Source of the DNA: Pirellulales bacterium
GTDB lineage: Bacteria > Planctomycetota > Planctomycetia > Pirellulales > JAEUIK01
Reading direction: 5' to 3'
Assembly: GCA_019745975.1 (NCBI GenBank)
Contig: JAIESQ010000114.1
Location: 1 to 52,540, forward strand
DNA length: 52,540 nucleotides
The notes beneath the pieces are model-generated. The model saw only the letters and a program-made list of their open reading frames with translations, was not told where the DNA came from and ran no database searches. Positions within the stretch are counted from its first letter, which is position 1. Every line of letters starts with the position of its first letter. The position numbers and the translations under genes were made by a program. This document shows, piece by piece, positions 1 to 52,540 of this stretch.

Positions 1-260
1 GCGGCTTGATGGTTCGCTTGCGACACGGTTCCGTGGGTTGCACCCACGGCTAAGCGATTTCGCCGCGTGCGCGGCTGGGGAAGAGGTCGCCGCTAGCGCG
101 GCTTGATGGTTCGCTTGCGACACGGTTCCGTGGGTTGCACCCACGGCTAAGCGATTTCGCCGCGTGCGCGGCTGAGGAAGCCGTCGCCGCTCGCGCGGCT
201 TGATGGTTCGCTTGCGACACAGTTCCGTGGGTTGCACCCACGGCTACGCGCTGGCCGCCG
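1..260. repeat. 97-bp tandem repeat, three copies
   Basis: The string GCTTGATGGT recurs at 4, 101 and 198, an exact 97-bp period. Each unit holds an 8-bp stem with a 3-base loop, CCGTGGGT-TGC-ACCCACGG, at 31-49, 128-146 and 225-243. The third unit diverges after about 243. The array lies downstream of the RNase D gene, which reads toward it, so the hairpins could end that transcript. No gene is visible in 1-336, and the array may continue beyond the window edge. Confidence 0.9.
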
Positions 261-336
261 CTGCGCGGCGAGATTGCGTCGACCGTCGTCTGAGCTTCCC
301 TGTCCAAGAAAAGCGCTCGGCGAGCTCGGCTCGCCG

Positions 337-1557
337 TCACGACTCGAACGCCAGCGGTTCGTCGCTGCGCGGATCGCGAATGCGAATCGCGGTCTTGCCG
401 GCCAATAAATCGTCGAGCAACTGACCGACGACTTCGGCGCGCCAGCCGCGCGCCAGGACAGGTAGCTCGGCATCTTCGCGCCCTGTCTCCGCCGAGAGAC
501 GCCAACTGACGAGATCGCGCACGTCTTGCGCCGTGCCAACGATGCTCGTGGCAACCCGCGCCGAGCGGCAGATGCTCGTCAGCGCCGAGGAGAGGAACTG
601 CGCCACGAGCGACAGATGCGAATTCGAATCACGACGCTTGGCGCGCGGACAATCTTCATCAGGCAAACCAAGCCCGCGGGCGATGGCCTGCGACAATTCG
701 GCCAGGGCCGGCTGCAGGTCGCGGCGTTCGAGCCCGCGGACGGCGCGAATCTGGCGTTCGTCGGTGGCGCGGCGTTTCGCCAACTCAACGATCAGATCGT
801 CACGCAAAATGCGCCGCGCGGAGCAGTCGCGGCGGCGGGCCTCGTCTTCGCGCCAGCGCCAGACTTCGCGGACCAGGGCCAGATCGCGACTGGAAAGATT
901 CGCCGTGCCGGTGACGCGCCACCAGCGCTCGCGGCCGCGCGACTCTTGGACGTCCTCGAGCCACTGCTTCATTTCGTCGGCCAGCCACGTCAGCCGGCCG
1001 AGCCGGGCGAGCTCCGTGTACAGGATGTCGCGCACCGCGGTCAGGTCGCGCACGTCGTCGAGCGCATACTGAATTTGATGCGACGACAGCGGGCGGCGGC
1101 GCCAATCGGTGCGCGTTTCGCGCTTGTGCACCTGCTTGCCCAACACGCGCGAGACGAGCGTGCCGTAGCCGGCCGGGTATTCGTGGCCGACGAGCCCGGC
1201 GGCCAGTTGCACGTCGAACAGGTCGGTCGGAGGGCTGCCGACGGCGTCGAGGCAAAAGCACACTTCCTCGCGTCCGGCGTGCACAATCGTTTCGTGCCCT
1301 GCGGCGGCAATCACCTGCCAGAAGGAGACGACATTGCCCAAGGGGAGCGGATCGATCACCGCGAGCTCGTCGCCTGTCGACACCTGGATCAGGCACAGCA
1401 CTGGGCGGTAGGTGTGCTCGGAGACAAATTCGGTATCGAAGGCGATGGCAGGCGCCTGCGACAGCCTTTCCAAAAAGCGTGTCAGCTCCCGATCGGTCTT
1501 AATGATGTGTTCAGACACGTGGAGCGAAACGCCTGGTTGCCGCGCTGCAGAGAACAA
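337..1557 (-). CDS. rnd: Ribonuclease D (3'-5' exoribonuclease)
   Basis: This 406-aa protein matches RNase D, a DEDD-family exonuclease that trims the 3' ends of tRNA precursors and other stable RNAs. The first exonuclease motif is visible as FDTEF (Asp41, Glu43), followed by a VHAGREEV segment and a YALDDVRDL motif with the Tyr and Asp of DEDDy enzymes. The C-terminal third, after about residue 210, fits the HRDC RNA-binding region. Length is normal for the family. The start is uncertain by a few codons, since the conserved part only begins near residue 14. It stands alone, with hairpin repeats on both sides. Confidence 0.9.
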   Translation of the reverse strand: MFSAARQPGVSLHVSEHIIKTDRELTRFLERLSQAPAIAFDTEFVSEHTYRPVLCLIQVSTGDELAVIDPLPLGNVVSFWQVIAAAGHETIVHAGREEVCFCLDAVGSPPTDLFDVQLAAGLVGHEYPAGYGTLVSRVLGKQVHKRETRTDWRRRPLSSHQIQYALDDVRDLTAVRDILYTELARLGRLTWLADEMKQWLEDVQESRGRERWWRVTGTANLSSRDLALVREVWRWREDEARRRDCSARRILRDDLIVELAKRRATDERQIRAVRGLERRDLQPALAELSQAIARGLGLPDEDCPRAKRRDSNSHLSLVAQFLSSALTSICRSARVATSIVGTAQDVRDLVSWRLSAETGREDAELPVLARGWRAEVVGQLLDDLLAGKTAIRIRDPRSDEPLAFES

Positions 1558-1860
1558 TCGCGATGCGTATTGTAGTTTTCTGGCCGCGCGCGTCTATCGG
1601 AACCGGAGCAAGAGAACTGCAAAGTCGAAGGCGAAGGGGACAGGGAAGGGGACAGTCCCGTGTTTTCGGCCGATGTGGGCTGGTCGATGCAACGTCACAC
1701 GCCGAAAAACGGGACAGTCCCCGAGCGACGTCACGAGCAGAAAAATGTACCAGTCCCCGACATTGCGGTTCACCTGCATTCGGTAGCGTGCGAACTTTTC
1801 GCATCCAATTGGATCGCTCTGACGCGAATCACATCGTGCGAAGGCAACCCAATCGCATGG
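1558..1860. repeat. Intergenic region with a GGGACAGTCCC hairpin
   Basis: This 303-bp gap separates the RNase D start from the FAH-family stop. It holds an imperfect inverted repeat. The left arm, 1648-1670, reads GGGACAGTCCCGTGTTTTCGGC, given here as GGGACAGTCCCG followed by TGTTTTCGGC. The right arm, 1701-1722, runs from GCCGAAAAAC to GGGACAGTCCCC. The hairpin is placed to end the FAH-family transcript. The 16-mer CACGCCGAAAAACGGG at 1698-1713 recurs exactly at 52444-52459, so this looks like a fragment of a dispersed repeat. No gene is supported here. Confidence 0.65.
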
Positions 1861-2724
1861 TCAGGCGACTTCGGCGACGACTGGGTTTCGCAAAATGCCC
1901 AGGCCTTCGACCTCCACCTCGGCGATGTCGCCGGGCTGCAGATAGATCGGCGGCTTGCGCGCGAAACCGACGCCCGGTGGCGTGCCGGTGAAGATCAGAT
2001 CACCCGGCTCGAGCGTGCAGACCTGCGAGACGTACTCGATCAGCTCGGGCAATTTGAAGATGAACTGGTTGGTGTTCGAATCCTGCAACGTTCGTCCGTT
2101 CAAGCGGAACTGCACGCGGAGGTTGTGTGGGTCCGCGACTTCGTCGGGCGTGACGAGCCAGGGACCGCAGGGAGCAAACGTGTCAAACGACTTGCCCAGG
2201 AGCCATTGCTTGCCGTCTTTGCGCAGTTGCCAGTCGCGGGCCGATACGTCGTGCCCGCACGTGTAACCGGCGACATGCTGCATTGCCTGGCCGGCGGCGA
2301 CGTGGCGGGCAGTGTGGCCAATCGCCACGACCAGTTCGGCCTCGAAATCGACTTCGTGACTGACGCGCGGCAGCACGATCGGCGCCAAGTGCCCCGTGAG
2401 GGTCGTGGGAAACTTGTTGAAGATCACCGGCTCGCTCGGCGGTTGCACTCCGCTCTCATGCGCGTGATCGGCGTAGTTGAGACCGACGCAAACAATCTTG
2501 CGCGGATCGGAAATCGGGGCCGCGAGACGGACCGTGGCTGGATCGATCGTTCCGCCGCGAGCGAGCGCCGCCTCGACGCGCGGCCGCAGGGCATGGCCAC
2601 CTTCGAGAATTGACCGGACGCTGCTCGGCAGGCTGGCGTCGGCATCGGCCAGGTCGACGTACATGCCGTCGCGCACGCCGGCGGCGCGCGCTCCACGATC
2701 GCTCAAATAGGTAACGAACCGCAT
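1861..2724 (-). CDS. Fumarylacetoacetate hydrolase (FAH) family protein
   Basis: This 287-aa protein has the FAH fold used by fumarylpyruvate hydrolases, ureidoglycolate lyases and homoprotocatechuate isomerase/decarboxylases, which hydrolyse or decarboxylate beta-diketo acids with a divalent metal. The core GLNYADHA opens near residue 81. The metal ligands are visible as the FEAELVVAIG segment (Glu128, Glu130) and HDVSARDWQ (Asp159). The later FTGTPPGVGF motif is the family's anion-binding loop. Length is typical. No pathway neighbours are present, so the substrate cannot be given. Confidence 0.88.
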   Translation of the reverse strand: MRFVTYLSDRGARAAGVRDGMYVDLADADASLPSSVRSILEGGHALRPRVEAALARGGTIDPATVRLAAPISDPRKIVCVGLNYADHAHESGVQPPSEPVIFNKFPTTLTGHLAPIVLPRVSHEVDFEAELVVAIGHTARHVAAGQAMQHVAGYTCGHDVSARDWQLRKDGKQWLLGKSFDTFAPCGPWLVTPDEVADPHNLRVQFRLNGRTLQDSNTNQFIFKLPELIEYVSQVCTLEPGDLIFTGTPPGVGFARKPPIYLQPGDIAEVEVEGLGILRNPVVAEVA

Positions 2725-2846
2725 GACAACATCATCCGAATCGGCGGCGAGTGGCGCGCCAATTCACAAGGCGGCGCGCATGCGGGAATTGAACATCGCG
2801 GGCCGCGGAATGCAATGGCCCGCGTCGATGCTTGGGCTCGCGCCAG

Positions 2847-2919
2847 GGGGACGGGAGTCGTTCCCGTCCAACGTCGTCACTAGCGAGTAGATCGAAGCCT
2901 GGAAACGACTCCCGTCCCC
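2847..2919 (-). terminator. Hairpin with 16-bp perfect arms after the first S49 gene
   Basis: GGGGACGGGAGTCGTT (2847-2862) is the exact reverse complement of AACGACTCCCGTCCCC (2904-2919), with a 41-base loop. It lies just downstream of the S49 stop and upstream of the FAH start, so a terminator role is plausible. There is no clear T-run, and the sequence looks like a dispersed repeat. Confidence 0.45.
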
Positions 2920-2935
2920 TGCAACGCTGCCACGC

Positions 2936-4372
2936 TTAGCGCCCGCTGAGTTTTTCGAGCATGGGCTCGGGTTGCCACATGAAGAGAAACATTGGCAACC
3001 TCGTCCGCTCGCGACCGGGCGTGCTGAAGGGGAGGATGCCGGCCCCCTGCAACGGCACGTTGGGGGTGATGGCATACGGCGAGCGCGCGGGGTCGTTCTT
3101 GCGGTGATAAAAGACGACCATCGCACCGTTGAGCCCGGCCATGCCTTCGGCGATGTGAATTGCTTCGTCGAGGTAGCCGATCTCGTCGATCAGGCCGCGC
3201 TGCTGCGATTGCGTCGCGGTGAAGACGCGCCCGTCGAAATCGGTGTCGAGCTCGGCATCGTTCAGCGGCCGGGCGGCGATCACTGCTTCGCGGAATCGCT
3301 GATGAAAGTCGTTGGCCATCGTTTGCAGCAGCGCTCGTTTCTCTTTGGTGAAGCCGGTGCCACCTTCGGGCGAGAGCGGCTCGCCGATCGCGGCCGGGTC
3401 GCGGGCCTCGTCGCTGGCACGGCTGTCGCCGTCATCGCCGCCGCCTTCGGGCAGGGCTTCGTCGGGAGGCGGGATCGCTTCGGCACCCTCCTCGGTTGGC
3501 TCGGCGGTCGCTTCGTCGTCGGTCGGCTGCAGGATGATGCTGCCCATGTCGATGTTGGGGCCCGAAACGATATTCCGCGGAAAGACCGATTGGGCTCCCA
3601 TGGCGTCGTACAGACCGTAGAGATTCAGAATCACGCCGATGCCGCCCGTGATGCTGGTCGGATGCGCGACGATCGTGTCGGCGGCGGTCGCCAGGTAGTA
3701 CGCGCCGCCGGTGCCAACGTCGAGGATGCAGGCGACGACGGGGACGCCAGACCGTTCTTTGTACGCCACGAGATCGTGCCGCATGATGTCGCTGGCCGCG
3801 GCGCCACCGCCTGGGCTGTTGATGCGCAGCACGACTGCGCGCACGCACGGATCGGCGGCGGCCGCCTCGAGCTTTTCGCGGAACAGCGACACGGGGTTCT
3901 CGCCGTGCGACAGCGGACCGACCATGTCGGCGTTCAGCAGCAGGCCATCGACGTCGATGACCGCGACGCGGCACCCTTCGCAATGGCCTGTGAGCGGAAT
4001 CCGGTTGGGCACGACCGGCGAAATGTTGTTCTGCGGCGGAGCTTCGTTGACGATGCGGCCGCTGGTGCACATCCGCATTGTGACGCTGCAATGTTTGCAG
4101 CCGCTCGCCAGGCTCAACAAGGCCAGCGCGACCACCACGATGCCGCGTCGCGTCGCGAGCGCGGGATCACGCTGCGCGCAGCCGGTGCCACGGACGATGC
4201 GTAACTTGCTTCCAAATAGCTTCAAAACCAGCATTGAGCTGACGTCGGGTGCCACTGCTAGCTCGTCTAGCAGTGCCGTGTCGAAGTTTGCACTGCTGGG
4301 CAAGCCAGCAGTGGCACCCATACCAGGTTTTGAAACTGCTTCTCGTTGACTGCTCGGCACGGCTCGACTCAT
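2936..4372 (-). CDS. S49 (SppA-like) lipoprotein, divergent paralogue 1
   Basis: The conserved part resembles the signal-peptide-peptidase (SppA, S49, ClpP/crotonase fold) family. A hydrophobic stretch ending in the lipobox LASGC (Cys92) suggests an exported lipoprotein. It is a clear paralogue of the next gene, sharing RINSPGG, SHGENPVSLFREKL and TGGIGVILNLY. Where canonical SppA has Ser (A-S-G-G-Y-Y) this copy reads G-T-G-G-A-Y-Y, and the usual G-x-x-K-D lysine is Ile (GPNID). It carries an acidic insert of about 65 residues absent from the paralogue. The start is chosen for an AGGA about 9 bases upstream. About 45 early residues come from a palindromic repeat, so residue 47 (4234) is an alternative start. 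Confidence 0.8.
   Translation of the reverse strand: MSRAVPSSQREAVSKPGMGATAGLPSSANFDTALLDELAVAPDVSSMLVLKLFGSKLRIVRGTGCAQRDPALATRRGIVVVALALLSLASGCKHCSVTMRMCTSGRIVNEAPPQNNISPVVPNRIPLTGHCEGCRVAVIDVDGLLLNADMVGPLSHGENPVSLFREKLEAAAADPCVRAVVLRINSPGGGAAASDIMRHDLVAYKERSGVPVVACILDVGTGGAYYLATAADTIVAHPTSITGGIGVILNLYGLYDAMGAQSVFPRNIVSGPNIDMGSIILQPTDDEATAEPTEEGAEAIPPPDEALPEGGGDDGDSRASDEARDPAAIGEPLSPEGGTGFTKEKRALLQTMANDFHQRFREAVIAARPLNDAELDTDFDGRVFTATQSQQRGLIDEIGYLDEAIHIAEGMAGLNGAMVVFYHRKNDPARSPYAITPNVPLQGAGILPFSTPGRERTRLPMFLFMWQPEPMLEKLSGR
4212..4346. repeat. Twin-hairpin palindromic element, copy A
   Basis: The core inner arms are GGGTGCCACTGCT (4247-4259) and AGCAGTGGCACCC (4307-4319), a perfect 13-bp inverted repeat. 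Inside are two local hairpins, CACTGCTAG-CTCGT-CTAGCAGTG and CACTGCTGG-GCAAG-CCAGCAGTG. The outer ends TTCAAAACC and GGTTTTGAA match the terminal repeats of copy B. The element lies in frame within the N-terminal coding region of the first S49 gene, upstream of its lipobox. Confidence 0.88.
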
Positions 4373-4423
4373 GTCCCTATTTCCTGCGATGTTCTCGATC
4401 TGGCGCGAATGGCCATTGCCGCG

Positions 4424-5467
4424 TTAGTGTCCGCCGAGTTTTTCGAGCGTCGGCTCGGGCTGCCACAGGTACAAGAGCGCCGGCAAGCGGGTGCGATCCA
4501 TGCCGGGCATGCCGGGCAGGATCGAGCCGCCTTGCAGCGGCACATTTGGTGTCACGGCATAGAGTGAGCGCGGCGGATCGTTGCAGCGGTGGTACAAGAC
4601 GACGTGCGCGCCGTGGATGCCGGCCAAACCTTCGGCGGCGGCGACGGCGTCGTCGAGGTAGCCGATCTCGTCGATCAAGCCGCGGTCGTGCGCTTGCTGG
4701 GCGGTGAAGATGCGGCCATCGAAGTTGGTTTCGTCGTCGGCGTTGGCCAGCGGTCGCGACTCGATCACGGCCGCGCGGAAGCGGCGATGCATCTCGTTGG
4801 CCATCTCTTGGAGCAAGCGGCGCTTTTCCTCGGGGAGCGGGACCATGCCGCTTCCCAGGTCGATGTTCTCGCCGGCTTTGACCGAGAGGTTGTAGACGCG
4901 TCCCTGGCTCTCGGCCATGGCGCCGGTGACGTCGTAGAGGTTCAGGATCACGCCGATGCCGCCGGTGATGGTGATCGGATTGGCGACGATCAGGTCGGCG
5001 GCCGTCGCCAGGTAGTAGGCGCCGCTGGCGCCGACGTCCAACAAGCAGGCGACGACCGGCCGCTGCGCGCGGCTTTTGAAGGCTTCAAGATCGTGTCGCA
5101 TGATGTCGGTCGCGGTGACGCTCCCGCCGGGGCTGTTGATGCGCACGACGACCGCGCGCACGCAGGGATCGGCGGCGGCCGCGTCGAGCTTTTCGCGGAA
5201 CAGCGACACCGGGTTCTCGCCATGCGACGACGGGCCGACCATGTCCATGTTCAAGAGCAAGCCGTCGACGTCGATGATCGCGATGCGCTGGCCCGACTCG
5301 GTCCCCGTGTTGAGCACCTGGCGCGGCTGCACGGGCGAAATATTGTTTTGCGGCGGCGAGTCGGCCACGATTCGCCCCGAAGTGCGCATCTGAATCGGAT
5401 TGCGGCAGCCTGCCACGGCGCTGGCGATGGCCAGCCAGCAGGCAACCTTCCACAGCGGGCGGAGCAT
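4424..5467 (-). CDS. S49 (SppA-like) lipoprotein, paralogue 2
   Basis: This 347-aa protein starts with a textbook lipoprotein signal, MLRPLWKVAC... ending in AVAGC (Cys21), so it is probably membrane-anchored outside the cytoplasm. The S49 core is seen as RINSPGG (about 110-115), DVGASGAYY with Ser148 at the position of the SppA nucleophile, and TGGIGVILNLY. The lysine expected in G-x-x-K-D is missing (AGENIDLGS has Ile), so it may be inactive or use another general base. It lies just upstream of its paralogue in a tandem duplication. The intergenic distance of about 50 bases suggests co-transcription. Confidence 0.83.
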   Translation of the reverse strand: MLRPLWKVACWLAIASAVAGCRNPIQMRTSGRIVADSPPQNNISPVQPRQVLNTGTESGQRIAIIDVDGLLLNMDMVGPSSHGENPVSLFREKLDAAAADPCVRAVVVRINSPGGSVTATDIMRHDLEAFKSRAQRPVVACLLDVGASGAYYLATAADLIVANPITITGGIGVILNLYDVTGAMAESQGRVYNLSVKAGENIDLGSGMVPLPEEKRRLLQEMANEMHRRFRAAVIESRPLANADDETNFDGRIFTAQQAHDRGLIDEIGYLDDAVAAAEGLAGIHGAHVVLYHRCNDPPRSLYAVTPNVPLQGGSILPGMPGMDRTRLPALLYLWQPEPTLEKLGGH

Positions 5468-5739
5468 CCGTGCGATCCCTCGTTGGAGGTCCGATTGGCG
5501 CGGTCAGCCAAAGGCGACCGTTCGTGACGAGCGTGCCACCTATAACGGGCGTATCGGCTGGATCGGTTATTCCGATGAGTCGGCATGCCAACGATTTACA
5601 TCGCTCCCCGCAAACTCAACGCAATTGATACGGTCGCGTCGATAAGGCTTGCCTGACCGGAAAAGTTGTGCTGGCAGGGGCTGGGCTTCGGGCGGCGAAG
5701 GTGTTTGCCAGCACTGGCTGCTGGCGCAATACTGCCGCC

Positions 5740-7377
5740 ATGACCAGCCGGGATGACTCCGACCGCCGCGACAATCTCGAACTGGCCCACTTCGGCTACC
5801 GGCAACAGCTCGCCCGCACCATGGGGGGCTTCTCGAGCTTCGCTGTCAGCTTCTCGTTGATCTCGATCACGACGGGCATCTTTACGAACTTTGGACATGG
5901 GCTGCGGCACGCCGGGCCGGCGGTCATCTGGTCGTGGACTGTCGCGGTCATCGGACAATTTCTGGTAGCGCTCGTCGTCGCCGAATTGGCCAACCACATG
6001 CCGCTCTCCGGCTATGGATATCAGTGGGCGTCACGACTCGTCGGGCCGGGGTACGGGTTCTTTGTCGGCTGGTTGCTGCTGTTGCAGTGGTTGACCGGCT
6101 TTCCGGGCATTTGTTACGGGCTCGCCCGCGAGCTGCATTCGTTCGTGAGCGGCTATCTGGCGAGCCCAAGCGACATGCCGGTGGGACCAGCGGGGCTGAC
6201 GGCCGTGGTGATCGCCGCGATTGCCGTCGTGCATCTCTTTGGCATACGGTTGGCGGCGCTGGTCAACGACTTGGGCGTGCTCGCCGAAATCGCTGGTGCT
6301 GTACTGATCGTCGTGGTGCTGTTGGGAATCTGGTTGATCGCCGGCGGACAACACTCGAACTTTCTGTTCGACTCGACCAGTTACACAACCGCCGCGCCGG
6401 CCAACTGGCACGGTTGGGCGTTGTCGCTGCTGTTGGGGGCGTGGTGCATTACGGGGTTTGAGGGGGCCGCCGATTTGGCCGAGGAAACGCATCGGCCGCG
6501 CGCGACGGTCCCGCGCGCGGTGATTATGTCGGAGTTGAGTTCGGGCATCGGCGGGTTCTTGATGCTGGCGGCGTTTCTGTTGTCGATCGAAGGCTTGCGC
6601 GAGACACAGGCCAGCGCGTCGCCGCTGTTGTTGATCATCCAAGCGAAGCTGGGGGATCGCTTCACGCCGCTAGTGATGTTTGTCGTATTCGTATCGATCT
6701 TCGCTTGCGGCGTGGCGAGCATGGCGGCCGCGACCCGCCTGGTGTTTGCGCTGGCACGCGACAACATGCTCCCCGGCTCGCGGGTGCTCAAGCGCGTTGA
6801 GGCGGTGCATGGTGCGCCGCGCGCGGCGATCTTGCTGGTCTGGCTGCTATCGACAGGAATTGTGCTGGCGCTAGAACGAAGCGGCGTGCTGATGTTCATC
6901 ACGTCGATCGCGACTTTGGCGGGCTACTTGGGCTACGGAGGGATCGTGCTGGCCGCGATCTTGGGGTTGACGTCTCGCCAGGACGCGTCACCGGTCGCGG
7001 CGTTAAACGAGGCGGGTGTCGCTGCGACATCCCAGCGCGGCTTCAAGCTCGGTCGTTGGCGCGGGCCAGTCTGCTGGGGGGCACTTGTTTGGACGGTGTT
7101 ATTGGTGATCGCGGTGTCGCTACCGATTCACGATGACCAGCCGACAACGAATGCGAGTGCCAGCCCATCAGGCCTGCTGGACCAACTTCGACCGTACGCT
7201 CCCTTGTGCGCGACGAGCGCCTCAATCGGCGCGGGTGTGCTGCTGTTTGTTATGCTGGTGCGGCCAAGGTTGCGTGCTGGCACCGCCGGGCCACCCAACG
7301 ACGTAAGCGACGATCGAACGACCAACATGGCAGCGTCACCGCTTGAAATCATCGAAACGCCGAGACGGATTACCTAA
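5740..7377 (+). CDS. APC-superfamily amino acid permease
   Basis: This protein of about 545 aa has roughly twelve hydrophobic segments and matches the amino acid-polyamine-organocation family. The first membrane helix follows FGYRQQLARTMGGFSSFAVSF, which resembles the N-terminus of the GABA/choline permease branch. The sequence FEGAADLAEETHRPRATVPRA is the family's cytoplasmic loop motif. The start at 5740 (MTSRDD) is preferred over an ATG 24 codons upstream because family similarity begins just after it. The stop overlaps the next gene's start in TAATG, which indicates translational coupling. The substrate cannot be told from sequence. Confidence 0.85.
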   Translation: MTSRDDSDRRDNLELAHFGYRQQLARTMGGFSSFAVSFSLISITTGIFTNFGHGLRHAGPAVIWSWTVAVIGQFLVALVVAELANHMPLSGYGYQWASRLVGPGYGFFVGWLLLLQWLTGFPGICYGLARELHSFVSGYLASPSDMPVGPAGLTAVVIAAIAVVHLFGIRLAALVNDLGVLAEIAGAVLIVVVLLGIWLIAGGQHSNFLFDSTSYTTAAPANWHGWALSLLLGAWCITGFEGAADLAEETHRPRATVPRAVIMSELSSGIGGFLMLAAFLLSIEGLRETQASASPLLLIIQAKLGDRFTPLVMFVVFVSIFACGVASMAAATRLVFALARDNMLPGSRVLKRVEAVHGAPRAAILLVWLLSTGIVLALERSGVLMFITSIATLAGYLGYGGIVLAAILGLTSRQDASPVAALNEAGVAATSQRGFKLGRWRGPVCWGALVWTVLLVIAVSLPIHDDQPTTNASASPSGLLDQLRPYAPLCATSASIGAGVLLFVMLVRPRLRAGTAGPPNDVSDDRTTNMAASPLEIIETPRRIT

Positions 7378-8402
7378 TGGAGATTACCGGTCAGACCAAC
7401 GTTCTTTCGCAGCGCTTCGGCTCCGGAAGCATCGACGGGCTGGGGCGCGAGCTGGGCCAGTTCGTCGTCACTTCGATGGAGATTCCCTGGCGCCTGGTGC
7501 GCGATCGGCTGGGCGCGAAGCCAGCAGCCGTGCTGATGGTCGACTCGCTCGAACTCGACGTCGTCGAGCGCCAGATCGCCGCCGCTCCCCCTTGCGACAC
7601 GGTGCTGGCGGTCGGCGGCGGGCAGGCCATCGACTTGGGCAAGTACATGGCGTTCAAGCGCGGTTGCCGGCTGGTGACGGTACCGACGATCGTGAGTGTC
7701 GATGCCTTCGTGACGCCGAAGGCGGCCGTGCGGCGCAACCATCGCGTCGAGTACCTCGGCGGAGCGAGCCCCGACCCGCTCGTGATCGATTACGATTTGA
7801 TCCGCACGGCGCCGCGGCAATTGAATATCGCCGGCGTGGGGGACCTGTTGTCGATCCACACCGGCACGTTCGACTGGGAACTCGCGCATCGCGCGGGGCG
7901 CGACGCGGCGGAACCCTTTTCGGCTGACGATGTCCGCCGCGCCCGCGATATCCTGCGGCTCGTCGAGGAACACGCCGACGACATTCGCCAGGTGACCGAC
8001 GCCGGTTTGCAGGCGATCGTCGACGGTTACTTGCTCATCAATACGGTTTGCCTGCCGGCGGGCCATTACCGTACCGAAGAGGGCTCGGAGCACTATTTGT
8101 TCTACGAGCTTGAAGAGCGGACGGGCCGCGCGTTCATCCACGGCCAGATCGTGGGGCTGGGAGTCTACCTCTTGAGCCGGCTGCAGGAGAATCGACACGC
8201 TGAAGTCGTTTCCTTGATGGATCGGCTGGGGCTTGAGTACCAGCCGGCCGACATGCAGATCGATCACGATACGCTGGTCGCCTCGTTGACGAATCTGCGA
8301 TCGTACGTCGAATCGCGCGGACTGTGGTACACGGTGATCAATGAGCGACCGATCACGGCCACATGGATTGACGACGCGCTGCGGGGGCTGCGCTTTGCCT
8401 AG
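7377..8402 (+). CDS. Fe-ADH/glycerol-1-phosphate dehydrogenase-like enzyme
   Basis: This 341-aa protein belongs to the dehydroquinate synthase/iron-alcohol dehydrogenase fold and looks closest to the glycerol-1-phosphate dehydrogenase (EgsA/AraM) branch, which reduces dihydroxyacetone phosphate with NAD(P)H. The nucleotide loop is AVGGGQAIDLGK (about 78-89). Likely metal ligands are Asp156 in GVGDLLS, His239 in GSEHYLF and His255 in FIHGQIVGLG, spaced as in that branch. Pairing with an amino acid permease is unexpected for lipid synthesis, so the true substrate may be another polyol or keto compound. A palindromic element begins 18 bases after the stop. Confidence 0.75.
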   Translation: MEITGQTNVLSQRFGSGSIDGLGRELGQFVVTSMEIPWRLVRDRLGAKPAAVLMVDSLELDVVERQIAAAPPCDTVLAVGGGQAIDLGKYMAFKRGCRLVTVPTIVSVDAFVTPKAAVRRNHRVEYLGGASPDPLVIDYDLIRTAPRQLNIAGVGDLLSIHTGTFDWELAHRAGRDAAEPFSADDVRRARDILRLVEEHADDIRQVTDAGLQAIVDGYLLINTVCLPAGHYRTEEGSEHYLFYELEERTGRAFIHGQIVGLGVYLLSRLQENRHAEVVSLMDRLGLEYQPADMQIDHDTLVASLTNLRSYVESRGLWYTVINERPITATWIDDALRGLRFA

Positions 8403-8419
8403 AACCAGCGGCGCATCCT

Positions 8420-8548
8420 CTAGAAGCGGTTTCAAAACCGGCGATGAACCGACGTCGGGTGCCACCGCTAGCTCATCTAACAGTGCCGTGTCAAACATTG
8501 GGGCAAGCCAGCAGTGGCACCCAAACCAGGTTTTGAAACCGCTTCTAG
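8420..8548. repeat. Twin-hairpin palindromic element, copy B, with 20-bp TIRs
   Basis: The ends are perfect 20-bp inverted repeats: CTAGAAGCGGTTTCAAAACC (8420-8439) and GGTTTTGAAACCGCTTCTAG (8529-8548). The core arms GGGTGCCAC (8457-8465) and GTGGCACCC (8514-8522) match copy A, but the left half of the second hairpin is deleted. The CTAG at each end could be terminal sequence or a 4-bp target duplication. The right end overlaps the stop codon of the minus-strand copper-storage gene. No transposase is encoded, so it is MITE- or REP-like. Confidence 0.9.
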
Positions 8549-8913
8549 CGACTAGTGGCACTGACGCGCGTGACTTGCAGGTGAGCGCCGGCCAGTTGGC
8601 GGCATTCATCCGCACAAATCTTGCACGTCCGCGCGCAGCGCTGGCAGTGGCCAAGCGGGTGCTTCGCGCATTCGGCAGCGCAAGCTTCGCAAATCTCGGC
8701 GCACAGCAAGCAGAACTCGTGGCTGAAGTGCGATCCGCGACTTAACAGCGCCGCCACTCCCCAGCAAATCAAAGCGCAATCTTTCACCAGCGCGAGGCAA
8801 TCGGTGAGGTGCGCGACATCACACTCGTTCAGGCAGGCGCTAGCGCAAAACTCACAGACCCGGGCGCACTCGGTACAACTCCTTAGGCACGATTCATAGT
8901 CGGGGTTTGTCAT
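8545..8913 (-). CDS. Four-helix-bundle copper-binding protein (Csp/DUF326-like)
   Basis: This 122-aa protein holds about 20 Cys in repeated C-x2/3-C patterns, for example CLRSCTECARVCEFC and CKICADEC. That is the pattern of cytosolic copper-storage proteins (Csp3 type), four-helix bundles lined with Cys that bind many Cu(I) ions. No signal peptide is seen. The start at 8913 has a GGGAG ribosome site 9 bases upstream. The stop codon falls in the terminal repeat of palindromic element copy B, so the last residues may have changed on insertion. NagA is the upstream neighbour and has no evident copper link. Confidence 0.85.
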   Translation of the reverse strand: MTNPDYESCLRSCTECARVCEFCASACLNECDVAHLTDCLALVKDCALICWGVAALLSRGSHFSHEFCLLCAEICEACAAECAKHPLGHCQRCARTCKICADECRQLAGAHLQVTRVSATSR

Positions 8914-9029
8914 GGCCGATGCTCCCGTTTGCCAGGGCGAACGCCCGCGATGCAAATGTCGCAAATGACGTGCCGGTCGATGGCCGGATGGGGCTGCCCG
9001 ATACCTGGGCGCGTGCCGTGCTACGCGCT

Positions 9030-10163
9030 TTAGAGGGCTTGCCCAGCCAGGAGCGTGGCGCGAACTTCGATCCGCCGTCTGGAGAAGTCGAAGAGGACGA
9101 GGTCGGCCGTATCTCCGGGTTGCAAACGGCCCGGCGGCAGCTCTAGCAACCGGCATGGCTGCGAGGTTGCCAGACCGATCGCCGTCGGCAAATTCAAGTC
9201 GGCGAACTCGATGATGTTCGCCACGCCTTCGGCGATGGTGCGTGATGCCCCGGCCAGCAGTTGATCTTGTCCGGCGATCACCAGCCGGCCGTCGGCCAGC
9301 ACCTCCAGTTCGCAACCGCTCGACTGATAGCGACCTGGCGGCAAACCGGCCAGTCCTGACAGATCGCTGACCAGCACTAGCCGCTCGGGCCCCTTGGCGC
9401 GGACAAACGTTTTGACGACTTCGGGCGGAAGGTGTTGACCATCGACGATCAAACTGGCCCACAAGCGATCTTCGGCCAGTTGATCCCAGAGATAGTTCGG
9501 ATGACGCCGCAGCAGGCGATGGGCACCGTTGCCCAAGTGGGTGCTAAGCCGCGCGCCGGCGTCAACGGCCGCGCGAATCTGCTGGCCCGTGGCGCTCAAA
9601 TGACCCAGAGCCACGCAGATGCCTGCCGAGCTCGCCAGGCGAATAAACGCGGGTGCCTTGGCGTATTCGGGCGAGAGCGTGACGATCGCGATGCGACCGT
9701 CGGCGGCGGCTTGCAGTCTCGCGAATTCTTCCCAGTCGGGAGGCCGACAATGTTCCGCGGGATGCGCGCCGCGCGGACCGTCCTCAGGAGACAGATAGGG
9801 CCCTTCGAGATGAATTCCCACGATCTGCCGCGCAAGCTGAGCCGATTGGCGGCATGCTACCGCGATCGTCCGCACGCCATGCTCGAGCGCTTCGTACGAG
9901 TTGGTCGTGAGCGTCGGGCAGAAACGGGTGACACCGCCGGCCGCGTACGCCGCGGCGATGCGCTCGATCGCGTCGATCGTGAGGTCCGCGGAACTGAACT
10001 CCTGCCCGCCGTAGCCGTTGACCTGGATATCGACAAAGCCGGGAGCGATCCAGAGATGCTCATCCTGTGCTGAGTCCAGCGGGCGGATCGATTCGATGCG
10101 GCCATCGGACAGCGAAAACTCGCACACTCGGCCCGTATCGAAGCGACGGGCAACGAGTTTCAT
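9030..10163 (-). CDS. nagA: N-acetylglucosamine-6-phosphate deacetylase
   Basis: This amidohydrolase of about 377 aa removes acetate from GlcNAc-6-phosphate in amino-sugar and peptidoglycan recycling. The metal site is in APGFVDIQVNG near the N-terminus and in HLEGPYLSPEDGPRGAHP, both typical of NagA. STHLGNGAHRL replaces the usual THLYNAM loop, and VDGQHLPPEV and VLVSDL follow. The C-terminal GDTADLVLFD is the family's closing beta strand. The start at 10163 (MKLVARR) has GAGAA about 10 bases upstream and fits better than an ATG 13 codons earlier. No nagB or transporter is nearby. Confidence 0.87.
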   Translation of the reverse strand: MKLVARRFDTGRVCEFSLSDGRIESIRPLDSAQDEHLWIAPGFVDIQVNGYGGQEFSSADLTIDAIERIAAAYAAGGVTRFCPTLTTNSYEALEHGVRTIAVACRQSAQLARQIVGIHLEGPYLSPEDGPRGAHPAEHCRPPDWEEFARLQAAADGRIAIVTLSPEYAKAPAFIRLASSAGICVALGHLSATGQQIRAAVDAGARLSTHLGNGAHRLLRRHPNYLWDQLAEDRLWASLIVDGQHLPPEVVKTFVRAKGPERLVLVSDLSGLAGLPPGRYQSSGCELEVLADGRLVIAGQDQLLAGASRTIAEGVANIIEFADLNLPTAIGLATSQPCRLLELPPGRLQPGDTADLVLFDFSRRRIEVRATLLAGQAL

Positions 10164-10244
10164 TTGATAGTTCTCGCGTGAAGTTCGCCGGCTACTCAAC
10201 ATGCGTAACGTACGCGCGCCGGCTCAACTTCGATTTCAACAACA

Positions 10245-10272
10245 AAGCCCACCGGTTGCAACCGGTGGGCTT
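10245..10272 (-). terminator. 28-bp perfect palindrome, likely terminator
   Basis: AAGCCCACCGGTTG is followed directly by its reverse complement CAACCGGTGGGCTT. On the minus strand the stem is followed by TTTGTTGTT. It lies downstream of the small secreted-protein gene and upstream of nagA, which suits a Rho-independent terminator for the former. Confidence 0.7.
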
Positions 10273-10325
10273 ATCAGTGTGATCGATCGATGCTGAGGTT
10301 CGCGAAGCGCGCCGCGTCGCAGCGC

Positions 10326-10751
10326 TTACCAGAGCCCGTACGAGTTGCCGGCGCCGTTGCTACGCAACAGGATCAACGGCCGGTACGTGGGATACCAGCG
10401 ATTGAAGTCGCGGCTGCCGCCGAAGGCCGGGCCGTACGTGCCCCCCATGAAGGGCGTGTATTGCGTGGTGGGGCGCGAGTTGTAGATGCCAAACCAGGCC
10501 GACGACTCGATGCGGGCGTGGCGCTGGGCCGCCTTGAACTCGGCTCGGCGACGAACCATGGCGTGCGGATCCTGAAATTGTCGCAGCTCCTGCTGGTAGA
10601 ACCACATCTCGGGAGTGGGCGTCAATTCGCCCATCGATATGTCGCCACCGTAAATGAGCGGCTTGCGGCCGGTCTCTTGGGCTGTGGTTGGTATGGCGAT
10701 CACAGAGTTCAACGCGCCCAGCGCGGCGAATAACAGCAAGCGATATCGCAT
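10326..10751 (-). CDS. Small secreted protein of unknown function
   Basis: I do not recognise this 141-aa protein. It starts with a clear signal peptide (MRYRLLLFAALGALNS, probable cleavage near AIPTTAQ), so it should be exported. The mature part is rich in aromatic residues and Arg/Gly, with motifs such as PEMWFYQQELRQF and YGPAFGGSRDFNRWYP, and has no Cys pairs or membrane segments. The start at 10751 is chosen because the charged n-region begins there; an upstream in-frame ATG adds five residues. A strong hairpin follows the gene, which supports a monocistronic unit. Confidence 0.6.
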   Translation of the reverse strand: MRYRLLLFAALGALNSVIAIPTTAQETGRKPLIYGGDISMGELTPTPEMWFYQQELRQFQDPHAMVRRRAEFKAAQRHARIESSAWFGIYNSRPTTQYTPFMGGTYGPAFGGSRDFNRWYPTYRPLILLRSNGAGNSYGLW

Positions 10752-10948
10752 CGATGGTTCCCCCAAACAACTTGCGGGCGGCGCACGGTAGTCTGCGATC
10801 CGAGGTCATGCCCCGGTGCAAGTATTGCTTGCACAGCACGACGGGCGCGCAGCCGACGCTCCGCTGGCGATACTCCTCAAGCGCCATCGACCGCATCGGG
10901 GGGACGAGTTGAGCCGATTCTACGGAATGCCAGCCTCGGCATGGCGAT

Positions 10949-13363
10949 CTACAGCATGCCCAACGGGTCGACGTCGGCGGTCCATTGCACGTCGGTAGGG
11001 GGATCGAGTCCGGCCATGGCGCGGCGCAGCACATCGCGCAAGCGGTCGCTGTCGGCCCCTTGCAGCAACAGGTGAAAGCGCAATTCGCCGCGCAGTTTGG
11101 CGATCGGCGCCGGGGCGGGTCCGAGCACCCGCACTTGTGTATCTCTTGAATCCGACGCTGTTTGCCTGGGTGCCACTGGCGGCTTGCCCAGCAGTGCAGG
11201 ACTCGATTGGGCACTGCTAGACGAGCTAGCAGTGGCACCCGACGCCAGGCAATCGCCGGTGGGTTGATCCACAAGCGCCTTGGCCGCGGTCCGCAGCCGC
11301 TCGGCGGCTTGTCCGGCAAAATCGCGCGTGACATCTTCCAGCGGCCCGCGAAACAGCACGCGAATCAACTTGCCGAACGGCGGGTAGCCCAAGTCGCGGC
11401 GCACCTCGAGCTCCACCTTGGCGAACCCTTCGTAGTCGTGCCGCACCGCCGCGTCGATCGAAGGGTGGTGCGGGTTGAGCGTTTGCACGAGCACGTGCCC
11501 CCCCTTGGCGCCACGACCTGTCCGCCCGGCAACTTGCGAGAGAAGTTGAAAGGCCCGTTCCGCCGCGCGAAAGTCGGGCAAGTGAATCGCGGTGTCGGCG
11601 TTGACGACCCCCACGAGCGTCACGTTGGGGAAGTCGAGCCCCTTGGCGATCATTTGGGTGCCCAGCAGGATCTGCACATCACCTTCGCGAAAGGCCGCCA
11701 GCGCTCGCTCGTGCGCGCCGGCGCCGCGCATGGCGTCGGTATCCATCCGCAGGGCTTTGTAGTTGGGGAAACGCGCGCGAACTTCGGCCTCGAGCCGCTC
11801 AGTCCCCAGCCCCGAATAGCGGATGCCAGCGAAACCGCACTCCGGGCATTCGTCGGGAGCGGGCACTTGATAGTCGCAGTAATGGCACAACGCCGTGTCG
11901 TCTTGCCGATGATGCGTCAGAGCAATATCGCATTGCGGGCAGCGCAGCACGGCGGCACACGACGGGCATTGAATGTAGGTCGAATAGCCACGGCGATTGA
12001 GGAACAGAATGACCTGCCCCCCTTCGCCGAGTGCTTTTTCCATGGCGCGACCCAGCGGCCGGCTGATTGCCCAGCGGGTACCGCGAGCTTGCCGCTCGTT
12101 GGCCAGATCGATTGTCATCACTCGCGGCAGCGGCAGATCGAGGACGCGCTGCGGCAGTTCGAGCAGGCGGTAGTGGCCAGTCTGCGCCTGGTGCCAGGTT
12201 TCGAGCGAAGGGGTTGCGGAACCGAGCAGGAGCGGAATTCGCTCATCCGTGGCCCGACGCAGCGCGACCTCTCGAGCATGATAGCGCGGCACGGTCTCTT
12301 GCTTGAACGACGGCTCGTGCTCTTCGTCGAGCACGATCAATCCCAACTGAGGAGTGGGCGCGAAAACGGCGCTGCGCGCGCCGACGACAACCTGCACCTG
12401 GCCGCTGGCGATCTGTTCCCAGTGCCAGTGCCGCTCGGCATCGGTCAAATGGCTGTGCAGCACGGCCACCGAATCGAAGCGGCGGCTAAACCGCTCGACC
12501 GTCTGTGGCGTGAGACTGATCTCGGGAACCAGCACGATCGCCTGGCGACCGTACGAGACAACTTCTTGAATAGCACGAATGTAGACTTCGGTCTTGCCGC
12601 TCCCCGTGACACCGTGCAACAACAGCGCTTCGTGCTGGCCAGAGCGTAATGCGGCCAGGATCGCATCGAGTGCTTGCTGTTGCTGGGCGTTGAGCGTCAA
12701 GTCGTCGGCACGCGCGGGCTTCGCGCGTAAATTGGGGGGGAGATGTACGCGCTTCGATTGCCGCACGATCAGTCCGCGTTTGCGCAGCGCGGTGATCGGG
12801 GCGAACGTGCAGCCAGCCGCGGCGGCGACGTCTTGCGGCGGCAGCGGGCCGTCGGCGGCCGCCAACACGTCGAGCACCGCACGCTGCTTTTTCGAGAGCT
12901 CCAACTCGACAAGTTGTTCTGGCACGCCGGGAGCCAAGGCCAGGAAGATCGCGGCGCGCGTGCCAGCCTGATCGCGCACGCCGGAGGGCAATACCGCGTC
13001 GAAGACTTGCCCCAGGCTCGCCAGGTAGTAGTCGGCCATCCACCGCGTGAGCCGCAGCATGGCAGGCGAAAGCAACGCGCGGCGATCGAGCACACTGCCG
13101 ATCGATTTGAGGCGGCGACCCGTCGAGCGTTTCGGCCCCACCTCGACGCAGTACCCCACCTGCTGCCGGTCGCCGCGACCGAAGGGAACGCGCAGCCGGC
13201 GCCCCACCTCGACCTCGGCGGCGAAGGCATCGGGCACGAGGTAGTCGAACGACTGCGGCGGGCCCGTGGGAAAAACGACCGACGCCACGAGCCGTTCCTC
13301 GGCGTCGTCAGCCTCCCAGGGCATGTCGGACGATATGAATAGCTGTTGTTGCTGCTCGATCAT
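10949..13363 (-). CDS. priA: Primosomal protein N', replication restart helicase
   Basis: PriA is a 3'-5' helicase that recognises stalled forks and reloads the replisome. The N-terminal DNA-binding part carries FDYLVPD and VPFGRG. Walker A is GVTGSGKTE (about residue 249) and Walker B is VLDEEHE (about 343). Eight zinc-binding Cys lie at about 458-500 (CPSCAAVLRCPQC, CHYCDYQVPAPDECPEC). The C-terminal LGYPPFGKLIRVLF and VRVLGPAPAPIAKLRG complete the family. Between these last two, about 30 residues (near 703-733) come from an in-frame palindromic element. The start at 13363 (MIEQQQQ) fits family length, giving 804 aa. It is divergent from nadD. Confidence 0.93.
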   Translation of the reverse strand: MIEQQQQLFISSDMPWEADDAEERLVASVVFPTGPPQSFDYLVPDAFAAEVEVGRRLRVPFGRGDRQQVGYCVEVGPKRSTGRRLKSIGSVLDRRALLSPAMLRLTRWMADYYLASLGQVFDAVLPSGVRDQAGTRAAIFLALAPGVPEQLVELELSKKQRAVLDVLAAADGPLPPQDVAAAAGCTFAPITALRKRGLIVRQSKRVHLPPNLRAKPARADDLTLNAQQQQALDAILAALRSGQHEALLLHGVTGSGKTEVYIRAIQEVVSYGRQAIVLVPEISLTPQTVERFSRRFDSVAVLHSHLTDAERHWHWEQIASGQVQVVVGARSAVFAPTPQLGLIVLDEEHEPSFKQETVPRYHAREVALRRATDERIPLLLGSATPSLETWHQAQTGHYRLLELPQRVLDLPLPRVMTIDLANERQARGTRWAISRPLGRAMEKALGEGGQVILFLNRRGYSTYIQCPSCAAVLRCPQCDIALTHHRQDDTALCHYCDYQVPAPDECPECGFAGIRYSGLGTERLEAEVRARFPNYKALRMDTDAMRGAGAHERALAAFREGDVQILLGTQMIAKGLDFPNVTLVGVVNADTAIHLPDFRAAERAFQLLSQVAGRTGRGAKGGHVLVQTLNPHHPSIDAAVRHDYEGFAKVELEVRRDLGYPPFGKLIRVLFRGPLEDVTRDFAGQAAERLRTAAKALVDQPTGDCLASGATASSSSSAQSSPALLGKPPVAPRQTASDSRDTQVRVLGPAPAPIAKLRGELRFHLLLQGADSDRLRDVLRRAMAGLDPPTDVQWTADVDPLGML
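11162..11252. repeat. Twin-hairpin palindromic element, copy C, inside priA
   Basis: The ends TTGCCTGG (11162-11169) and CCAGGCAA (11245-11252) form an 8-bp inverted repeat. The core arms GGGTGCCACTG (11168-11178) and CAGTGGCACCC (11230-11240) match copies A and B. The orientation is opposite to A and B on the plus strand. Read on the minus strand it encodes in-frame residues such as SGATASSSSSAQSSPALLG within PriA. The end sequences differ from A and B but are still self-complementary. Confidence 0.88.
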
Positions 13364-13518
13364 GGTATACGTCAGTATAGTGCTGATTGTAGGGCGAGGG
13401 CAGTATGATCGGCGCCAGCGTGTTTTGGCACGTCGCCCAGCCCGTGACGGCGACGGCCCATCCCGAGGGGAACCCGGCGCGCCGCGCGAAGGAAGATGCA
13501 CTGCGGATTGTCAGCACG

Positions 13519-14190
13519 ATGCGACTCGGCTTGTTTGGCGGTACCTTCGACCCGGTTCACTACGGCCATCTGCTGCTGGCCGAGTGCGCCCGCGAGCAAT
13601 GCCAGCTCGACGAAGTCTGGTTCGTGCCGGCGGCGGTCGCACCACATAAGCAAGACACGCCGCTGACGGCGGTCGCGCAGCGGATCGAGATGCTGGAGTT
13701 GGCGGTCGGCGGGCAGGCATCGCTACGAGTCAGTCGCATCGAGGCAGACCGCGGCGGCGTGAGCTTCACGGTCGACACGCTCGAACAATTAGCCGCCGAA
13801 GACCAGGGTCGCAGGCTGTTTTTGATCATCGGCGCCGACACGCTCGAAGACCTGGTCAATTGGCGCGAGCCGCAACGGGTCTGCGAGCTGGCCACGCTCG
13901 TGGTGGCACGTCGGGCCGGGCGCCCGGAACCGAACTTTGCTTGTTTGACGGGCGTCGCCTCGCCGGAGCGCATCGCCGAATTCCGTCGACACGAGGTGGA
14001 GATGCCCGAAATCGCACTGGCCAGTCGCGAGCTGCGCCAGCGCGTGGCGACCGGTCGGAGCATTCGTTTTCGCACGCCGCGGGCGGTCGAGGAGTACATT
14101 CGCGCGGCGGGGCTGTATCGCGATACCGTGGAGCCAGTCACGGCGCGGGCCGAAAAACGCGGCCCCTGCGGCGGAGGGTCGAAGGGGTGA
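13519..14190 (+). CDS. nadD: Nicotinate-nucleotide adenylyltransferase
   Basis: This 223-aa protein transfers AMP to nicotinate mononucleotide in NAD synthesis. The nucleotidyltransferase signature GGTFDPVHYGH (residues 7-17, His14 and His17) is intact. FVPAAVAPHK and IIGADTLEDLVNW follow, and LASRELRQRV stands at the position of the family ISSTxIR motif. The start at 13519 sits directly on the beta-strand MRLGLFGG; an ATG 38 codons upstream would add an unrelated tail. It is divergent from priA and convergent with modC, so it is transcribed alone. Confidence 0.93.
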   Translation: MRLGLFGGTFDPVHYGHLLLAECAREQCQLDEVWFVPAAVAPHKQDTPLTAVAQRIEMLELAVGGQASLRVSRIEADRGGVSFTVDTLEQLAAEDQGRRLFLIIGADTLEDLVNWREPQRVCELATLVVARRAGRPEPNFACLTGVASPERIAEFRRHEVEMPEIALASRELRQRVATGRSIRFRTPRAVEEYIRAAGLYRDTVEPVTARAEKRGPCGGGSKG

Positions 14191-14235
14191 TGGATTCCGT
14201 CGTCGAACACCGACGACTTCTGTTTCTCGAGCGCG

Positions 14236-15318
14236 TTAGCCGCGCGGCAACAGGTGTACTGCGGGTGCTTTGATCACGGCGGTGATCGTTTCGCCTGGCG
14301 CCAGGCGCAGTTCTTCGGCCGACAACCGCGTCACCAGCGCCGTCAAGCGGAAACCGCAATCGACTAGCACCCGCACCAGCGCCCCTTCCGGGACGACAGA
14401 CAGCACCTTGGCCGGCAGATGATTGCGGGCGCTGGAACCGGATGTCACGCCCCGTTCGAGCACCACGTCTTCCGCGCGGATGCAGACGTGCACGCGCGGT
14501 CCGAGCCCGGCGGCCAAACCCCAGAGGCGCACACGGCCGATGTCGACGGCGGCCAGCCCGTCGCGCGTTTCGACGATGATTCCTTGTTCAATCGATTCGA
14601 TGCCAACGTATCGTGCGACAACTTCATCAGCGGGCCGGGCAAAGACGTCTTGTACGTCGCCGGCCTGGCGCACGCGGCCGTCGACGAGCACCACGACACG
14701 ATCGGCCAAGGCAATTGCTTCGGTGCGATCGTGCGTGACCATCACGACGGGGATCGCCAGGGATCGTAGCAGCTCGCGCAGTTCGCCGCGCAAGTGTTCG
14801 CGCAGCGGTTGATCGAGCGCCGTCAGCGGTTCGTCGAGCAACAAGAGCCGCGGTCGACAAGCCAACACGCGCGCCAGGGCCACACGCTGCTGCTGGCCGC
14901 CAGAGATCTCATTGATGCGCCGCGCGGTCAACTCTTGCAGCTCGAAGCGTTCGAACATCTCGGCCACGCGCGGCGCACGCTGGTTCTGCGGCAATCGCGT
15001 CAAACCATAGGCCACGTTTTGCTCGACACTCAAATGCGGAAACAGCGCGTAATCTTGAAACAACAGCCCGATGCCGCGCCGTTGCGGGGAAACAAACGCG
15101 CCCGTGGTCGCGTCGAACCAGGTTTCGTCGCCGAAGCGGATCGTGCCGCTTTGCGGTTGCTCCAAGCCAGCCAGCGCGCGTAGGACCGTGGATTTACCGC
15201 CGCCCGATGGGCCGAACAACACGGTCAGAGAGAAGCAATCGCTCGGCTGGCGGACGCGCCCTTCGATCGTCGGGCCGCGGACGAAACGCCGTTCGAACTC
15301 GGCGACCAGCTCGCTCAT
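14236..15318 (-). CDS. modC: Molybdate-type ABC transporter ATPase
   Basis: This 360-aa ATPase would energise oxyanion import with ModB. Walker A is GPSGGGKST (36-44), the Q-loop is FQDYALFPH (about 86), the signature is ISGGQQQR (about 138), and Walker B is LLLLDEP (about 160), followed by the switch His in VTHDRTEA. The C-terminal 120 residues form a TOBE-like region (IRAEDVVLERG, VTRLSAEELRL) as in ModC. The start overlaps the modB stop in ATGA. Tungstate, sulfate or iron specificity cannot be excluded from this subunit alone. Confidence 0.87.
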   Translation of the reverse strand: MSELVAEFERRFVRGPTIEGRVRQPSDCFSLTVLFGPSGGGKSTVLRALAGLEQPQSGTIRFGDETWFDATTGAFVSPQRRGIGLLFQDYALFPHLSVEQNVAYGLTRLPQNQRAPRVAEMFERFELQELTARRINEISGGQQQRVALARVLACRPRLLLLDEPLTALDQPLREHLRGELRELLRSLAIPVVMVTHDRTEAIALADRVVVLVDGRVRQAGDVQDVFARPADEVVARYVGIESIEQGIIVETRDGLAAVDIGRVRLWGLAAGLGPRVHVCIRAEDVVLERGVTSGSSARNHLPAKVLSVVPEGALVRVLVDCGFRLTALVTRLSAEELRLAPGETITAVIKAPAVHLLPRG

Positions 15319-15980
15319 GTGCGCGCCGGCCTGCGCTGGGCGATGGTGTACGTCACCGCGAGGCTGATCGTCGCCAGCGCTAATAGCACCAGCGCCGTGC
15401 GATTGGCCGAGGAGTAGTCGAGCGCTTGCACGTCGTCGTAGATCGCCAGCGCCAAAGTGCGGGTGACGCCGGGAATGTTGCCGCCGACCATCAGCACCAC
15501 GCCGAACTCGCCCACCGTGTGCATAAACGTGAGTACCAGGCCCGTGAGCACACCAGGCCAGGCCAACGGGAGTGCAACTCGCCAGAAGGTGCGTAACTTC
15601 GATACGCCCAGGCACCAGGAGGCCTCGATCAAGTGGCGATCAACCGCCTCGAGCGCCGCCGCGAAGGGGCGGACCGCGAAGGGCACGTTGCAAATCACGC
15701 TCGCCAGCAAGATGCCTTCGAACGAGAAGGCCAGCGTCGCGCCGGTAAGTTGTTCAACGGCGTGGCCTGGCGCGAACCGGGGGCTGGCGGCCATCAACAG
15801 ATAGAAGCCCAACACGGTCGGCGGTAGCACCAGCGGCAAGGCGACAACAGCTTCGACCAGTGCGCGGCCTCGCCAGCGTGTATTGGCCAACCACCAGGCG
15901 AGCGGCAGCCCGAGCACAGCCAGCACCAGCGTCGTGAGCGCCGCCAGCTTCAATGTCACCCACACGGCCTGCCAATCCAT
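15315..15980 (-). CDS. modB: Molybdate ABC transporter permease
   Basis: This 221-aa membrane protein has about five hydrophobic segments and the ABC permease coupling motif EASWCLGVSKLRTFWRVALPLAWPG, which contains the EAA...G loop (E-A-S-x3-G). GEFGVVLMVGGNIPG and the C-terminal DYSSANRTALVLL are typical of ModB. Length is right for the family. It overlaps modC by four bases (ATGA) and begins three bases after the modA stop, a tight translationally coupled unit. Confidence 0.9.
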   Translation of the reverse strand: MDWQAVWVTLKLAALTTLVLAVLGLPLAWWLANTRWRGRALVEAVVALPLVLPPTVLGFYLLMAASPRFAPGHAVEQLTGATLAFSFEGILLASVICNVPFAVRPFAAALEAVDRHLIEASWCLGVSKLRTFWRVALPLAWPGVLTGLVLTFMHTVGEFGVVLMVGGNIPGVTRTLALAIYDDVQALDYSSANRTALVLLALATISLAVTYTIAQRRPART

Positions 15981-15983
15981 TAT

Positions 15984-16826
15984 TTATTCTTCCGGCGAAA
16001 GGAATCCGAAGCGCGCGAGGATTTCGCGGCACCGCTGGCTCGACAAGAACTGGCAAAAACGCTTTGCCGCGTCAGGGTCGGCAGCCGAACGGAGCACGAC
16101 GCCCGTCTGATCGAGTCGCGGAAATGCCTCGCAGGGGACAACCCAGTGGCGCCCCTTGTGTTGCATTGCGGGGGCCATGGCCAACGGCAACGGGATCACG
16201 CCGACGTCGGCGGCGCCCGACTCTGCGAATTGCGCGGCTTGGGCCACGTTTTCTCCCAGTACCAATCGCTCGCGAACCAGATCGTAGACACCGAAGGAGC
16301 GAAACGCCGCCTCGGCGGCCCGTCCGTAGGGTGCGTGACCGGGATTGGCGATCGCCACCTTGCGAACCGAGGGATCGACGACCGCCTTAATCCCCAGCTT
16401 GTCGAGGTCGAGCGTCGACGTGCTTGGTACCCAAAGCGCAAGTTGGCCGATGGCGTAGACGAACTCGCTATCGGCAGCGGCGATACCTTGCTCGACGAGT
16501 CGATGTGCGTACGAGCGGTCGGCCGACAGAAAAACGTCGAACGGCGCGCCGTTGGCAATCTGCGTTGACAAATTTCCCGACGAGCCGTACGTGGCCGTCA
16601 CCTTGACGTCGGGCTTGGTCTTGTTGAACTCGGCGGCGACTTCTTCGAGCGCGAAGCGCAGATCCGCGGCCGCTGCGATTCGGACCGTGGCGTTGCCCGG
16701 CGGCGCGCTGGGCGTTGTCTCCGCCGCGTCGCCTGCCGAAGTGGAAGGCTCCTTGCCGCATCCGGCCAGCAACAGACAACACACCACAAACAGCGCGCCG
16801 AGCCCACCGTAGGGTGTGCGCAGCAC
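15984..16826 (-). CDS. modA: Molybdate-type substrate-binding lipoprotein
   Basis: This protein of about 280 aa matches ModA, the periplasmic receptor that hands molybdate to ModBC. A hydrophobic segment ends in LLLAGC, a lipobox. The mature domain has VRIAAAADLRFALEEV, ATYGSSGNLSTQI, FDVFLSAD and ANPGHAPYGRAAE, which together form the oxyanion pocket of the family. No ATG lies at a good distance. A GTG at 16826 gives a compact signal peptide, and it falls inside a GTAGGGTG palindromic repeat. An ATG at 16928 would overlap asnB by 25 bases and give an unusually long leader. Confidence 0.85.
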   Translation of the reverse strand: MLRTPYGGLGALFVVCCLLLAGCGKEPSTSAGDAAETTPSAPPGNATVRIAAAADLRFALEEVAAEFNKTKPDVKVTATYGSSGNLSTQIANGAPFDVFLSADRSYAHRLVEQGIAAADSEFVYAIGQLALWVPSTSTLDLDKLGIKAVVDPSVRKVAIANPGHAPYGRAAEAAFRSFGVYDLVRERLVLGENVAQAAQFAESGAADVGVIPLPLAMAPAMQHKGRHWVVPCEAFPRLDQTGVVLRSAADPDAAKRFCQFLSSQRCREILARFGFLSPEE

Positions 16827-16877
16827 ACCAGCGCTTTGAGACAGAGTGGGTGCCGTGGCGCGTTGCACGCACCCTAC
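16809..16877. repeat. GTAGGGTG/CACCCTAC inverted-repeat element
   Basis: GTAGGGTG (16809-16816) and CACCCTAC (16870-16877) bound a 69-bp element with an inner hairpin, GGTGTGC-GCA-GCACACC (16813-16829). A related hairpin ending in the same CACCCTAC lies at 52393-52413. The element separates asnB from modA and includes the probable modA start codon. Confidence 0.7.
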
Positions 16878-16903
16878 ATCGGACGCACGTGCGGCCCGCA
16901 CCT

Positions 16904-18787
16904 TCAATCGATGAATTCTTCGAACCATAGCTCGGTCATGATCCAGCGATAGATGTTGTTCGACAAGTCTACCCGCCCGGCGCGGTGCGCCGCGAGAGCC
17001 CGCTGCAATCGAGCGGCGTCGAACAGCCCTCGGTCGCGGCAGCGCTCGGAGAGCAGTACTGGCTCGATCGTCTCGGCCGGCTGCTGGCGAAACCAGCGGG
17101 CGATCGGCACTACGAACCCGAGCTTGCGGCGGTTGTCGAGCACCGCGGCCGGCACGTCGCCGCGCACCGCCTGCTTCAGGATTGCCTTGCCGTGTCCATG
17201 TCGATACTTGAGTTCGCCCGGCAAGCGAAAGCAGAATTCGACGAGCCGATGATCCAAGAACGGCAATCGCGACTCGATCGAATGGGCCATCGAGATGACG
17301 TCGCCGTAGTGCAACAGATCGACCAGCCGCCCTTCGTGCTGCTGCCGCAACGACGCGTTCAGTCGATCGGCGATCGGCGGGCGATTGGGCAGCGGCGGCT
17401 CGTCGGCAGGCCCTCCCGCGAGCGGTCCGCGGTAAACACTTTCGTCGCCGCGCAGTTGCCGAAACAGGCGATGGCTCCAGAGTGGCCCAGCAGCACGGCC
17501 CGCCAACAGCAGCGCGCGCCGCGGACCGACACGGCGAAGTTCCCAGCCCAGCTCTTCGGCCGCCGCTCGCAAGCGACCGCGACGCACGCGATCGGCCACC
17601 ACCGTGGCAAAGTTTGTGTAGTAGCCGGCCAGCAGTTCGTCGGCCCCCTGACCTTCCAACAGCACGGTAACTTTCGGGCGGGCGGCGCGCATGATGCTCC
17701 ACAGCGGCAACACGGCCGGCGTGTGGATCGGCGCTTCGAGATGACGCACGATCTCGCGCAGCGCGGGGAGCAGCTCGCGCGCTTCAACCGGCACGGGGTT
17801 GGCGTGCAGACCCAGCGATTCGGCCAACCGCCCGGCGGCTGGCGCCTCATCGAACGACTCGCCGGGGAACGACGCTGTGAAGGTCTCCAGCGGATCGCGG
17901 CAAAAGGTTCGCAGCAAGCAGGCGATACTCGACGAATCGACCCCACCCGACAGCGTAATGCCGACCGGCACGTCGCTCCGCATTCGCAGGCGCAGCGATT
18001 CGATCAAGTGCTGGCGCAGGGCTTCGGCGGCGTCCGCGGGCGTGATGTTCGTGTCGACTTCGGTCGGGTAGTCCCAGTAGCGCTCGAGTTTAACACCATA
18101 ACGGCTAACCGTGAGGTTGTGCGCCGGTAGCAGCCGCTTGATGCTGTCGAAGCACGTTTCCTCGAGGCGGGCCCCGATGCTGGCCCGCAAAAGCCGCGAG
18201 AGCGAGGCGTAGTTAGGCCGCGCCAACTCAGGGGCGACAGCCAGGATCGCTTTGATCTCCGAGGCAAACAGAAACCGCCCGCGGTGCACCGCGTAGTTCA
18301 GCGGCTTGATGCCGAAGCGATCGCGCGAACAAAAGAGCACGTCGCGCGTGCGGTCGTAAATAGCTAGCGCCCACATGCCGTTGAATCGCCGCACGCAGTC
18401 GGGGCCCCACTGGGCGTAGGCTCGCACGAGCACTTCGGTGTCACTGGCGGTGCGAAACGTGCAGCCGGCCGCTTCGAGCTCGGCCCGCAGCTCGACGTAA
18501 TTGAAGATCTCGCCGTTGTAGGTGACGACATATTGCCCGTCGTCGATGGCAAAGGGCTGATTGCTTTCGGGCCGCAGATCGAGAATCGAAAGCCGCAGAT
18601 GTCCGAGCCCGGCGCGCCCGCCGCACAGATCGATGCCGCGCGCGTCAGGCCCGCGGTAAGGCATCGTGTCGAGCATGCGATTGAGCTCGCCGGCCAGCGG
18701 AGATTGGCCGTCGGGCGGCGCGTCGCAGGTCAGATTCCGCGCGGCGGTCGCGTCATCAATCGCAAAGATGCCGGCAATGCCGCACAC
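16904..18787 (-). CDS. asnB: Asparagine synthase (glutamine-hydrolysing)
   Basis: This 627-aa enzyme makes asparagine, or amidates another carboxylate, from ATP and glutamine. The N-terminal Cys2 in MCGIAG is the glutaminase nucleophile, followed by MPYRGPDARG and VVTYNGEIFNY. The synthetase half has the PP-loop LSGGVDSS (about 278-285), and EGQGADELLAGY near residue 380. Full length and intact motifs suggest activity. It starts six bases after the SMP-30 gene stop and precedes modABC on the same strand. Such AsnB paralogues often act in surface polysaccharide clusters, but none is visible here. Confidence 0.9.
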   Translation of the reverse strand: MCGIAGIFAIDDATAARNLTCDAPPDGQSPLAGELNRMLDTMPYRGPDARGIDLCGGRAGLGHLRLSILDLRPESNQPFAIDDGQYVVTYNGEIFNYVELRAELEAAGCTFRTASDTEVLVRAYAQWGPDCVRRFNGMWALAIYDRTRDVLFCSRDRFGIKPLNYAVHRGRFLFASEIKAILAVAPELARPNYASLSRLLRASIGARLEETCFDSIKRLLPAHNLTVSRYGVKLERYWDYPTEVDTNITPADAAEALRQHLIESLRLRMRSDVPVGITLSGGVDSSSIACLLRTFCRDPLETFTASFPGESFDEAPAAGRLAESLGLHANPVPVEARELLPALREIVRHLEAPIHTPAVLPLWSIMRAARPKVTVLLEGQGADELLAGYYTNFATVVADRVRRGRLRAAAEELGWELRRVGPRRALLLAGRAAGPLWSHRLFRQLRGDESVYRGPLAGGPADEPPLPNRPPIADRLNASLRQQHEGRLVDLLHYGDVISMAHSIESRLPFLDHRLVEFCFRLPGELKYRHGHGKAILKQAVRGDVPAAVLDNRRKLGFVVPIARWFRQQPAETIEPVLLSERCRDRGLFDAARLQRALAAHRAGRVDLSNNIYRWIMTELWFEEFID

Positions 18788-18793
18788 AGGTGC

Positions 18794-19804
18794 TCACTTC
18801 TTCGCCGGCAAAATGGCCAGACCCGGCACGCCTAAATTGAGTCGAAACACGGCGCCGGTGCTCCCCTGCTCGGCCCCCAGCGCGCCGGTAACAAAGAGCT
18901 GATCGCGCTTCGGTCCGCCAAAGGCCACGTTACTCGTCGTCAACGTCCCCCCTTCAAAGCGCGCCAAGAGCTTGCCCGCCGGGCTGAGCACTTGCACCTG
19001 GTGCATGCCGTAGTGAGCGACGTACAAATTGCCGGCGGCATCGAGGCACATGCCATCGGGCTGATTGTCGATCTGGCCCAGCGATTCGTCCTTCTTCGGC
19101 AGATCGGCGAGCACCTTGCGCGGCCCGAGCTTGCCGGGCGATTTCACCTCGAAGACCAGGATGCGGTTCTTTTGGCTTTCGCCCATGTAGAGCGTGCGGC
19201 CGTCGCCCGACAGGGCCACGCCGTTAGGGTAGGCGAGCCCTTCGTCGCACAAGTGGACTTCGCCCTTGGCGTCGACGTAGTGCAACGTGCCAATTGGATT
19301 GTCGATGCCCGAATCTCCCGGATCGGTGAAATAAAAACCGCCGTTGGGGGTATCGAGCGATAAGTCGTTCGGCCCGCGGAGCGGCTTGCCGTTGTACTGC
19401 TTGGCCGCCGGAGGGAGCAGCTTGCCGTCGGCCGCGAGATGCAGCACGGCGTGCTGGCTGGCATCGCACACCAGATGCGTGCCATCGGCCAGGATCTTGT
19501 GGCCGTTGGGGGCGCCCGTCGTCGCCCAGATTTTGGCCTGGCCGTCGAGCGTGAATTGCCAGATGTGTTTCTCTTCGGAGCAGTAGCCCAGGCCGGCGTG
19601 ATCGAACACAACTCCTTCGCTGTAGTGCGGCACATCGACGAGCTTCACGGGCTTGATCTGGGCCGGGTCGGGGAGCGCATCGCCAGCCGTGAGAGACGTT
19701 GAAGCCCAACAGACGACCGCCGACGCGATCGCAGGCGCCAGGCCGCGGCACGTCGCCCGATCGAGCACTCGTAGTGAAACGGGCAATTGCTCCTGGCGCG
19801 GCAT
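18794..19804 (-). CDS. SMP-30/gluconolactonase-like secreted beta-propeller
   Basis: This 336-aa protein resembles the SMP-30/gluconolactonase/LRE family of six-bladed propeller lactonases. Metal-site motifs are recognisable: YSEGVVFD (Glu), GPNDLSLD (Asn), YPNGVALSGDGRTLY (Asn) and QPDGMCLDAAGNLYVA (Asp). The N-terminus has a hydrophobic stretch (APAIASAVVCWASTSLTA) after a basic region, so export is likely. The start at 19804 gives this signal. It ends six bases before asnB. The substrate lactone is unknown. Confidence 0.82.
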   Translation of the reverse strand: MPRQEQLPVSLRVLDRATCRGLAPAIASAVVCWASTSLTAGDALPDPAQIKPVKLVDVPHYSEGVVFDHAGLGYCSEEKHIWQFTLDGQAKIWATTGAPNGHKILADGTHLVCDASQHAVLHLAADGKLLPPAAKQYNGKPLRGPNDLSLDTPNGGFYFTDPGDSGIDNPIGTLHYVDAKGEVHLCDEGLAYPNGVALSGDGRTLYMGESQKNRILVFEVKSPGKLGPRKVLADLPKKDESLGQIDNQPDGMCLDAAGNLYVAHYGMHQVQVLSPAGKLLARFEGGTLTTSNVAFGGPKRDQLFVTGALGAEQGSTGAVFRLNLGVPGLAILPAKK

Positions 19805-20005
19805 TTCGGCACCCTTCTTGTCGTTGTGATTCTCGTTGAGCGGCGCGCCGATCTGGCACAGCGCTCGCTCCCCCACGGCGGCGCCATGATACGCCGCGCA
19901 CGGGCGCGCTCCAAGCAGCAAGATTTGCTGGCCACCCTGAAACTGTCTCCCCGTGACGGCGACGTGTAGAATCGTCGGGCAATCACTTGCCGCTGGAAAG
20001 CAACC

Positions 20006-21121
20006 ATGTCGTCCTCGCCTGCCACCACGTCCCTCGTCGGCCGGCCATTGGCCGAAGTCGATACGCCGGCTTTGTGCCTCGACCTTGATGCGCTCGAGGC
20101 CAACATCGCTCGCATGGTTGCCCACACGCGTCGGCACGGCGTTGCCTGGCGGCCACACGCCAAGGCACACAAGTGCCCGCAAATCGCGCTCTTGGAGATC
20201 AAGGCCGGGGCGATCGGCATCACCTGCGCAAAGCTCGGCGAGGCCGAGGTGTTCGCCGCCGCCGGCGTGCGCGACATTCTGATCGCGAATCAAATCGTTG
20301 GCCCACTCAAGATGACGCGGCTGCGGGCATTGCGGCAGATCGCCGACCCGATCGTGTGCGTCGATTCGCTTGAGCACGTGGCCGAACTTTCGCGAGCCTT
20401 TGCCGACGCGCCGGAACCGCTGCGCGTGCTCGTCGAGATCAACGTCGGACTGAACCGAGCTGGCACAACGGCTGGCGCGCCGGTGGTTGACCTGGCCCGG
20501 CGGATCGTCGGCAGCCGCGGCTTACGGCTGGCCGGCATCATGGGTTACGAAGGGCACCTGTTGAATATTCCCGACGCCGGCGAGAAGCTCGAGCGCATCC
20601 GCGACGCGCTGGCGGTGCTGCCAGAATCAAAGGCGCTTTTAGAGCAAGCGGGCATCGCCTGCGAGATTGTCTCGGCCGGCGGCACCGGTTCCTACGAGAT
20701 CACGCCGATCTGCCCCGGCGTCACTGAAACGCAAGCGGGCGGATTGGTGCTGATGGACGCCTACTACAAGCACCGCTGCGGCGTGTCGGGGTTCGAGCAT
20801 GCCTTGCTGGTGCTCGCAGGGGTGGTGAGCCGGCCCGCGCCCGACCGCGCCGTGATCGACGCGGGGCGCAAGTGCGTGCACGGCGACTTGCACAAGCCGC
20901 TGGTCGTGGGGCGCGATGATATCGAAGTCTCGCGGCTCACGGCCGAGCACGGCGACTTGACGCTGGCCCAAAGCGCTCGCGATCTGAAGATCGGCGACCG
21001 GCTGTTGTTGGTGCCCGGCTACAGCGACTTCACCTGCGTGCTGCACGACGAGTTCGTGGTTATTCGCAAGGGAGTCGTCGAAGCCGTCTGGCCGCTGGCC
21101 GCACGGGGGAAATTAAAGTGA
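20006..21121 (+). CDS. D-threonine aldolase-like PLP enzyme (DSD1/alanine racemase fold)
   Basis: This 371-aa protein has the fold-type III PLP barrel of D-threonine aldolases and eukaryotic-type D-serine dehydratases, which cleave or deaminate beta-hydroxy D-amino acids. The PLP lysine is Lys53 in RPHAKAHK. Further signatures are VEINVGLNRAG, IMGYEGHLL, SAGGTGSYE and the C-terminal metal region VPGYSDFTCVLHDEFVVI. Length is typical. It is transcribed alone, divergent from the SMP-30 gene with a gap of about 200 bases. Sequence cannot separate aldolase from dehydratase activity. Confidence 0.87.
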   Translation: MSSSPATTSLVGRPLAEVDTPALCLDLDALEANIARMVAHTRRHGVAWRPHAKAHKCPQIALLEIKAGAIGITCAKLGEAEVFAAAGVRDILIANQIVGPLKMTRLRALRQIADPIVCVDSLEHVAELSRAFADAPEPLRVLVEINVGLNRAGTTAGAPVVDLARRIVGSRGLRLAGIMGYEGHLLNIPDAGEKLERIRDALAVLPESKALLEQAGIACEIVSAGGTGSYEITPICPGVTETQAGGLVLMDAYYKHRCGVSGFEHALLVLAGVVSRPAPDRAVIDAGRKCVHGDLHKPLVVGRDDIEVSRLTAEHGDLTLAQSARDLKIGDRLLLVPGYSDFTCVLHDEFVVIRKGVVEAVWPLAARGKLK

Positions 21122-21155
21122 CGCCAAGCGAACATCCGGCGCATGGACGTCGCTT

Positions 21156-21632
21156 TCACGGGGTAATTGGTGGCAGCTTGCCTGCGAGTGGATGACGCCT
21201 TGCTCGACTCATATAGAGCACAACGACTCCGTAGGCTTCGCCGCTGAGCCAGTCGAGCTCACGATGCTCGATATCCGCGAGGCGGCCGAGTTTGCTCGTC
21301 CAATTGCCGTTCTCGAGTTGGCGCGCCACGTGCTTGAAGACGAAGCCGTCGCCGTAGATCGCAATCTTCTCGACGGCGCTCTCCACTTCACCTGTAGGGC
21401 ATCGTTTGAAGCCGCAAAGCTCGAAGAGTTTTGTATAGGCGTCGATGGTTCCGTCGCGTGGGATGCCTTTGGGCCAGAAGTAGCCTTTGCTCGGATCCCA
21501 CCAACGCTCGGCGGAGCCGTTCGCCCAAGCAGTGCAGTTGTAGCATGGTGTAGGTGGACTAGTGCGAACGAATGGATGGCCTCGAAGGCCGGGAAACAGT
21601 CGTTCGAGTAGCTCGACTTCAGGCGAGGCCAT
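21156..21632 (-). CDS. Uncharacterised protein with NCTAWA/RWW/YFWP motifs (module gene 2)
   Basis: This 158-aa protein has the layout of a widespread bacterial family I recall as DUF7689, though the label is from memory: LLERLFPGL, CYNCTAWANGSAERWWDP, YFWPKGIP, a KLFELCGFKRC stretch, and ARQLENGNWTSKLGRLADIEH. The Asn-Cys and downstream His residues could form a thiol-type active site, but this is inference. No signal peptide or membrane segment is present. It overlaps the upstream gene by 14 bases, which indicates translational coupling and a joint role. Confidence 0.65.
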   Translation of the reverse strand: MASPEVELLERLFPGLRGHPFVRTSPPTPCYNCTAWANGSAERWWDPSKGYFWPKGIPRDGTIDAYTKLFELCGFKRCPTGEVESAVEKIAIYGDGFVFKHVARQLENGNWTSKLGRLADIEHRELDWLSGEAYGVVVLYMSRARRHPLAGKLPPITP

Positions 21633-22035
21633 GCGCTCGTGCCCAGTCGATCCAAGCCGCGGCCATCGCGTCGAGATCGCCGGCTACGTCAACAGGCACA
21701 GGGTCTGCACCGGTAATCGCTTCCAGCGCCCAGAACCAGTGGTCGGGCTCGCGATTTAGCTCAGCGATGATGAGCGGAACGGCTGCCGGTCCCAGCCCAA
21801 TGATCTTCTGGTAGGCGGGGTGCATCGCCAGCTCTTTGACCGACGAAGCCGGGGATTCGGCGCTCCGCCATTCCAGGGCCAGATCGTGGAAGGTGCGCGC
21901 GATATCGATACCATTTAATGCCGGCTCGTCGGCTACGTGCCTCTTGAGGTCGCCCACCTCGCGCTCTAAGGCCGCGAAGCGATGCTCGAGCTCAAATAAG
22001 CGCGAGGCGATGGATTCGGAGGATTCAGTTTCCAT
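21619..22035 (-). CDS. Uncharacterised coiled-coil/helical protein (module gene 1)
   Basis: This 138-aa protein starts with a heptad-like helix (ASRLFELEHRFAALEREV) that should form a coiled coil. It then has a conserved-looking segment, HPAYQKIIGLGPAAVPLIIAEL, followed by DHWFWALEAITGADPVP and a final MAAAWIDWARAHGL. I recall this C-terminal pattern as a recurrent partner of the NCxAWA family, but cannot name a function. Gene order, overlap and size would suit a regulator or antitoxin paired with the second protein; this is inference only. Confidence 0.62.
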   Translation of the reverse strand: METESSESIASRLFELEHRFAALEREVGDLKRHVADEPALNGIDIARTFHDLALEWRSAESPASSVKELAMHPAYQKIIGLGPAAVPLIIAELNREPDHWFWALEAITGADPVPVDVAGDLDAMAAAWIDWARAHGLA

Positions 22036-22044
22036 TGCCGATGG

Positions 22045-22155
22045 CTCGTTAGCGTTTGGCAGCTATGGATGCCGACTACAATATCATCGTATCTCCGACG
22101 TGGTAGACAAGTCCAACGATCACGTCCTGCCCGTGAGCTTGCGCACGCTAACGAG
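22045..22155. repeat. 111-bp segment bounded by 11-bp inverted repeats
   Basis: CTCGTTAGCGT (22045-22055) is the exact reverse complement of ACGCTAACGAG (22145-22155). The segment sits immediately upstream of the two-gene module and probably contains its promoter. The GTTAGC...GCTAAC ends resemble those of the larger nested repeat at 51816-51929. Confidence 0.65.
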
Positions 22156-22210
22156 AATCGTTCCATGGAACGCCATTGGTATCGCAGGCTACCCTGTCTG
22201 CGTTTGGAAG

Positions 22211-24316
22211 CTACCGCACGCGGGAGGAGCGCACGGGCGTCGATGCCGTGCGGATCACCGCGCCGCGGGCATCGCGGCGCTGGCTCGTCAATTGACGCGA
22301 GTCTTGTCGCTGCCGCTCGCTCGCCAATTCTTCCAGGAACGCCGGCGAAGCCCGATCGAGCACCACGATCTCGCTCTTGGCGCGCGGATCGTTGAGCGAA
22401 CGAATCACGCAGATCACTTCCGCTCCTTCGCTGCGGGCGTGCAACTCGTTGAGCACGGCCTGCTCGTCGGCCGACAGACCCGTGGCAGCGGGTGCTGCAG
22501 TCGACGCGGTCGACGGCGGCGCTCCCGCGCCGGCCAGCGCGCCAGGAACATACGGTTGCGCGGCGGCCGGCGCCTGCTCGGCCATGGTCTGCGTTTGCCC
22601 CCCAGAGGCCGGCATCTGTTCGAGGTATGCCGCCGGCGGCGCGCCACTGTTAGCGGCCAACTCTTGCGTGTGCTCGCTGGTGAGCGGCAATCCGGCGGGC
22701 AGGTTCTGCGGCATGCGGCCAGGCATGCTCGGAGGTTGGATCGGCACAAGTGGCGGCGCGGCGAAGTCGTCGGTCGTGGCGACTTCAGTAGCGCCTACTG
22801 TCGGCGTGGCGCCCGCAGCAGCCAGTTGCGTGTTGCCGCCGCGATACAGGGACGCCAGCCCGACCTTGTCGAGAATTGCATACACCGAGGCGGCCCCGGC
22901 GTACAAGCCTTCGTCGTCCTGCGGATCAGCCGCGTTGCAGACGCCGATCACCTGGCCGGCGGCGTTGAACAAACCGCCGCCGCTGCGCCCTTGCACTGGC
23001 TGGCCGGCGACCTGCACGTTCGGCGGACCAAGATACTTGTCGATCGACGTCACCCGACTTTGCCGCAAGCTGGGATCAGCCCCAGCGTCGCAGCCCGTGC
23101 TATAAACGGTGTCCTCCACGTTCACGCGATAGTCGGGCGAAGCCAGCGGTGCGATCGTCACCGGCGCGCCGGGACGAAACCGCACCAAGCCAACATCGCT
23201 TTTCAAATCGTAGTCGACCAATTGGCCGGGGACTTGCTGCGGCGCACCGGCGCCATACAGATCGATCGCGATGCGGCCTTGTCCGTTCGAATCGCGAAAC
23301 ACGTGGCCACACGTGAGCACGAGCACGTCGGGCCCCTCGGCATGGATCATCGTGCCGGAGCCGACATCGTTGCCAGTGCCGACACTGATCTTGATCCTCA
23401 CGCTGGCGGCCAACAGTCGGTTGCCGAGCTGGCTGGCGTCGGCGGTCGTTGCATTGGGGCCCGGAGCGGTGGCGCCTGCTGGCACGGCGCTGGCTGCTCG
23501 ACTATTCACCAGCGGCTGCAGACTGTCGTAGACTGGCACGCCCGCTTGATTCGGCGCGGCAGGCGCTGGCACCGCTGGGGGCGCGGCGCCGTTGACATTC
23601 TGTGGTGCGACTGACGGCGCATTCGCAGGACCTTCAAGCATCGGCGCGGGGGGCGCGCCGCTGCTCGGCTGGTCGGGAGATTGTGCCCGCATCCGCGGCG
23701 CCGGCTCGGCGCCAATCATGGCGGCGGATTCGTCCGCGGGGCGCACCTGCTCACCACGTACCAGACTTGGCGCGGCATTGGCGTCTGCGGTCGCGGAGTT
23801 GGCGGCGAAGGGCTCCCCTTGAGTCGCGCCCCGTCGTGGCGGCAGCCACGAAGCCAGGCCGCGGCGGGGTCGAGTACCTCGCGCATGCTGAACCGCGGCG
23901 CCACCAAGCAGGCTCGGCCGCTGGTTGGGGTCGGCCGCTGGCATGGCGGCGGTCTCGGCGATGGCCGGGCCGCCCGCCGCCCTTGCGGCTGCGACATTTA
24001 CGTTCGGCTTGACACCCGACTTGGTGAACATGCTTCTCAGACGATCGGCGCTGCAAACTCCTTCGGTGCGCCCGCGCTCTTGGCCGTCGACGAGCATGAC
24101 GAAGCAGGGCACGCCGGTCACGCGATATTGCGCCGCCAGTTGCGGCTCGCGGTCGATGTTCACCTTGCGGATCGGATAGCCAAACGAGGCCAGGCTATCC
24201 ACGGTGCGCGACATCTCGCGGCAAGGGCCGCACCAGTCGGCGTAGAAATCCAGCAAGGTGGTTTCGCCCGTGGCGCCGAGCGAACAGACGACGAGCGCGG
24301 CCTGCAAGGTGAGCAT
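22211..24316 (-). CDS. Thioredoxin-trypsin-like serine protease fusion
   Basis: This 701-aa protein joins two domains. The N-terminal 100 residues are thioredoxin-like, with LLDFYADWCGPCREM (Cys29, Cys32) and VTGVPCFVMLVDG, after a short hydrophobic leader. A Pro/Ala-rich linker of about 180 residues follows. The second domain is a trypsin/HtrA-like protease with TCGHVF (His), YDLKSDVGLVRF (Asp) and QGRSGGGLFN (Ser). The tail is again Pro/Ala/Gln-rich and ends in a basic helix. Export is likely from the weak leader, but not certain. No PDZ domain is evident. Confidence 0.78.
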   Translation of the reverse strand: MLTLQAALVVCSLGATGETTLLDFYADWCGPCREMSRTVDSLASFGYPIRKVNIDREPQLAAQYRVTGVPCFVMLVDGQERGRTEGVCSADRLRSMFTKSGVKPNVNVAAARAAGGPAIAETAAMPAADPNQRPSLLGGAAVQHARGTRPRRGLASWLPPRRGATQGEPFAANSATADANAAPSLVRGEQVRPADESAAMIGAEPAPRMRAQSPDQPSSGAPPAPMLEGPANAPSVAPQNVNGAAPPAVPAPAAPNQAGVPVYDSLQPLVNSRAASAVPAGATAPGPNATTADASQLGNRLLAASVRIKISVGTGNDVGSGTMIHAEGPDVLVLTCGHVFRDSNGQGRIAIDLYGAGAPQQVPGQLVDYDLKSDVGLVRFRPGAPVTIAPLASPDYRVNVEDTVYSTGCDAGADPSLRQSRVTSIDKYLGPPNVQVAGQPVQGRSGGGLFNAAGQVIGVCNAADPQDDEGLYAGAASVYAILDKVGLASLYRGGNTQLAAAGATPTVGATEVATTDDFAAPPLVPIQPPSMPGRMPQNLPAGLPLTSEHTQELAANSGAPPAAYLEQMPASGGQTQTMAEQAPAAAQPYVPGALAGAGAPPSTASTAAPAATGLSADEQAVLNELHARSEGAEVICVIRSLNDPRAKSEIVVLDRASPAFLEELASERQRQDSRQLTSQRRDARGAVIRTASTPVRSSRVR

Positions 24317-24708
24317 GCCTTCCCTCCGTGGAAGTTGTGCGAACCGCGTCGTGCGGCTCGGCCCGCGATGGGCGTGTGGTGAGGTGTTCGGGGGATCGCT
24401 GGGGTTGTTAGGGGGCCGAATCTTGGCCCCGTATGGAAATCCTTACAATCCCAAATGGTCGAAATGGCGAACCGCGCGCCCCGCGCTGGTCGGCTGAACC
24501 CCCGTGACACGAACCGTTTGCGGCTGCTGCTGTCGCGTCCGATTGGCCCAGGTTCGCGTCATGGAGGCGCTATGAGGGCAGTTGGCGTGCCGGAACCGCG
24601 CGCTCCGGCCAAGAATCGCGCGGCGTGCGTCAGGCCGTCGAGTCGCGTTACAATGCTAGCGCTCGGCGACGGTGTCCACAACGAGTAACATCCGCGGACG
24701 CGATCGAC
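24317..24708. promoter_or_regulatory. Divergent intergenic region with a hairpin and a candidate -10
   Basis: This 392-bp gap separates the thioredoxin-protease gene from the WD40 gene. It holds a short hairpin, GGGGCC-GAATCTT-GGCCCC, near 24411-24429, and a candidate -10 box TACAAT at 24649-24654 for the WD40 gene. No convincing -35 is seen, and no gene is supported. Confidence 0.4.
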
Positions 24709-25839
24709 ATGGAATTGGCGGAATCAACCACTGCCGTGCCATCTGACTGCGAGAACCCGGCCGAAGCGCCGGCGGCTGACACGCCTCCCGCACCGGCCCC
24801 GACCGAGCCAGCGCCGAGTGAACCCGCCCCACCTCCGACGGCCGACCCAGCCCAAACCTACATCGCCGCGGACTTCGCCGAGGGAAACTCCCCTCTGCTT
24901 TGCTGCCGATTCGATCCCGCCGGGCGGTTCGTCTTCGCCGGCGCCCAGGACAACTCGATCCGCCGCTGGCAGCTCGACGGTGGAAAGCACACCGCACTGG
25001 TTGGCGGGCATGATAGCTGGGTCCGCTCGCTGGCCTTCGACGCCAGCGGTGAGTTGCTGATCTCAGGTGGCTACGACGGGCGGATTATCTGGTGGCCCGT
25101 GGCGGCCGAGCAGCCGACGCCGCTGCGTATCGTCGAGCGCGCGCACGATGGCTGGCTGCGGGCGATGGCAACCAGTCCCGACGGTAAGCTGCTGGCAACG
25201 ACCGGTAACGACAACCTCGTGAAGTTGTGGTCGACGACCGATGGCCGACTGCTGCAGGTCCTCACGGGGCATACGGGCCGCGTATATTCGGTTGCGTTTC
25301 ATCCCAGCGGCGGAGTGTTGTTCACCGGCGATCTCAAGGGCTTCGTCAAGCGCTGGGAGATCTCGACCGGCAAGGAGACCGCGCAATTCGACGCCACGCC
25401 GCTCTGGAAGTACGAGGGCGGCCAGGGTGTCGACTTTGGTGGCGTGCGCTCGCTGGCTGTCAGCGGCGACGGAGCGCTGGTGGCCGCCGGTGGCACGACC
25501 GAAGCCTCCAACCCGCTGGGGGCCGTGCACAAACCGATCGTGATCGTTTTTGACGCCGGCACTGGTGAGAAGAAGCAGACGCACCGCGCGAAGGAGGGCT
25601 TTGACGGTTCGATCTGGGGACTGCGGTTCCACCCGGCCGGATTCACAATCGCCGCGTCGGGGGGTGGCGGCGGCGGCAAACTGTTGTTCTTCCGCACGGC
25701 CGAAGTCAACGAGTTCCACAAGTTCGATTTGCCGGCGCTGGCCCGCGATATGGACCTGCATCCCGACCTGTTGCAAGTCGCGGTGCCGATGCACGACGCG
25801 CACTTGCGAATCGCGCGGATGGCCCCCAAGCCGGCGTGA
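24709..25839 (+). CDS. WD40-repeat protein
   Basis: This protein of about 376 aa has a Pro/Ala/Glu-rich N-terminal tail of roughly 60 residues, then six to seven WD40-type blades. These are seen as SIRRWQLDGG, GRIIWWPVAAE, NLVKLWSTTDGRLL and FVKRWEISTGKE, with GHDSWVRSLAFDASG and GHTGRVYSVAFHPSG as repeat openings. Such propellers act as scaffolds for protein contacts. The low-complexity tail has no clear signal peptide, so location is unknown. The start at 24709 (MELAEST) is preferred over an ATG 28 codons upstream that would extend into the promoter. It converges with murG. Confidence 0.82.
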   Translation: MELAESTTAVPSDCENPAEAPAADTPPAPAPTEPAPSEPAPPPTADPAQTYIAADFAEGNSPLLCCRFDPAGRFVFAGAQDNSIRRWQLDGGKHTALVGGHDSWVRSLAFDASGELLISGGYDGRIIWWPVAAEQPTPLRIVERAHDGWLRAMATSPDGKLLATTGNDNLVKLWSTTDGRLLQVLTGHTGRVYSVAFHPSGGVLFTGDLKGFVKRWEISTGKETAQFDATPLWKYEGGQGVDFGGVRSLAVSGDGALVAAGGTTEASNPLGAVHKPIVIVFDAGTGEKKQTHRAKEGFDGSIWGLRFHPAGFTIAASGGGGGGKLLFFRTAEVNEFHKFDLPALARDMDLHPDLLQVAVPMHDAHLRIARMAPKPA

Positions 25840-25843
25840 GAAG

Positions 25844-26986
25844 CTACGCGCCCAGCCGCGCGGCACGCCGCGGCGCGAGCTCAAGAATTACCTGTGCCAC
25901 GCGCTGCGTGGCCGTGGGCTGCGCCAGGCGCAACATGGCCAGCGATGCCGCGCGGCGTGCTTCGGGATCGCCGATCAAAGCGGTAATCTCAGCGGCCAGG
26001 CGCTCGTCGAAGCGGCTCCCGGCATCGAGTTGCTCGACGATTCTGGCTGCGCCGGCGCGCGCGAAGAACTCCGCATTGTGCCGTTGATGTTCGTCCTTGG
26101 CTTGCGGAAACGGCACCAGCACGCTTGGCACGCCCGTGGCCGCCAGTTCGGCCAGCGTCGTTCCGCCCGACCGGCTCACCGCGATCGAGGTGCGCGCGAG
26201 CATCTCGGGCATGGCGTCGACGAACGGCAACACATCGGCCTCGAGCCCCAGCTTGGTATAAAGCGATCGCGTCGTCTCGAGATCGCGCTGGCCGGCGACA
26301 TGCACGATCTGCCAGTTTTGCATGTGATCTCGCAAGCGATACAAAGCCAGCGGCACTTGTTCGTTGATGGTGCGCGCCCCCCGACTGCCGCCGAGCACGG
26401 TGAGTTGCGGCGCTTGATGACCCAATCGCGCCGCTCCCAGCCGCTGCACAAGTCGGTTGACGGGAACGAAGCCCGCGCGGAGCGGATTGCCGGTCAGGCG
26501 AACTTCGGCCAACGGGCGCACCGCGTCGCGTGTTGGCGGAAACGCCACGCAAACAGCCGTGGCACTGCGCGCGAGCCAACGCGTCGCGCGGCCGGGCACC
26601 GCGTTCTGTTCCAGCAGTATCAACGGAATGCCGCTGCGCACGGCCGCTGCCGCCAGCGGCACGCTCGCATATCCGCCCAGGCCGACGACCAGGTCGATGC
26701 CGTGCTCGACAATCAGTTGTTCGGCATCGCGGCGCGCGGCGAGTTGGCGGCGCACAAAGCCCAGCGCCCGCCAGAGTGCGCGAGGAGCCGGCTCGGCGCC
26801 AACCGCGAAATAGTGAAAGCCCGCCGCATCGACATGCCGGCGATCAAGGTCACTTCCCGTGCCAACGAACGAGATCAATGTGTCGCGGCGCGTGCGCCTG
26901 AGCAATTCGGCAACGGCCAGCCCGGGGAAGAGATGCCCACCGGTCACGCCACCCGAAAACGCGACATGGAGTGAATCGCTATTCAT
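25844..26986 (-). CDS. murG: UDP-GlcNAc:undecaprenyl-PP-MurNAc-pentapeptide GlcNAc transferase
   Basis: MurG turns lipid I into lipid II on the cytoplasmic face of the membrane. The 380-aa sequence has the GGVTGGHLFPGLAVAE loop near the N-terminus, LLEQNAVPGRATRWLA for acceptor contact, VLGGSRGARTINE, and the UDP-GlcNAc site SRSGGTTLAEL. Length is typical. It is separated from mraY by 262 bases with no ftsW or murD between them, unlike the usual cluster. The C-terminal ARRAARLGA tail is basic. Confidence 0.93.
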   Translation of the reverse strand: MNSDSLHVAFSGGVTGGHLFPGLAVAELLRRTRRDTLISFVGTGSDLDRRHVDAAGFHYFAVGAEPAPRALWRALGFVRRQLAARRDAEQLIVEHGIDLVVGLGGYASVPLAAAAVRSGIPLILLEQNAVPGRATRWLARSATAVCVAFPPTRDAVRPLAEVRLTGNPLRAGFVPVNRLVQRLGAARLGHQAPQLTVLGGSRGARTINEQVPLALYRLRDHMQNWQIVHVAGQRDLETTRSLYTKLGLEADVLPFVDAMPEMLARTSIAVSRSGGTTLAELAATGVPSVLVPFPQAKDEHQRHNAEFFARAGAARIVEQLDAGSRFDERLAAEITALIGDPEARRAASLAMLRLAQPTATQRVAQVILELAPRRAARLGA

Positions 26987-27248
26987 GCGTCGAACTCGAT
27001 CGCCCGTGGCGATCTCCTCAGCAAACCGCTTCCTGCGATATCTGTCAGACGCAGCGGGGACCGAAAAGGTTCAGTGCCGCGACAAACTGGCATCCCCCGG
27101 TCCCGCAGGGTTTGGCCATACAACGGGCCGTCTGCGGCGTCATCACTCCTCAGTGGATTTCTCTCCAATACGCTTCGTCGTTCTTCCTGGCATCCGGCCC
27201 GTTGTCGGCCAAACGCCGCTCGCGAGCGGTTCTCGGATCGGCTCTAAG

Positions 27249-28370
27249 TTAGTCGCCGCGGCCGTGCGAATCTTGCCTGCTCGGGGCCGTCAGTGTTGGA
27301 CTTGCGGCAGCGGCGTGGAAATTATTAACGATTTGGTAAGGTGTGCCGGCCAAACCGCACGCGGCAAACACGCATACGACACTAGCTCCCCAGAAGATTC
27401 GGACGATCCGTCGCTCGGACCATCCTAGAAACTGGAAGTGGTGGTGCAGGGGAGCGCAGCGGAACAATCGGCGGCCTGTCGCCCGGAAGGTGGCAATTTG
27501 CAGGATCACGCTTGCCGCTTCACAGACGAAAAGCCCGGCCGCGATTGCCAGCAGCCACACCGGCAATAGCAGCACACCCAACGATCCCAGCGCGCCCCCC
27601 AAGGCCAACGAGCCGGTGTTTCCCAAGAACACCCGCGCGGGCGCGACATTGAGCGGCAAGAAGGCGACGATCGCGCCGGCCAGCGCCGCGGCCACGACCG
27701 CCAGTTCGCCGCGGTCGTCGGCGTTCGCCAATTCGACCGGCAGGGCCGACAAGTGAAAGCCATGGCTCGTCAAGTTTAGAGTGGCGCCCAATAGACCGAT
27801 CGCGCCCAGCGCGACGATCACCGGTAACAGTGAACCGCAAGCCAGGCCGTCGAGCCCGTCGGTGAGATTGACGGCGTTTGACGCGGCGACGAGCACGAGA
27901 GCAACCAGGAGCGCCGTCGGCAGCGTACTTCCTTCACTATGCATGGCAGCGATCCACCACGCCGGACCGGCCAACAAGAGAAACTGTGCCGCGAGTTTCG
28001 CGCGCGCGGAAAGGCCGCGCCGCGCGGTGCGTAGCTTGACCGCGTCGTCGACTAGTCCGATCGCCGCCAGCACGATCGAAGTGACCAAACAGAACGCGAC
28101 ACTTGGCGCGTTCAGATTCGCGCAGAGCAGGATGCCTGCCAGCCAGCCGGCAATCAGAAACAAGCCGCCGAGCGTTGGCGTACCGTGCTTGGCGGCCAAG
28201 AGCGCGTTGAGCTGAGGGCTTGCCGAACGAATCGGCTCGCGGCAATGCAGGGCCAGCCAGCGGATGCAGTTCGGACCGGCCAGCCGAACGCAGACGAGCG
28301 AGATGAGAGCGGCCATAATGGCGCGCAACCAGACTGGCCATGGCACGAGTGGTTCGAGGCCGGTCAACAT
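27249..28370 (-). CDS. mraY: Phospho-MurNAc-pentapeptide transferase
   Basis: MraY moves phospho-MurNAc-pentapeptide to undecaprenyl phosphate, making lipid I. This protein of about 373 aa has about ten hydrophobic segments. Motifs are KHGTPTLGGL, GLVDDAVKLR with the paired Asp, NAVNLTDGLDGLA, FLGNTGSLALGG and APLHHHFQFLGWSE. The start at 28370 (MLTGLEPL) is preferred, because a longer frame to 28466 adds an untypical leader. The C-terminal 40 residues after FWGASVV include AAAASPTLTAPSR, longer and more polar than usual. Confidence 0.92.
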   Translation of the reverse strand: MLTGLEPLVPWPVWLRAIMAALISLVCVRLAGPNCIRWLALHCREPIRSASPQLNALLAAKHGTPTLGGLFLIAGWLAGILLCANLNAPSVAFCLVTSIVLAAIGLVDDAVKLRTARRGLSARAKLAAQFLLLAGPAWWIAAMHSEGSTLPTALLVALVLVAASNAVNLTDGLDGLACGSLLPVIVALGAIGLLGATLNLTSHGFHLSALPVELANADDRGELAVVAAALAGAIVAFLPLNVAPARVFLGNTGSLALGGALGSLGVLLLPVWLLAIAAGLFVCEAASVILQIATFRATGRRLFRCAPLHHHFQFLGWSERRIVRIFWGASVVCVFAACGLAGTPYQIVNNFHAAAASPTLTAPSRQDSHGRGD

Positions 28371-28475
28371 GGTTCGGAGTTCGTCCAGCGGGCAGCACCT
28401 GAGAATCGCTGCGTGTTTCCCTGGGGAGCCGGAGCGGCAGAATCTACCGCTCCGGTCCCCAGTCAATGAGCTCCG

Positions 28476-30086
28476 TCACAAAGCACTCGTTGGAGCGGTT
28501 GACCCAGTTACCGCTGATTCCGACGAGCTTAGTGCTTCGACCCAGGAGGGTGGGTCGTGCCGAGGTCCCGCAACCTCGACAGACATGACGGAGCCCGACG
28601 TTGATTGATTTCGCCGCGCTGCGGGTTCAAGTTTCCTGGAACCGTACGCGCGGCTTTTGCTGGCGAGACATTCGCCATAGTTTGAGATCACTTCCACCAG
28701 TTGTTCGAATGCGGCGCGGCGCGAGGCCTTGAATAGCACGATGTCGCCCGGCTCGAGCCGGCGCCGGAGCGCGTCCCAGGCTTCTGTGGTGCTGTTGCCG
28801 GTGATCACGCGGCGAGCCGGCATGCCCGCGGCCCGCGCCCCCGCGGCGACCTCTGCAGCGTGTTGGCCGCAGGCGACGAGCAGATCGGCACCGCAGACCG
28901 TCACCACTTCGTCGCCGAGCCGACGGTGGAAGTCCACGGACTTATCGCCGAGTTCGGCCATGTCGCCGCACACGACGACTCGCCGGCCGGCCGCGTCAAA
29001 ATCGCGCAATAGTTCAAGCGCTGCGCGCATTGCGGTGGGGCAAGCGTTGTACGCATCGTTGATCACGATCAGGTCGCCGACGTGCCGCACATCGCAGCGC
29101 CAGGCAATCGGCTCGAAGTCGGCGAGCGCGGCGGCCATCGCAGCTAACGACAACCCGAATTCGCGCCCCACGGCCACGGCCGCCAGCGCCGGCACCAGAT
29201 GATGACGGCCCCACACCGGAACTGAGAAGGACTGGCCGTCGACCCGAAAACTCAGCAGTCCGCCGTGCGCGCGCACCTGCGTCGCGCACACGTCGCAGTC
29301 GGCGCCGCGACCAAACCAAACCTTGCGTCCGCCGAATCGTTCGCTGCTTCGTCGCAGCCACGAACAATCGCCGCCCAAGACCGCGATCCCGTGCGGGCCG
29401 AGGGTATCGAGTAACTCGGTTTTGGCGTCGGCCACGCCGGCTTGCCCGCCGAAGCCTTGCAGGTGGGCTTCGGCCACGCGCGTGATGACACCGATTTGCG
29501 GTCGGCAAAGCGCTGCCAAATGTGCGATCGCCCCCGGTTCGCTCGCGCCGATTTCGAACACGCCGAAATCCAGCCCGCGCTCCAACCGTTGCATCGAGAG
29601 CGGCAGCCCTAACCGATTGTTTTGATTGCCTTGCGTGCCGACCCCTTGAAGCTCGTGACCGAGGACCGTCTCGATCATCTGCCGGGTCGTCGTCTTGCCG
29701 ACACTGCCGGTGACGGCAATCACGCGACCGTCGAAGCGATCGCGCCGCCAGGAAGCCAGTTGTTCGAGCGCCTGTTGCGAGTTGCCAACGCGCAGAGCCC
29801 AGCGACCCTGTGGCACGCGGTGGATGTCACGCGCGGCGACGACGCCGGCCGCACCGCGCCCGTACGCGTCGACGGCGAAGTTCGCGCCGTCGGTCCGTGT
29901 CCCCGGCAAAGCCCAAAAGACGTCGCCGCGTTCCACCGCGCGACTATCAATGACGACCCGCCCCACGCGCGCCGTCTCGCACGGTGCAGCCTGTTCGGCG
30001 CCAAAGGCGATGGCCCGCGCGCCAGCGGGTACGGTCAGCGTGCCGCCGACGATCGCTTCGAGTTCGCTTAGCTTCAGCTCACTCAT
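28476..30086 (-). CDS. murF: UDP-MurNAc-tripeptide:D-alanyl-D-alanine ligase
   Basis: MurF adds D-Ala-D-Ala to the UDP-MurNAc tripeptide. This 536-aa Mur ligase has the N-terminal SRAVERGDVFWALPG, the ATP loop TGSVGKTTTRQMIE (about 124-137), GNQNNRLGLPL, FEIGASEPGAIAHL and the C-domain signature NDAYNACPTAMRAAL. It begins 25 bases after murE. The final 60 residues, after about position 475, are low-complexity and charged and go beyond the usual end, so the C-terminus may have been extended by drift. Confidence 0.92.
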   Translation of the reverse strand: MSELKLSELEAIVGGTLTVPAGARAIAFGAEQAAPCETARVGRVVIDSRAVERGDVFWALPGTRTDGANFAVDAYGRGAAGVVAARDIHRVPQGRWALRVGNSQQALEQLASWRRDRFDGRVIAVTGSVGKTTTRQMIETVLGHELQGVGTQGNQNNRLGLPLSMQRLERGLDFGVFEIGASEPGAIAHLAALCRPQIGVITRVAEAHLQGFGGQAGVADAKTELLDTLGPHGIAVLGGDCSWLRRSSERFGGRKVWFGRGADCDVCATQVRAHGGLLSFRVDGQSFSVPVWGRHHLVPALAAVAVGREFGLSLAAMAAALADFEPIAWRCDVRHVGDLIVINDAYNACPTAMRAALELLRDFDAAGRRVVVCGDMAELGDKSVDFHRRLGDEVVTVCGADLLVACGQHAAEVAAGARAAGMPARRVITGNSTTEAWDALRRRLEPGDIVLFKASRRAAFEQLVEVISNYGECLASKSRAYGSRKLEPAARRNQSTSGSVMSVEVAGPRHDPPSWVEALSSSESAVTGSTAPTSAL

Positions 30087-30111
30087 GGATGAGGCAAACT
30101 CAGGCGGGTAT

Positions 30112-31614
30112 TCAGGCCGCGCGGCGCGCCGCTGGGCTCATGGGTTCGTGGTCGTACAGCCATTGGCGGGCGATCTCACGATCGTCGAAGTAATACCGTT
30201 CTTCCTCGACGATCTGGCATTCCTCGTGCCCTTTGCCAGCGATGAGCAGGCAATCGCCAGGGCGCGCCTGACGCAGCGCCCAGCAGATCGCCGTGCCGCG
30301 GTCGAGTTCCACGCGCACCTGCGAGCGCTGTCGCATGCCCGCCAGGATTTCGCTGGCGATCTTCCGCGGACACTCATAGCGCGGGTTGTCGCTCGTGATG
30401 ATCGCGACGTCGGCCCGCTCTTGCACGGCGCGCCCCATGTGCGGGCGTTTCAACCGATCGCGATCGCCGCCGGCTCCGAAGACGCAAATCAAGCGCCCGC
30501 GTGTCAACGGGCGCAAAGTGTCGAGCACTTGCGCCAGCGCGTCGGCCGTATGGGCATAGTCGACAAACACGCCGAAGCCCTGCCCGCACTCGATCCGCTC
30601 GAGTCGGCCTGGCACGCTGGCCACCGACTCGAGCCCGCGTACGATCGTCGCCAGGTCGAGTTGATAGGCGAGCCCCACGGCCGCGGCCACCAGGCAGTTG
30701 CTGATGTTGTGACTGCCCACCAGCGGCGTTCTCACTGGCACGCAGGTGTCGCCGGTCGAGAGTAGAAACGTCTGTTCGCTCAAGAACCGCTCGGCGGGCA
30801 TGGCCGTGATCTCGGCCGGGCGCTCGATGCCGACGGTCAACGCCGGACCGAAGAAGCTGGCCGCTAGCTCGGCACAGCATGCGTCGTCGTTGTTGAAGAC
30901 CGCCATGCCTTCGGGGCGCACCAGTTCGAGCAACCGCGACTTGGTCTCGAAATACCGCTCGGGCGTTTTGTGATAGTCGAGGTGATCGTGCCGCACGTTC
31001 GTGAAAGCCGCCACGTCGAACTCGATGCCAGCCACGCGGCGCTGCGCCAGAGCATGGCTCGAAACCTCGAGCACCGCGTGTGAGCAGCCGTGCGCGCCCA
31101 TGCTCGCCAACGCGTGCGCCAGCTCGGCGGCGCCAGGCGTCGTGAGGCGGCTGGGCCGCAGTTCGGCTCCGTCGTAGATGCCCAACGTGCCGGCGACGCC
31201 CGTGTGCAGGCCGGCCGCTTCGAGCACTCCGGCCACCAGATAGCTGGTCGTGGTCTTGCCGTTCGTGCCCGTGATGCCGATCACGCGCAGTTGCTGGCTG
31301 GGATTTCCGGCCAGCGCCTGGCAGATGCGGCCGAACGCTTCGCGGACGTCGGTCACCACGCACATCGGCAGAGGCATGTCGTCGACCGGCGCATCGACGA
31401 GCAGGCCTTTGGCCCCCCGCGCGAGCGCATGATGCGCGAAGTCGATCCCGTCGTACTCGGTGCCGGGCAAAGCCGCGAACAAATCGCCGCGCTGGCAGGC
31501 CCGCGAATCGGACGCGCAACTCGTTACGCGAATGTCTTCGGCGCCGACGAAGCGGGCATCGGGCAATAGTTGACGAAGGCTGATGCCTTCGCGCGCGGGG
31601 ACCGCCATCTGCAT
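30112..31614 (-). CDS. murE: UDP-MurNAc-Ala-Glu:diamino acid ligase
   Basis: MurE adds the third stem-peptide residue. This 500-aa protein has SDSRACQRGDLFAALPG, the ATP loop GITGTNGKTTT (about 113-123), the carbamylated-lysine segment HKTPERYFETK, and FVDYAHTADAL. The substrate motif reads DNPR (about 409-412), which in known MurE enzymes marks meso-diaminopimelate rather than lysine specificity. Full length and intact motifs. It is the first gene of the visible mur run (murE-murF-mraY-murG). Confidence 0.94.
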   Translation of the reverse strand: MQMAVPAREGISLRQLLPDARFVGAEDIRVTSCASDSRACQRGDLFAALPGTEYDGIDFAHHALARGAKGLLVDAPVDDMPLPMCVVTDVREAFGRICQALAGNPSQQLRVIGITGTNGKTTTSYLVAGVLEAAGLHTGVAGTLGIYDGAELRPSRLTTPGAAELAHALASMGAHGCSHAVLEVSSHALAQRRVAGIEFDVAAFTNVRHDHLDYHKTPERYFETKSRLLELVRPEGMAVFNNDDACCAELAASFFGPALTVGIERPAEITAMPAERFLSEQTFLLSTGDTCVPVRTPLVGSHNISNCLVAAAVGLAYQLDLATIVRGLESVASVPGRLERIECGQGFGVFVDYAHTADALAQVLDTLRPLTRGRLICVFGAGGDRDRLKRPHMGRAVQERADVAIITSDNPRYECPRKIASEILAGMRQRSQVRVELDRGTAICWALRQARPGDCLLIAGKGHEECQIVEEERYYFDDREIARQWLYDHEPMSPAARRAA

Positions 31615-32027
31615 CGCGTCAGGCCTCCTTGCCTGTCAGCGTGCTGGGGGCGAGCGCCGGCAGCGTCGCGACTGTGCAGTATCCGTCAACGATCTAACTG
31701 CGTGGCTCGCCAAGGAATCTTAGGGCGGTTCGAGGCCGGCAGGTCTTCCTGGACCGACCCGCGCTCCAGAGGAGTTGCCATCTGGCGAACCGCCGATTGG
31801 GGCCGGGATTGTCCCGATTTCCCCAGCGGTGTCAAGGTAAGCTCCGCGATGTTGCCAAGCCGAAGTCTATCAAGCCACGCTTGAACTTCCTGGCAGCCAT
31901 TTTGCATTCGACTAGCACATTGCGGAAGCGAGTCCGGCATCTCGATCGAGTGACGGCGAACGTCGTTCAACGTCCTTCTATCCCGACGCCGCCAAGCAGT
32001 GCTTCTGGCTTCCCCATCCTACGCAGA
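31615..32027. other. Intergenic region, no clear feature
   Basis: These 413 bases lie between the murE start and the end of the large secreted-protein gene. I see no gene, no strong hairpin and no confident promoter. The murE promoter presumably lies here. Short open frames in this stretch show no family motif. Confidence 0.4.
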
Positions 32028-35027
32028 TTACGCGAGGTCGCTGATAATATCGCTAGCCTTGAGATACGCGGCGATGTCCTCGTTCACGTTGTAAAACAGC
32101 CAGTTCGCTGAGCCACTTGTGCCGCTATAGAGGTAATCCACGGCGCCGTTGTCGAAGACCGTGACACCCGGAATCAGGAAGTTATTTCCGTTGAAGTTGT
32201 GTCCCGATGGCGTGCCGCTGATGCTGGCCACCTTGGTCGCCAGGGTATCGTCGGACGTCCACTCTGCCAGAACCGATTCGAGCGCATCGACGTCGAGCGA
32301 CGTTGTCCCCGCGATCAGGATACTTCCATGTCCTCCTTCGGCTCCGTTGCCCAAGCCCGTGGCATAGAGCGAACTGTGTCCGCCGCCGCTGACGACAAGG
32401 TTCTGGCCCCCTTCCCCGCCGTTGGAGAGATTTCCGTTTGAGTCTTCCACAATCTCGAAGTTTGCATAGATAGTATTGTCGCCGTTTCCTAACACGATGA
32501 GATTGTTCCCGCCGGTCATACCTACCCGGCCAATGACGATATTGCCATAAATCGTGTTGTTTCCGTTGCCGGCCACGAGGACGTTATCGCACTGCTGACC
32601 TTCGGCGCCATCGGAGCCCCCGACGAGAGTGTCGTTGCCGTTGCCGACATACACCTGGTTGCCCGCCCCGCCGCCATAGACGGTGTCATCGCCATCGCCG
32701 AGATGAATCTCGTTGGCGCCGCCACTGCTGCCGTAAACCGTGTCATCTCCGTCCCCCGCGCTGACGAACAGGGACATTGAACTGAGCTCCCGCGCGTCGA
32801 TCGTCACGTTGCCCTGCAGTCCGTATACGTACACGCGGCCGGTGATGTTGTAGAACGTCTCGTCCTCCGGGAGGCCGGTAGTCTGTCCATTCCACTTCAA
32901 GTAGTGCACGAGGACCGTGGTCGCATCGACTTGCGTGATCGTGAACCAGTCGTCGCCGCCGCTGGCGCCGAGATACAGGTTGATCATTGAGCCGTCCTGG
33001 TTGCCAGCGATGTCGAAAAACCGCACGCCCGCCAGCGCCGATTCGGCGGCCAAAGCGGCCGGAGCGAAGTTGTCGGCCCAAATCGTATAGTCAGCGCCGG
33101 TCACGCTTCCATCTCCACTGAAGTCGCCGTCCTGCCACGTCGCACCGCCGCTAGGAAAGTGCAAAAAATGATCCGCCCAAATTGTGTAGTCGGCGCCGGT
33201 CACCCGGCCATTCGAGTTCGCGTCGCCCGGCAAGATCTTGAATGTGGAACCAAAACTCTGCAGCAGATTGCCACCTCGATCGTACACGTCCGAATTGCTG
33301 ACTAGCGTCAAGGCGATGGTTTGGTTGGGCTGCAGGCCGGTAACGCGGAACTTCCACACGACGGAACCATCGGGGTTCGTCTGCACGAAGGTTGGCGTTT
33401 GCACGGCGCCGAACTGCGAGGCGCCGTAGCTGGCTACTAGGGCCGTCGTCGGCACGCTTTGTACCGCCTCGTTGAACGTGACCAGGTAATCGAGCGAGGT
33501 CTGACTGTTGATGAACTGGGCGACGCTCTGCACCGCCAGTGGCGAGGTGATCGTGAACGCCGTTGCGCTCGACAAGTTCGAGGGGTTGCCGGTCAACGTC
33601 GCGGCGCTTTCCGACACGCGAATCGCTGCCGTGTGCGCGCCGATCGCCAATGCGCTCGCGGTGATCGAGTACGTCGTCGCGCCCCCCGTCAATTGCTGGC
33701 TCCCCACCAGGCTCCCATCGACGTAGAGTGCTACGTAAGCGCTCGCCGGCGCCGTGCCAGTGAACGTCGGCGTCGCGCTGCCAATGTAGCCCGCCAGATT
33801 GTGGCCGTTGCCGACCAGCGCCGGCGCCGTGGGCGTGTAGAGGTGATAGACGGCGTTTAGCGCGTCGAATCGCCCGAAGCCATAGACCTGGTCGTAGCCG
33901 GCTGTGCCGAGATCGATGGCGGTACCTTCCAGCGCGGCGGCGACGGCCGCGGGCGACATGCCCGGATTCTCTTGCAGCAACAGCGCGGCGATACCGGCAA
34001 TGGAAGGTGCCGCCGCCGATGTACCGAAGAAGGCGCTTCCTGGCTGGCCGACGGGGAAATACCCGAGATTTCCAATCTCAGTCTTAACGTTATCGACCCC
34101 GATCCCGACAAGGTTGTTCACGGTCGCGAACGTCTGCGATGAAAAGTTTGTGCATAGCAAACCCGGCCCCTGACTGCTGAATAACTCGATTGTTGAAGGT
34201 GACGACGCGTTAGCCGCGCCGATGGCTAGCACGCCGCTTGCAGCCTCTTGCCCAATCAGTGCGCTGCCGGGGGTATTGAATGAAGCGTTCGTGTAATTCT
34301 GAAAAACGCCCCCCGTTAGAAAGATCTCGATCTGCCTGGCTGCCGCCCCAGGGAACCTGTTCACCGCGAGATTCACCGTAAGGGGGCTCGTCCCCGTGTT
34401 GGTGTATGTGACCACCTCGAACGGATTGCTGGTGTTTGGCTGAAAGTAGCTGGCAAGAATCGTGTTGCCGGCCGCATTGAGAAGGTACAGGCCATAGGCG
34501 TTCGTGGACGCTCCCCAGGCGTCGCTCCATTGCAGGAAGGCCCGCAGCGTGCCTCCGGGCCCAATCGTGACCGAGTCCAGGTCCGCGGCGGACGTGAAGT
34601 TGTGCCAGTTACCGTTACCCGACGCCGGGCCCTGAGCGTACGGCGCCAGGTAATGCGCCTGGGCGTAGTTGCCTGCGCTCGTCAGGTAGGTCACGCCGGC
34701 CTGCACGGCCGCCTGGGCGGCATTCGATACGACCCCCGATGTAAACCACGGCTCGCTGAAGAACGAAAGATCGTCGACGATCACGTTGACGTGCGCGGTA
34801 CTGACCATCCAGTCGATCGCGCTGGCCATATCCGTGCTTGAGCCCAATCCGCCGGCAAAGTACAGGCTCGCGCCTGGCGCGTAATCGTGGACGATCTCCA
34901 TCATCGCCGTCCCCTCGTCCCCACTTGCAGCCGCGGTGCCTGGCAGCGCGGGGTCAAGCGTGATCGACGACGGCAGGTCGCCGCTGTTGGCCGACAACTG
35001 CCAGTGCGCCGCGCCGCCGCTGATCAC
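32028..35027 (-). CDS. Subtilase-like/dockerin/Ca-repeat secreted protein, C-terminal part
   Basis: This is a 999-residue frame opening at GTG. It continues a subtilase-like domain whose beginning is in the upstream frame. VIVDDLSFFSEPWF, SSAGNYAQ and FGTSAAAPSIAGIAALLL (Ser near residue 334) identify it. The usual catalytic Asp reads as Gly (VISGG) and the usual His region reads GDEGTAMMEIVHD, so activity is doubtful. An Ig-like region follows. Then come two dockerin repeats (about 597-649; GDANSNGRVTGADYTIW and GDFSGDGSVTGADYTIW) and GDGDDTVYGG-type calcium repeats near 755-800. The upstream fragment ends in a GTGA overlap. Confidence 0.8.
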   Translation of the reverse strand: MISGGAAHWQLSANSGDLPSSITLDPALPGTAAASGDEGTAMMEIVHDYAPGASLYFAGGLGSSTDMASAIDWMVSTAHVNVIVDDLSFFSEPWFTSGVVSNAAQAAVQAGVTYLTSAGNYAQAHYLAPYAQGPASGNGNWHNFTSAADLDSVTIGPGGTLRAFLQWSDAWGASTNAYGLYLLNAAGNTILASYFQPNTSNPFEVVTYTNTGTSPLTVNLAVNRFPGAAARQIEIFLTGGVFQNYTNASFNTPGSALIGQEAASGVLAIGAANASSPSTIELFSSQGPGLLCTNFSSQTFATVNNLVGIGVDNVKTEIGNLGYFPVGQPGSAFFGTSAAAPSIAGIAALLLQENPGMSPAAVAAALEGTAIDLGTAGYDQVYGFGRFDALNAVYHLYTPTAPALVGNGHNLAGYIGSATPTFTGTAPASAYVALYVDGSLVGSQQLTGGATTYSITASALAIGAHTAAIRVSESAATLTGNPSNLSSATAFTITSPLAVQSVAQFINSQTSLDYLVTFNEAVQSVPTTALVASYGASQFGAVQTPTFVQTNPDGSVVWKFRVTGLQPNQTIALTLVSNSDVYDRGGNLLQSFGSTFKILPGDANSNGRVTGADYTIWADHFLHFPSGGATWQDGDFSGDGSVTGADYTIWADNFAPAALAAESALAGVRFFDIAGNQDGSMINLYLGASGGDDWFTITQVDATTVLVHYLKWNGQTTGLPEDETFYNITGRVYVYGLQGNVTIDARELSSMSLFVSAGDGDDTVYGSSGGANEIHLGDGDDTVYGGGAGNQVYVGNGNDTLVGGSDGAEGQQCDNVLVAGNGNNTIYGNIVIGRVGMTGGNNLIVLGNGDNTIYANFEIVEDSNGNLSNGGEGGQNLVVSGGGHSSLYATGLGNGAEGGHGSILIAGTTSLDVDALESVLAEWTSDDTLATKVASISGTPSGHNFNGNNFLIPGVTVFDNGAVDYLYSGTSGSANWLFYNVNEDIAAYLKASDIISDLA

Positions 35028-35611
35028 GCCGACCTTGACCCCGCGCCCGTCAGCCCGGCGAAATTCTGCCGCGCCAGTTCCGCGCGCAAGGGGTCGTTGC
35101 CATTGAGGCCTTGCGAATCGACGGCACCCGACCAGGTGTTCGAGACCCCGAAGATCGGGATCATGAGCGACGTGACCCCGGAGACTTCTTCCAGTGCCGC
35201 CAACTCGCCGGGCGTCACCCAGGCGTTGACCGCCATCGAGTAAGGATCGGTCCCCGTGACCCGCGCGCCGGTCCCCTCGATCGCCGACAGCACGCTTTCG
35301 CCGAGCGAATCAACCCAGACCGTTGTCTCCACTTCTCCCGCCTGGTCGACGTTCGAGGTGGTGAAGTCGATGCCGGGCGCCTCGGCGATCGTGTAATTGC
35401 CCGGATCGACGACGAACGAGCCGCTTTGGATGTCGTCTTGCAGGGTCGCCATCAATGCGGCGTACGCGGGATCGACCGAGGCTGTCAGCAGGCGGCGATC
35501 TTCCAGCCGCTCGATGCCCAGGCGGCGCTGCCTGCCTCGTGCGCGTAGAGCAGCGTAGTCGTGTGACCGGTTGCTTCGCCAAGCGCTCCTGCCGCCGATA
35601 GGTCGAGGCAT
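35024..35611 (-). CDS. Same secreted protein, N-terminal part (frameshifted)
   Basis: This 195-aa frame holds the start of the large secreted protein. After a basic leader comes GIERLEDRRLL (about 32-42), a LEPR-XLL-type segment found near the start of giant planctomycete surface proteins. Residues 75-180 resemble the propeptide region of the S8-like family (WVTPGELAALEEVSGV). It ends FAGLTGAGSRSA-stop. A one-base slip in the GGGG run at about 35038-35042 would give GLTGAGVKVGVIS and join the next frame, so the gene is probably one protein of about 1,195 aa, broken by an indel or a sequencing error. Confidence 0.75.
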   Translation of the reverse strand: MPRPIGGRSAWRSNRSHDYAALRARGRQRRLGIERLEDRRLLTASVDPAYAALMATLQDDIQSGSFVVDPGNYTIAEAPGIDFTTSNVDQAGEVETTVWVDSLGESVLSAIEGTGARVTGTDPYSMAVNAWVTPGELAALEEVSGVTSLMIPIFGVSNTWSGAVDSQGLNGNDPLRAELARQNFAGLTGAGSRSA

Positions 35612-35698
35612 TTCCTGCTCCTTGCCCTAAACTAGAAATATTGGGAGACAACAAACTGAATGAGTGGCCACGAAATGCCCACTCAGGCGCTTCGCCGC

Positions 35699-36487
35699 TC
35701 AAGTCCGGCAGCGCGTTCGCAGAAGCTGCACAATGCCGAGCACCGAGAGAGCCAGGCCTACGAGCGCCAGGCTCGATGGCTCGGGGACGAAGGTGATGGG
35801 TGAGCTAAGCGCGTAGATTGCAGCGATCGATGGTTGCCCCGCATCATAAAGATCAAGCCATCTTCCATCTGTCAAATTTTGTGCACCGATTGCACCTTGC
35901 CCGCTTGGATCTCCGAGTGTCAACCCTGGGATGCGATATCCAAATGGATCGCTTCCCGTCCAGACGGGAGCATTGAACACTTCGTACGGCAATCCAAGTT
36001 GGTCGTAGAGCACGGGCGCCAGGAGTGAGCCGCCGTACAAGTCAGACGCCGTCACCAACTCGCCCCGCGTGTTGTACACGGGCAAGCCGACCCACGGCGC
36101 GTTGTCGCGAGCGTTCACCGTCGGCGTCGAAGCGATCGCCCGCCACGTCACGCCGGCGGGGAGCCCATACGGCACACCCGACGCGGCCTCGTTCGCAACG
36201 AACGCGTTGTAGTAATCGATGTCGTCGCTTGTCGCGGCCGTCGTGCTAAACGTGCGGAAGATCAACTGGTACTGTGAGCCCGGCGCAAGCCCCGCGGGGG
36301 GCAGGACGTTCTGTGGCAATGGAACCGGCGTAATCCCCAAGAGGGGGGACAGAACGAACTGTGGCGAGGGAACCAGATCCGGCGGAAGGAAATCAACCAC
36401 GTGCGCTTCGAGCGGCGCGCCAATGTAGAGTACCGTCGCGATCGTCGCCGCTACGTAGGACATTCTTTCCATATCAAGAACTGCCAT
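35699..36487 (-). CDS. PEP-CTERM sorted secreted protein
   Basis: This protein of about 262 aa ends with the PEP-CTERM sorting signal VPEPSSLALVGLALS... plus a hydrophobic helix and RTRCR, the target of exosortase-type processing. The N-terminus carries a signal peptide (MSYVAATIATVLYIGAPLEA). The mature part is a beta-rich, Tyr/Pro-rich domain with no motif I recognise. The start at 36487 or 36472 is uncertain, since both give a plausible signal. A (CT)10 tract lies 52 bases upstream of the first. It is in the same orientation as the LEPR-XLL gene. Confidence 0.75.
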   Translation of the reverse strand: MAVLDMERMSYVAATIATVLYIGAPLEAHVVDFLPPDLVPSPQFVLSPLLGITPVPLPQNVLPPAGLAPGSQYQLIFRTFSTTAATSDDIDYYNAFVANEAASGVPYGLPAGVTWRAIASTPTVNARDNAPWVGLPVYNTRGELVTASDLYGGSLLAPVLYDQLGLPYEVFNAPVWTGSDPFGYRIPGLTLGDPSGQGAIGAQNLTDGRWLDLYDAGQPSIAAIYALSSPITFVPEPSSLALVGLALSVLGIVQLLRTRCRT

Positions 36488-36528
36488 GATTGGCCCGGCG
36501 CGGCTCTCTTCGTGCGCGCATAACGCAC

Positions 36529-36560
36529 GGAGGGAGGGAGAGAGAGAGAGAGAGAGAGAC
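36529..36560. repeat. AG/CT simple repeat upstream of the PEP-CTERM gene
   Basis: About ten AG units run from 36539 to 36559, preceded by GGAGGGAGGG. On the gene strand this is a polypyrimidine CT tract in the 5' untranslated or promoter region. Such tracts change length by slippage and could alter expression. Confidence 0.8.
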
Positions 36561-36901
36561 CGCAACCCAGCCCGTTAGCGATCCTTTACCAGATGATGAG
36601 CCTTCTCTCGAAACAGAACGACGCTGACAATAAAAGCGATGCCCCCAGATGTCAAATGAAAATCCAATCATGTAATATCTGCCGAGACTGCGCTCTTCTT
36701 GACTTGACCTTGGGCGAAGGGCCTTTTGGCGATCAGTCGTCAGCCCGACTCTGGCGTTGTGATGCCCTCTAGGAATTGTTGCAATAGGCAGCACAGTTCG
36801 GGGAACGGCAGTCTACGGGGCTCGGCTGGAATGTCATCGACTTCGGCGACAAACCGGATCGTTCGCTCGACTGCCGCGCCTACCCGCAAACGGACGCTCT
36901 T
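36561..36901. promoter_or_regulatory. Divergent intergenic region
   Basis: This region lies between the PEP-CTERM gene and the HTH-EIIA gene, and should carry both promoters. I see no consensus hexamer pair I would defend. Small open frames here lack coding character. Confidence 0.35.
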
Positions 36902-37624
36902 ATGGCCGATGAAGACTTCACGATCGAATCGCTCGCCGACTACTTGCACCTGCACCCTGACCAAATCGCGCGGCTGGCTGACCGCGGCCAGGTTCCCGGG
37001 CGGCGTGTCGGCGGGGCCTGGCGCTTCTCGCCGCACGAGATCCATCACTGGCTCGAAGCGCGGGTGGGAGTGCTCGACGACGCGGGGCTCTTGCAGTTGG
37101 AAGGTGCGTTGCGGCGTTCGGCAGGCGAGCCAGCGGGCCCTTCCACTTCGATTCCGTGCATCGCCACGTTGTTGCCTCAGGAAGCCATCGCCGTGCCGCT
37201 TGCTGCCCGCACGCGCAGCTCAGTGATCACATCGATGGTCGACCTGGCAGCACAGACCGGCTGGGTTTGGGATCCGGAGGCACTGGCCGACGCAGTCCGT
37301 CGCCGCGAGGATCTGTTTCCCACGGCGCTCGATAGTGGCGTGGCGCTGTTGCATCCGCGCCGCCCGCTGCCGGCTATCGTGGCCGAACCCTTCCTGGCGT
37401 TCGGCCGCACGTCGCAGGGTATCCCGTTCAGCGGCCAACGTGGTCAGTTAACCGACCTGTTCTTCCTGATCCTGTCGGTTGACGACGCGGGGCATTTGCG
37501 CGTCCTGGCGCGATTGAGTCGGCTACTGGCAGCGCCTGGCTTTCATGACGCGCTACGCGGCGCTGCGGATGCCGCGGCAGTGCGCGCGGCGATCGCGAGT
37601 GCCGAGGAGCAACTGCCGGAGTGA
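36902..37624 (+). CDS. HTH (excisionase-type) fused to PTS EIIA-like domain
   Basis: This 240-aa protein starts with an excisionase/MerR-like helix-turn-helix (7-51: ESLADYLHLHPDQIARLADRGQVPGRRVGGAWRF in part). It is followed by a fructose-type EIIA domain (86-232). His151 in VALLHPRRPLP stands at the position of the phosphorylated His in EIIA(Fru)/PtsN. SGQRGQLTDLFFLIL and HLRVLARLSRLL complete the domain. It probably senses phosphorylation state and binds DNA. The next gene follows after 61 bases and may be co-transcribed. No PTS sugar permease is nearby. Confidence 0.82.
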   Translation: MADEDFTIESLADYLHLHPDQIARLADRGQVPGRRVGGAWRFSPHEIHHWLEARVGVLDDAGLLQLEGALRRSAGEPAGPSTSIPCIATLLPQEAIAVPLAARTRSSVITSMVDLAAQTGWVWDPEALADAVRRREDLFPTALDSGVALLHPRRPLPAIVAEPFLAFGRTSQGIPFSGQRGQLTDLFFLILSVDDAGHLRVLARLSRLLAAPGFHDALRGAADAAAVRAAIASAEEQLPE

Positions 37625-37685
37625 TGGTTGCCAGAGCGAATTGTGTGGGACATCGATTCGTGGCTTCGCAATCGGAGAGTGCCGA

Positions 37686-38558
37686 GTGCCCGCGGCTTTG
37701 TTCATCTGTAATTCTCGATCGCCCGAATTCGCCGCGGCGCTGATCGCGCTGGGCGAAGCGTTCGACGTAAAGACGCACGAAGGCGTCGCCGCCGCCTGTG
37801 GGCCGCTCTGCCAGGGGACCCAGGATGAAGCTTGCTGCGGCGTTGAATTGATCGTGCTGGCGCAGTCGCGCCCCGGCGAGTTTACCGCCGCCGAGGTTGA
37901 TCGCTTGCGGCGTCGATTCCCATCGGCCGCCGTGATCTCGTTGCTTGGCAGTTGGAGCGAAGGGGAAACGCGTTCCGGCAAGCCGTTGGCGACCGCCTGC
38001 CGCCTTTACTGGCACCAAGCGGCCGACCGATTGCGGCGCGACATCGCGCGGCGCGCCAGCGGACAATCGCCACTCTGGAGTTTGCCAACGACTAGCACGG
38101 AAGACGAGCGTGTCTTGCGCAGCGCGGCAGCGCCGCCTCGCCAGCGTACTGGCAAGGAATGCACCGACGACAAGCGATCCTCGCGCGCTACCGTCGCCCT
38201 ATTTGGCCACGACCGCTCGTCGATTGCCTGGCTGGTCGACGCTTGCCGAGCCGGCGGATATGAACCTGTCTGGATGGGGCCGCGTTGCGCCGTCGAGCCC
38301 TGCGACGTGGTAGCCGCGATCTGGGATCTCACCGCCTGGACCTCCGCGTCGGCCGACGAACTGCGGCAGATCACCCGATTCGTGCCGGCCCACCGCGTCG
38401 TCGCGCTGCTTGGTTTTCCGCGTTGGCACGATATTCAACGGGCGGCACGGCAAGGACTAGGCGCGATCATCTCCAAGCCGCTGGTACTCGATGATCTGTA
38501 TAGTGCGATAAATCGCTTCGTCGAACCGGCGACAGAGAGCGCGACGGCCAAGCGGTAG
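37686..38558 (+). CDS. Double receiver-like (pseudo-receiver) protein
   Basis: This 290-aa protein has two alpha/beta domains that look like degenerate response-regulator receivers. The first has ELIVLAQ and AVISLLGSW in place of the phospho-Asp and Thr strands. The second (about 170-275) has VALFGHDRSS, AAIWDLTAW, RVVALLGF and a final IISKPLVLDDLYSAINRF, with Lys264 matching the conserved receiver Lys. The acidic pocket is not preserved. The start is a GTG at 37686 with GGAGAG six bases upstream. It follows the HTH-EIIA gene, and no kinase is adjacent. Function unknown. Confidence 0.6.
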   Translation: MPAALFICNSRSPEFAAALIALGEAFDVKTHEGVAAACGPLCQGTQDEACCGVELIVLAQSRPGEFTAAEVDRLRRRFPSAAVISLLGSWSEGETRSGKPLATACRLYWHQAADRLRRDIARRASGQSPLWSLPTTSTEDERVLRSAAAPPRQRTGKECTDDKRSSRATVALFGHDRSSIAWLVDACRAGGYEPVWMGPRCAVEPCDVVAAIWDLTAWTSASADELRQITRFVPAHRVVALLGFPRWHDIQRAARQGLGAIISKPLVLDDLYSAINRFVEPATESATAKR

Positions 38559-38626
38559 TGAAAGAACTGCGGGCGGCGCTTTCGCAGCCAGTCCATGACT
38601 CCCAATCCGGTCGCACGAGAACTGCT

Positions 38627-39364
38627 CTACGGAAACTCAAAGGCAGCGGTATCGCAGCGGACGATTTCGCGACGCCAGTCGAGCTCATGGATCGGCCAGG
38701 CCACGATCCTCGCGCCATGCTCGCGCGTACGATAGATCGCTCCCTGCTTATGCGCAAAGCGCCAGGCAGCTTGTTCGACCGCCGACATCAGCGGCGCTCG
38801 GCCAGCCAAGTTGGTGCGCCGCCAGGTGACTCGCCCGTGGTCGAACACGGTGACGATCGCCGGCTCAGGCAAATCGAGCGTGCGCCACGCGATGAGCTCA
38901 TGGCTGGCGGTTGCATAACGTTGCTTGAGCAGCGGCAATTCCCAATCGTCGTTCGCCGCGTCGCGCGCGAACCACTCGCTCGGCAACAACAAACGACGCG
39001 CGAGCTGATTAGCCAGCGATTCGCGCGTGTCGAGCGGCACGTCGTCGACAGACCAGTTCAGTTGCTCAAAGCACCTGCCAGCCAGGTGTTCGCCAATTTC
39101 GTGCGCAACCGCCCATTGCCGCCGCTCGCCGCGTGGCTCGGCGCTCAACACGATCGACGGCCGCGACGGCCCGCCGCGCGGATCGGCGACTCGCACCAGC
39201 CGCGCGCGGGGGCGCTGCCCGCTATCTTCGAGCACCGCCAGTCCGAGCGCTCTGGCGACCTGAAACGCGTCGACCGGTGGCTGTTCGATCGCCGCGAAAG
39301 TCAGAGCCTCGCTAACGGCCTCATCGAGAATCGCAGTCACCTTGTCAGGCGCATGGGAGAGCAT
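38627..39364 (-). CDS. ImmA/IrrE-type metallopeptidase-like protein
   Basis: This 245-aa protein matches the ImmA/IrrE (M78) family, members of which cut repressors or act in stress response. WAVAHEIGEHLAGRCFEQL (His88, Glu89, His93) is the metal region, and ESLANQLARRLLLP is the second family motif. The spacing is H-E-x3-H rather than H-E-x2-H, so metal binding may differ. No XRE repressor gene is adjacent on either side, although family members usually have one. A hyphenated palindrome lies upstream at 39435-39454. Confidence 0.7.
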   Translation of the reverse strand: MLSHAPDKVTAILDEAVSEALTFAAIEQPPVDAFQVARALGLAVLEDSGQRPRARLVRVADPRGGPSRPSIVLSAEPRGERRQWAVAHEIGEHLAGRCFEQLNWSVDDVPLDTRESLANQLARRLLLPSEWFARDAANDDWELPLLKQRYATASHELIAWRTLDLPEPAIVTVFDHGRVTWRRTNLAGRAPLMSAVEQAAWRFAHKQGAIYRTREHGARIVAWPIHELDWRREIVRCDTAAFEFP

Positions 39365-39393
39365 TGGGCCACCACGTCTTGTCGGTGTTCGAC

Positions 39394-39454
39394 AAACTCA
39401 GTTGCTCACAAGCTGAGTTTTCGCGACACACAGATAGTGTTCATAAGTACACTA
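39394..39454. promoter_or_regulatory. Two small palindromes upstream of the ImmA/IrrE-like gene
   Basis: AAACTCAG (39394-39401) pairs with CTGAGTTT (39413-39420). Next to it TAGTGT (39435-39440) pairs with ACACTA (39449-39454). They lie between the ImmA/IrrE-like start and the next gene's stop. The second resembles an operator half-site pair, the first a terminator stem for the propeller gene or an operator. Confidence 0.35.
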
Positions 39455-39499
39455 CAGGGCGTTACGCCCGATTGCAACCAGATTCTTCCCAGACGTTTT

Positions 39500-41179
39500 C
39501 TAGGGCTGCGCTGCGTTGGAAATCACCGGTGCCTTTGCCAAGGGCAGCAACAAACAAACCGCCTCGCGGTCGTTGCGCAGCAGCAGTCGATTGCCTGAGA
39601 GGGCCAGGTTGTTCCAGGTCTTGTCGTCGAAGACCTGCACGCGACCCAATTCGACCGCACGATCCGGGCGCGCGTCGACGAGCACCAATTCACCCCCTTC
39701 GGTCAATACCAGCAACAGATCGCCGACCAGCAGAATCTGACCGTGCCCGTACCGGCCGCGCTTCCAGGTGCGCGCGCCGGTGAGCGGATTCACGCAGGCC
39801 AACACGCCGTCGTCGAGGCCCAGGACGTGCCCCTGGTAGATCACGCCGTTGGTGAACTTCATTTTCAAGTTTTTGTTAGCGGGCCAGGCTTCGCGTGCTT
39901 GCCACTGGCCGGCGGAATCGCGCCGCACGTCGATGGTCACGCAGCCGACGCCGTAGCCGGCGGAGACGAACACATGGTGGGGGTCGAAAGGCATTGCGTT
40001 TGCGACCGTTGCGTCGCCTGATCCGAACGGAAAGCTCCACAGCACTTCGCCACTGTGGGGATCATGCCCGCTGACGGTGCGATGATTGAAGACGACGATC
40101 TGCTCCACTCCGTCGAGTGTCGACAACACGGGCGAACTGTGGCCAGCCAAATCGTTGCCCGTTTGCCAAAGCGGTTCGCCGGTTGCCCGATCAAAGGCCA
40201 TCAAAGCTGGAAAATAGAGCCGATCGCCGGCCATCAGGTTGCCATTTCCAGCGACCACGACCAGGCGATCGTAGACCAGCGGCGAGCACGATCGCCCCCA
40301 TTCGTTGTTGTAGCCGGGCGCTTTGAGAGTCGCGCGGCTCCAAAGCGCATCGCCGGTCGCGCCATCCAAGCAATTCAAGAGGCCCGTGGCCCCGAGCGTG
40401 TAGACGCGCCCGTCGACGATCGTGGGGGTCGCCCGTGGCCCGTCGCCTCCGACGACGGAGACAAATTCCACGGGGTCGCGGTGTCGCCAGCGCTCGCGAC
40501 CGGTCAACACTTCGTAGCAAACCACTTGCTCCTCGAACGTGGGCTTGGCTTCAGTCCACGACTTCGCACGACGCTGTTCCTGCGTGACGGCGAAGTTGCC
40601 GACGATGGCGAACGCCGACCACCCGGCACCGTGCTCGCTACTGTCATTAATCGTGCGGCGCCAAAGCTCGCGCGGCGGGTCCCGCTCCCAGTCGCGCGCC
40701 AGTTGCAGACCCGCTACTTCCGGGATTCGCCGCGGACCAAGGAACTGCGGAGAATCCTGCGGCGTTGTGGTTAAGAGGTCGACCGGTTCCAAGCCGGCCG
40801 CTTCGTTGTCCACGATCGGCGAAGGCGACAACGAGACCGTCCCGCGCCCCGCCAACTGCCGCCATACCGGCCGAAGTCGCACTTGCGGCAGCAAGTCGCC
40901 GGTCAGGCCATCGACTTCGAAGAATGCCAGGCAACCGAGCGCCACGAGCGCCGCCGCGGTGATGATTGTCAATCGCGTCCGCAACGACCACGGCGCTAGC
41001 ACCAGCACCCACAGCAGGATCGCCACGGCGGCGGGCGCGACCACCTTCAGTGTGCTAATGACCTGATCGGTGCGGGCGATATCAGACAAGCCCCAGATCC
41101 AAGCCAGCGCGGCCACCGCCGCAACCACTACGATCTTCGCGGGCCAAGTCCGGGGCGCGGGGAAAAACGTCGTCGTCAT
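39500..41179 (-). CDS. Membrane-anchored PQQ-type beta-propeller protein
   Basis: This protein of about 559 aa begins with three hydrophobic segments in the first 110 residues (IVVVAAVAALAWIWGL, APAAVAILLWVLVLAPW, LTIITAAALVALGCLAFF). A large domain follows with PQQ/BamB-like blades: VVCYEVLTGRERWRH, GLLNCLDGATGDALWSR, MAFDRATGEPLWQTG, SGHDPHSGEVLWSF. It lacks the acidic and Trp residues needed to call a PQQ dehydrogenase. Such proteins are common, mostly unstudied, in planctomycetes. The start at 41179 (MTTTFF) is preferred over 41203. Confidence 0.8.
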   Translation of the reverse strand: MTTTFFPAPRTWPAKIVVVAAVAALAWIWGLSDIARTDQVISTLKVVAPAAVAILLWVLVLAPWSLRTRLTIITAAALVALGCLAFFEVDGLTGDLLPQVRLRPVWRQLAGRGTVSLSPSPIVDNEAAGLEPVDLLTTTPQDSPQFLGPRRIPEVAGLQLARDWERDPPRELWRRTINDSSEHGAGWSAFAIVGNFAVTQEQRRAKSWTEAKPTFEEQVVCYEVLTGRERWRHRDPVEFVSVVGGDGPRATPTIVDGRVYTLGATGLLNCLDGATGDALWSRATLKAPGYNNEWGRSCSPLVYDRLVVVAGNGNLMAGDRLYFPALMAFDRATGEPLWQTGNDLAGHSSPVLSTLDGVEQIVVFNHRTVSGHDPHSGEVLWSFPFGSGDATVANAMPFDPHHVFVSAGYGVGCVTIDVRRDSAGQWQAREAWPANKNLKMKFTNGVIYQGHVLGLDDGVLACVNPLTGARTWKRGRYGHGQILLVGDLLLVLTEGGELVLVDARPDRAVELGRVQVFDDKTWNNLALSGNRLLLRNDREAVCLLLPLAKAPVISNAAQP

Positions 41180-41364
41180 GGTGAGGCCAGAAGCGGTTTG
41201 CAAATCAGCGTGCCGAAACCTTCAGTCTAGCAAGATCGCAATCGACAATCGCGAGTCGCGTCTGGCAATTTCGTATTTCATATTTGCACTGGCACATTCG
41301 ATCAGCGACAGTACCTGGCGCCGCCGACCGCGCCCGATTGCGGAGTTTTTATGAGAGGGTTGCC

Positions 41365-42255
41365 ATGTCGATTGTCCGCACGCCCGACGAACGGTTTGTC
41401 GATCTCCCTGACTTTCCGTACGAGCCACGGTACACACAGCTCGGCCAGGTACGCATGCACTACGTCGAGTCTGGGTCGGGTGATCCGATCCTCTGTCTGC
41501 ACGGAGAGCCAACCTGGAGCTTCTTGTACCGCAAGATGATCCCTGCGCTGGCCAAGCGAGGGCGAGTGATCGCGCCCGACATGATCGGCTTCGGCCGCTC
41601 GGACAAATACACCGAGCGTTCGGCCTACACCTTTCAGATGCACCGCGACGCGCTGGCCGCGTTCATCGCAGCCCTCGATCTTGCTCGGATCACCTTGGTG
41701 TGCCAGGACTGGGGCGGGCTGATCGGGCTGCGACTGGCGGCTGAAATGCCCGACCGTTTCGCGCGGCTGGTGATCATGAACACGGGCGTTCCCACCGGCG
41801 ACGAGGCGCCGAGCGAGGGATTCAAGCGTTGGCGTGAGTTCGCGGCCAATTCGACCGATTTGCCGATCGGCTTCATCATGCGGCGCACGTTGGTCGGCGG
41901 CGACGCGATCGACCAGCGCGTGATCGACGCCTACGAAGCGCCATTCCCCGATGTCAGCTTCAAGGCGGGCGCGATGCAGTTTCCACTGTTAGTGCCGATA
42001 ACGCCCGACGACCCTGCCAGCGAATCGATGCGCCACACGCGCAAAGTGCTGAGTGCCTGGACGAAGCCGGCGCTGGTGATGTTCTCCGACGGCGATCCAA
42101 TCACGCGTGGTGGCGACCGCTGGTTTCGCAAGCTGATCCCATCGGCCAAGGATCAACCGGAGATCGTCATCGAAGGAGCGAGCCATTTCCTGCAGGAGGA
42201 CGCGGGCCCGCAGATCGCCGAGCAGATCGTGGCGTTCCTTGATCGTACGCGGTGA
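41365..42255 (+). CDS. Haloalkane dehalogenase-like alpha/beta hydrolase
   Basis: This 296-aa protein matches haloalkane dehalogenases of the DhlA branch, which hydrolyse carbon-halogen bonds. The nucleophile Asp115 is in VCQDWGG, the oxyanion/halide Trp51 is in HGEPTW, and Trp116 follows the Asp. The acid is near FSDGDPITRGGD, and the base His is in EGASHFLQED. The start at 41365 (MSIVRTPDER) has GAGAGG seven bases upstream. Sequence cannot exclude an epoxide hydrolase-like role, but QDW plus the HGEPTW Trp favours dehalogenation. No regulator or transporter is adjacent. Confidence 0.83.
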   Translation: MSIVRTPDERFVDLPDFPYEPRYTQLGQVRMHYVESGSGDPILCLHGEPTWSFLYRKMIPALAKRGRVIAPDMIGFGRSDKYTERSAYTFQMHRDALAAFIAALDLARITLVCQDWGGLIGLRLAAEMPDRFARLVIMNTGVPTGDEAPSEGFKRWREFAANSTDLPIGFIMRRTLVGGDAIDQRVIDAYEAPFPDVSFKAGAMQFPLLVPITPDDPASESMRHTRKVLSAWTKPALVMFSDGDPITRGGDRWFRKLIPSAKDQPEIVIEGASHFLQEDAGPQIAEQIVAFLDRTR

Positions 42256-42458
42256 ACGAGCGCTGGTCGCCGTCCTTTGCGTGTCGAATCCATGTGTCCG
42301 TTGCCAGCGCGTCGGATGCACCATACACCGGCGGCTCGCGCGGCGAACTGCTTCGCAGGCTGGGCACTTACTGCCGTCGGCCGCCGCTGCTAAATTGACA
42401 AGTCGCGCCGTGCCATTGCCCCAGCCGCTAGTCCACCGATCATTCCTCGCGATCCCCG

Positions 42459-45400
42459 ATGAGAGAAATCCGCAAGCTGTTGGTCGCCAATCGGGGGGAG
42501 ATCGCCATCCGCGTCTTCCGCACCGCCCACGAGCTGGGCATCCGCACGGTGGCCATCTTCTCGCACGAGGATCGCTACGCACTACACCGCTTCAAAGCGG
42601 ATGAAGCGTACCAGGTAGGGCAGGCCGGCGAGCCGATCCGTTCGTATCTTGACATTCCGAGCATCGTCGCGACGGCCGTCGACCAGGGAATCGATGCCAT
42701 TCACCCGGGGTATGGGTTCCTGTCGGAGAACCCCGATCTGGCCCGGGCCTGCGACGGGGCGGGCATCGTGTTTGTCGGGCCGAGCGTGGCAAACCTCGAG
42801 CAACTGGGGGACAAGATCGTCGCCCGCCGGATCGCGGTCGAAGCCGGCGTGCCGGTGCTGGCCGGCAGTCCCGAGCCCTTGAGCGATGCCAAGCAGGCCC
42901 GCCAACTGGCCGACAAGCTCGGCTTCCCGGTGATCTTAAAGGCGGCCAAAGGGGGGGGCGGCCGTGGCATGCGGGTTGTGCACGAAGCCCAAGAGTTGCC
43001 TGGGGCGCTCGAGCAGGCCCAGCGCGAAGCGCTGTTGGCGTTCGGCAGCGGCGACGTGTTCATCGAGAAGCTCGTTCAGCGACCGCGGCACATCGAAGTG
43101 CAATTGCTGGGAGACCGCCACGGCAACCTGGTGCACTTGTTCGAGCGCGATTGCAGTGTCCAGCGCCGGCATCAGAAGGTCGTCGAGATCGCTCCGGCGG
43201 TGAATCTCGACGCGGCGCTGCGCGAGCGCATCTTGCAGGCGGCGCTGGCCGTCGGACGCCAGGTCAACTACACGAATGCCGGCACCGTCGAGTTTCTCGT
43301 CGACTCCGACACCGGTGAGTTCTATTTCATCGAAGTCAATCCGCGAATTCAGGTCGAGCACACCGTGACCGAGCAGGTGACTGGCTACGACCTGGTGAAG
43401 TGTCAGATTATGGTTGCTTCGGGGCTGGAGCTCACCGATCCGCAGATTGGCATCACGTCGCAGGCCGATATCAAGGTACGTGGTTTCGCGCTGCAGTGCC
43501 GCGTAACGACCGAAGATCCCGAAAACCAGTTCCTGCCCGACTACGGCCGGATCACGCACTATCGCTCGGCAGGGGGCATGGGCGTACGACTCGACGCGGG
43601 TACCGCCTTCTCCGGCGCGTTGGTCACGCCGTTCTACGATTCGCTGCTGGTGAAAGTAACCGCCTGGGCGAACCGTTTCCCCGATGCGTGCCGTCGGATG
43701 GAACGTTGCCTGCAAGAATTCCGCGTGCGCGGCGTGAAGACGAATATCCCGTTCCTCATCAACCTGGTGACGCACCCCACGTTTGCCGCCGGGGGCTGCA
43801 CGACGGGCTTTATCGACGACACGCCCGAACTGTTCCAGCTTGCTCAGCGGCAGGATCGGGCGACGCGGCTCTTCACCTATCTGGCCGACATCACGGTCAA
43901 CGGTCATCCGCTGATCAAGCGGCGACCCGCGCAACTGCAGCGCGCCACGGCGCCCGTTCCGACGACCGATCACACGCAGCCGATTCCGCCCGGCACGCGC
44001 AACCTGCTGCACGAACTGGGGCCTGAGCGGTTCAGCGGCTGGGTGTTGGAGCAGAAGCGGCTATTGCTGACCGACACCACGCTGCGCGATGCTCACCAGT
44101 CGCTGCTGGCCACACGGCTGCGGACTTACGACTGCCTGGCGATCGCCGACGCCTATGCGCGGCTAACGCCCGAGTTGTTTTCGCTTGAGATGTGGGGCGG
44201 GGCCACGTTCGACACGTCGATGCGGTTCTTGAAGGAGTGCCCCTGGCAGCGGCTTGCCGAGCTGCGCGAGAAGGTGCCGAACATCCTCTTTCAGATGCTG
44301 TTGCGCGCTTCGAACGCAGTTGGCTATGCGAACTATCCCGACAATGTCGTGCAGGCATTTGTGCGCGAGGCGGCCGCGGCCGCCATCGACTTGTTCCGCA
44401 TCTTCGATTCGCTCAACTGGCTGCCGAACTTGCGCGTCGCGATGGAAGAAGTGCAGAAAACCGGCGCGCTGTGCGAAGCGACCATCTGCTATACCGGCGA
44501 TCTGCTCGATCCAGCGCGGCCAAAGTACGACCTCAAGTACTACGTCGGCATGGCCAAAGAGCTCGAGCGGATGGGAGCCCACCTACTGGCCATCAAGGAC
44601 ATGGCCGGGCTGTGCAAGCCGTACGCGGCCGAACAGCTCGTGCGCACTCTGAAGCAGGAAGTCGGCATCCCGATTCACTTCCACACGCACGACACGGCGG
44701 GCGTGCAAGCGGCCAGCGTCCTCAAGGCAGCCGAGGTGGGGCTCGATATCGCCGATGGGGCGTCGGCCCCCATGTCGGGGATGACCTCGCAGCCGAATCT
44801 CGATTCGCTCGTCGAAGCGCTGCGGCACACGCCGCGCGCCACCGGGCTCGACCCCGCCGCGCTGCAGCAAATCGCCAACTACTGGGAAGTGACACGCGAA
44901 TACTACGCGCCGTTCGAGTCGGGGCAGAAAGCCAGCACCGCCGAAGTCTATCGCCACGAAATGCCGGGCGGGCAATCGACCAACCTGTTGCAGCAGGCGC
45001 AGGCAGTGGGGCTCGGCAATCGCTGGCACGACATCTGCCGCGCGTATGCCGACGTCAACCAGTTGTTCGGCGACATTGTCAAAGTCACTCCCAGCTCGAA
45101 GGCAGTCGGAGACATGGCGATCTTCCTGGTCACCAACGACCTGGCGGCGCGCGACATTCTTGACCCCGAGCGCGACTTCGCCATCCCTGAATCGGTCGTC
45201 GATTTGATGTCGGGCCGCATGGGGCAACCGCCGGGAGGTTTTCCGCCCGAAGTTCAGAAGCGGATTCTTAAAGGTCAGAAGCCTCTCGCTGATCGACCTG
45301 GTGCGAGCCTGGCGCCCGTCGATTTCGACGCCAAACGGCGCGAAATGGCCGACAAGATTGGCCGCGCGCCCAGCGAGCGCGAGCTCATCAGCTACTTGAT

Positions 45401-45902
45401 GTTCCCCAAGGTGTTTCTCGATTACGTGGCACATCAGGAACGCTATTCCGACACCGGCGTGCTGCCGACCCCCGTGTTCTTTTACGCGCTCGATCCGGGA
45501 CAGGAAGCAGCGATCGAGATCGAACGCGGCAAGACGCTGTTGATTCAGTTTCTGGCGGTCGGCGATCCTCATCCCGACGGCAGGCGCAGCGTATTCTTTG
45601 AGCTTAATGGGCAGCCACGTAGCGTGCGCGTGCAAGACCTGTCGCTGGAAGCCGAAACCGGCCGTCGCCCCAAGGCCGATCCAGCCGACGCGCGCCAGCT
45701 CGGCGCGCCGATGCCTGGCATGGTCGTCAAGGTAAGCGTCGTGGCCGGCGATGCGATTGCCCGCGGCCACAAGCTGCTGACGCTCGAAGCAATGAAGATG
45801 CAGACGAACGTGTCGGCCGACCGTGACGGACGAGTTGCCGAAGTGCTCGTGCAACCGGGCACGCAAGTCGAAACGGGCGATCTGGTGATCCGGCTGGAAT
45901 GA
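42459..45902 (+). CDS. pyc: Pyruvate carboxylase
   Basis: This 1,147-aa single-chain enzyme carboxylates pyruvate to oxaloacetate, replenishing the TCA cycle. The biotin carboxylase domain spans about 1-450 (KLLVANRGEIAIR, FIEVNPRIQVEHTVTEQ, Gly-rich ATP loop AKGGGGRGM). The carboxyltransferase domain begins near 540 (TDTTLRDAHQSLLATRLRT) and includes IKDMAGLCKPY. The C-terminal biotin-carrier domain holds the biotinyl lysine in EAMKMQ (about 1110). Length and order match bacterial PYC. The biotin ligase gene follows after 15 bases. Confidence 0.96.
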   Translation: MREIRKLLVANRGEIAIRVFRTAHELGIRTVAIFSHEDRYALHRFKADEAYQVGQAGEPIRSYLDIPSIVATAVDQGIDAIHPGYGFLSENPDLARACDGAGIVFVGPSVANLEQLGDKIVARRIAVEAGVPVLAGSPEPLSDAKQARQLADKLGFPVILKAAKGGGGRGMRVVHEAQELPGALEQAQREALLAFGSGDVFIEKLVQRPRHIEVQLLGDRHGNLVHLFERDCSVQRRHQKVVEIAPAVNLDAALRERILQAALAVGRQVNYTNAGTVEFLVDSDTGEFYFIEVNPRIQVEHTVTEQVTGYDLVKCQIMVASGLELTDPQIGITSQADIKVRGFALQCRVTTEDPENQFLPDYGRITHYRSAGGMGVRLDAGTAFSGALVTPFYDSLLVKVTAWANRFPDACRRMERCLQEFRVRGVKTNIPFLINLVTHPTFAAGGCTTGFIDDTPELFQLAQRQDRATRLFTYLADITVNGHPLIKRRPAQLQRATAPVPTTDHTQPIPPGTRNLLHELGPERFSGWVLEQKRLLLTDTTLRDAHQSLLATRLRTYDCLAIADAYARLTPELFSLEMWGGATFDTSMRFLKECPWQRLAELREKVPNILFQMLLRASNAVGYANYPDNVVQAFVREAAAAAIDLFRIFDSLNWLPNLRVAMEEVQKTGALCEATICYTGDLLDPARPKYDLKYYVGMAKELERMGAHLLAIKDMAGLCKPYAAEQLVRTLKQEVGIPIHFHTHDTAGVQAASVLKAAEVGLDIADGASAPMSGMTSQPNLDSLVEALRHTPRATGLDPAALQQIANYWEVTREYYAPFESGQKASTAEVYRHEMPGGQSTNLLQQAQAVGLGNRWHDICRAYADVNQLFGDIVKVTPSSKAVGDMAIFLVTNDLAARDILDPERDFAIPESVVDLMSGRMGQPPGGFPPEVQKRILKGQKPLADRPGASLAPVDFDAKRREMADKIGRAPSERELISYLMFPKVFLDYVAHQERYSDTGVLPTPVFFYALDPGQEAAIEIERGKTLLIQFLAVGDPHPDGRRSVFFELNGQPRSVRVQDLSLEAETGRRPKADPADARQLGAPMPGMVVKVSVVAGDAIARGHKLLTLEAMKMQTNVSADRDGRVAEVLVQPGTQVETGDLVIRLE

Positions 45903-45917
45903 TGCGAGGCGGGCGCG

Positions 45918-46739
45918 ATGTCGCCGGCGGCTGCGAACTTTGACCTGGCGCGAATTCGCGCGAACCCTTGGCTGCGGCAGGTCGAGTACCGTGAATCGAT
46001 CGACTCGACGAACAATCTGGCGCTCGAGCTCGTGCGAGGCGCGGCCCTCGAGCTTCCGGCCCTGGTGCTGGCGGCCGAGCAAACCAAGGGTCGCGGCCGT
46101 GGCGAGAACCGTTGGTGGTCGTCGGCCGGAGCACTCACGTTCTCGTTGGTGATTGAGCCACCGGCGGATTTCGATCGCCAACATTGGCCGAAGCTCGCGC
46201 TCGCCGCGGCGCTCGCGACCGCGGAGCTAGTCGACGAAGTGCTGGCGAGCCATGCCACGCGCGCGGCGACCAACGCGTCCGTCGGTATCCGCTGGCCTAA
46301 CGATGTCTACGTTGGAGAGCGCAAGCTGGCAGGGCTGCTCGTGGAAGTACCGGCCAACGGTGCTAGCCAACGCCCGGCCGTGGTGCTTGGCCTGGGGCTC
46401 AATGTCAACAACCGCCTCGACGACGCACCGGACGACGTCCGGCGCCGCGGCACTTCGCTAGTCGATCTGGGCATTGCCGAGCTTGATCTTAGCGGCGTGC
46501 TTCTGCGATTGCTCGATCACCTGCGATCGCGGATCGGCGATCTGACGCGGCACAGTCCTGATCTGGCCGCCGAGTGGCAGCGGCGCTGTTTGTTGCGAGG
46601 TCGAACGGTGACGCTGGAACAAGGCCCGCGAATTGTGCGCGGCAGTTGTCGGGGGATCGAGGCGGATGGATCGCTGGCGCTGGAAACGGCTCGCGGCCTC
46701 GAGCGATTTTATGCCGGCGTGCTCACGAGCGTCGAGTGA
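45918..46739 (+). CDS. birA: Biotin--protein ligase
   Basis: This 273-aa ligase activates biotin with ATP and attaches it to the carrier lysine. Motifs are SIDSTNNLA, AEQTKGRGRGENRWW (the GRGRxxR ATP/biotin loop) and IRWPNDVYVGERKLAGLLVE, with the substrate Lys in the KLAG segment. VLGLGLNVN follows. There is no N-terminal DNA-binding domain, so it is a class I (enzyme-only) type. Its place 15 bases after pyc suggests co-expression with its main substrate. Confidence 0.92.
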   Translation: MSPAAANFDLARIRANPWLRQVEYRESIDSTNNLALELVRGAALELPALVLAAEQTKGRGRGENRWWSSAGALTFSLVIEPPADFDRQHWPKLALAAALATAELVDEVLASHATRAATNASVGIRWPNDVYVGERKLAGLLVEVPANGASQRPAVVLGLGLNVNNRLDDAPDDVRRRGTSLVDLGIAELDLSGVLLRLLDHLRSRIGDLTRHSPDLAAEWQRRCLLRGRTVTLEQGPRIVRGSCRGIEADGSLALETARGLERFYAGVLTSVE

Positions 46740-46785
46740 AGCGTTGACTCACTCGCGCCTCCGCAACGATCACTTCGCGACTGGA

Positions 46786-48213
46786 CTAACGAAGCAACGT
46801 GCGCCTTAGCGGTGCGTCGAAGTAGATGGGCCGCGTGCCGTTCTCGGCTTCCGCGCCTCGATCTTGTTCGCGCATCTCAAACGGCGTCGTCGAAATAGGC
46901 CGATTGGCCGCCACGCGCTGGCCTGGCGCGGTTGGTCGCGTCCATTCGAGCAACACGCGCCGCTGCGGCGATTTGTCGGCCGCGGCCGACGAAGTTGTCG
47001 CTCGACGAGGCGCCGGTTCTGCCACGGTGGTTGAAGACTCCGGGGGCTCGTGCGACTCGACTGCCGCCACGGGGCCAGGGGCCGCCGCAGGTTCCTCGGC
47101 GCGCCGATCGCTTGAGCGCCACCTGGTCGAATCGCCGCGCGAAGCCGAGGCGCTCGCGGTTTGGGGCATCGCCGCCGCGCTGCGCCAGCGCGAGGGCTGT
47201 GCGTCTGTCGGTGCGGCCGCGATCGCTTGCGGGCCGACCGTCGGCGGAATCGGACCGGCGGCCACGGTCGAAGCAGTCGGTGTTGCCGGAGCTGCAGCCG
47301 CGGCGATCGTCGCTGTGGCCAGCGTCGCGTCGGTCGGAACCGGCGTGTCGGCGCTTTGCGCCCGATAGATCGGCTCGGGCTGCGGCGAATTTGTCGCGGC
47401 TGCCGCTGATGGCGACTTCGCTGGCCCGGTGGCCGAGGCCAAGATCATGTCCGGCTCGGCGGGCGTCGAGTTGTTTTCGAGCGCCGGACTCCCTTGCCGC
47501 ACCCAATCGAGCCAGGCGGCTTGCAACTGGCCAAGGCTGGCAAATCCATAGTGCGATTTGACCGCTTCGGTCCAGCGGTCTCCATTCATGCCGGCGCCGA
47601 GAAACTCGACGAACTTGCGCGGCCCGCCTTGCTCGATCAGGAACCGGCACAGCGAATAGCCCTGGCTGTAGAGCGGCATGACATCCGACGGGTAATCGCG
47701 CATCACGAACAGTTCGTTGAAGGCGATCCCGCGCCCTGTTTGCAGAAAGTCGATCAGCATCCGCGACATCTTGCCGCGCTCGCTGTTGTGCTCGACTGTC
47801 GTGCAGGCTCCTTCGTCGGCCCAACGCGGCAACGGCCGGCGAAAGTGGCTCGCGAAAATCGTGTGCGTGATCTCGTGCGGCAGCACCGAGTCGACGATCC
47901 GCTCGGGCGTGCCTTGAATCTGCATCTGCCAGTTGAAGACTTCGCCGTGATCGAACACAAAGCTCGTCGCGCCGCCGGCCCCCAAGTGCGGGCCAACCTG
48001 CAGCGTGATCGGGCAAGGGGACGCCCAGCGCGGCAATTCCTTGCCGATCCAGCGGACGGCCAGCTCGCGACGGTAGGTTTCGGCCGCCTCGCCGACGTGC
48101 CGCGCGAAGTCTTCCGACGGCGCACGGACCACGAAATTCGGCGTGCGGTGCGAGGCCCCTAACAACGTGACGGCCAGCGCCGCGACTGCGACGCGCAGGT
48201 GACGAGCATCCAT
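46786..48213 (-). CDS. Exported HExxH metallopeptidase-like protein with Pro/Ala/Thr-rich tail
   Basis: This protein of about 475 aa has a signal peptide (VAVAALAVTLLGASH). The next 250 residues resemble zinc peptidases: VLPHEITHTIFASHF (HExxH), RWADEGACTTVEH with the likely downstream Glu ligand, and a long helical region ending in AAWLDWVRQG. I recall similar planctomycete proteins as DUF1570-like, but this is from memory. The C-terminal 200 residues are low-complexity Ala/Pro/Thr/Ser with RSSDRRAEEP, ending LRRTLLR. The start at 48213 (MDARHLRV) gives the signal peptide. It converges with birA. Confidence 0.72.
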   Translation of the reverse strand: MDARHLRVAVAALAVTLLGASHRTPNFVVRAPSEDFARHVGEAAETYRRELAVRWIGKELPRWASPCPITLQVGPHLGAGGATSFVFDHGEVFNWQMQIQGTPERIVDSVLPHEITHTIFASHFRRPLPRWADEGACTTVEHNSERGKMSRMLIDFLQTGRGIAFNELFVMRDYPSDVMPLYSQGYSLCRFLIEQGGPRKFVEFLGAGMNGDRWTEAVKSHYGFASLGQLQAAWLDWVRQGSPALENNSTPAEPDMILASATGPAKSPSAAAATNSPQPEPIYRAQSADTPVPTDATLATATIAAAAAPATPTASTVAAGPIPPTVGPQAIAAAPTDAQPSRWRSAAAMPQTASASASRGDSTRWRSSDRRAEEPAAAPGPVAAVESHEPPESSTTVAEPAPRRATTSSAAADKSPQRRVLLEWTRPTAPGQRVAANRPISTTPFEMREQDRGAEAENGTRPIYFDAPLRRTLLR

Positions 48214-48523
48214 GCTCCGCGAGACCTCTTGGCTTGTGGTGGGCAGCCTGCTTCCATGCGGGCTGAGGCATTTTGCCGTTCCGCCGCCATGCAATCCATG
48301 AGCCAGAGAGCCTGCTAGCGCGCCCGACTTGGCGACGCGGCGAGCGACAATCAACTACGGGGCTTGGGCATCGGTGCGTTGGGCCAAGTTGCCGGGTGGG
48401 CGATCGAATCGATACGGCGGGCGGCTGCCCTCTGGTAAGGTTTGCAAAATCTACCACCTCGGGGGGTGGGGCCAAAGGTCGCTTCTGCTAGCAAATCGCG
48501 GAGCAACACCGCGCTCGCCGCGC

Positions 48524-48529
48524 TACAAT
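48524..48529 (+). promoter_or_regulatory. Candidate -10 box for rarA, leaderless
   Basis: TACAAT lies at 48524-48529 and the rarA ATG begins at 48536, only six bases later. Transcription would start at or near the A of the start codon, giving a leaderless mRNA. No Shine-Dalgarno sequence is visible before the ATG, and no good -35 is seen. Confidence 0.45.
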
Positions 48530-48535
48530 GCCAGC

Positions 48536-49876
48536 ATGTCGCTTTTCGAGGCCAGCGAACGCGAGAACCTCAGCGCCGCCCAACCGTTGGCCGCGCGGAT
48601 GCGGCCGCGCTCGTTGGCCGACTTTGTCGGGCAACAGCATTTCCTGGCCGAAGGCAAACTCTTGCGCCGCTTGCTGGCCGCCGATCGGCTTGGCTCGGTG
48701 ATCTTCTACGGTCCGCCCGGCACGGGCAAAACGACGCTCGCTCAGTTGTTGGCCAGTGAAAGCCGCAGCCGCTTCCAGCAGCTTTCGGCCGTCACCAGCG
48801 GCGTCAAGGAACTGCGCGAAGTGCTGGCCGAAGCCCGCGACCACCTGGCCGCCAGCGGCGAGCGCACGCTGTTGTTCATCGATGAGATTCATCGCTTCAA
48901 CCGCGCGCAGCAGGATGCGCTGTTGCCCGACGTCGAAGAAGGGATCGTGATCCTTGTCGGCGCGACGACGCAGAATCCGTTTTTCGCGCTGACCAGCGCG
49001 CTCGTGAGTCGCAGCCGCGTGTTTCAGTTCGAGCCGTTGTCGGAAGCAGACATCGCCACGTTGATCCGCCGCGCGGCTGCCGACAAACAAATCGGGCTCG
49101 GCCGTTATGGCGTGCAACTCGATGACGACGCGGTCGAGTTCCTGGCCAAGGTCAGCGATGGCGACGCGCGGCGGGCGTTGTCGGCCCTGGAGATCGGCGC
49201 GCTCTCGAGCGTTGAACGGCCGGTCCGCTTCACCCGACAATTGGCCGAAGAGTCGGTCCAGAAGAAAGCAGTCGAGTACGATCGCGACGGCGACGCTCAT
49301 TACGATGCAGCCAGCGCCTTGATCAAGAGCATCCGCGGCAGCGATCCCGATGCGGGGCTCTACTGGCTGGCGCGCATGCTTGAAGCGGGCGAAGAAGTGC
49401 GGTTTCTCGCCCGGCGATTGGTGATTCTGGCGAGCGAAGACGTCGGCAACGCCGATCCGCACGCGTTGCCGCTGGCCGTGGCGGCGATGCACGCCTGCGA
49501 ATTCGTGGGCTTGCCCGAGTGCCAGTTGACCTTGGCGCAGGCGGTCACCTACCTGGCGTGCGCGCCGAAGTCGAACGCCGCCACGGTCGGCATCAGCGAA
49601 GCGCGGGCCGACGTCACCAGCGGGCGCTTGCTTCCGGTGCCACGGCATTTGCGCGACGCGCACTACGCCGGCGCCAAGCGTCTCGAACAGGGGCAAGGCT
49701 ACGAGTACGCCCACGACGCGCCGGACGCCATCGCCGCGCAGGATTATCTCGGCGTCGAGCGCGAGTATTATCGGCCCGTGGCGCGTGGCTTCGAGCGGGA
49801 ATTGGCCGAGCGGCTGGCGAAGATTCGGGCGCGATTGCGGGAAGCGTCTGGCGAAGGGTCGAACGAGCCCTCTTAG
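48536..49876 (+). CDS. rarA: Replication-associated recombination protein A (RarA/MgsA)
   Basis: This 446-aa AAA+ ATPase acts at stalled replication forks and resembles clamp-loader subunits. Walker A is YGPPGTGKTT and Walker B is LLFIDEIHRFN. QDALLPDVEEG and LVGATTQNPFFALTSALVSR are RarA-type, and PEDVGNADPHAL-like text (ASEDVGNADPHAL) marks the family's C-terminal tetramer domain. Family length is normal. The start at 48536 (MSLFEAS) is chosen over an upstream in-frame ATG because it begins right after a TACAAT box and fits homologue length. Confidence 0.93.
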   Translation: MSLFEASERENLSAAQPLAARMRPRSLADFVGQQHFLAEGKLLRRLLAADRLGSVIFYGPPGTGKTTLAQLLASESRSRFQQLSAVTSGVKELREVLAEARDHLAASGERTLLFIDEIHRFNRAQQDALLPDVEEGIVILVGATTQNPFFALTSALVSRSRVFQFEPLSEADIATLIRRAAADKQIGLGRYGVQLDDDAVEFLAKVSDGDARRALSALEIGALSSVERPVRFTRQLAEESVQKKAVEYDRDGDAHYDAASALIKSIRGSDPDAGLYWLARMLEAGEEVRFLARRLVILASEDVGNADPHALPLAVAAMHACEFVGLPECQLTLAQAVTYLACAPKSNAATVGISEARADVTSGRLLPVPRHLRDAHYAGAKRLEQGQGYEYAHDAPDAIAAQDYLGVEREYYRPVARGFERELAERLAKIRARLREASGEGSNEPS

Positions 49877-50200
49877 CTGCGCGTTTCGTCCCGTAATGCA
49901 GTGATCCGTTTGTGTGCCACTGCTTGCCGGCTGAAATGGGTTTGCCGCGTGATCGAGATGGTCGCCGGTAAGCAGTGCGTAGTTCGCCGCCGACGCGGCA
50001 CTGCTTGTTCGTCGGCGATCCCAGCGTGCCGTGTACTTGGCGCATTTGCGCCGACTGCCAAGCACTGGCACACTAGTTCTCGTATCGGCAAACGCCTGGT
50101 TGTTTGACCGATTCGTCTTGTGACTCTCGTGCAACCGTCCCATAATCGGGCCGCTTTCAGTGGAACTCGAGTTTCTCTTCGCCGGATCCGCGCGTCGCAT
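49877..50200. repeat. Intergenic palindromic region, GTGTGCCA...TGGCACAC
   Basis: GTGTGCCA (49912-49919) and TGGCACAC (50066-50073) bound a 162-bp palindromic stretch. Inside, CACTGCTTGCCGG (49919-49931) nearly complements CCGGTAAGCAGTG, and a third CACTGCTTG occurs near 50010. Its layout recalls the GGGTGCCACTGCT family, but the sequence is different. The rest of the gap (to the MFS start) has no gene I can support. Confidence 0.6.
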
Positions 50201-51538
50201 ATGAGCAGTCCTTACACCTATACGCCTGTGCCGCCGGAACCGAGCCCCTCGACTAGGCCGATCCGCGGCACGCGCAAGGAAGTTTGGGCTTGGGCCATGT
50301 ACGACTGGGCGAGCAGCGCCTGGTCGACGCTGCAGATTACGATCGTGGTGTACTACATCACGGTGATCGTGCTGCCGGGCGCTCCGGGGACGTACGTCTA
50401 CGGATACGGGATCGGGATTTCCATGTTCCTGGCGGCGATTGCGTCGCCGATCATTGGCGCGCTGGCCGACGCGCGCGCCAACAAGCGCACCTGGTTAATC
50501 TTCGCGACGGTGCTGGGCGCCTGTTGTTCGGCAGGGATGGCGCTCGTGCCGACCAGCTTGGGCTGGCTGGTCGCGGTGCTGTTCTTCGGGGCCTGTCTCG
50601 GCTTCGAACTTTGCTGGGGAATCTACAACGGCTTTCTGCCTGAGATCGCCGACGACGACTCGATGAATCGCGTGTCGGCGTTGGGCTTCGGCATGGGTTA
50701 CATCGGCGGCGGATTGGCGCTGTTGATTGCGATCGTCGTGCTCCAGGCCGGGCATCTCTTCGGATTGCCCAATTCGAAAGACGACGCCACGGTCCATCTG
50801 CGCATCGGCCTGTTGATCACCGGAGCCTGGTGGGGGTTGTTCTCGATCCCCACGTTTCTGGTGCTGCGCGACAAGCAAAAACCACAAACCGCTCCCTTGC
50901 CTGTCTTCGACGCAGCCAAGGCGGCCATCCGACAGGTCGGCCGCACGATCATGCACTTTCGCAACTACGGAACCTTGGCGATGTTTCTGATCGGCTTCCT
51001 GTTTTACAACGACGGCATGCAGACGGTGATCACGCAGGCGTCGGTGTTCGCCGAACGCGAGCTGAGGATGACCGCCGGTGAACTGGCTCAAATGATTTTG
51101 ATGGTGCAGTTTGTCTCCCTTCCCGGAGCGCTTGCTGTGGGAAAGCTCTCCGATTGGATTGGCGCCAAGACGATGTTGCACATCATGCTGGCGATCTGGG
51201 TGGGATTGTTGGTTACGGCGTTCTTTGTGACCACCAAGACGCAATTCTGGTGTATGGCCGTCGTGCTGGCGCTGGTCATGGGGGGTGGGCAATCGGTCAG
51301 CCGCGCCATCATGGGCTTCATCACGCCCGAGAAACACGCGGCCGAGTTCATGGGTTTCTTCAATCTCTCGGGCCGGGCCGCCAGCATGCTGGGACCGATG
51401 TTGTTCAGCACCACGCTCAACACGACTGGCAGCGCGCATATCGCGATCCTCAGTCTGCTGGTGTTCTTCATTATTGGTTGGGCGCTCGTGCTGCCGGTAA
51501 ACATCGCTTACGGCAAGGCCCAAGCGGGCAAAGCGTGA
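50201..51538 (+). CDS. MFS transporter, Atg22/UMF1-like
   Basis: This protein of about 445 aa has around twelve hydrophobic segments. The N-terminal VWAWAMYDWASSAW opens the UMF1/Atg22-like branch of the major facilitator superfamily, followed by GALADARANKRTWL and the CWGIYNGFLPEIADDD loop. The C-terminal half has MGGGQSVSRAIMGFITPEKHAAEFMGFF, also branch-typical. Substrates of this branch are often amino acids or unknown, so none is assigned. The start at 50201 (MSSPYTY) was chosen because the conserved core begins soon after. A hairpin with a pyrimidine tail follows. Confidence 0.85.
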   Translation: MSSPYTYTPVPPEPSPSTRPIRGTRKEVWAWAMYDWASSAWSTLQITIVVYYITVIVLPGAPGTYVYGYGIGISMFLAAIASPIIGALADARANKRTWLIFATVLGACCSAGMALVPTSLGWLVAVLFFGACLGFELCWGIYNGFLPEIADDDSMNRVSALGFGMGYIGGGLALLIAIVVLQAGHLFGLPNSKDDATVHLRIGLLITGAWWGLFSIPTFLVLRDKQKPQTAPLPVFDAAKAAIRQVGRTIMHFRNYGTLAMFLIGFLFYNDGMQTVITQASVFAERELRMTAGELAQMILMVQFVSLPGALAVGKLSDWIGAKTMLHIMLAIWVGLLVTAFFVTTKTQFWCMAVVLALVMGGGQSVSRAIMGFITPEKHAAEFMGFFNLSGRAASMLGPMLFSTTLNTTGSAHIAILSLLVFFIIGWALVLPVNIAYGKAQAGKA

Positions 51539-51594
51539 ACGACGGCGCAGCCGCCGCCTGGTGGCGAGCGCCCCCGTCGTGAGCAGAGTCGCAC

Positions 51595-51625
51595 GGCAGC
51601 CGAACCGGTGCGCTACCGGTCTGCC
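51595..51625 (+). terminator. Likely terminator after the MFS gene
   Basis: GGCAG (51595-51599) and ACCGGT (51604-51609) pair with ACCGGT (51615-51620) and CTGCC (51621-51625), with a small bulge. TTCCTTGTTCTCCTTT follows. This fits a terminator for the upstream transporter. A C8G6 homopolymer palindrome (51642-51655) follows and could be hard to sequence. Confidence 0.5.
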
Positions 51626-51680
51626 TTCCTTGTTCTCCTTTCCCCCCCCGGGGGGTACCCAGAATAAGATTGCCCGGGAA

Positions 51681-51810
51681 TTTGCGTCCTAACCGTCCTA
51701 AGCGGCTGTCAAAAGTCGTTAAGTCGTTTGTTGTCAGCGAGTTATTTTAGGACGCAAAATTCTGGACCGTTGTGTCCTAGATCGTCCTAAGGGAGTTTTT
51801 GCGTCCTAAG
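51681..51810. repeat. Cluster of GTCCTAA motifs
   Basis: The motif (G)CGTCCTAA(G) or a close variant occurs at 51681-51692, 51694-51702, 51772-51780 (GTGTCCTAG), 51783-51790 and 51801-51810. Its inverted form TTTTAGGACGCAAAA lies at 51745-51759 and complements TTTTTGCGTCCTAAG at 51796-51810. Six occurrences in 130 bp, with a GTCGTT direct pair between, suggest repeated protein-binding sites or a degraded palindrome. Confidence 0.7.
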
Positions 51811-51815
51811 AACTC

Positions 51816-51929
51816 GTTAGCCGCGGAGCTTGCTCCGCGCGCTAGCTCGTCCGGCGCCGCACTGCGATGAGCGTGAACGCAGTCGAAACGTCCTACGAGC
51901 TAGCGCGCGGGATAAATCCCGCGGCTAAC
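51816..51929. repeat. Nested inverted-repeat element with GTTAGC ends
   Basis: The left arm has GTTAGCCGCGG near 51816-51826 and CCGCGCGCTAGCTCGT (51835-51850). The right arm has ACGAGCTAGCGCGCGG (51895-51910) and CCGCGGCTAAC (51919-51929). The two halves each also form their own hairpin (CGCGGAGC/GCTCCGCG and CGCGGGAT/ATCCCGCG). This gives a four-way palindromic layout with no coding content. Confidence 0.75.
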
Positions 51930-52540
51930 AATCCGGACCGTCACGGCAACTCGGTCGCTGCGCGCACCGCGGACGTAGCTCTCAACTCCCGACTCTGACA
52001 AACGATTCGTTGAATCGCGAAGTCCCGGGGGGGGAGATGCGTGGTGTTAGGCTGCAGGCTCCAGACCGCAGGCTTGCATCGCGCGGTGTGTTCGGCGCGC
52101 AGGCTAGCGCGCCAGGTTACTCCTGTACTTCAAAAAAACGTGGTCAATCAAGGGCTCGTGCGCAGCGGGATCCGCAGCGGCGAGCCGACTCAGTTCATCC
52201 TAGCAACCGGCGGCCATTTGTCAAGACTATTGTGGACATGTTTACGTACATTATTTTAGACAATGCGTAGTCCACGTAACACCTGGCCGGGGCAATGAAC
52301 GACCCCGACAGGGTCGGTGATCGGTTCGGACCGCGATCTGAGGTCTGACGGCCTCGGCTGTTTGAAGCGGCCTGGCAGGCCGCGAGGCGGCTGGTGCGTT
52401 TCACGCACCCTACAATGCCCTCGCTAGCGCGGCCAAAAGGTCGCACGCCGAAAAACGGGTCGGGCACTGGCGGAGCCTGATTCTATGAAAGAGGGCTCCT
52501 GGTGGTTTAAACACGGTGTAGCGTTAACTCACCTAAAACC
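51930..52540. repeat. Repeat-rich non-coding end region
   Basis: No convincing gene is seen here. A hairpin GGTGCGT-TTC-ACGCACC (52393-52409) ending CACCCTAC relates to the element at 16809-16877. The 16-mer CACGCCGAAAAACGGG (52444-52459) matches 1698-1713. A short AT-rich patch near 52235-52265 stands out against the GC-rich background. A 90-codon minus-strand frame at 52195-52467 is made mostly of repeat sequence. Confidence 0.5.

Follow-up and report, generated by a model that had tools for sequence, protein, structure and literature searches.

A probable REPIN-type mobile element family in a Pirellulales genome, with copies read in frame within protein-coding genes

Three palindromic elements in a 52,540-nucleotide stretch of a Pirellulales bacterium genome (the window, contig C161 of a 6.98-Mb genome in 204 contigs; Table 1) are probably non-autonomous mobile elements of a REPIN-type family found in one planctomycete order. 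RAYT transposases most likely move this family, and its landings within genes would be filtered by reading frame and encoded peptide. An earlier note, made from the sequence of the window alone, had likened these elements to REP/BIME sequences and to the palindromic elements of Rickettsia, and the likeness holds: the family has hundreds of copies, RAYT genes carry the same REP, RAYT score and REP count correlate among relatives, and many copies sit in frame within genes.

The three copies lie where the note had placed them and share the core GGGTGCCACTGCTAGCTCGTCTAGCAGTGC...GCACTGCTGGGCAAGCCAGCAGTGGCACCC, with copy 3 on the opposite strand. All fold more stably than dinucleotide shuffles of themselves (z of -5.9, -8.4 and -4.7 for copies 1, 2 and 3). 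The twin side-by-side hairpins of the original description, however, appear only as an alternative fold. The lowest-energy prediction is one long hairpin in which the REPs pair together, and the branch point is absent from the covariance model too, which was built on 28 copies. Contact with a coding region, which had been claimed for all three copies, is secure for copy 3, within priA. For copy 1 it depends on the uncertain start of the S49 peptidase gene. Copy 2, from which seven bases of the second REP (REP-B) are missing, starts 17 bp past the end of an Fe-ADH-like gene, and its terminal CTAG supplies the TAG stop of a facing open reading frame (8545-9462) that was not called by our own gene caller and has no Pfam match. 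The window had no match in Rfam at the gathering threshold.

Table 1. Positions of the palindromic elements and associated genes in the window
Feature	Position	Strand	Description
Copy 1	4212..4346	+	Full composite (in order: terminal inverted repeat, REP-A, inverted REP-B, terminal inverted repeat); covariance-model match 4212-4345, 151.5 bits
REP-A of copy 1	4247..4276	+	Hairpin CACTGCTAG/CTAGCAGTG, foot GGGTGC
REP-B of copy 1	4290..4319	-	Inverted hairpin CACTGCTGG/CCAGCAGTG
Copy 2	8420..8548	+	Composite, outer arms 20/20 bp; covariance-model match 8422-8548, 128 bits
Copy 3	11162..11257	-	Composite, decayed outer arms; covariance-model match 87.6 bits
S49 peptidase gene	2936..4321	-	Overlaps copy 1 at its called 5' end, where the true start is uncertain
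priA (primosomal helicase PriA)	10949..13363	-	Host gene of copy 3

The composite element is about 134 bp long in total and consists of two inverted REP hairpins with the foot GGGTGCC, enclosed in additional terminal repeats. From one end, CTAGAAGCAGTTTCAAAACC and a spacer lead to REP-A; a 13-nt spacer separates this from inverted REP-B, which is followed by another spacer and the terminal repeat in mirror image. The terminal inverted repeats measure about 20 bp in this genome. Of the 46 matches to the terminal repeat in 1.25 Mb, 44 adjoin REPs (reversed control, 4), and the terminal repeats therefore behave as part of one unit. REPs also occur alone as GGGTGCCACTGCTGGCTTGTCCAGCAGTG, many of them free of mismatches. 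Across 12 pairs located off genes, identity to the consensus is 98.3% for the REP halves, 78-83% for the terminal repeats and 68-80% for the spacers (middle spacer about 70% versus 98% for the REP), although the REP figure may be inflated by finding copies through their REPs, a procedure that allows 7-8 mismatches in 28 and may miss decayed REPs. The spacing of REP pairs is typical for each genome: 43 in this one, 60 in relative G013 and about 50 in several others. The element thus has the form of a REPIN, an inverted REP doublet with a preferred spacing and a spacer less conserved than the REPs. Its conserved foot, GGGTGCC, is not the GTAG tetranucleotide, and a separate family of GTAG-footed REPs is also present in this genome. 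Nor is there a CGTC foot of the R. conorii type, as solo REPs have varying bases in front of GGGTGCC.

Two further readings of the sequence were dropped. The ACGTC that precedes REP-A in composites had suggested a CGTC-tagged REP, which was ruled out by solo REPs without it and by its restriction to REP-A within composites. A left-arm variant, CATTGA, was considered as a source of start codons; it coincides with the start of a minus-strand gene in 3 of 8 cases versus 4 of 23 for other copies, which is too few.

Genome-wide, the hairpin pattern (two mismatches allowed) occurs at 358 places versus 19 for a reversed-pattern control; the pattern equals its reverse complement, with every place listed once per strand. 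A footed 28-mer (three mismatches allowed) has 330 matches versus 0 for the control, which, with a stem of 9 bp, describes a high-copy palindrome in the 20-50-nt range of REPs. The genome search with a covariance model that the note had proposed returned at least 148 matches at E<=0.01 (model R1; six counted as opposite-strand readings of places already matched), a lower bound because 150 of 4788 candidates were scored. The family is therefore large, rather than three copies or a scatter of background words. By itself the short word GGGTGCCACTGC occurs in the window at close to its background frequency (13 matches versus 7.9 expected), and the evidence therefore comes from the element as a whole. 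A sample of 2.05 Mb, composed of the window and 100 stretches of 20 kb taken mostly from the largest contigs, contains 74 elements: 31 pairs, 13 half-recognized composites and 30 solo REPs. Of these, 54 lie outside genes, and the family is in this sample mostly extragenic, as REPs are. One locus (G000:C65:10914-11127) is a tandem of three REPs with a period of 93 bp.

The window contains no RAYT gene, as the note had stated. Of the 15 genome matches to PF01797 (Y1_Tnp), 14 of which exceed the cut-off, none is on contig C161. Elsewhere in the genome, where the note had suggested that a TnpA-REP (RAYT) gene be sought, the starts of three related RAYT genes (on contigs C138, C80 and C29) are preceded by the same REP at a distance of about 20-35 bp. 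An inverted REP also follows the genes on C138 and C80, about 40 bp past their ends, and the C29 gene has two REPs about 550 bp downstream. The RAYT motif reads YVHQNP, and the match to the NCBIfam model REP_Tyr_transpos scores 77.1 bits, below the cut-off of 80. This arrangement, an HUH-Y1 transposase gene flanked by its cognate REP, is that of a RAYT or REPtron.

Similar arrangements are found in relatives, for which 17 RAYT loci were examined and the gene was recognized by our script in 8. Inverted copies of this REP bracket the RAYT in G020, G041, G049 and G038 (a variant in G038), two copies in one orientation flank it in G014, and the neighbouring REP is changed in G052, G037 and G019 (upstream only in G019). 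At least one REP match is present in 31 of 56 relatives, with counts from 0 to hundreds, and the best RAYT score correlates with REP count across the 56 (Spearman 0.55, p = 9 × 10^-6). With cut-offs set post hoc, at least ten REPs are present in 9 of the 12 genomes with a RAYT of at least 150 bits versus 8 of the 44 others (p = 4 × 10^-4). Under cut-offs that are likewise post hoc, G004, G021, G024, G033 and G054 have at least ten REPs and no RAYT match of 90 bits, and G019, G026 and G052 have a RAYT of at least 150 bits and fewer than five REPs.

Within genes, the element is read in a restricted way. In the 2.05-Mb sample, 20 of the 74 elements (11 solos, 8 pairs and 1 half composite) lie in 17 genes, by the definition that at least 60 bp of gene, as called by our own simple gene caller, is on either side. 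Landing in genes is far rarer than random (20/74 versus 82.6% coding). All 20 use one frame per strand, which reads as a GATAGLSSSA-type peptide on the REP strand or an ALLDKPAVAP-type peptide on the other. The probability of this bias by chance is about 7 × 10^-9 over open frames, given the favoured frames, and about 5 × 10^-7 over frames free of Cys and Trp; both values are rough because these very data served to choose the favoured frames and some genes hold more than one element. A phase-blind coding test that required signal on both sides placed 18 of 98 REPs in genes, and counting REPs singly under a retrained gene model placed 28 of 100; both sets lie entirely in the two favoured frames.

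Such in-frame insertion into unrelated genes (20 elements, 17 genes) is the mark of Rickettsia-type elements. Among the host proteins, 14 of 17 have Pfam domains. They include PriA and LeuRS, both expected to be essential or important, as well as MnmA, MreC, E1 and E2 of 2-oxoacid dehydrogenase, a DNA polymerase III alpha-type protein, two PSD1 proteins and others. A preference for genes of replication and repair was considered and set aside: priA and the DNA polymerase III alpha-type gene are among the 17 hosts, but many hosts are unrelated to these functions.

Copy 3 is in frame within priA and encodes SGATASSSSSAQSSPALLGKPPVAP, ahead of the VLGPAPAP motif in the C-terminal domain of PriA. 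The open reading frame matches six Pfam families above their cut-offs, and the PriA_C match begins at profile position 35, past the insert. The loop before VLGPAPAP has 47 residues here and 0-6 in 21 of 26 relatives (30 loci were taken, three without sequence; the comparison covers the 26 relatives and our own protein). Five relatives, G014, G013, G030, G018 and G015, have loops of 21-57 residues. That of G013, which belongs to another family, contains a related REP, GGGGTGGCACTGGTGGCTTGCCCACCAGTG, in the same frame (GGTGGLPTSA). The loop of its congener G030 looks, from its sequence, like a decayed version of the G013 REP, and no such REP was seen by eye in the PriA loops of G014, G015 and G018. 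In our own model of the PriA C-terminal region, made with a 26-sequence alignment, the insert is predicted to be disordered (residues 171-200, pLDDT 43-45) between segments of high confidence (86-98 for residues 121-160 and 92-96 for residues 211-260). A sequence search of the PDB aligned PriA on either side and omitted the insert. The C-terminal part of priA has one full match in the genome, and the reading frame continues through the insert. One study (PMC4224334) reports, for the priA of Wolbachia, two palindromic regions that are in frame and resemble Wolbachia elements.

In leuS (L184 10680-11510), two in-frame repeat islands add about 90 and about 50 residues beyond the T. thermophilus enzyme. 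The islands mix GTAG-footed REPs and CCTCTCCCCTCT-like tracts, with GGGTGCC REPs in the first; in a third extra stretch of LeuRS (145-183) no repeat was recognized. For the LeuRS editing domain, the genome contains a single strong family match, followed by a second of 29.6 bits, and the frame continues through the insert. In-frame REPs are also seen in mreC and in neighbouring E1/E2 genes (L093 8361-9446; L095 13500-16959), with GTAG and GGGTGCC REPs together in mreC and E2.

Relatives differ in how often copies lie within genes. In the larger sets, none was in a gene (G013 0/38, G054 0/31 and G018 0/7; 76 of 76 outside genes). In the small sets, G013 (0/4), G053 (0/6) and G020 (0/8) also had none; G038 (2/8) and G049 (1/5) had copies that were all in frame +0; and G018 (2/9) and G054 (2/8) had four, three of them in Cys frames, under models trained on about 15 kb each. 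A strict coding test based on the codon model of our own genome did not repeat the G018 and G054 calls, and at the remaining loci it placed 3 of 90 REPs in genes, all in +0. A scan of named genomes for the exact REP gave at least 80 loci; among those listed, 75 have planctomycete titles, 2 are titled 'bacterium' and 3 Klebsiella. Among the 80 named loci listed, 19 of 149 REPs are in genes (nine in +0, seven in -1, which reads TAGQASSGT, and three in -2) and none is in a Cys or Trp frame. Although TAGQASSGT, a minus-strand frame, seems harmless, our own genome never uses it (0 times versus 7 elsewhere), and amino-acid tolerance may therefore not be the whole cause of the frame bias. The three Klebsiella loci (L343, L347 and L375) carry the exact planctomycete REP under the label Klebsiella pneumoniae isolate TH-08apr19-175, a metagenome-assembled genome (MAG) and possibly a mislabelled bin.

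The note had read the outer ends of the three copies as different in sequence yet self-complementary, and had taken this to indicate selection on structure or a shared insertion mechanism. Copies 1 and 2 instead share one arm family, GTTTCAAAACC...GGTTTTGAAAC, and only copy 3 differs, by decay. Decay is the best reading of the short perfect outer arms of copy 3, and template-switch correction is a possible origin. Selection on structure finds at best weak support in the arms. Among the 61 copies in which both arms are present (window copies 1 and 2 but not copy 3; no core-length filter), pairing is 82.3% versus 81.3% in shuffled arms (p = 0.025) and double changes number 13 versus 8.4 (p = 0.07), with 216 unpaired positions. 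In a count of 44 copies (54 unique pairs before the arm filter; window copies 2 and 3 excluded), the corresponding values are 82.8% versus 81.8% (p = 0.03) and 9 versus 5.6 (p = 0.10), with 140 single changes. The pairing excess may be inheritance, because shuffling ignores the kinship of copies. Compensatory evolution of the outer arms was set aside, as 44 and then 61 copies gave at best a weak excess of double changes.

The ends of the insertion are known at one site only, because the relatives searched include no congener. The hunt for empty sites gave 149 junction-spanning BLAST lines, mainly self-hits, with one useful site. At this site (C184:43678) a composite occupies the loop of a second palindrome family, and with the composite removed the flanks fit empty copies to within about 4 bp. 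Of the features of a MITE, terminal repeats are present, and a target duplication was not recognized at this single site with empty counterparts.

We propose that the unit is a pair of inverted REP hairpins, which here would have been lengthened by the terminal inverted repeats of about 20 bp. The RAYT transposases encoded elsewhere in the genome most likely copy and move the element as folded single strands. It would land widely, and most landings in genes would be lost to purifying selection, the probable cause of the frame bias. The survivors would be those that keep the frame and place a small, flexible peptide free of Cys and Trp in a loop, for example in priA.

An alternative is that the 134-bp composite is a MITE, in which a DDE transposase acts on the terminal inverted repeats and the REP hairpins are passengers. 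The regularity of these repeats and their nearly constant company with REPs would suit this, but we consider it improbable: the REP halves are conserved above the terminal repeats (98% versus about 80%), solo REPs without terminal repeats are common and often identical, and REP pairs are present in many relatives, whereas composite ends were found, among the matches listed (15 candidates per genome), only in our own genome and partly in G024. We see an equally slim chance that the elements persist for a role as folded RNA or DNA, such as terminators, mRNA ends or protein-binding sites, with selection on structure explaining their conservation. The elements do fold strongly, many copies lie between convergent or tandem genes, and paired arm positions are in slight surplus (p = 0.025 and 0.03). 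Against this, arm decay is mostly unpaired (216 unpaired positions versus 13 double changes), REP halves are equally conserved within genes (0.977, n = 8) and outside them (0.983, n = 22), and copy counts differ from 0 to hundreds between relatives.

It is very unlikely indeed that the in-frame copies are gene-calling artefacts or lie in pseudogenes. Our gene caller is simple, and copy 1 illustrates how it may overcall a 5' end, but the two-sided phase-blind test agrees with it, most hosts have Pfam domains, and the frames of leuS and priA cross their inserts in genes with one strong editing-domain match and one full C-terminal match, respectively. Beyond the proposed RAYT-driven movement with filtering in genes, a more speculative reading, which we hold to be rather doubtful, is that REPs build protein linkers in this lineage: several unrelated REP families would enter genes in tolerated frames only, each leaving islands rich in Gly, Ala, Ser and Pro, and these would fall in the same loops of essential enzymes; different REP variants would have entered one PriA loop in different families of the order. 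If so, coding compatibility would be a selected trait of the REP sequence, and REPs would spread through genes as well as between them.

As far as the available text of each source goes, the Pseudomonas REPINs and RAYTs (PMC3116915) resemble the planctomycete system in the inverted doublet, the preferred spacing, REPs conserved above the spacer and a RAYT near the REP. Those REPs were analysed in extragenic space, whereas about a quarter of the planctomycete elements in our sample are in genes; the foot GGGTGCC and the terminal inverted repeats outside the REPs also set the planctomycete elements apart. The GTAG and CGTC REPs with TIRYT (PMC3733652) are alike in occurring in genes of several species, often genes of replication or repair, in REP ends that give TAG stops and in repeats that flank tyrosine transposases, and GTAG families are recorded there in Planctomycetes. 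Unlike these, the solo GGGTGCC REP has neither a GTAG nor a CGTC foot, and the available text of that paper yielded no frame bias, comparison of relatives or common PriA loop. By description, the palindromic elements of Rickettsia (PMC10969869) and Wolbachia (PMC4224334) are similar in their in-frame insertion into unrelated genes. CGTC repeats, including the R. conorii elements, are apparently without a dedicated transposase (PMC3733652, in the portion available), whereas the GGGTGCC family has a RAYT in the same genome. TnpA_Y1 class 3, which the available part of PMC6006769 places principally in Planctomycetes, Acidobacteria and Proteobacteria, likewise comprises Y1 proteins flanked by high-copy atypical secondary structures, but with the foot CnGA and the motif Y----Q, compared with GGGTGCC and YVHQNP for the RAYT here.

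Already known, from the portions of the sources available, are thus the biochemistry of TnpA-REP (PMC8266576), REPINs and RAYTs (PMC3116915), intragenic REPs (PMC3733652), Rickettsia elements (PMC10969869) and the classes of Y1 proteins (PMC6006769). In the open-access library searched we did not find the GGGTGCC family, its composite with terminal repeats, the use of one frame or the common PriA loop. How protein-coding palindromic elements are moved becomes a testable question here, because a matching RAYT is encoded in the same genome and relatives differ in the number of copies within genes. The family also offers a clear case in which mobile DNA adds tolerated stretches to enzymes of expected essential function, LeuRS and PriA among them.

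The second palindrome family has the arms GGGGACGGGAGTCGTTTCCGG...CCGGAAACGACTCCCGTCCCC and a loop that varies. It has a copy in the window (2843-2919) and 40 arms in the 2.05-Mb sample. None of the 40 arms is in a gene versus 26 of 91 REPs (p = 3 × 10^-5; our own sample), a comparison in which n is overstated because the arms are paired. One copy of this family adjoins a Y1 transposase gene (L023), and the family recalls the terminal repeats reported beside tyrosine transposases.
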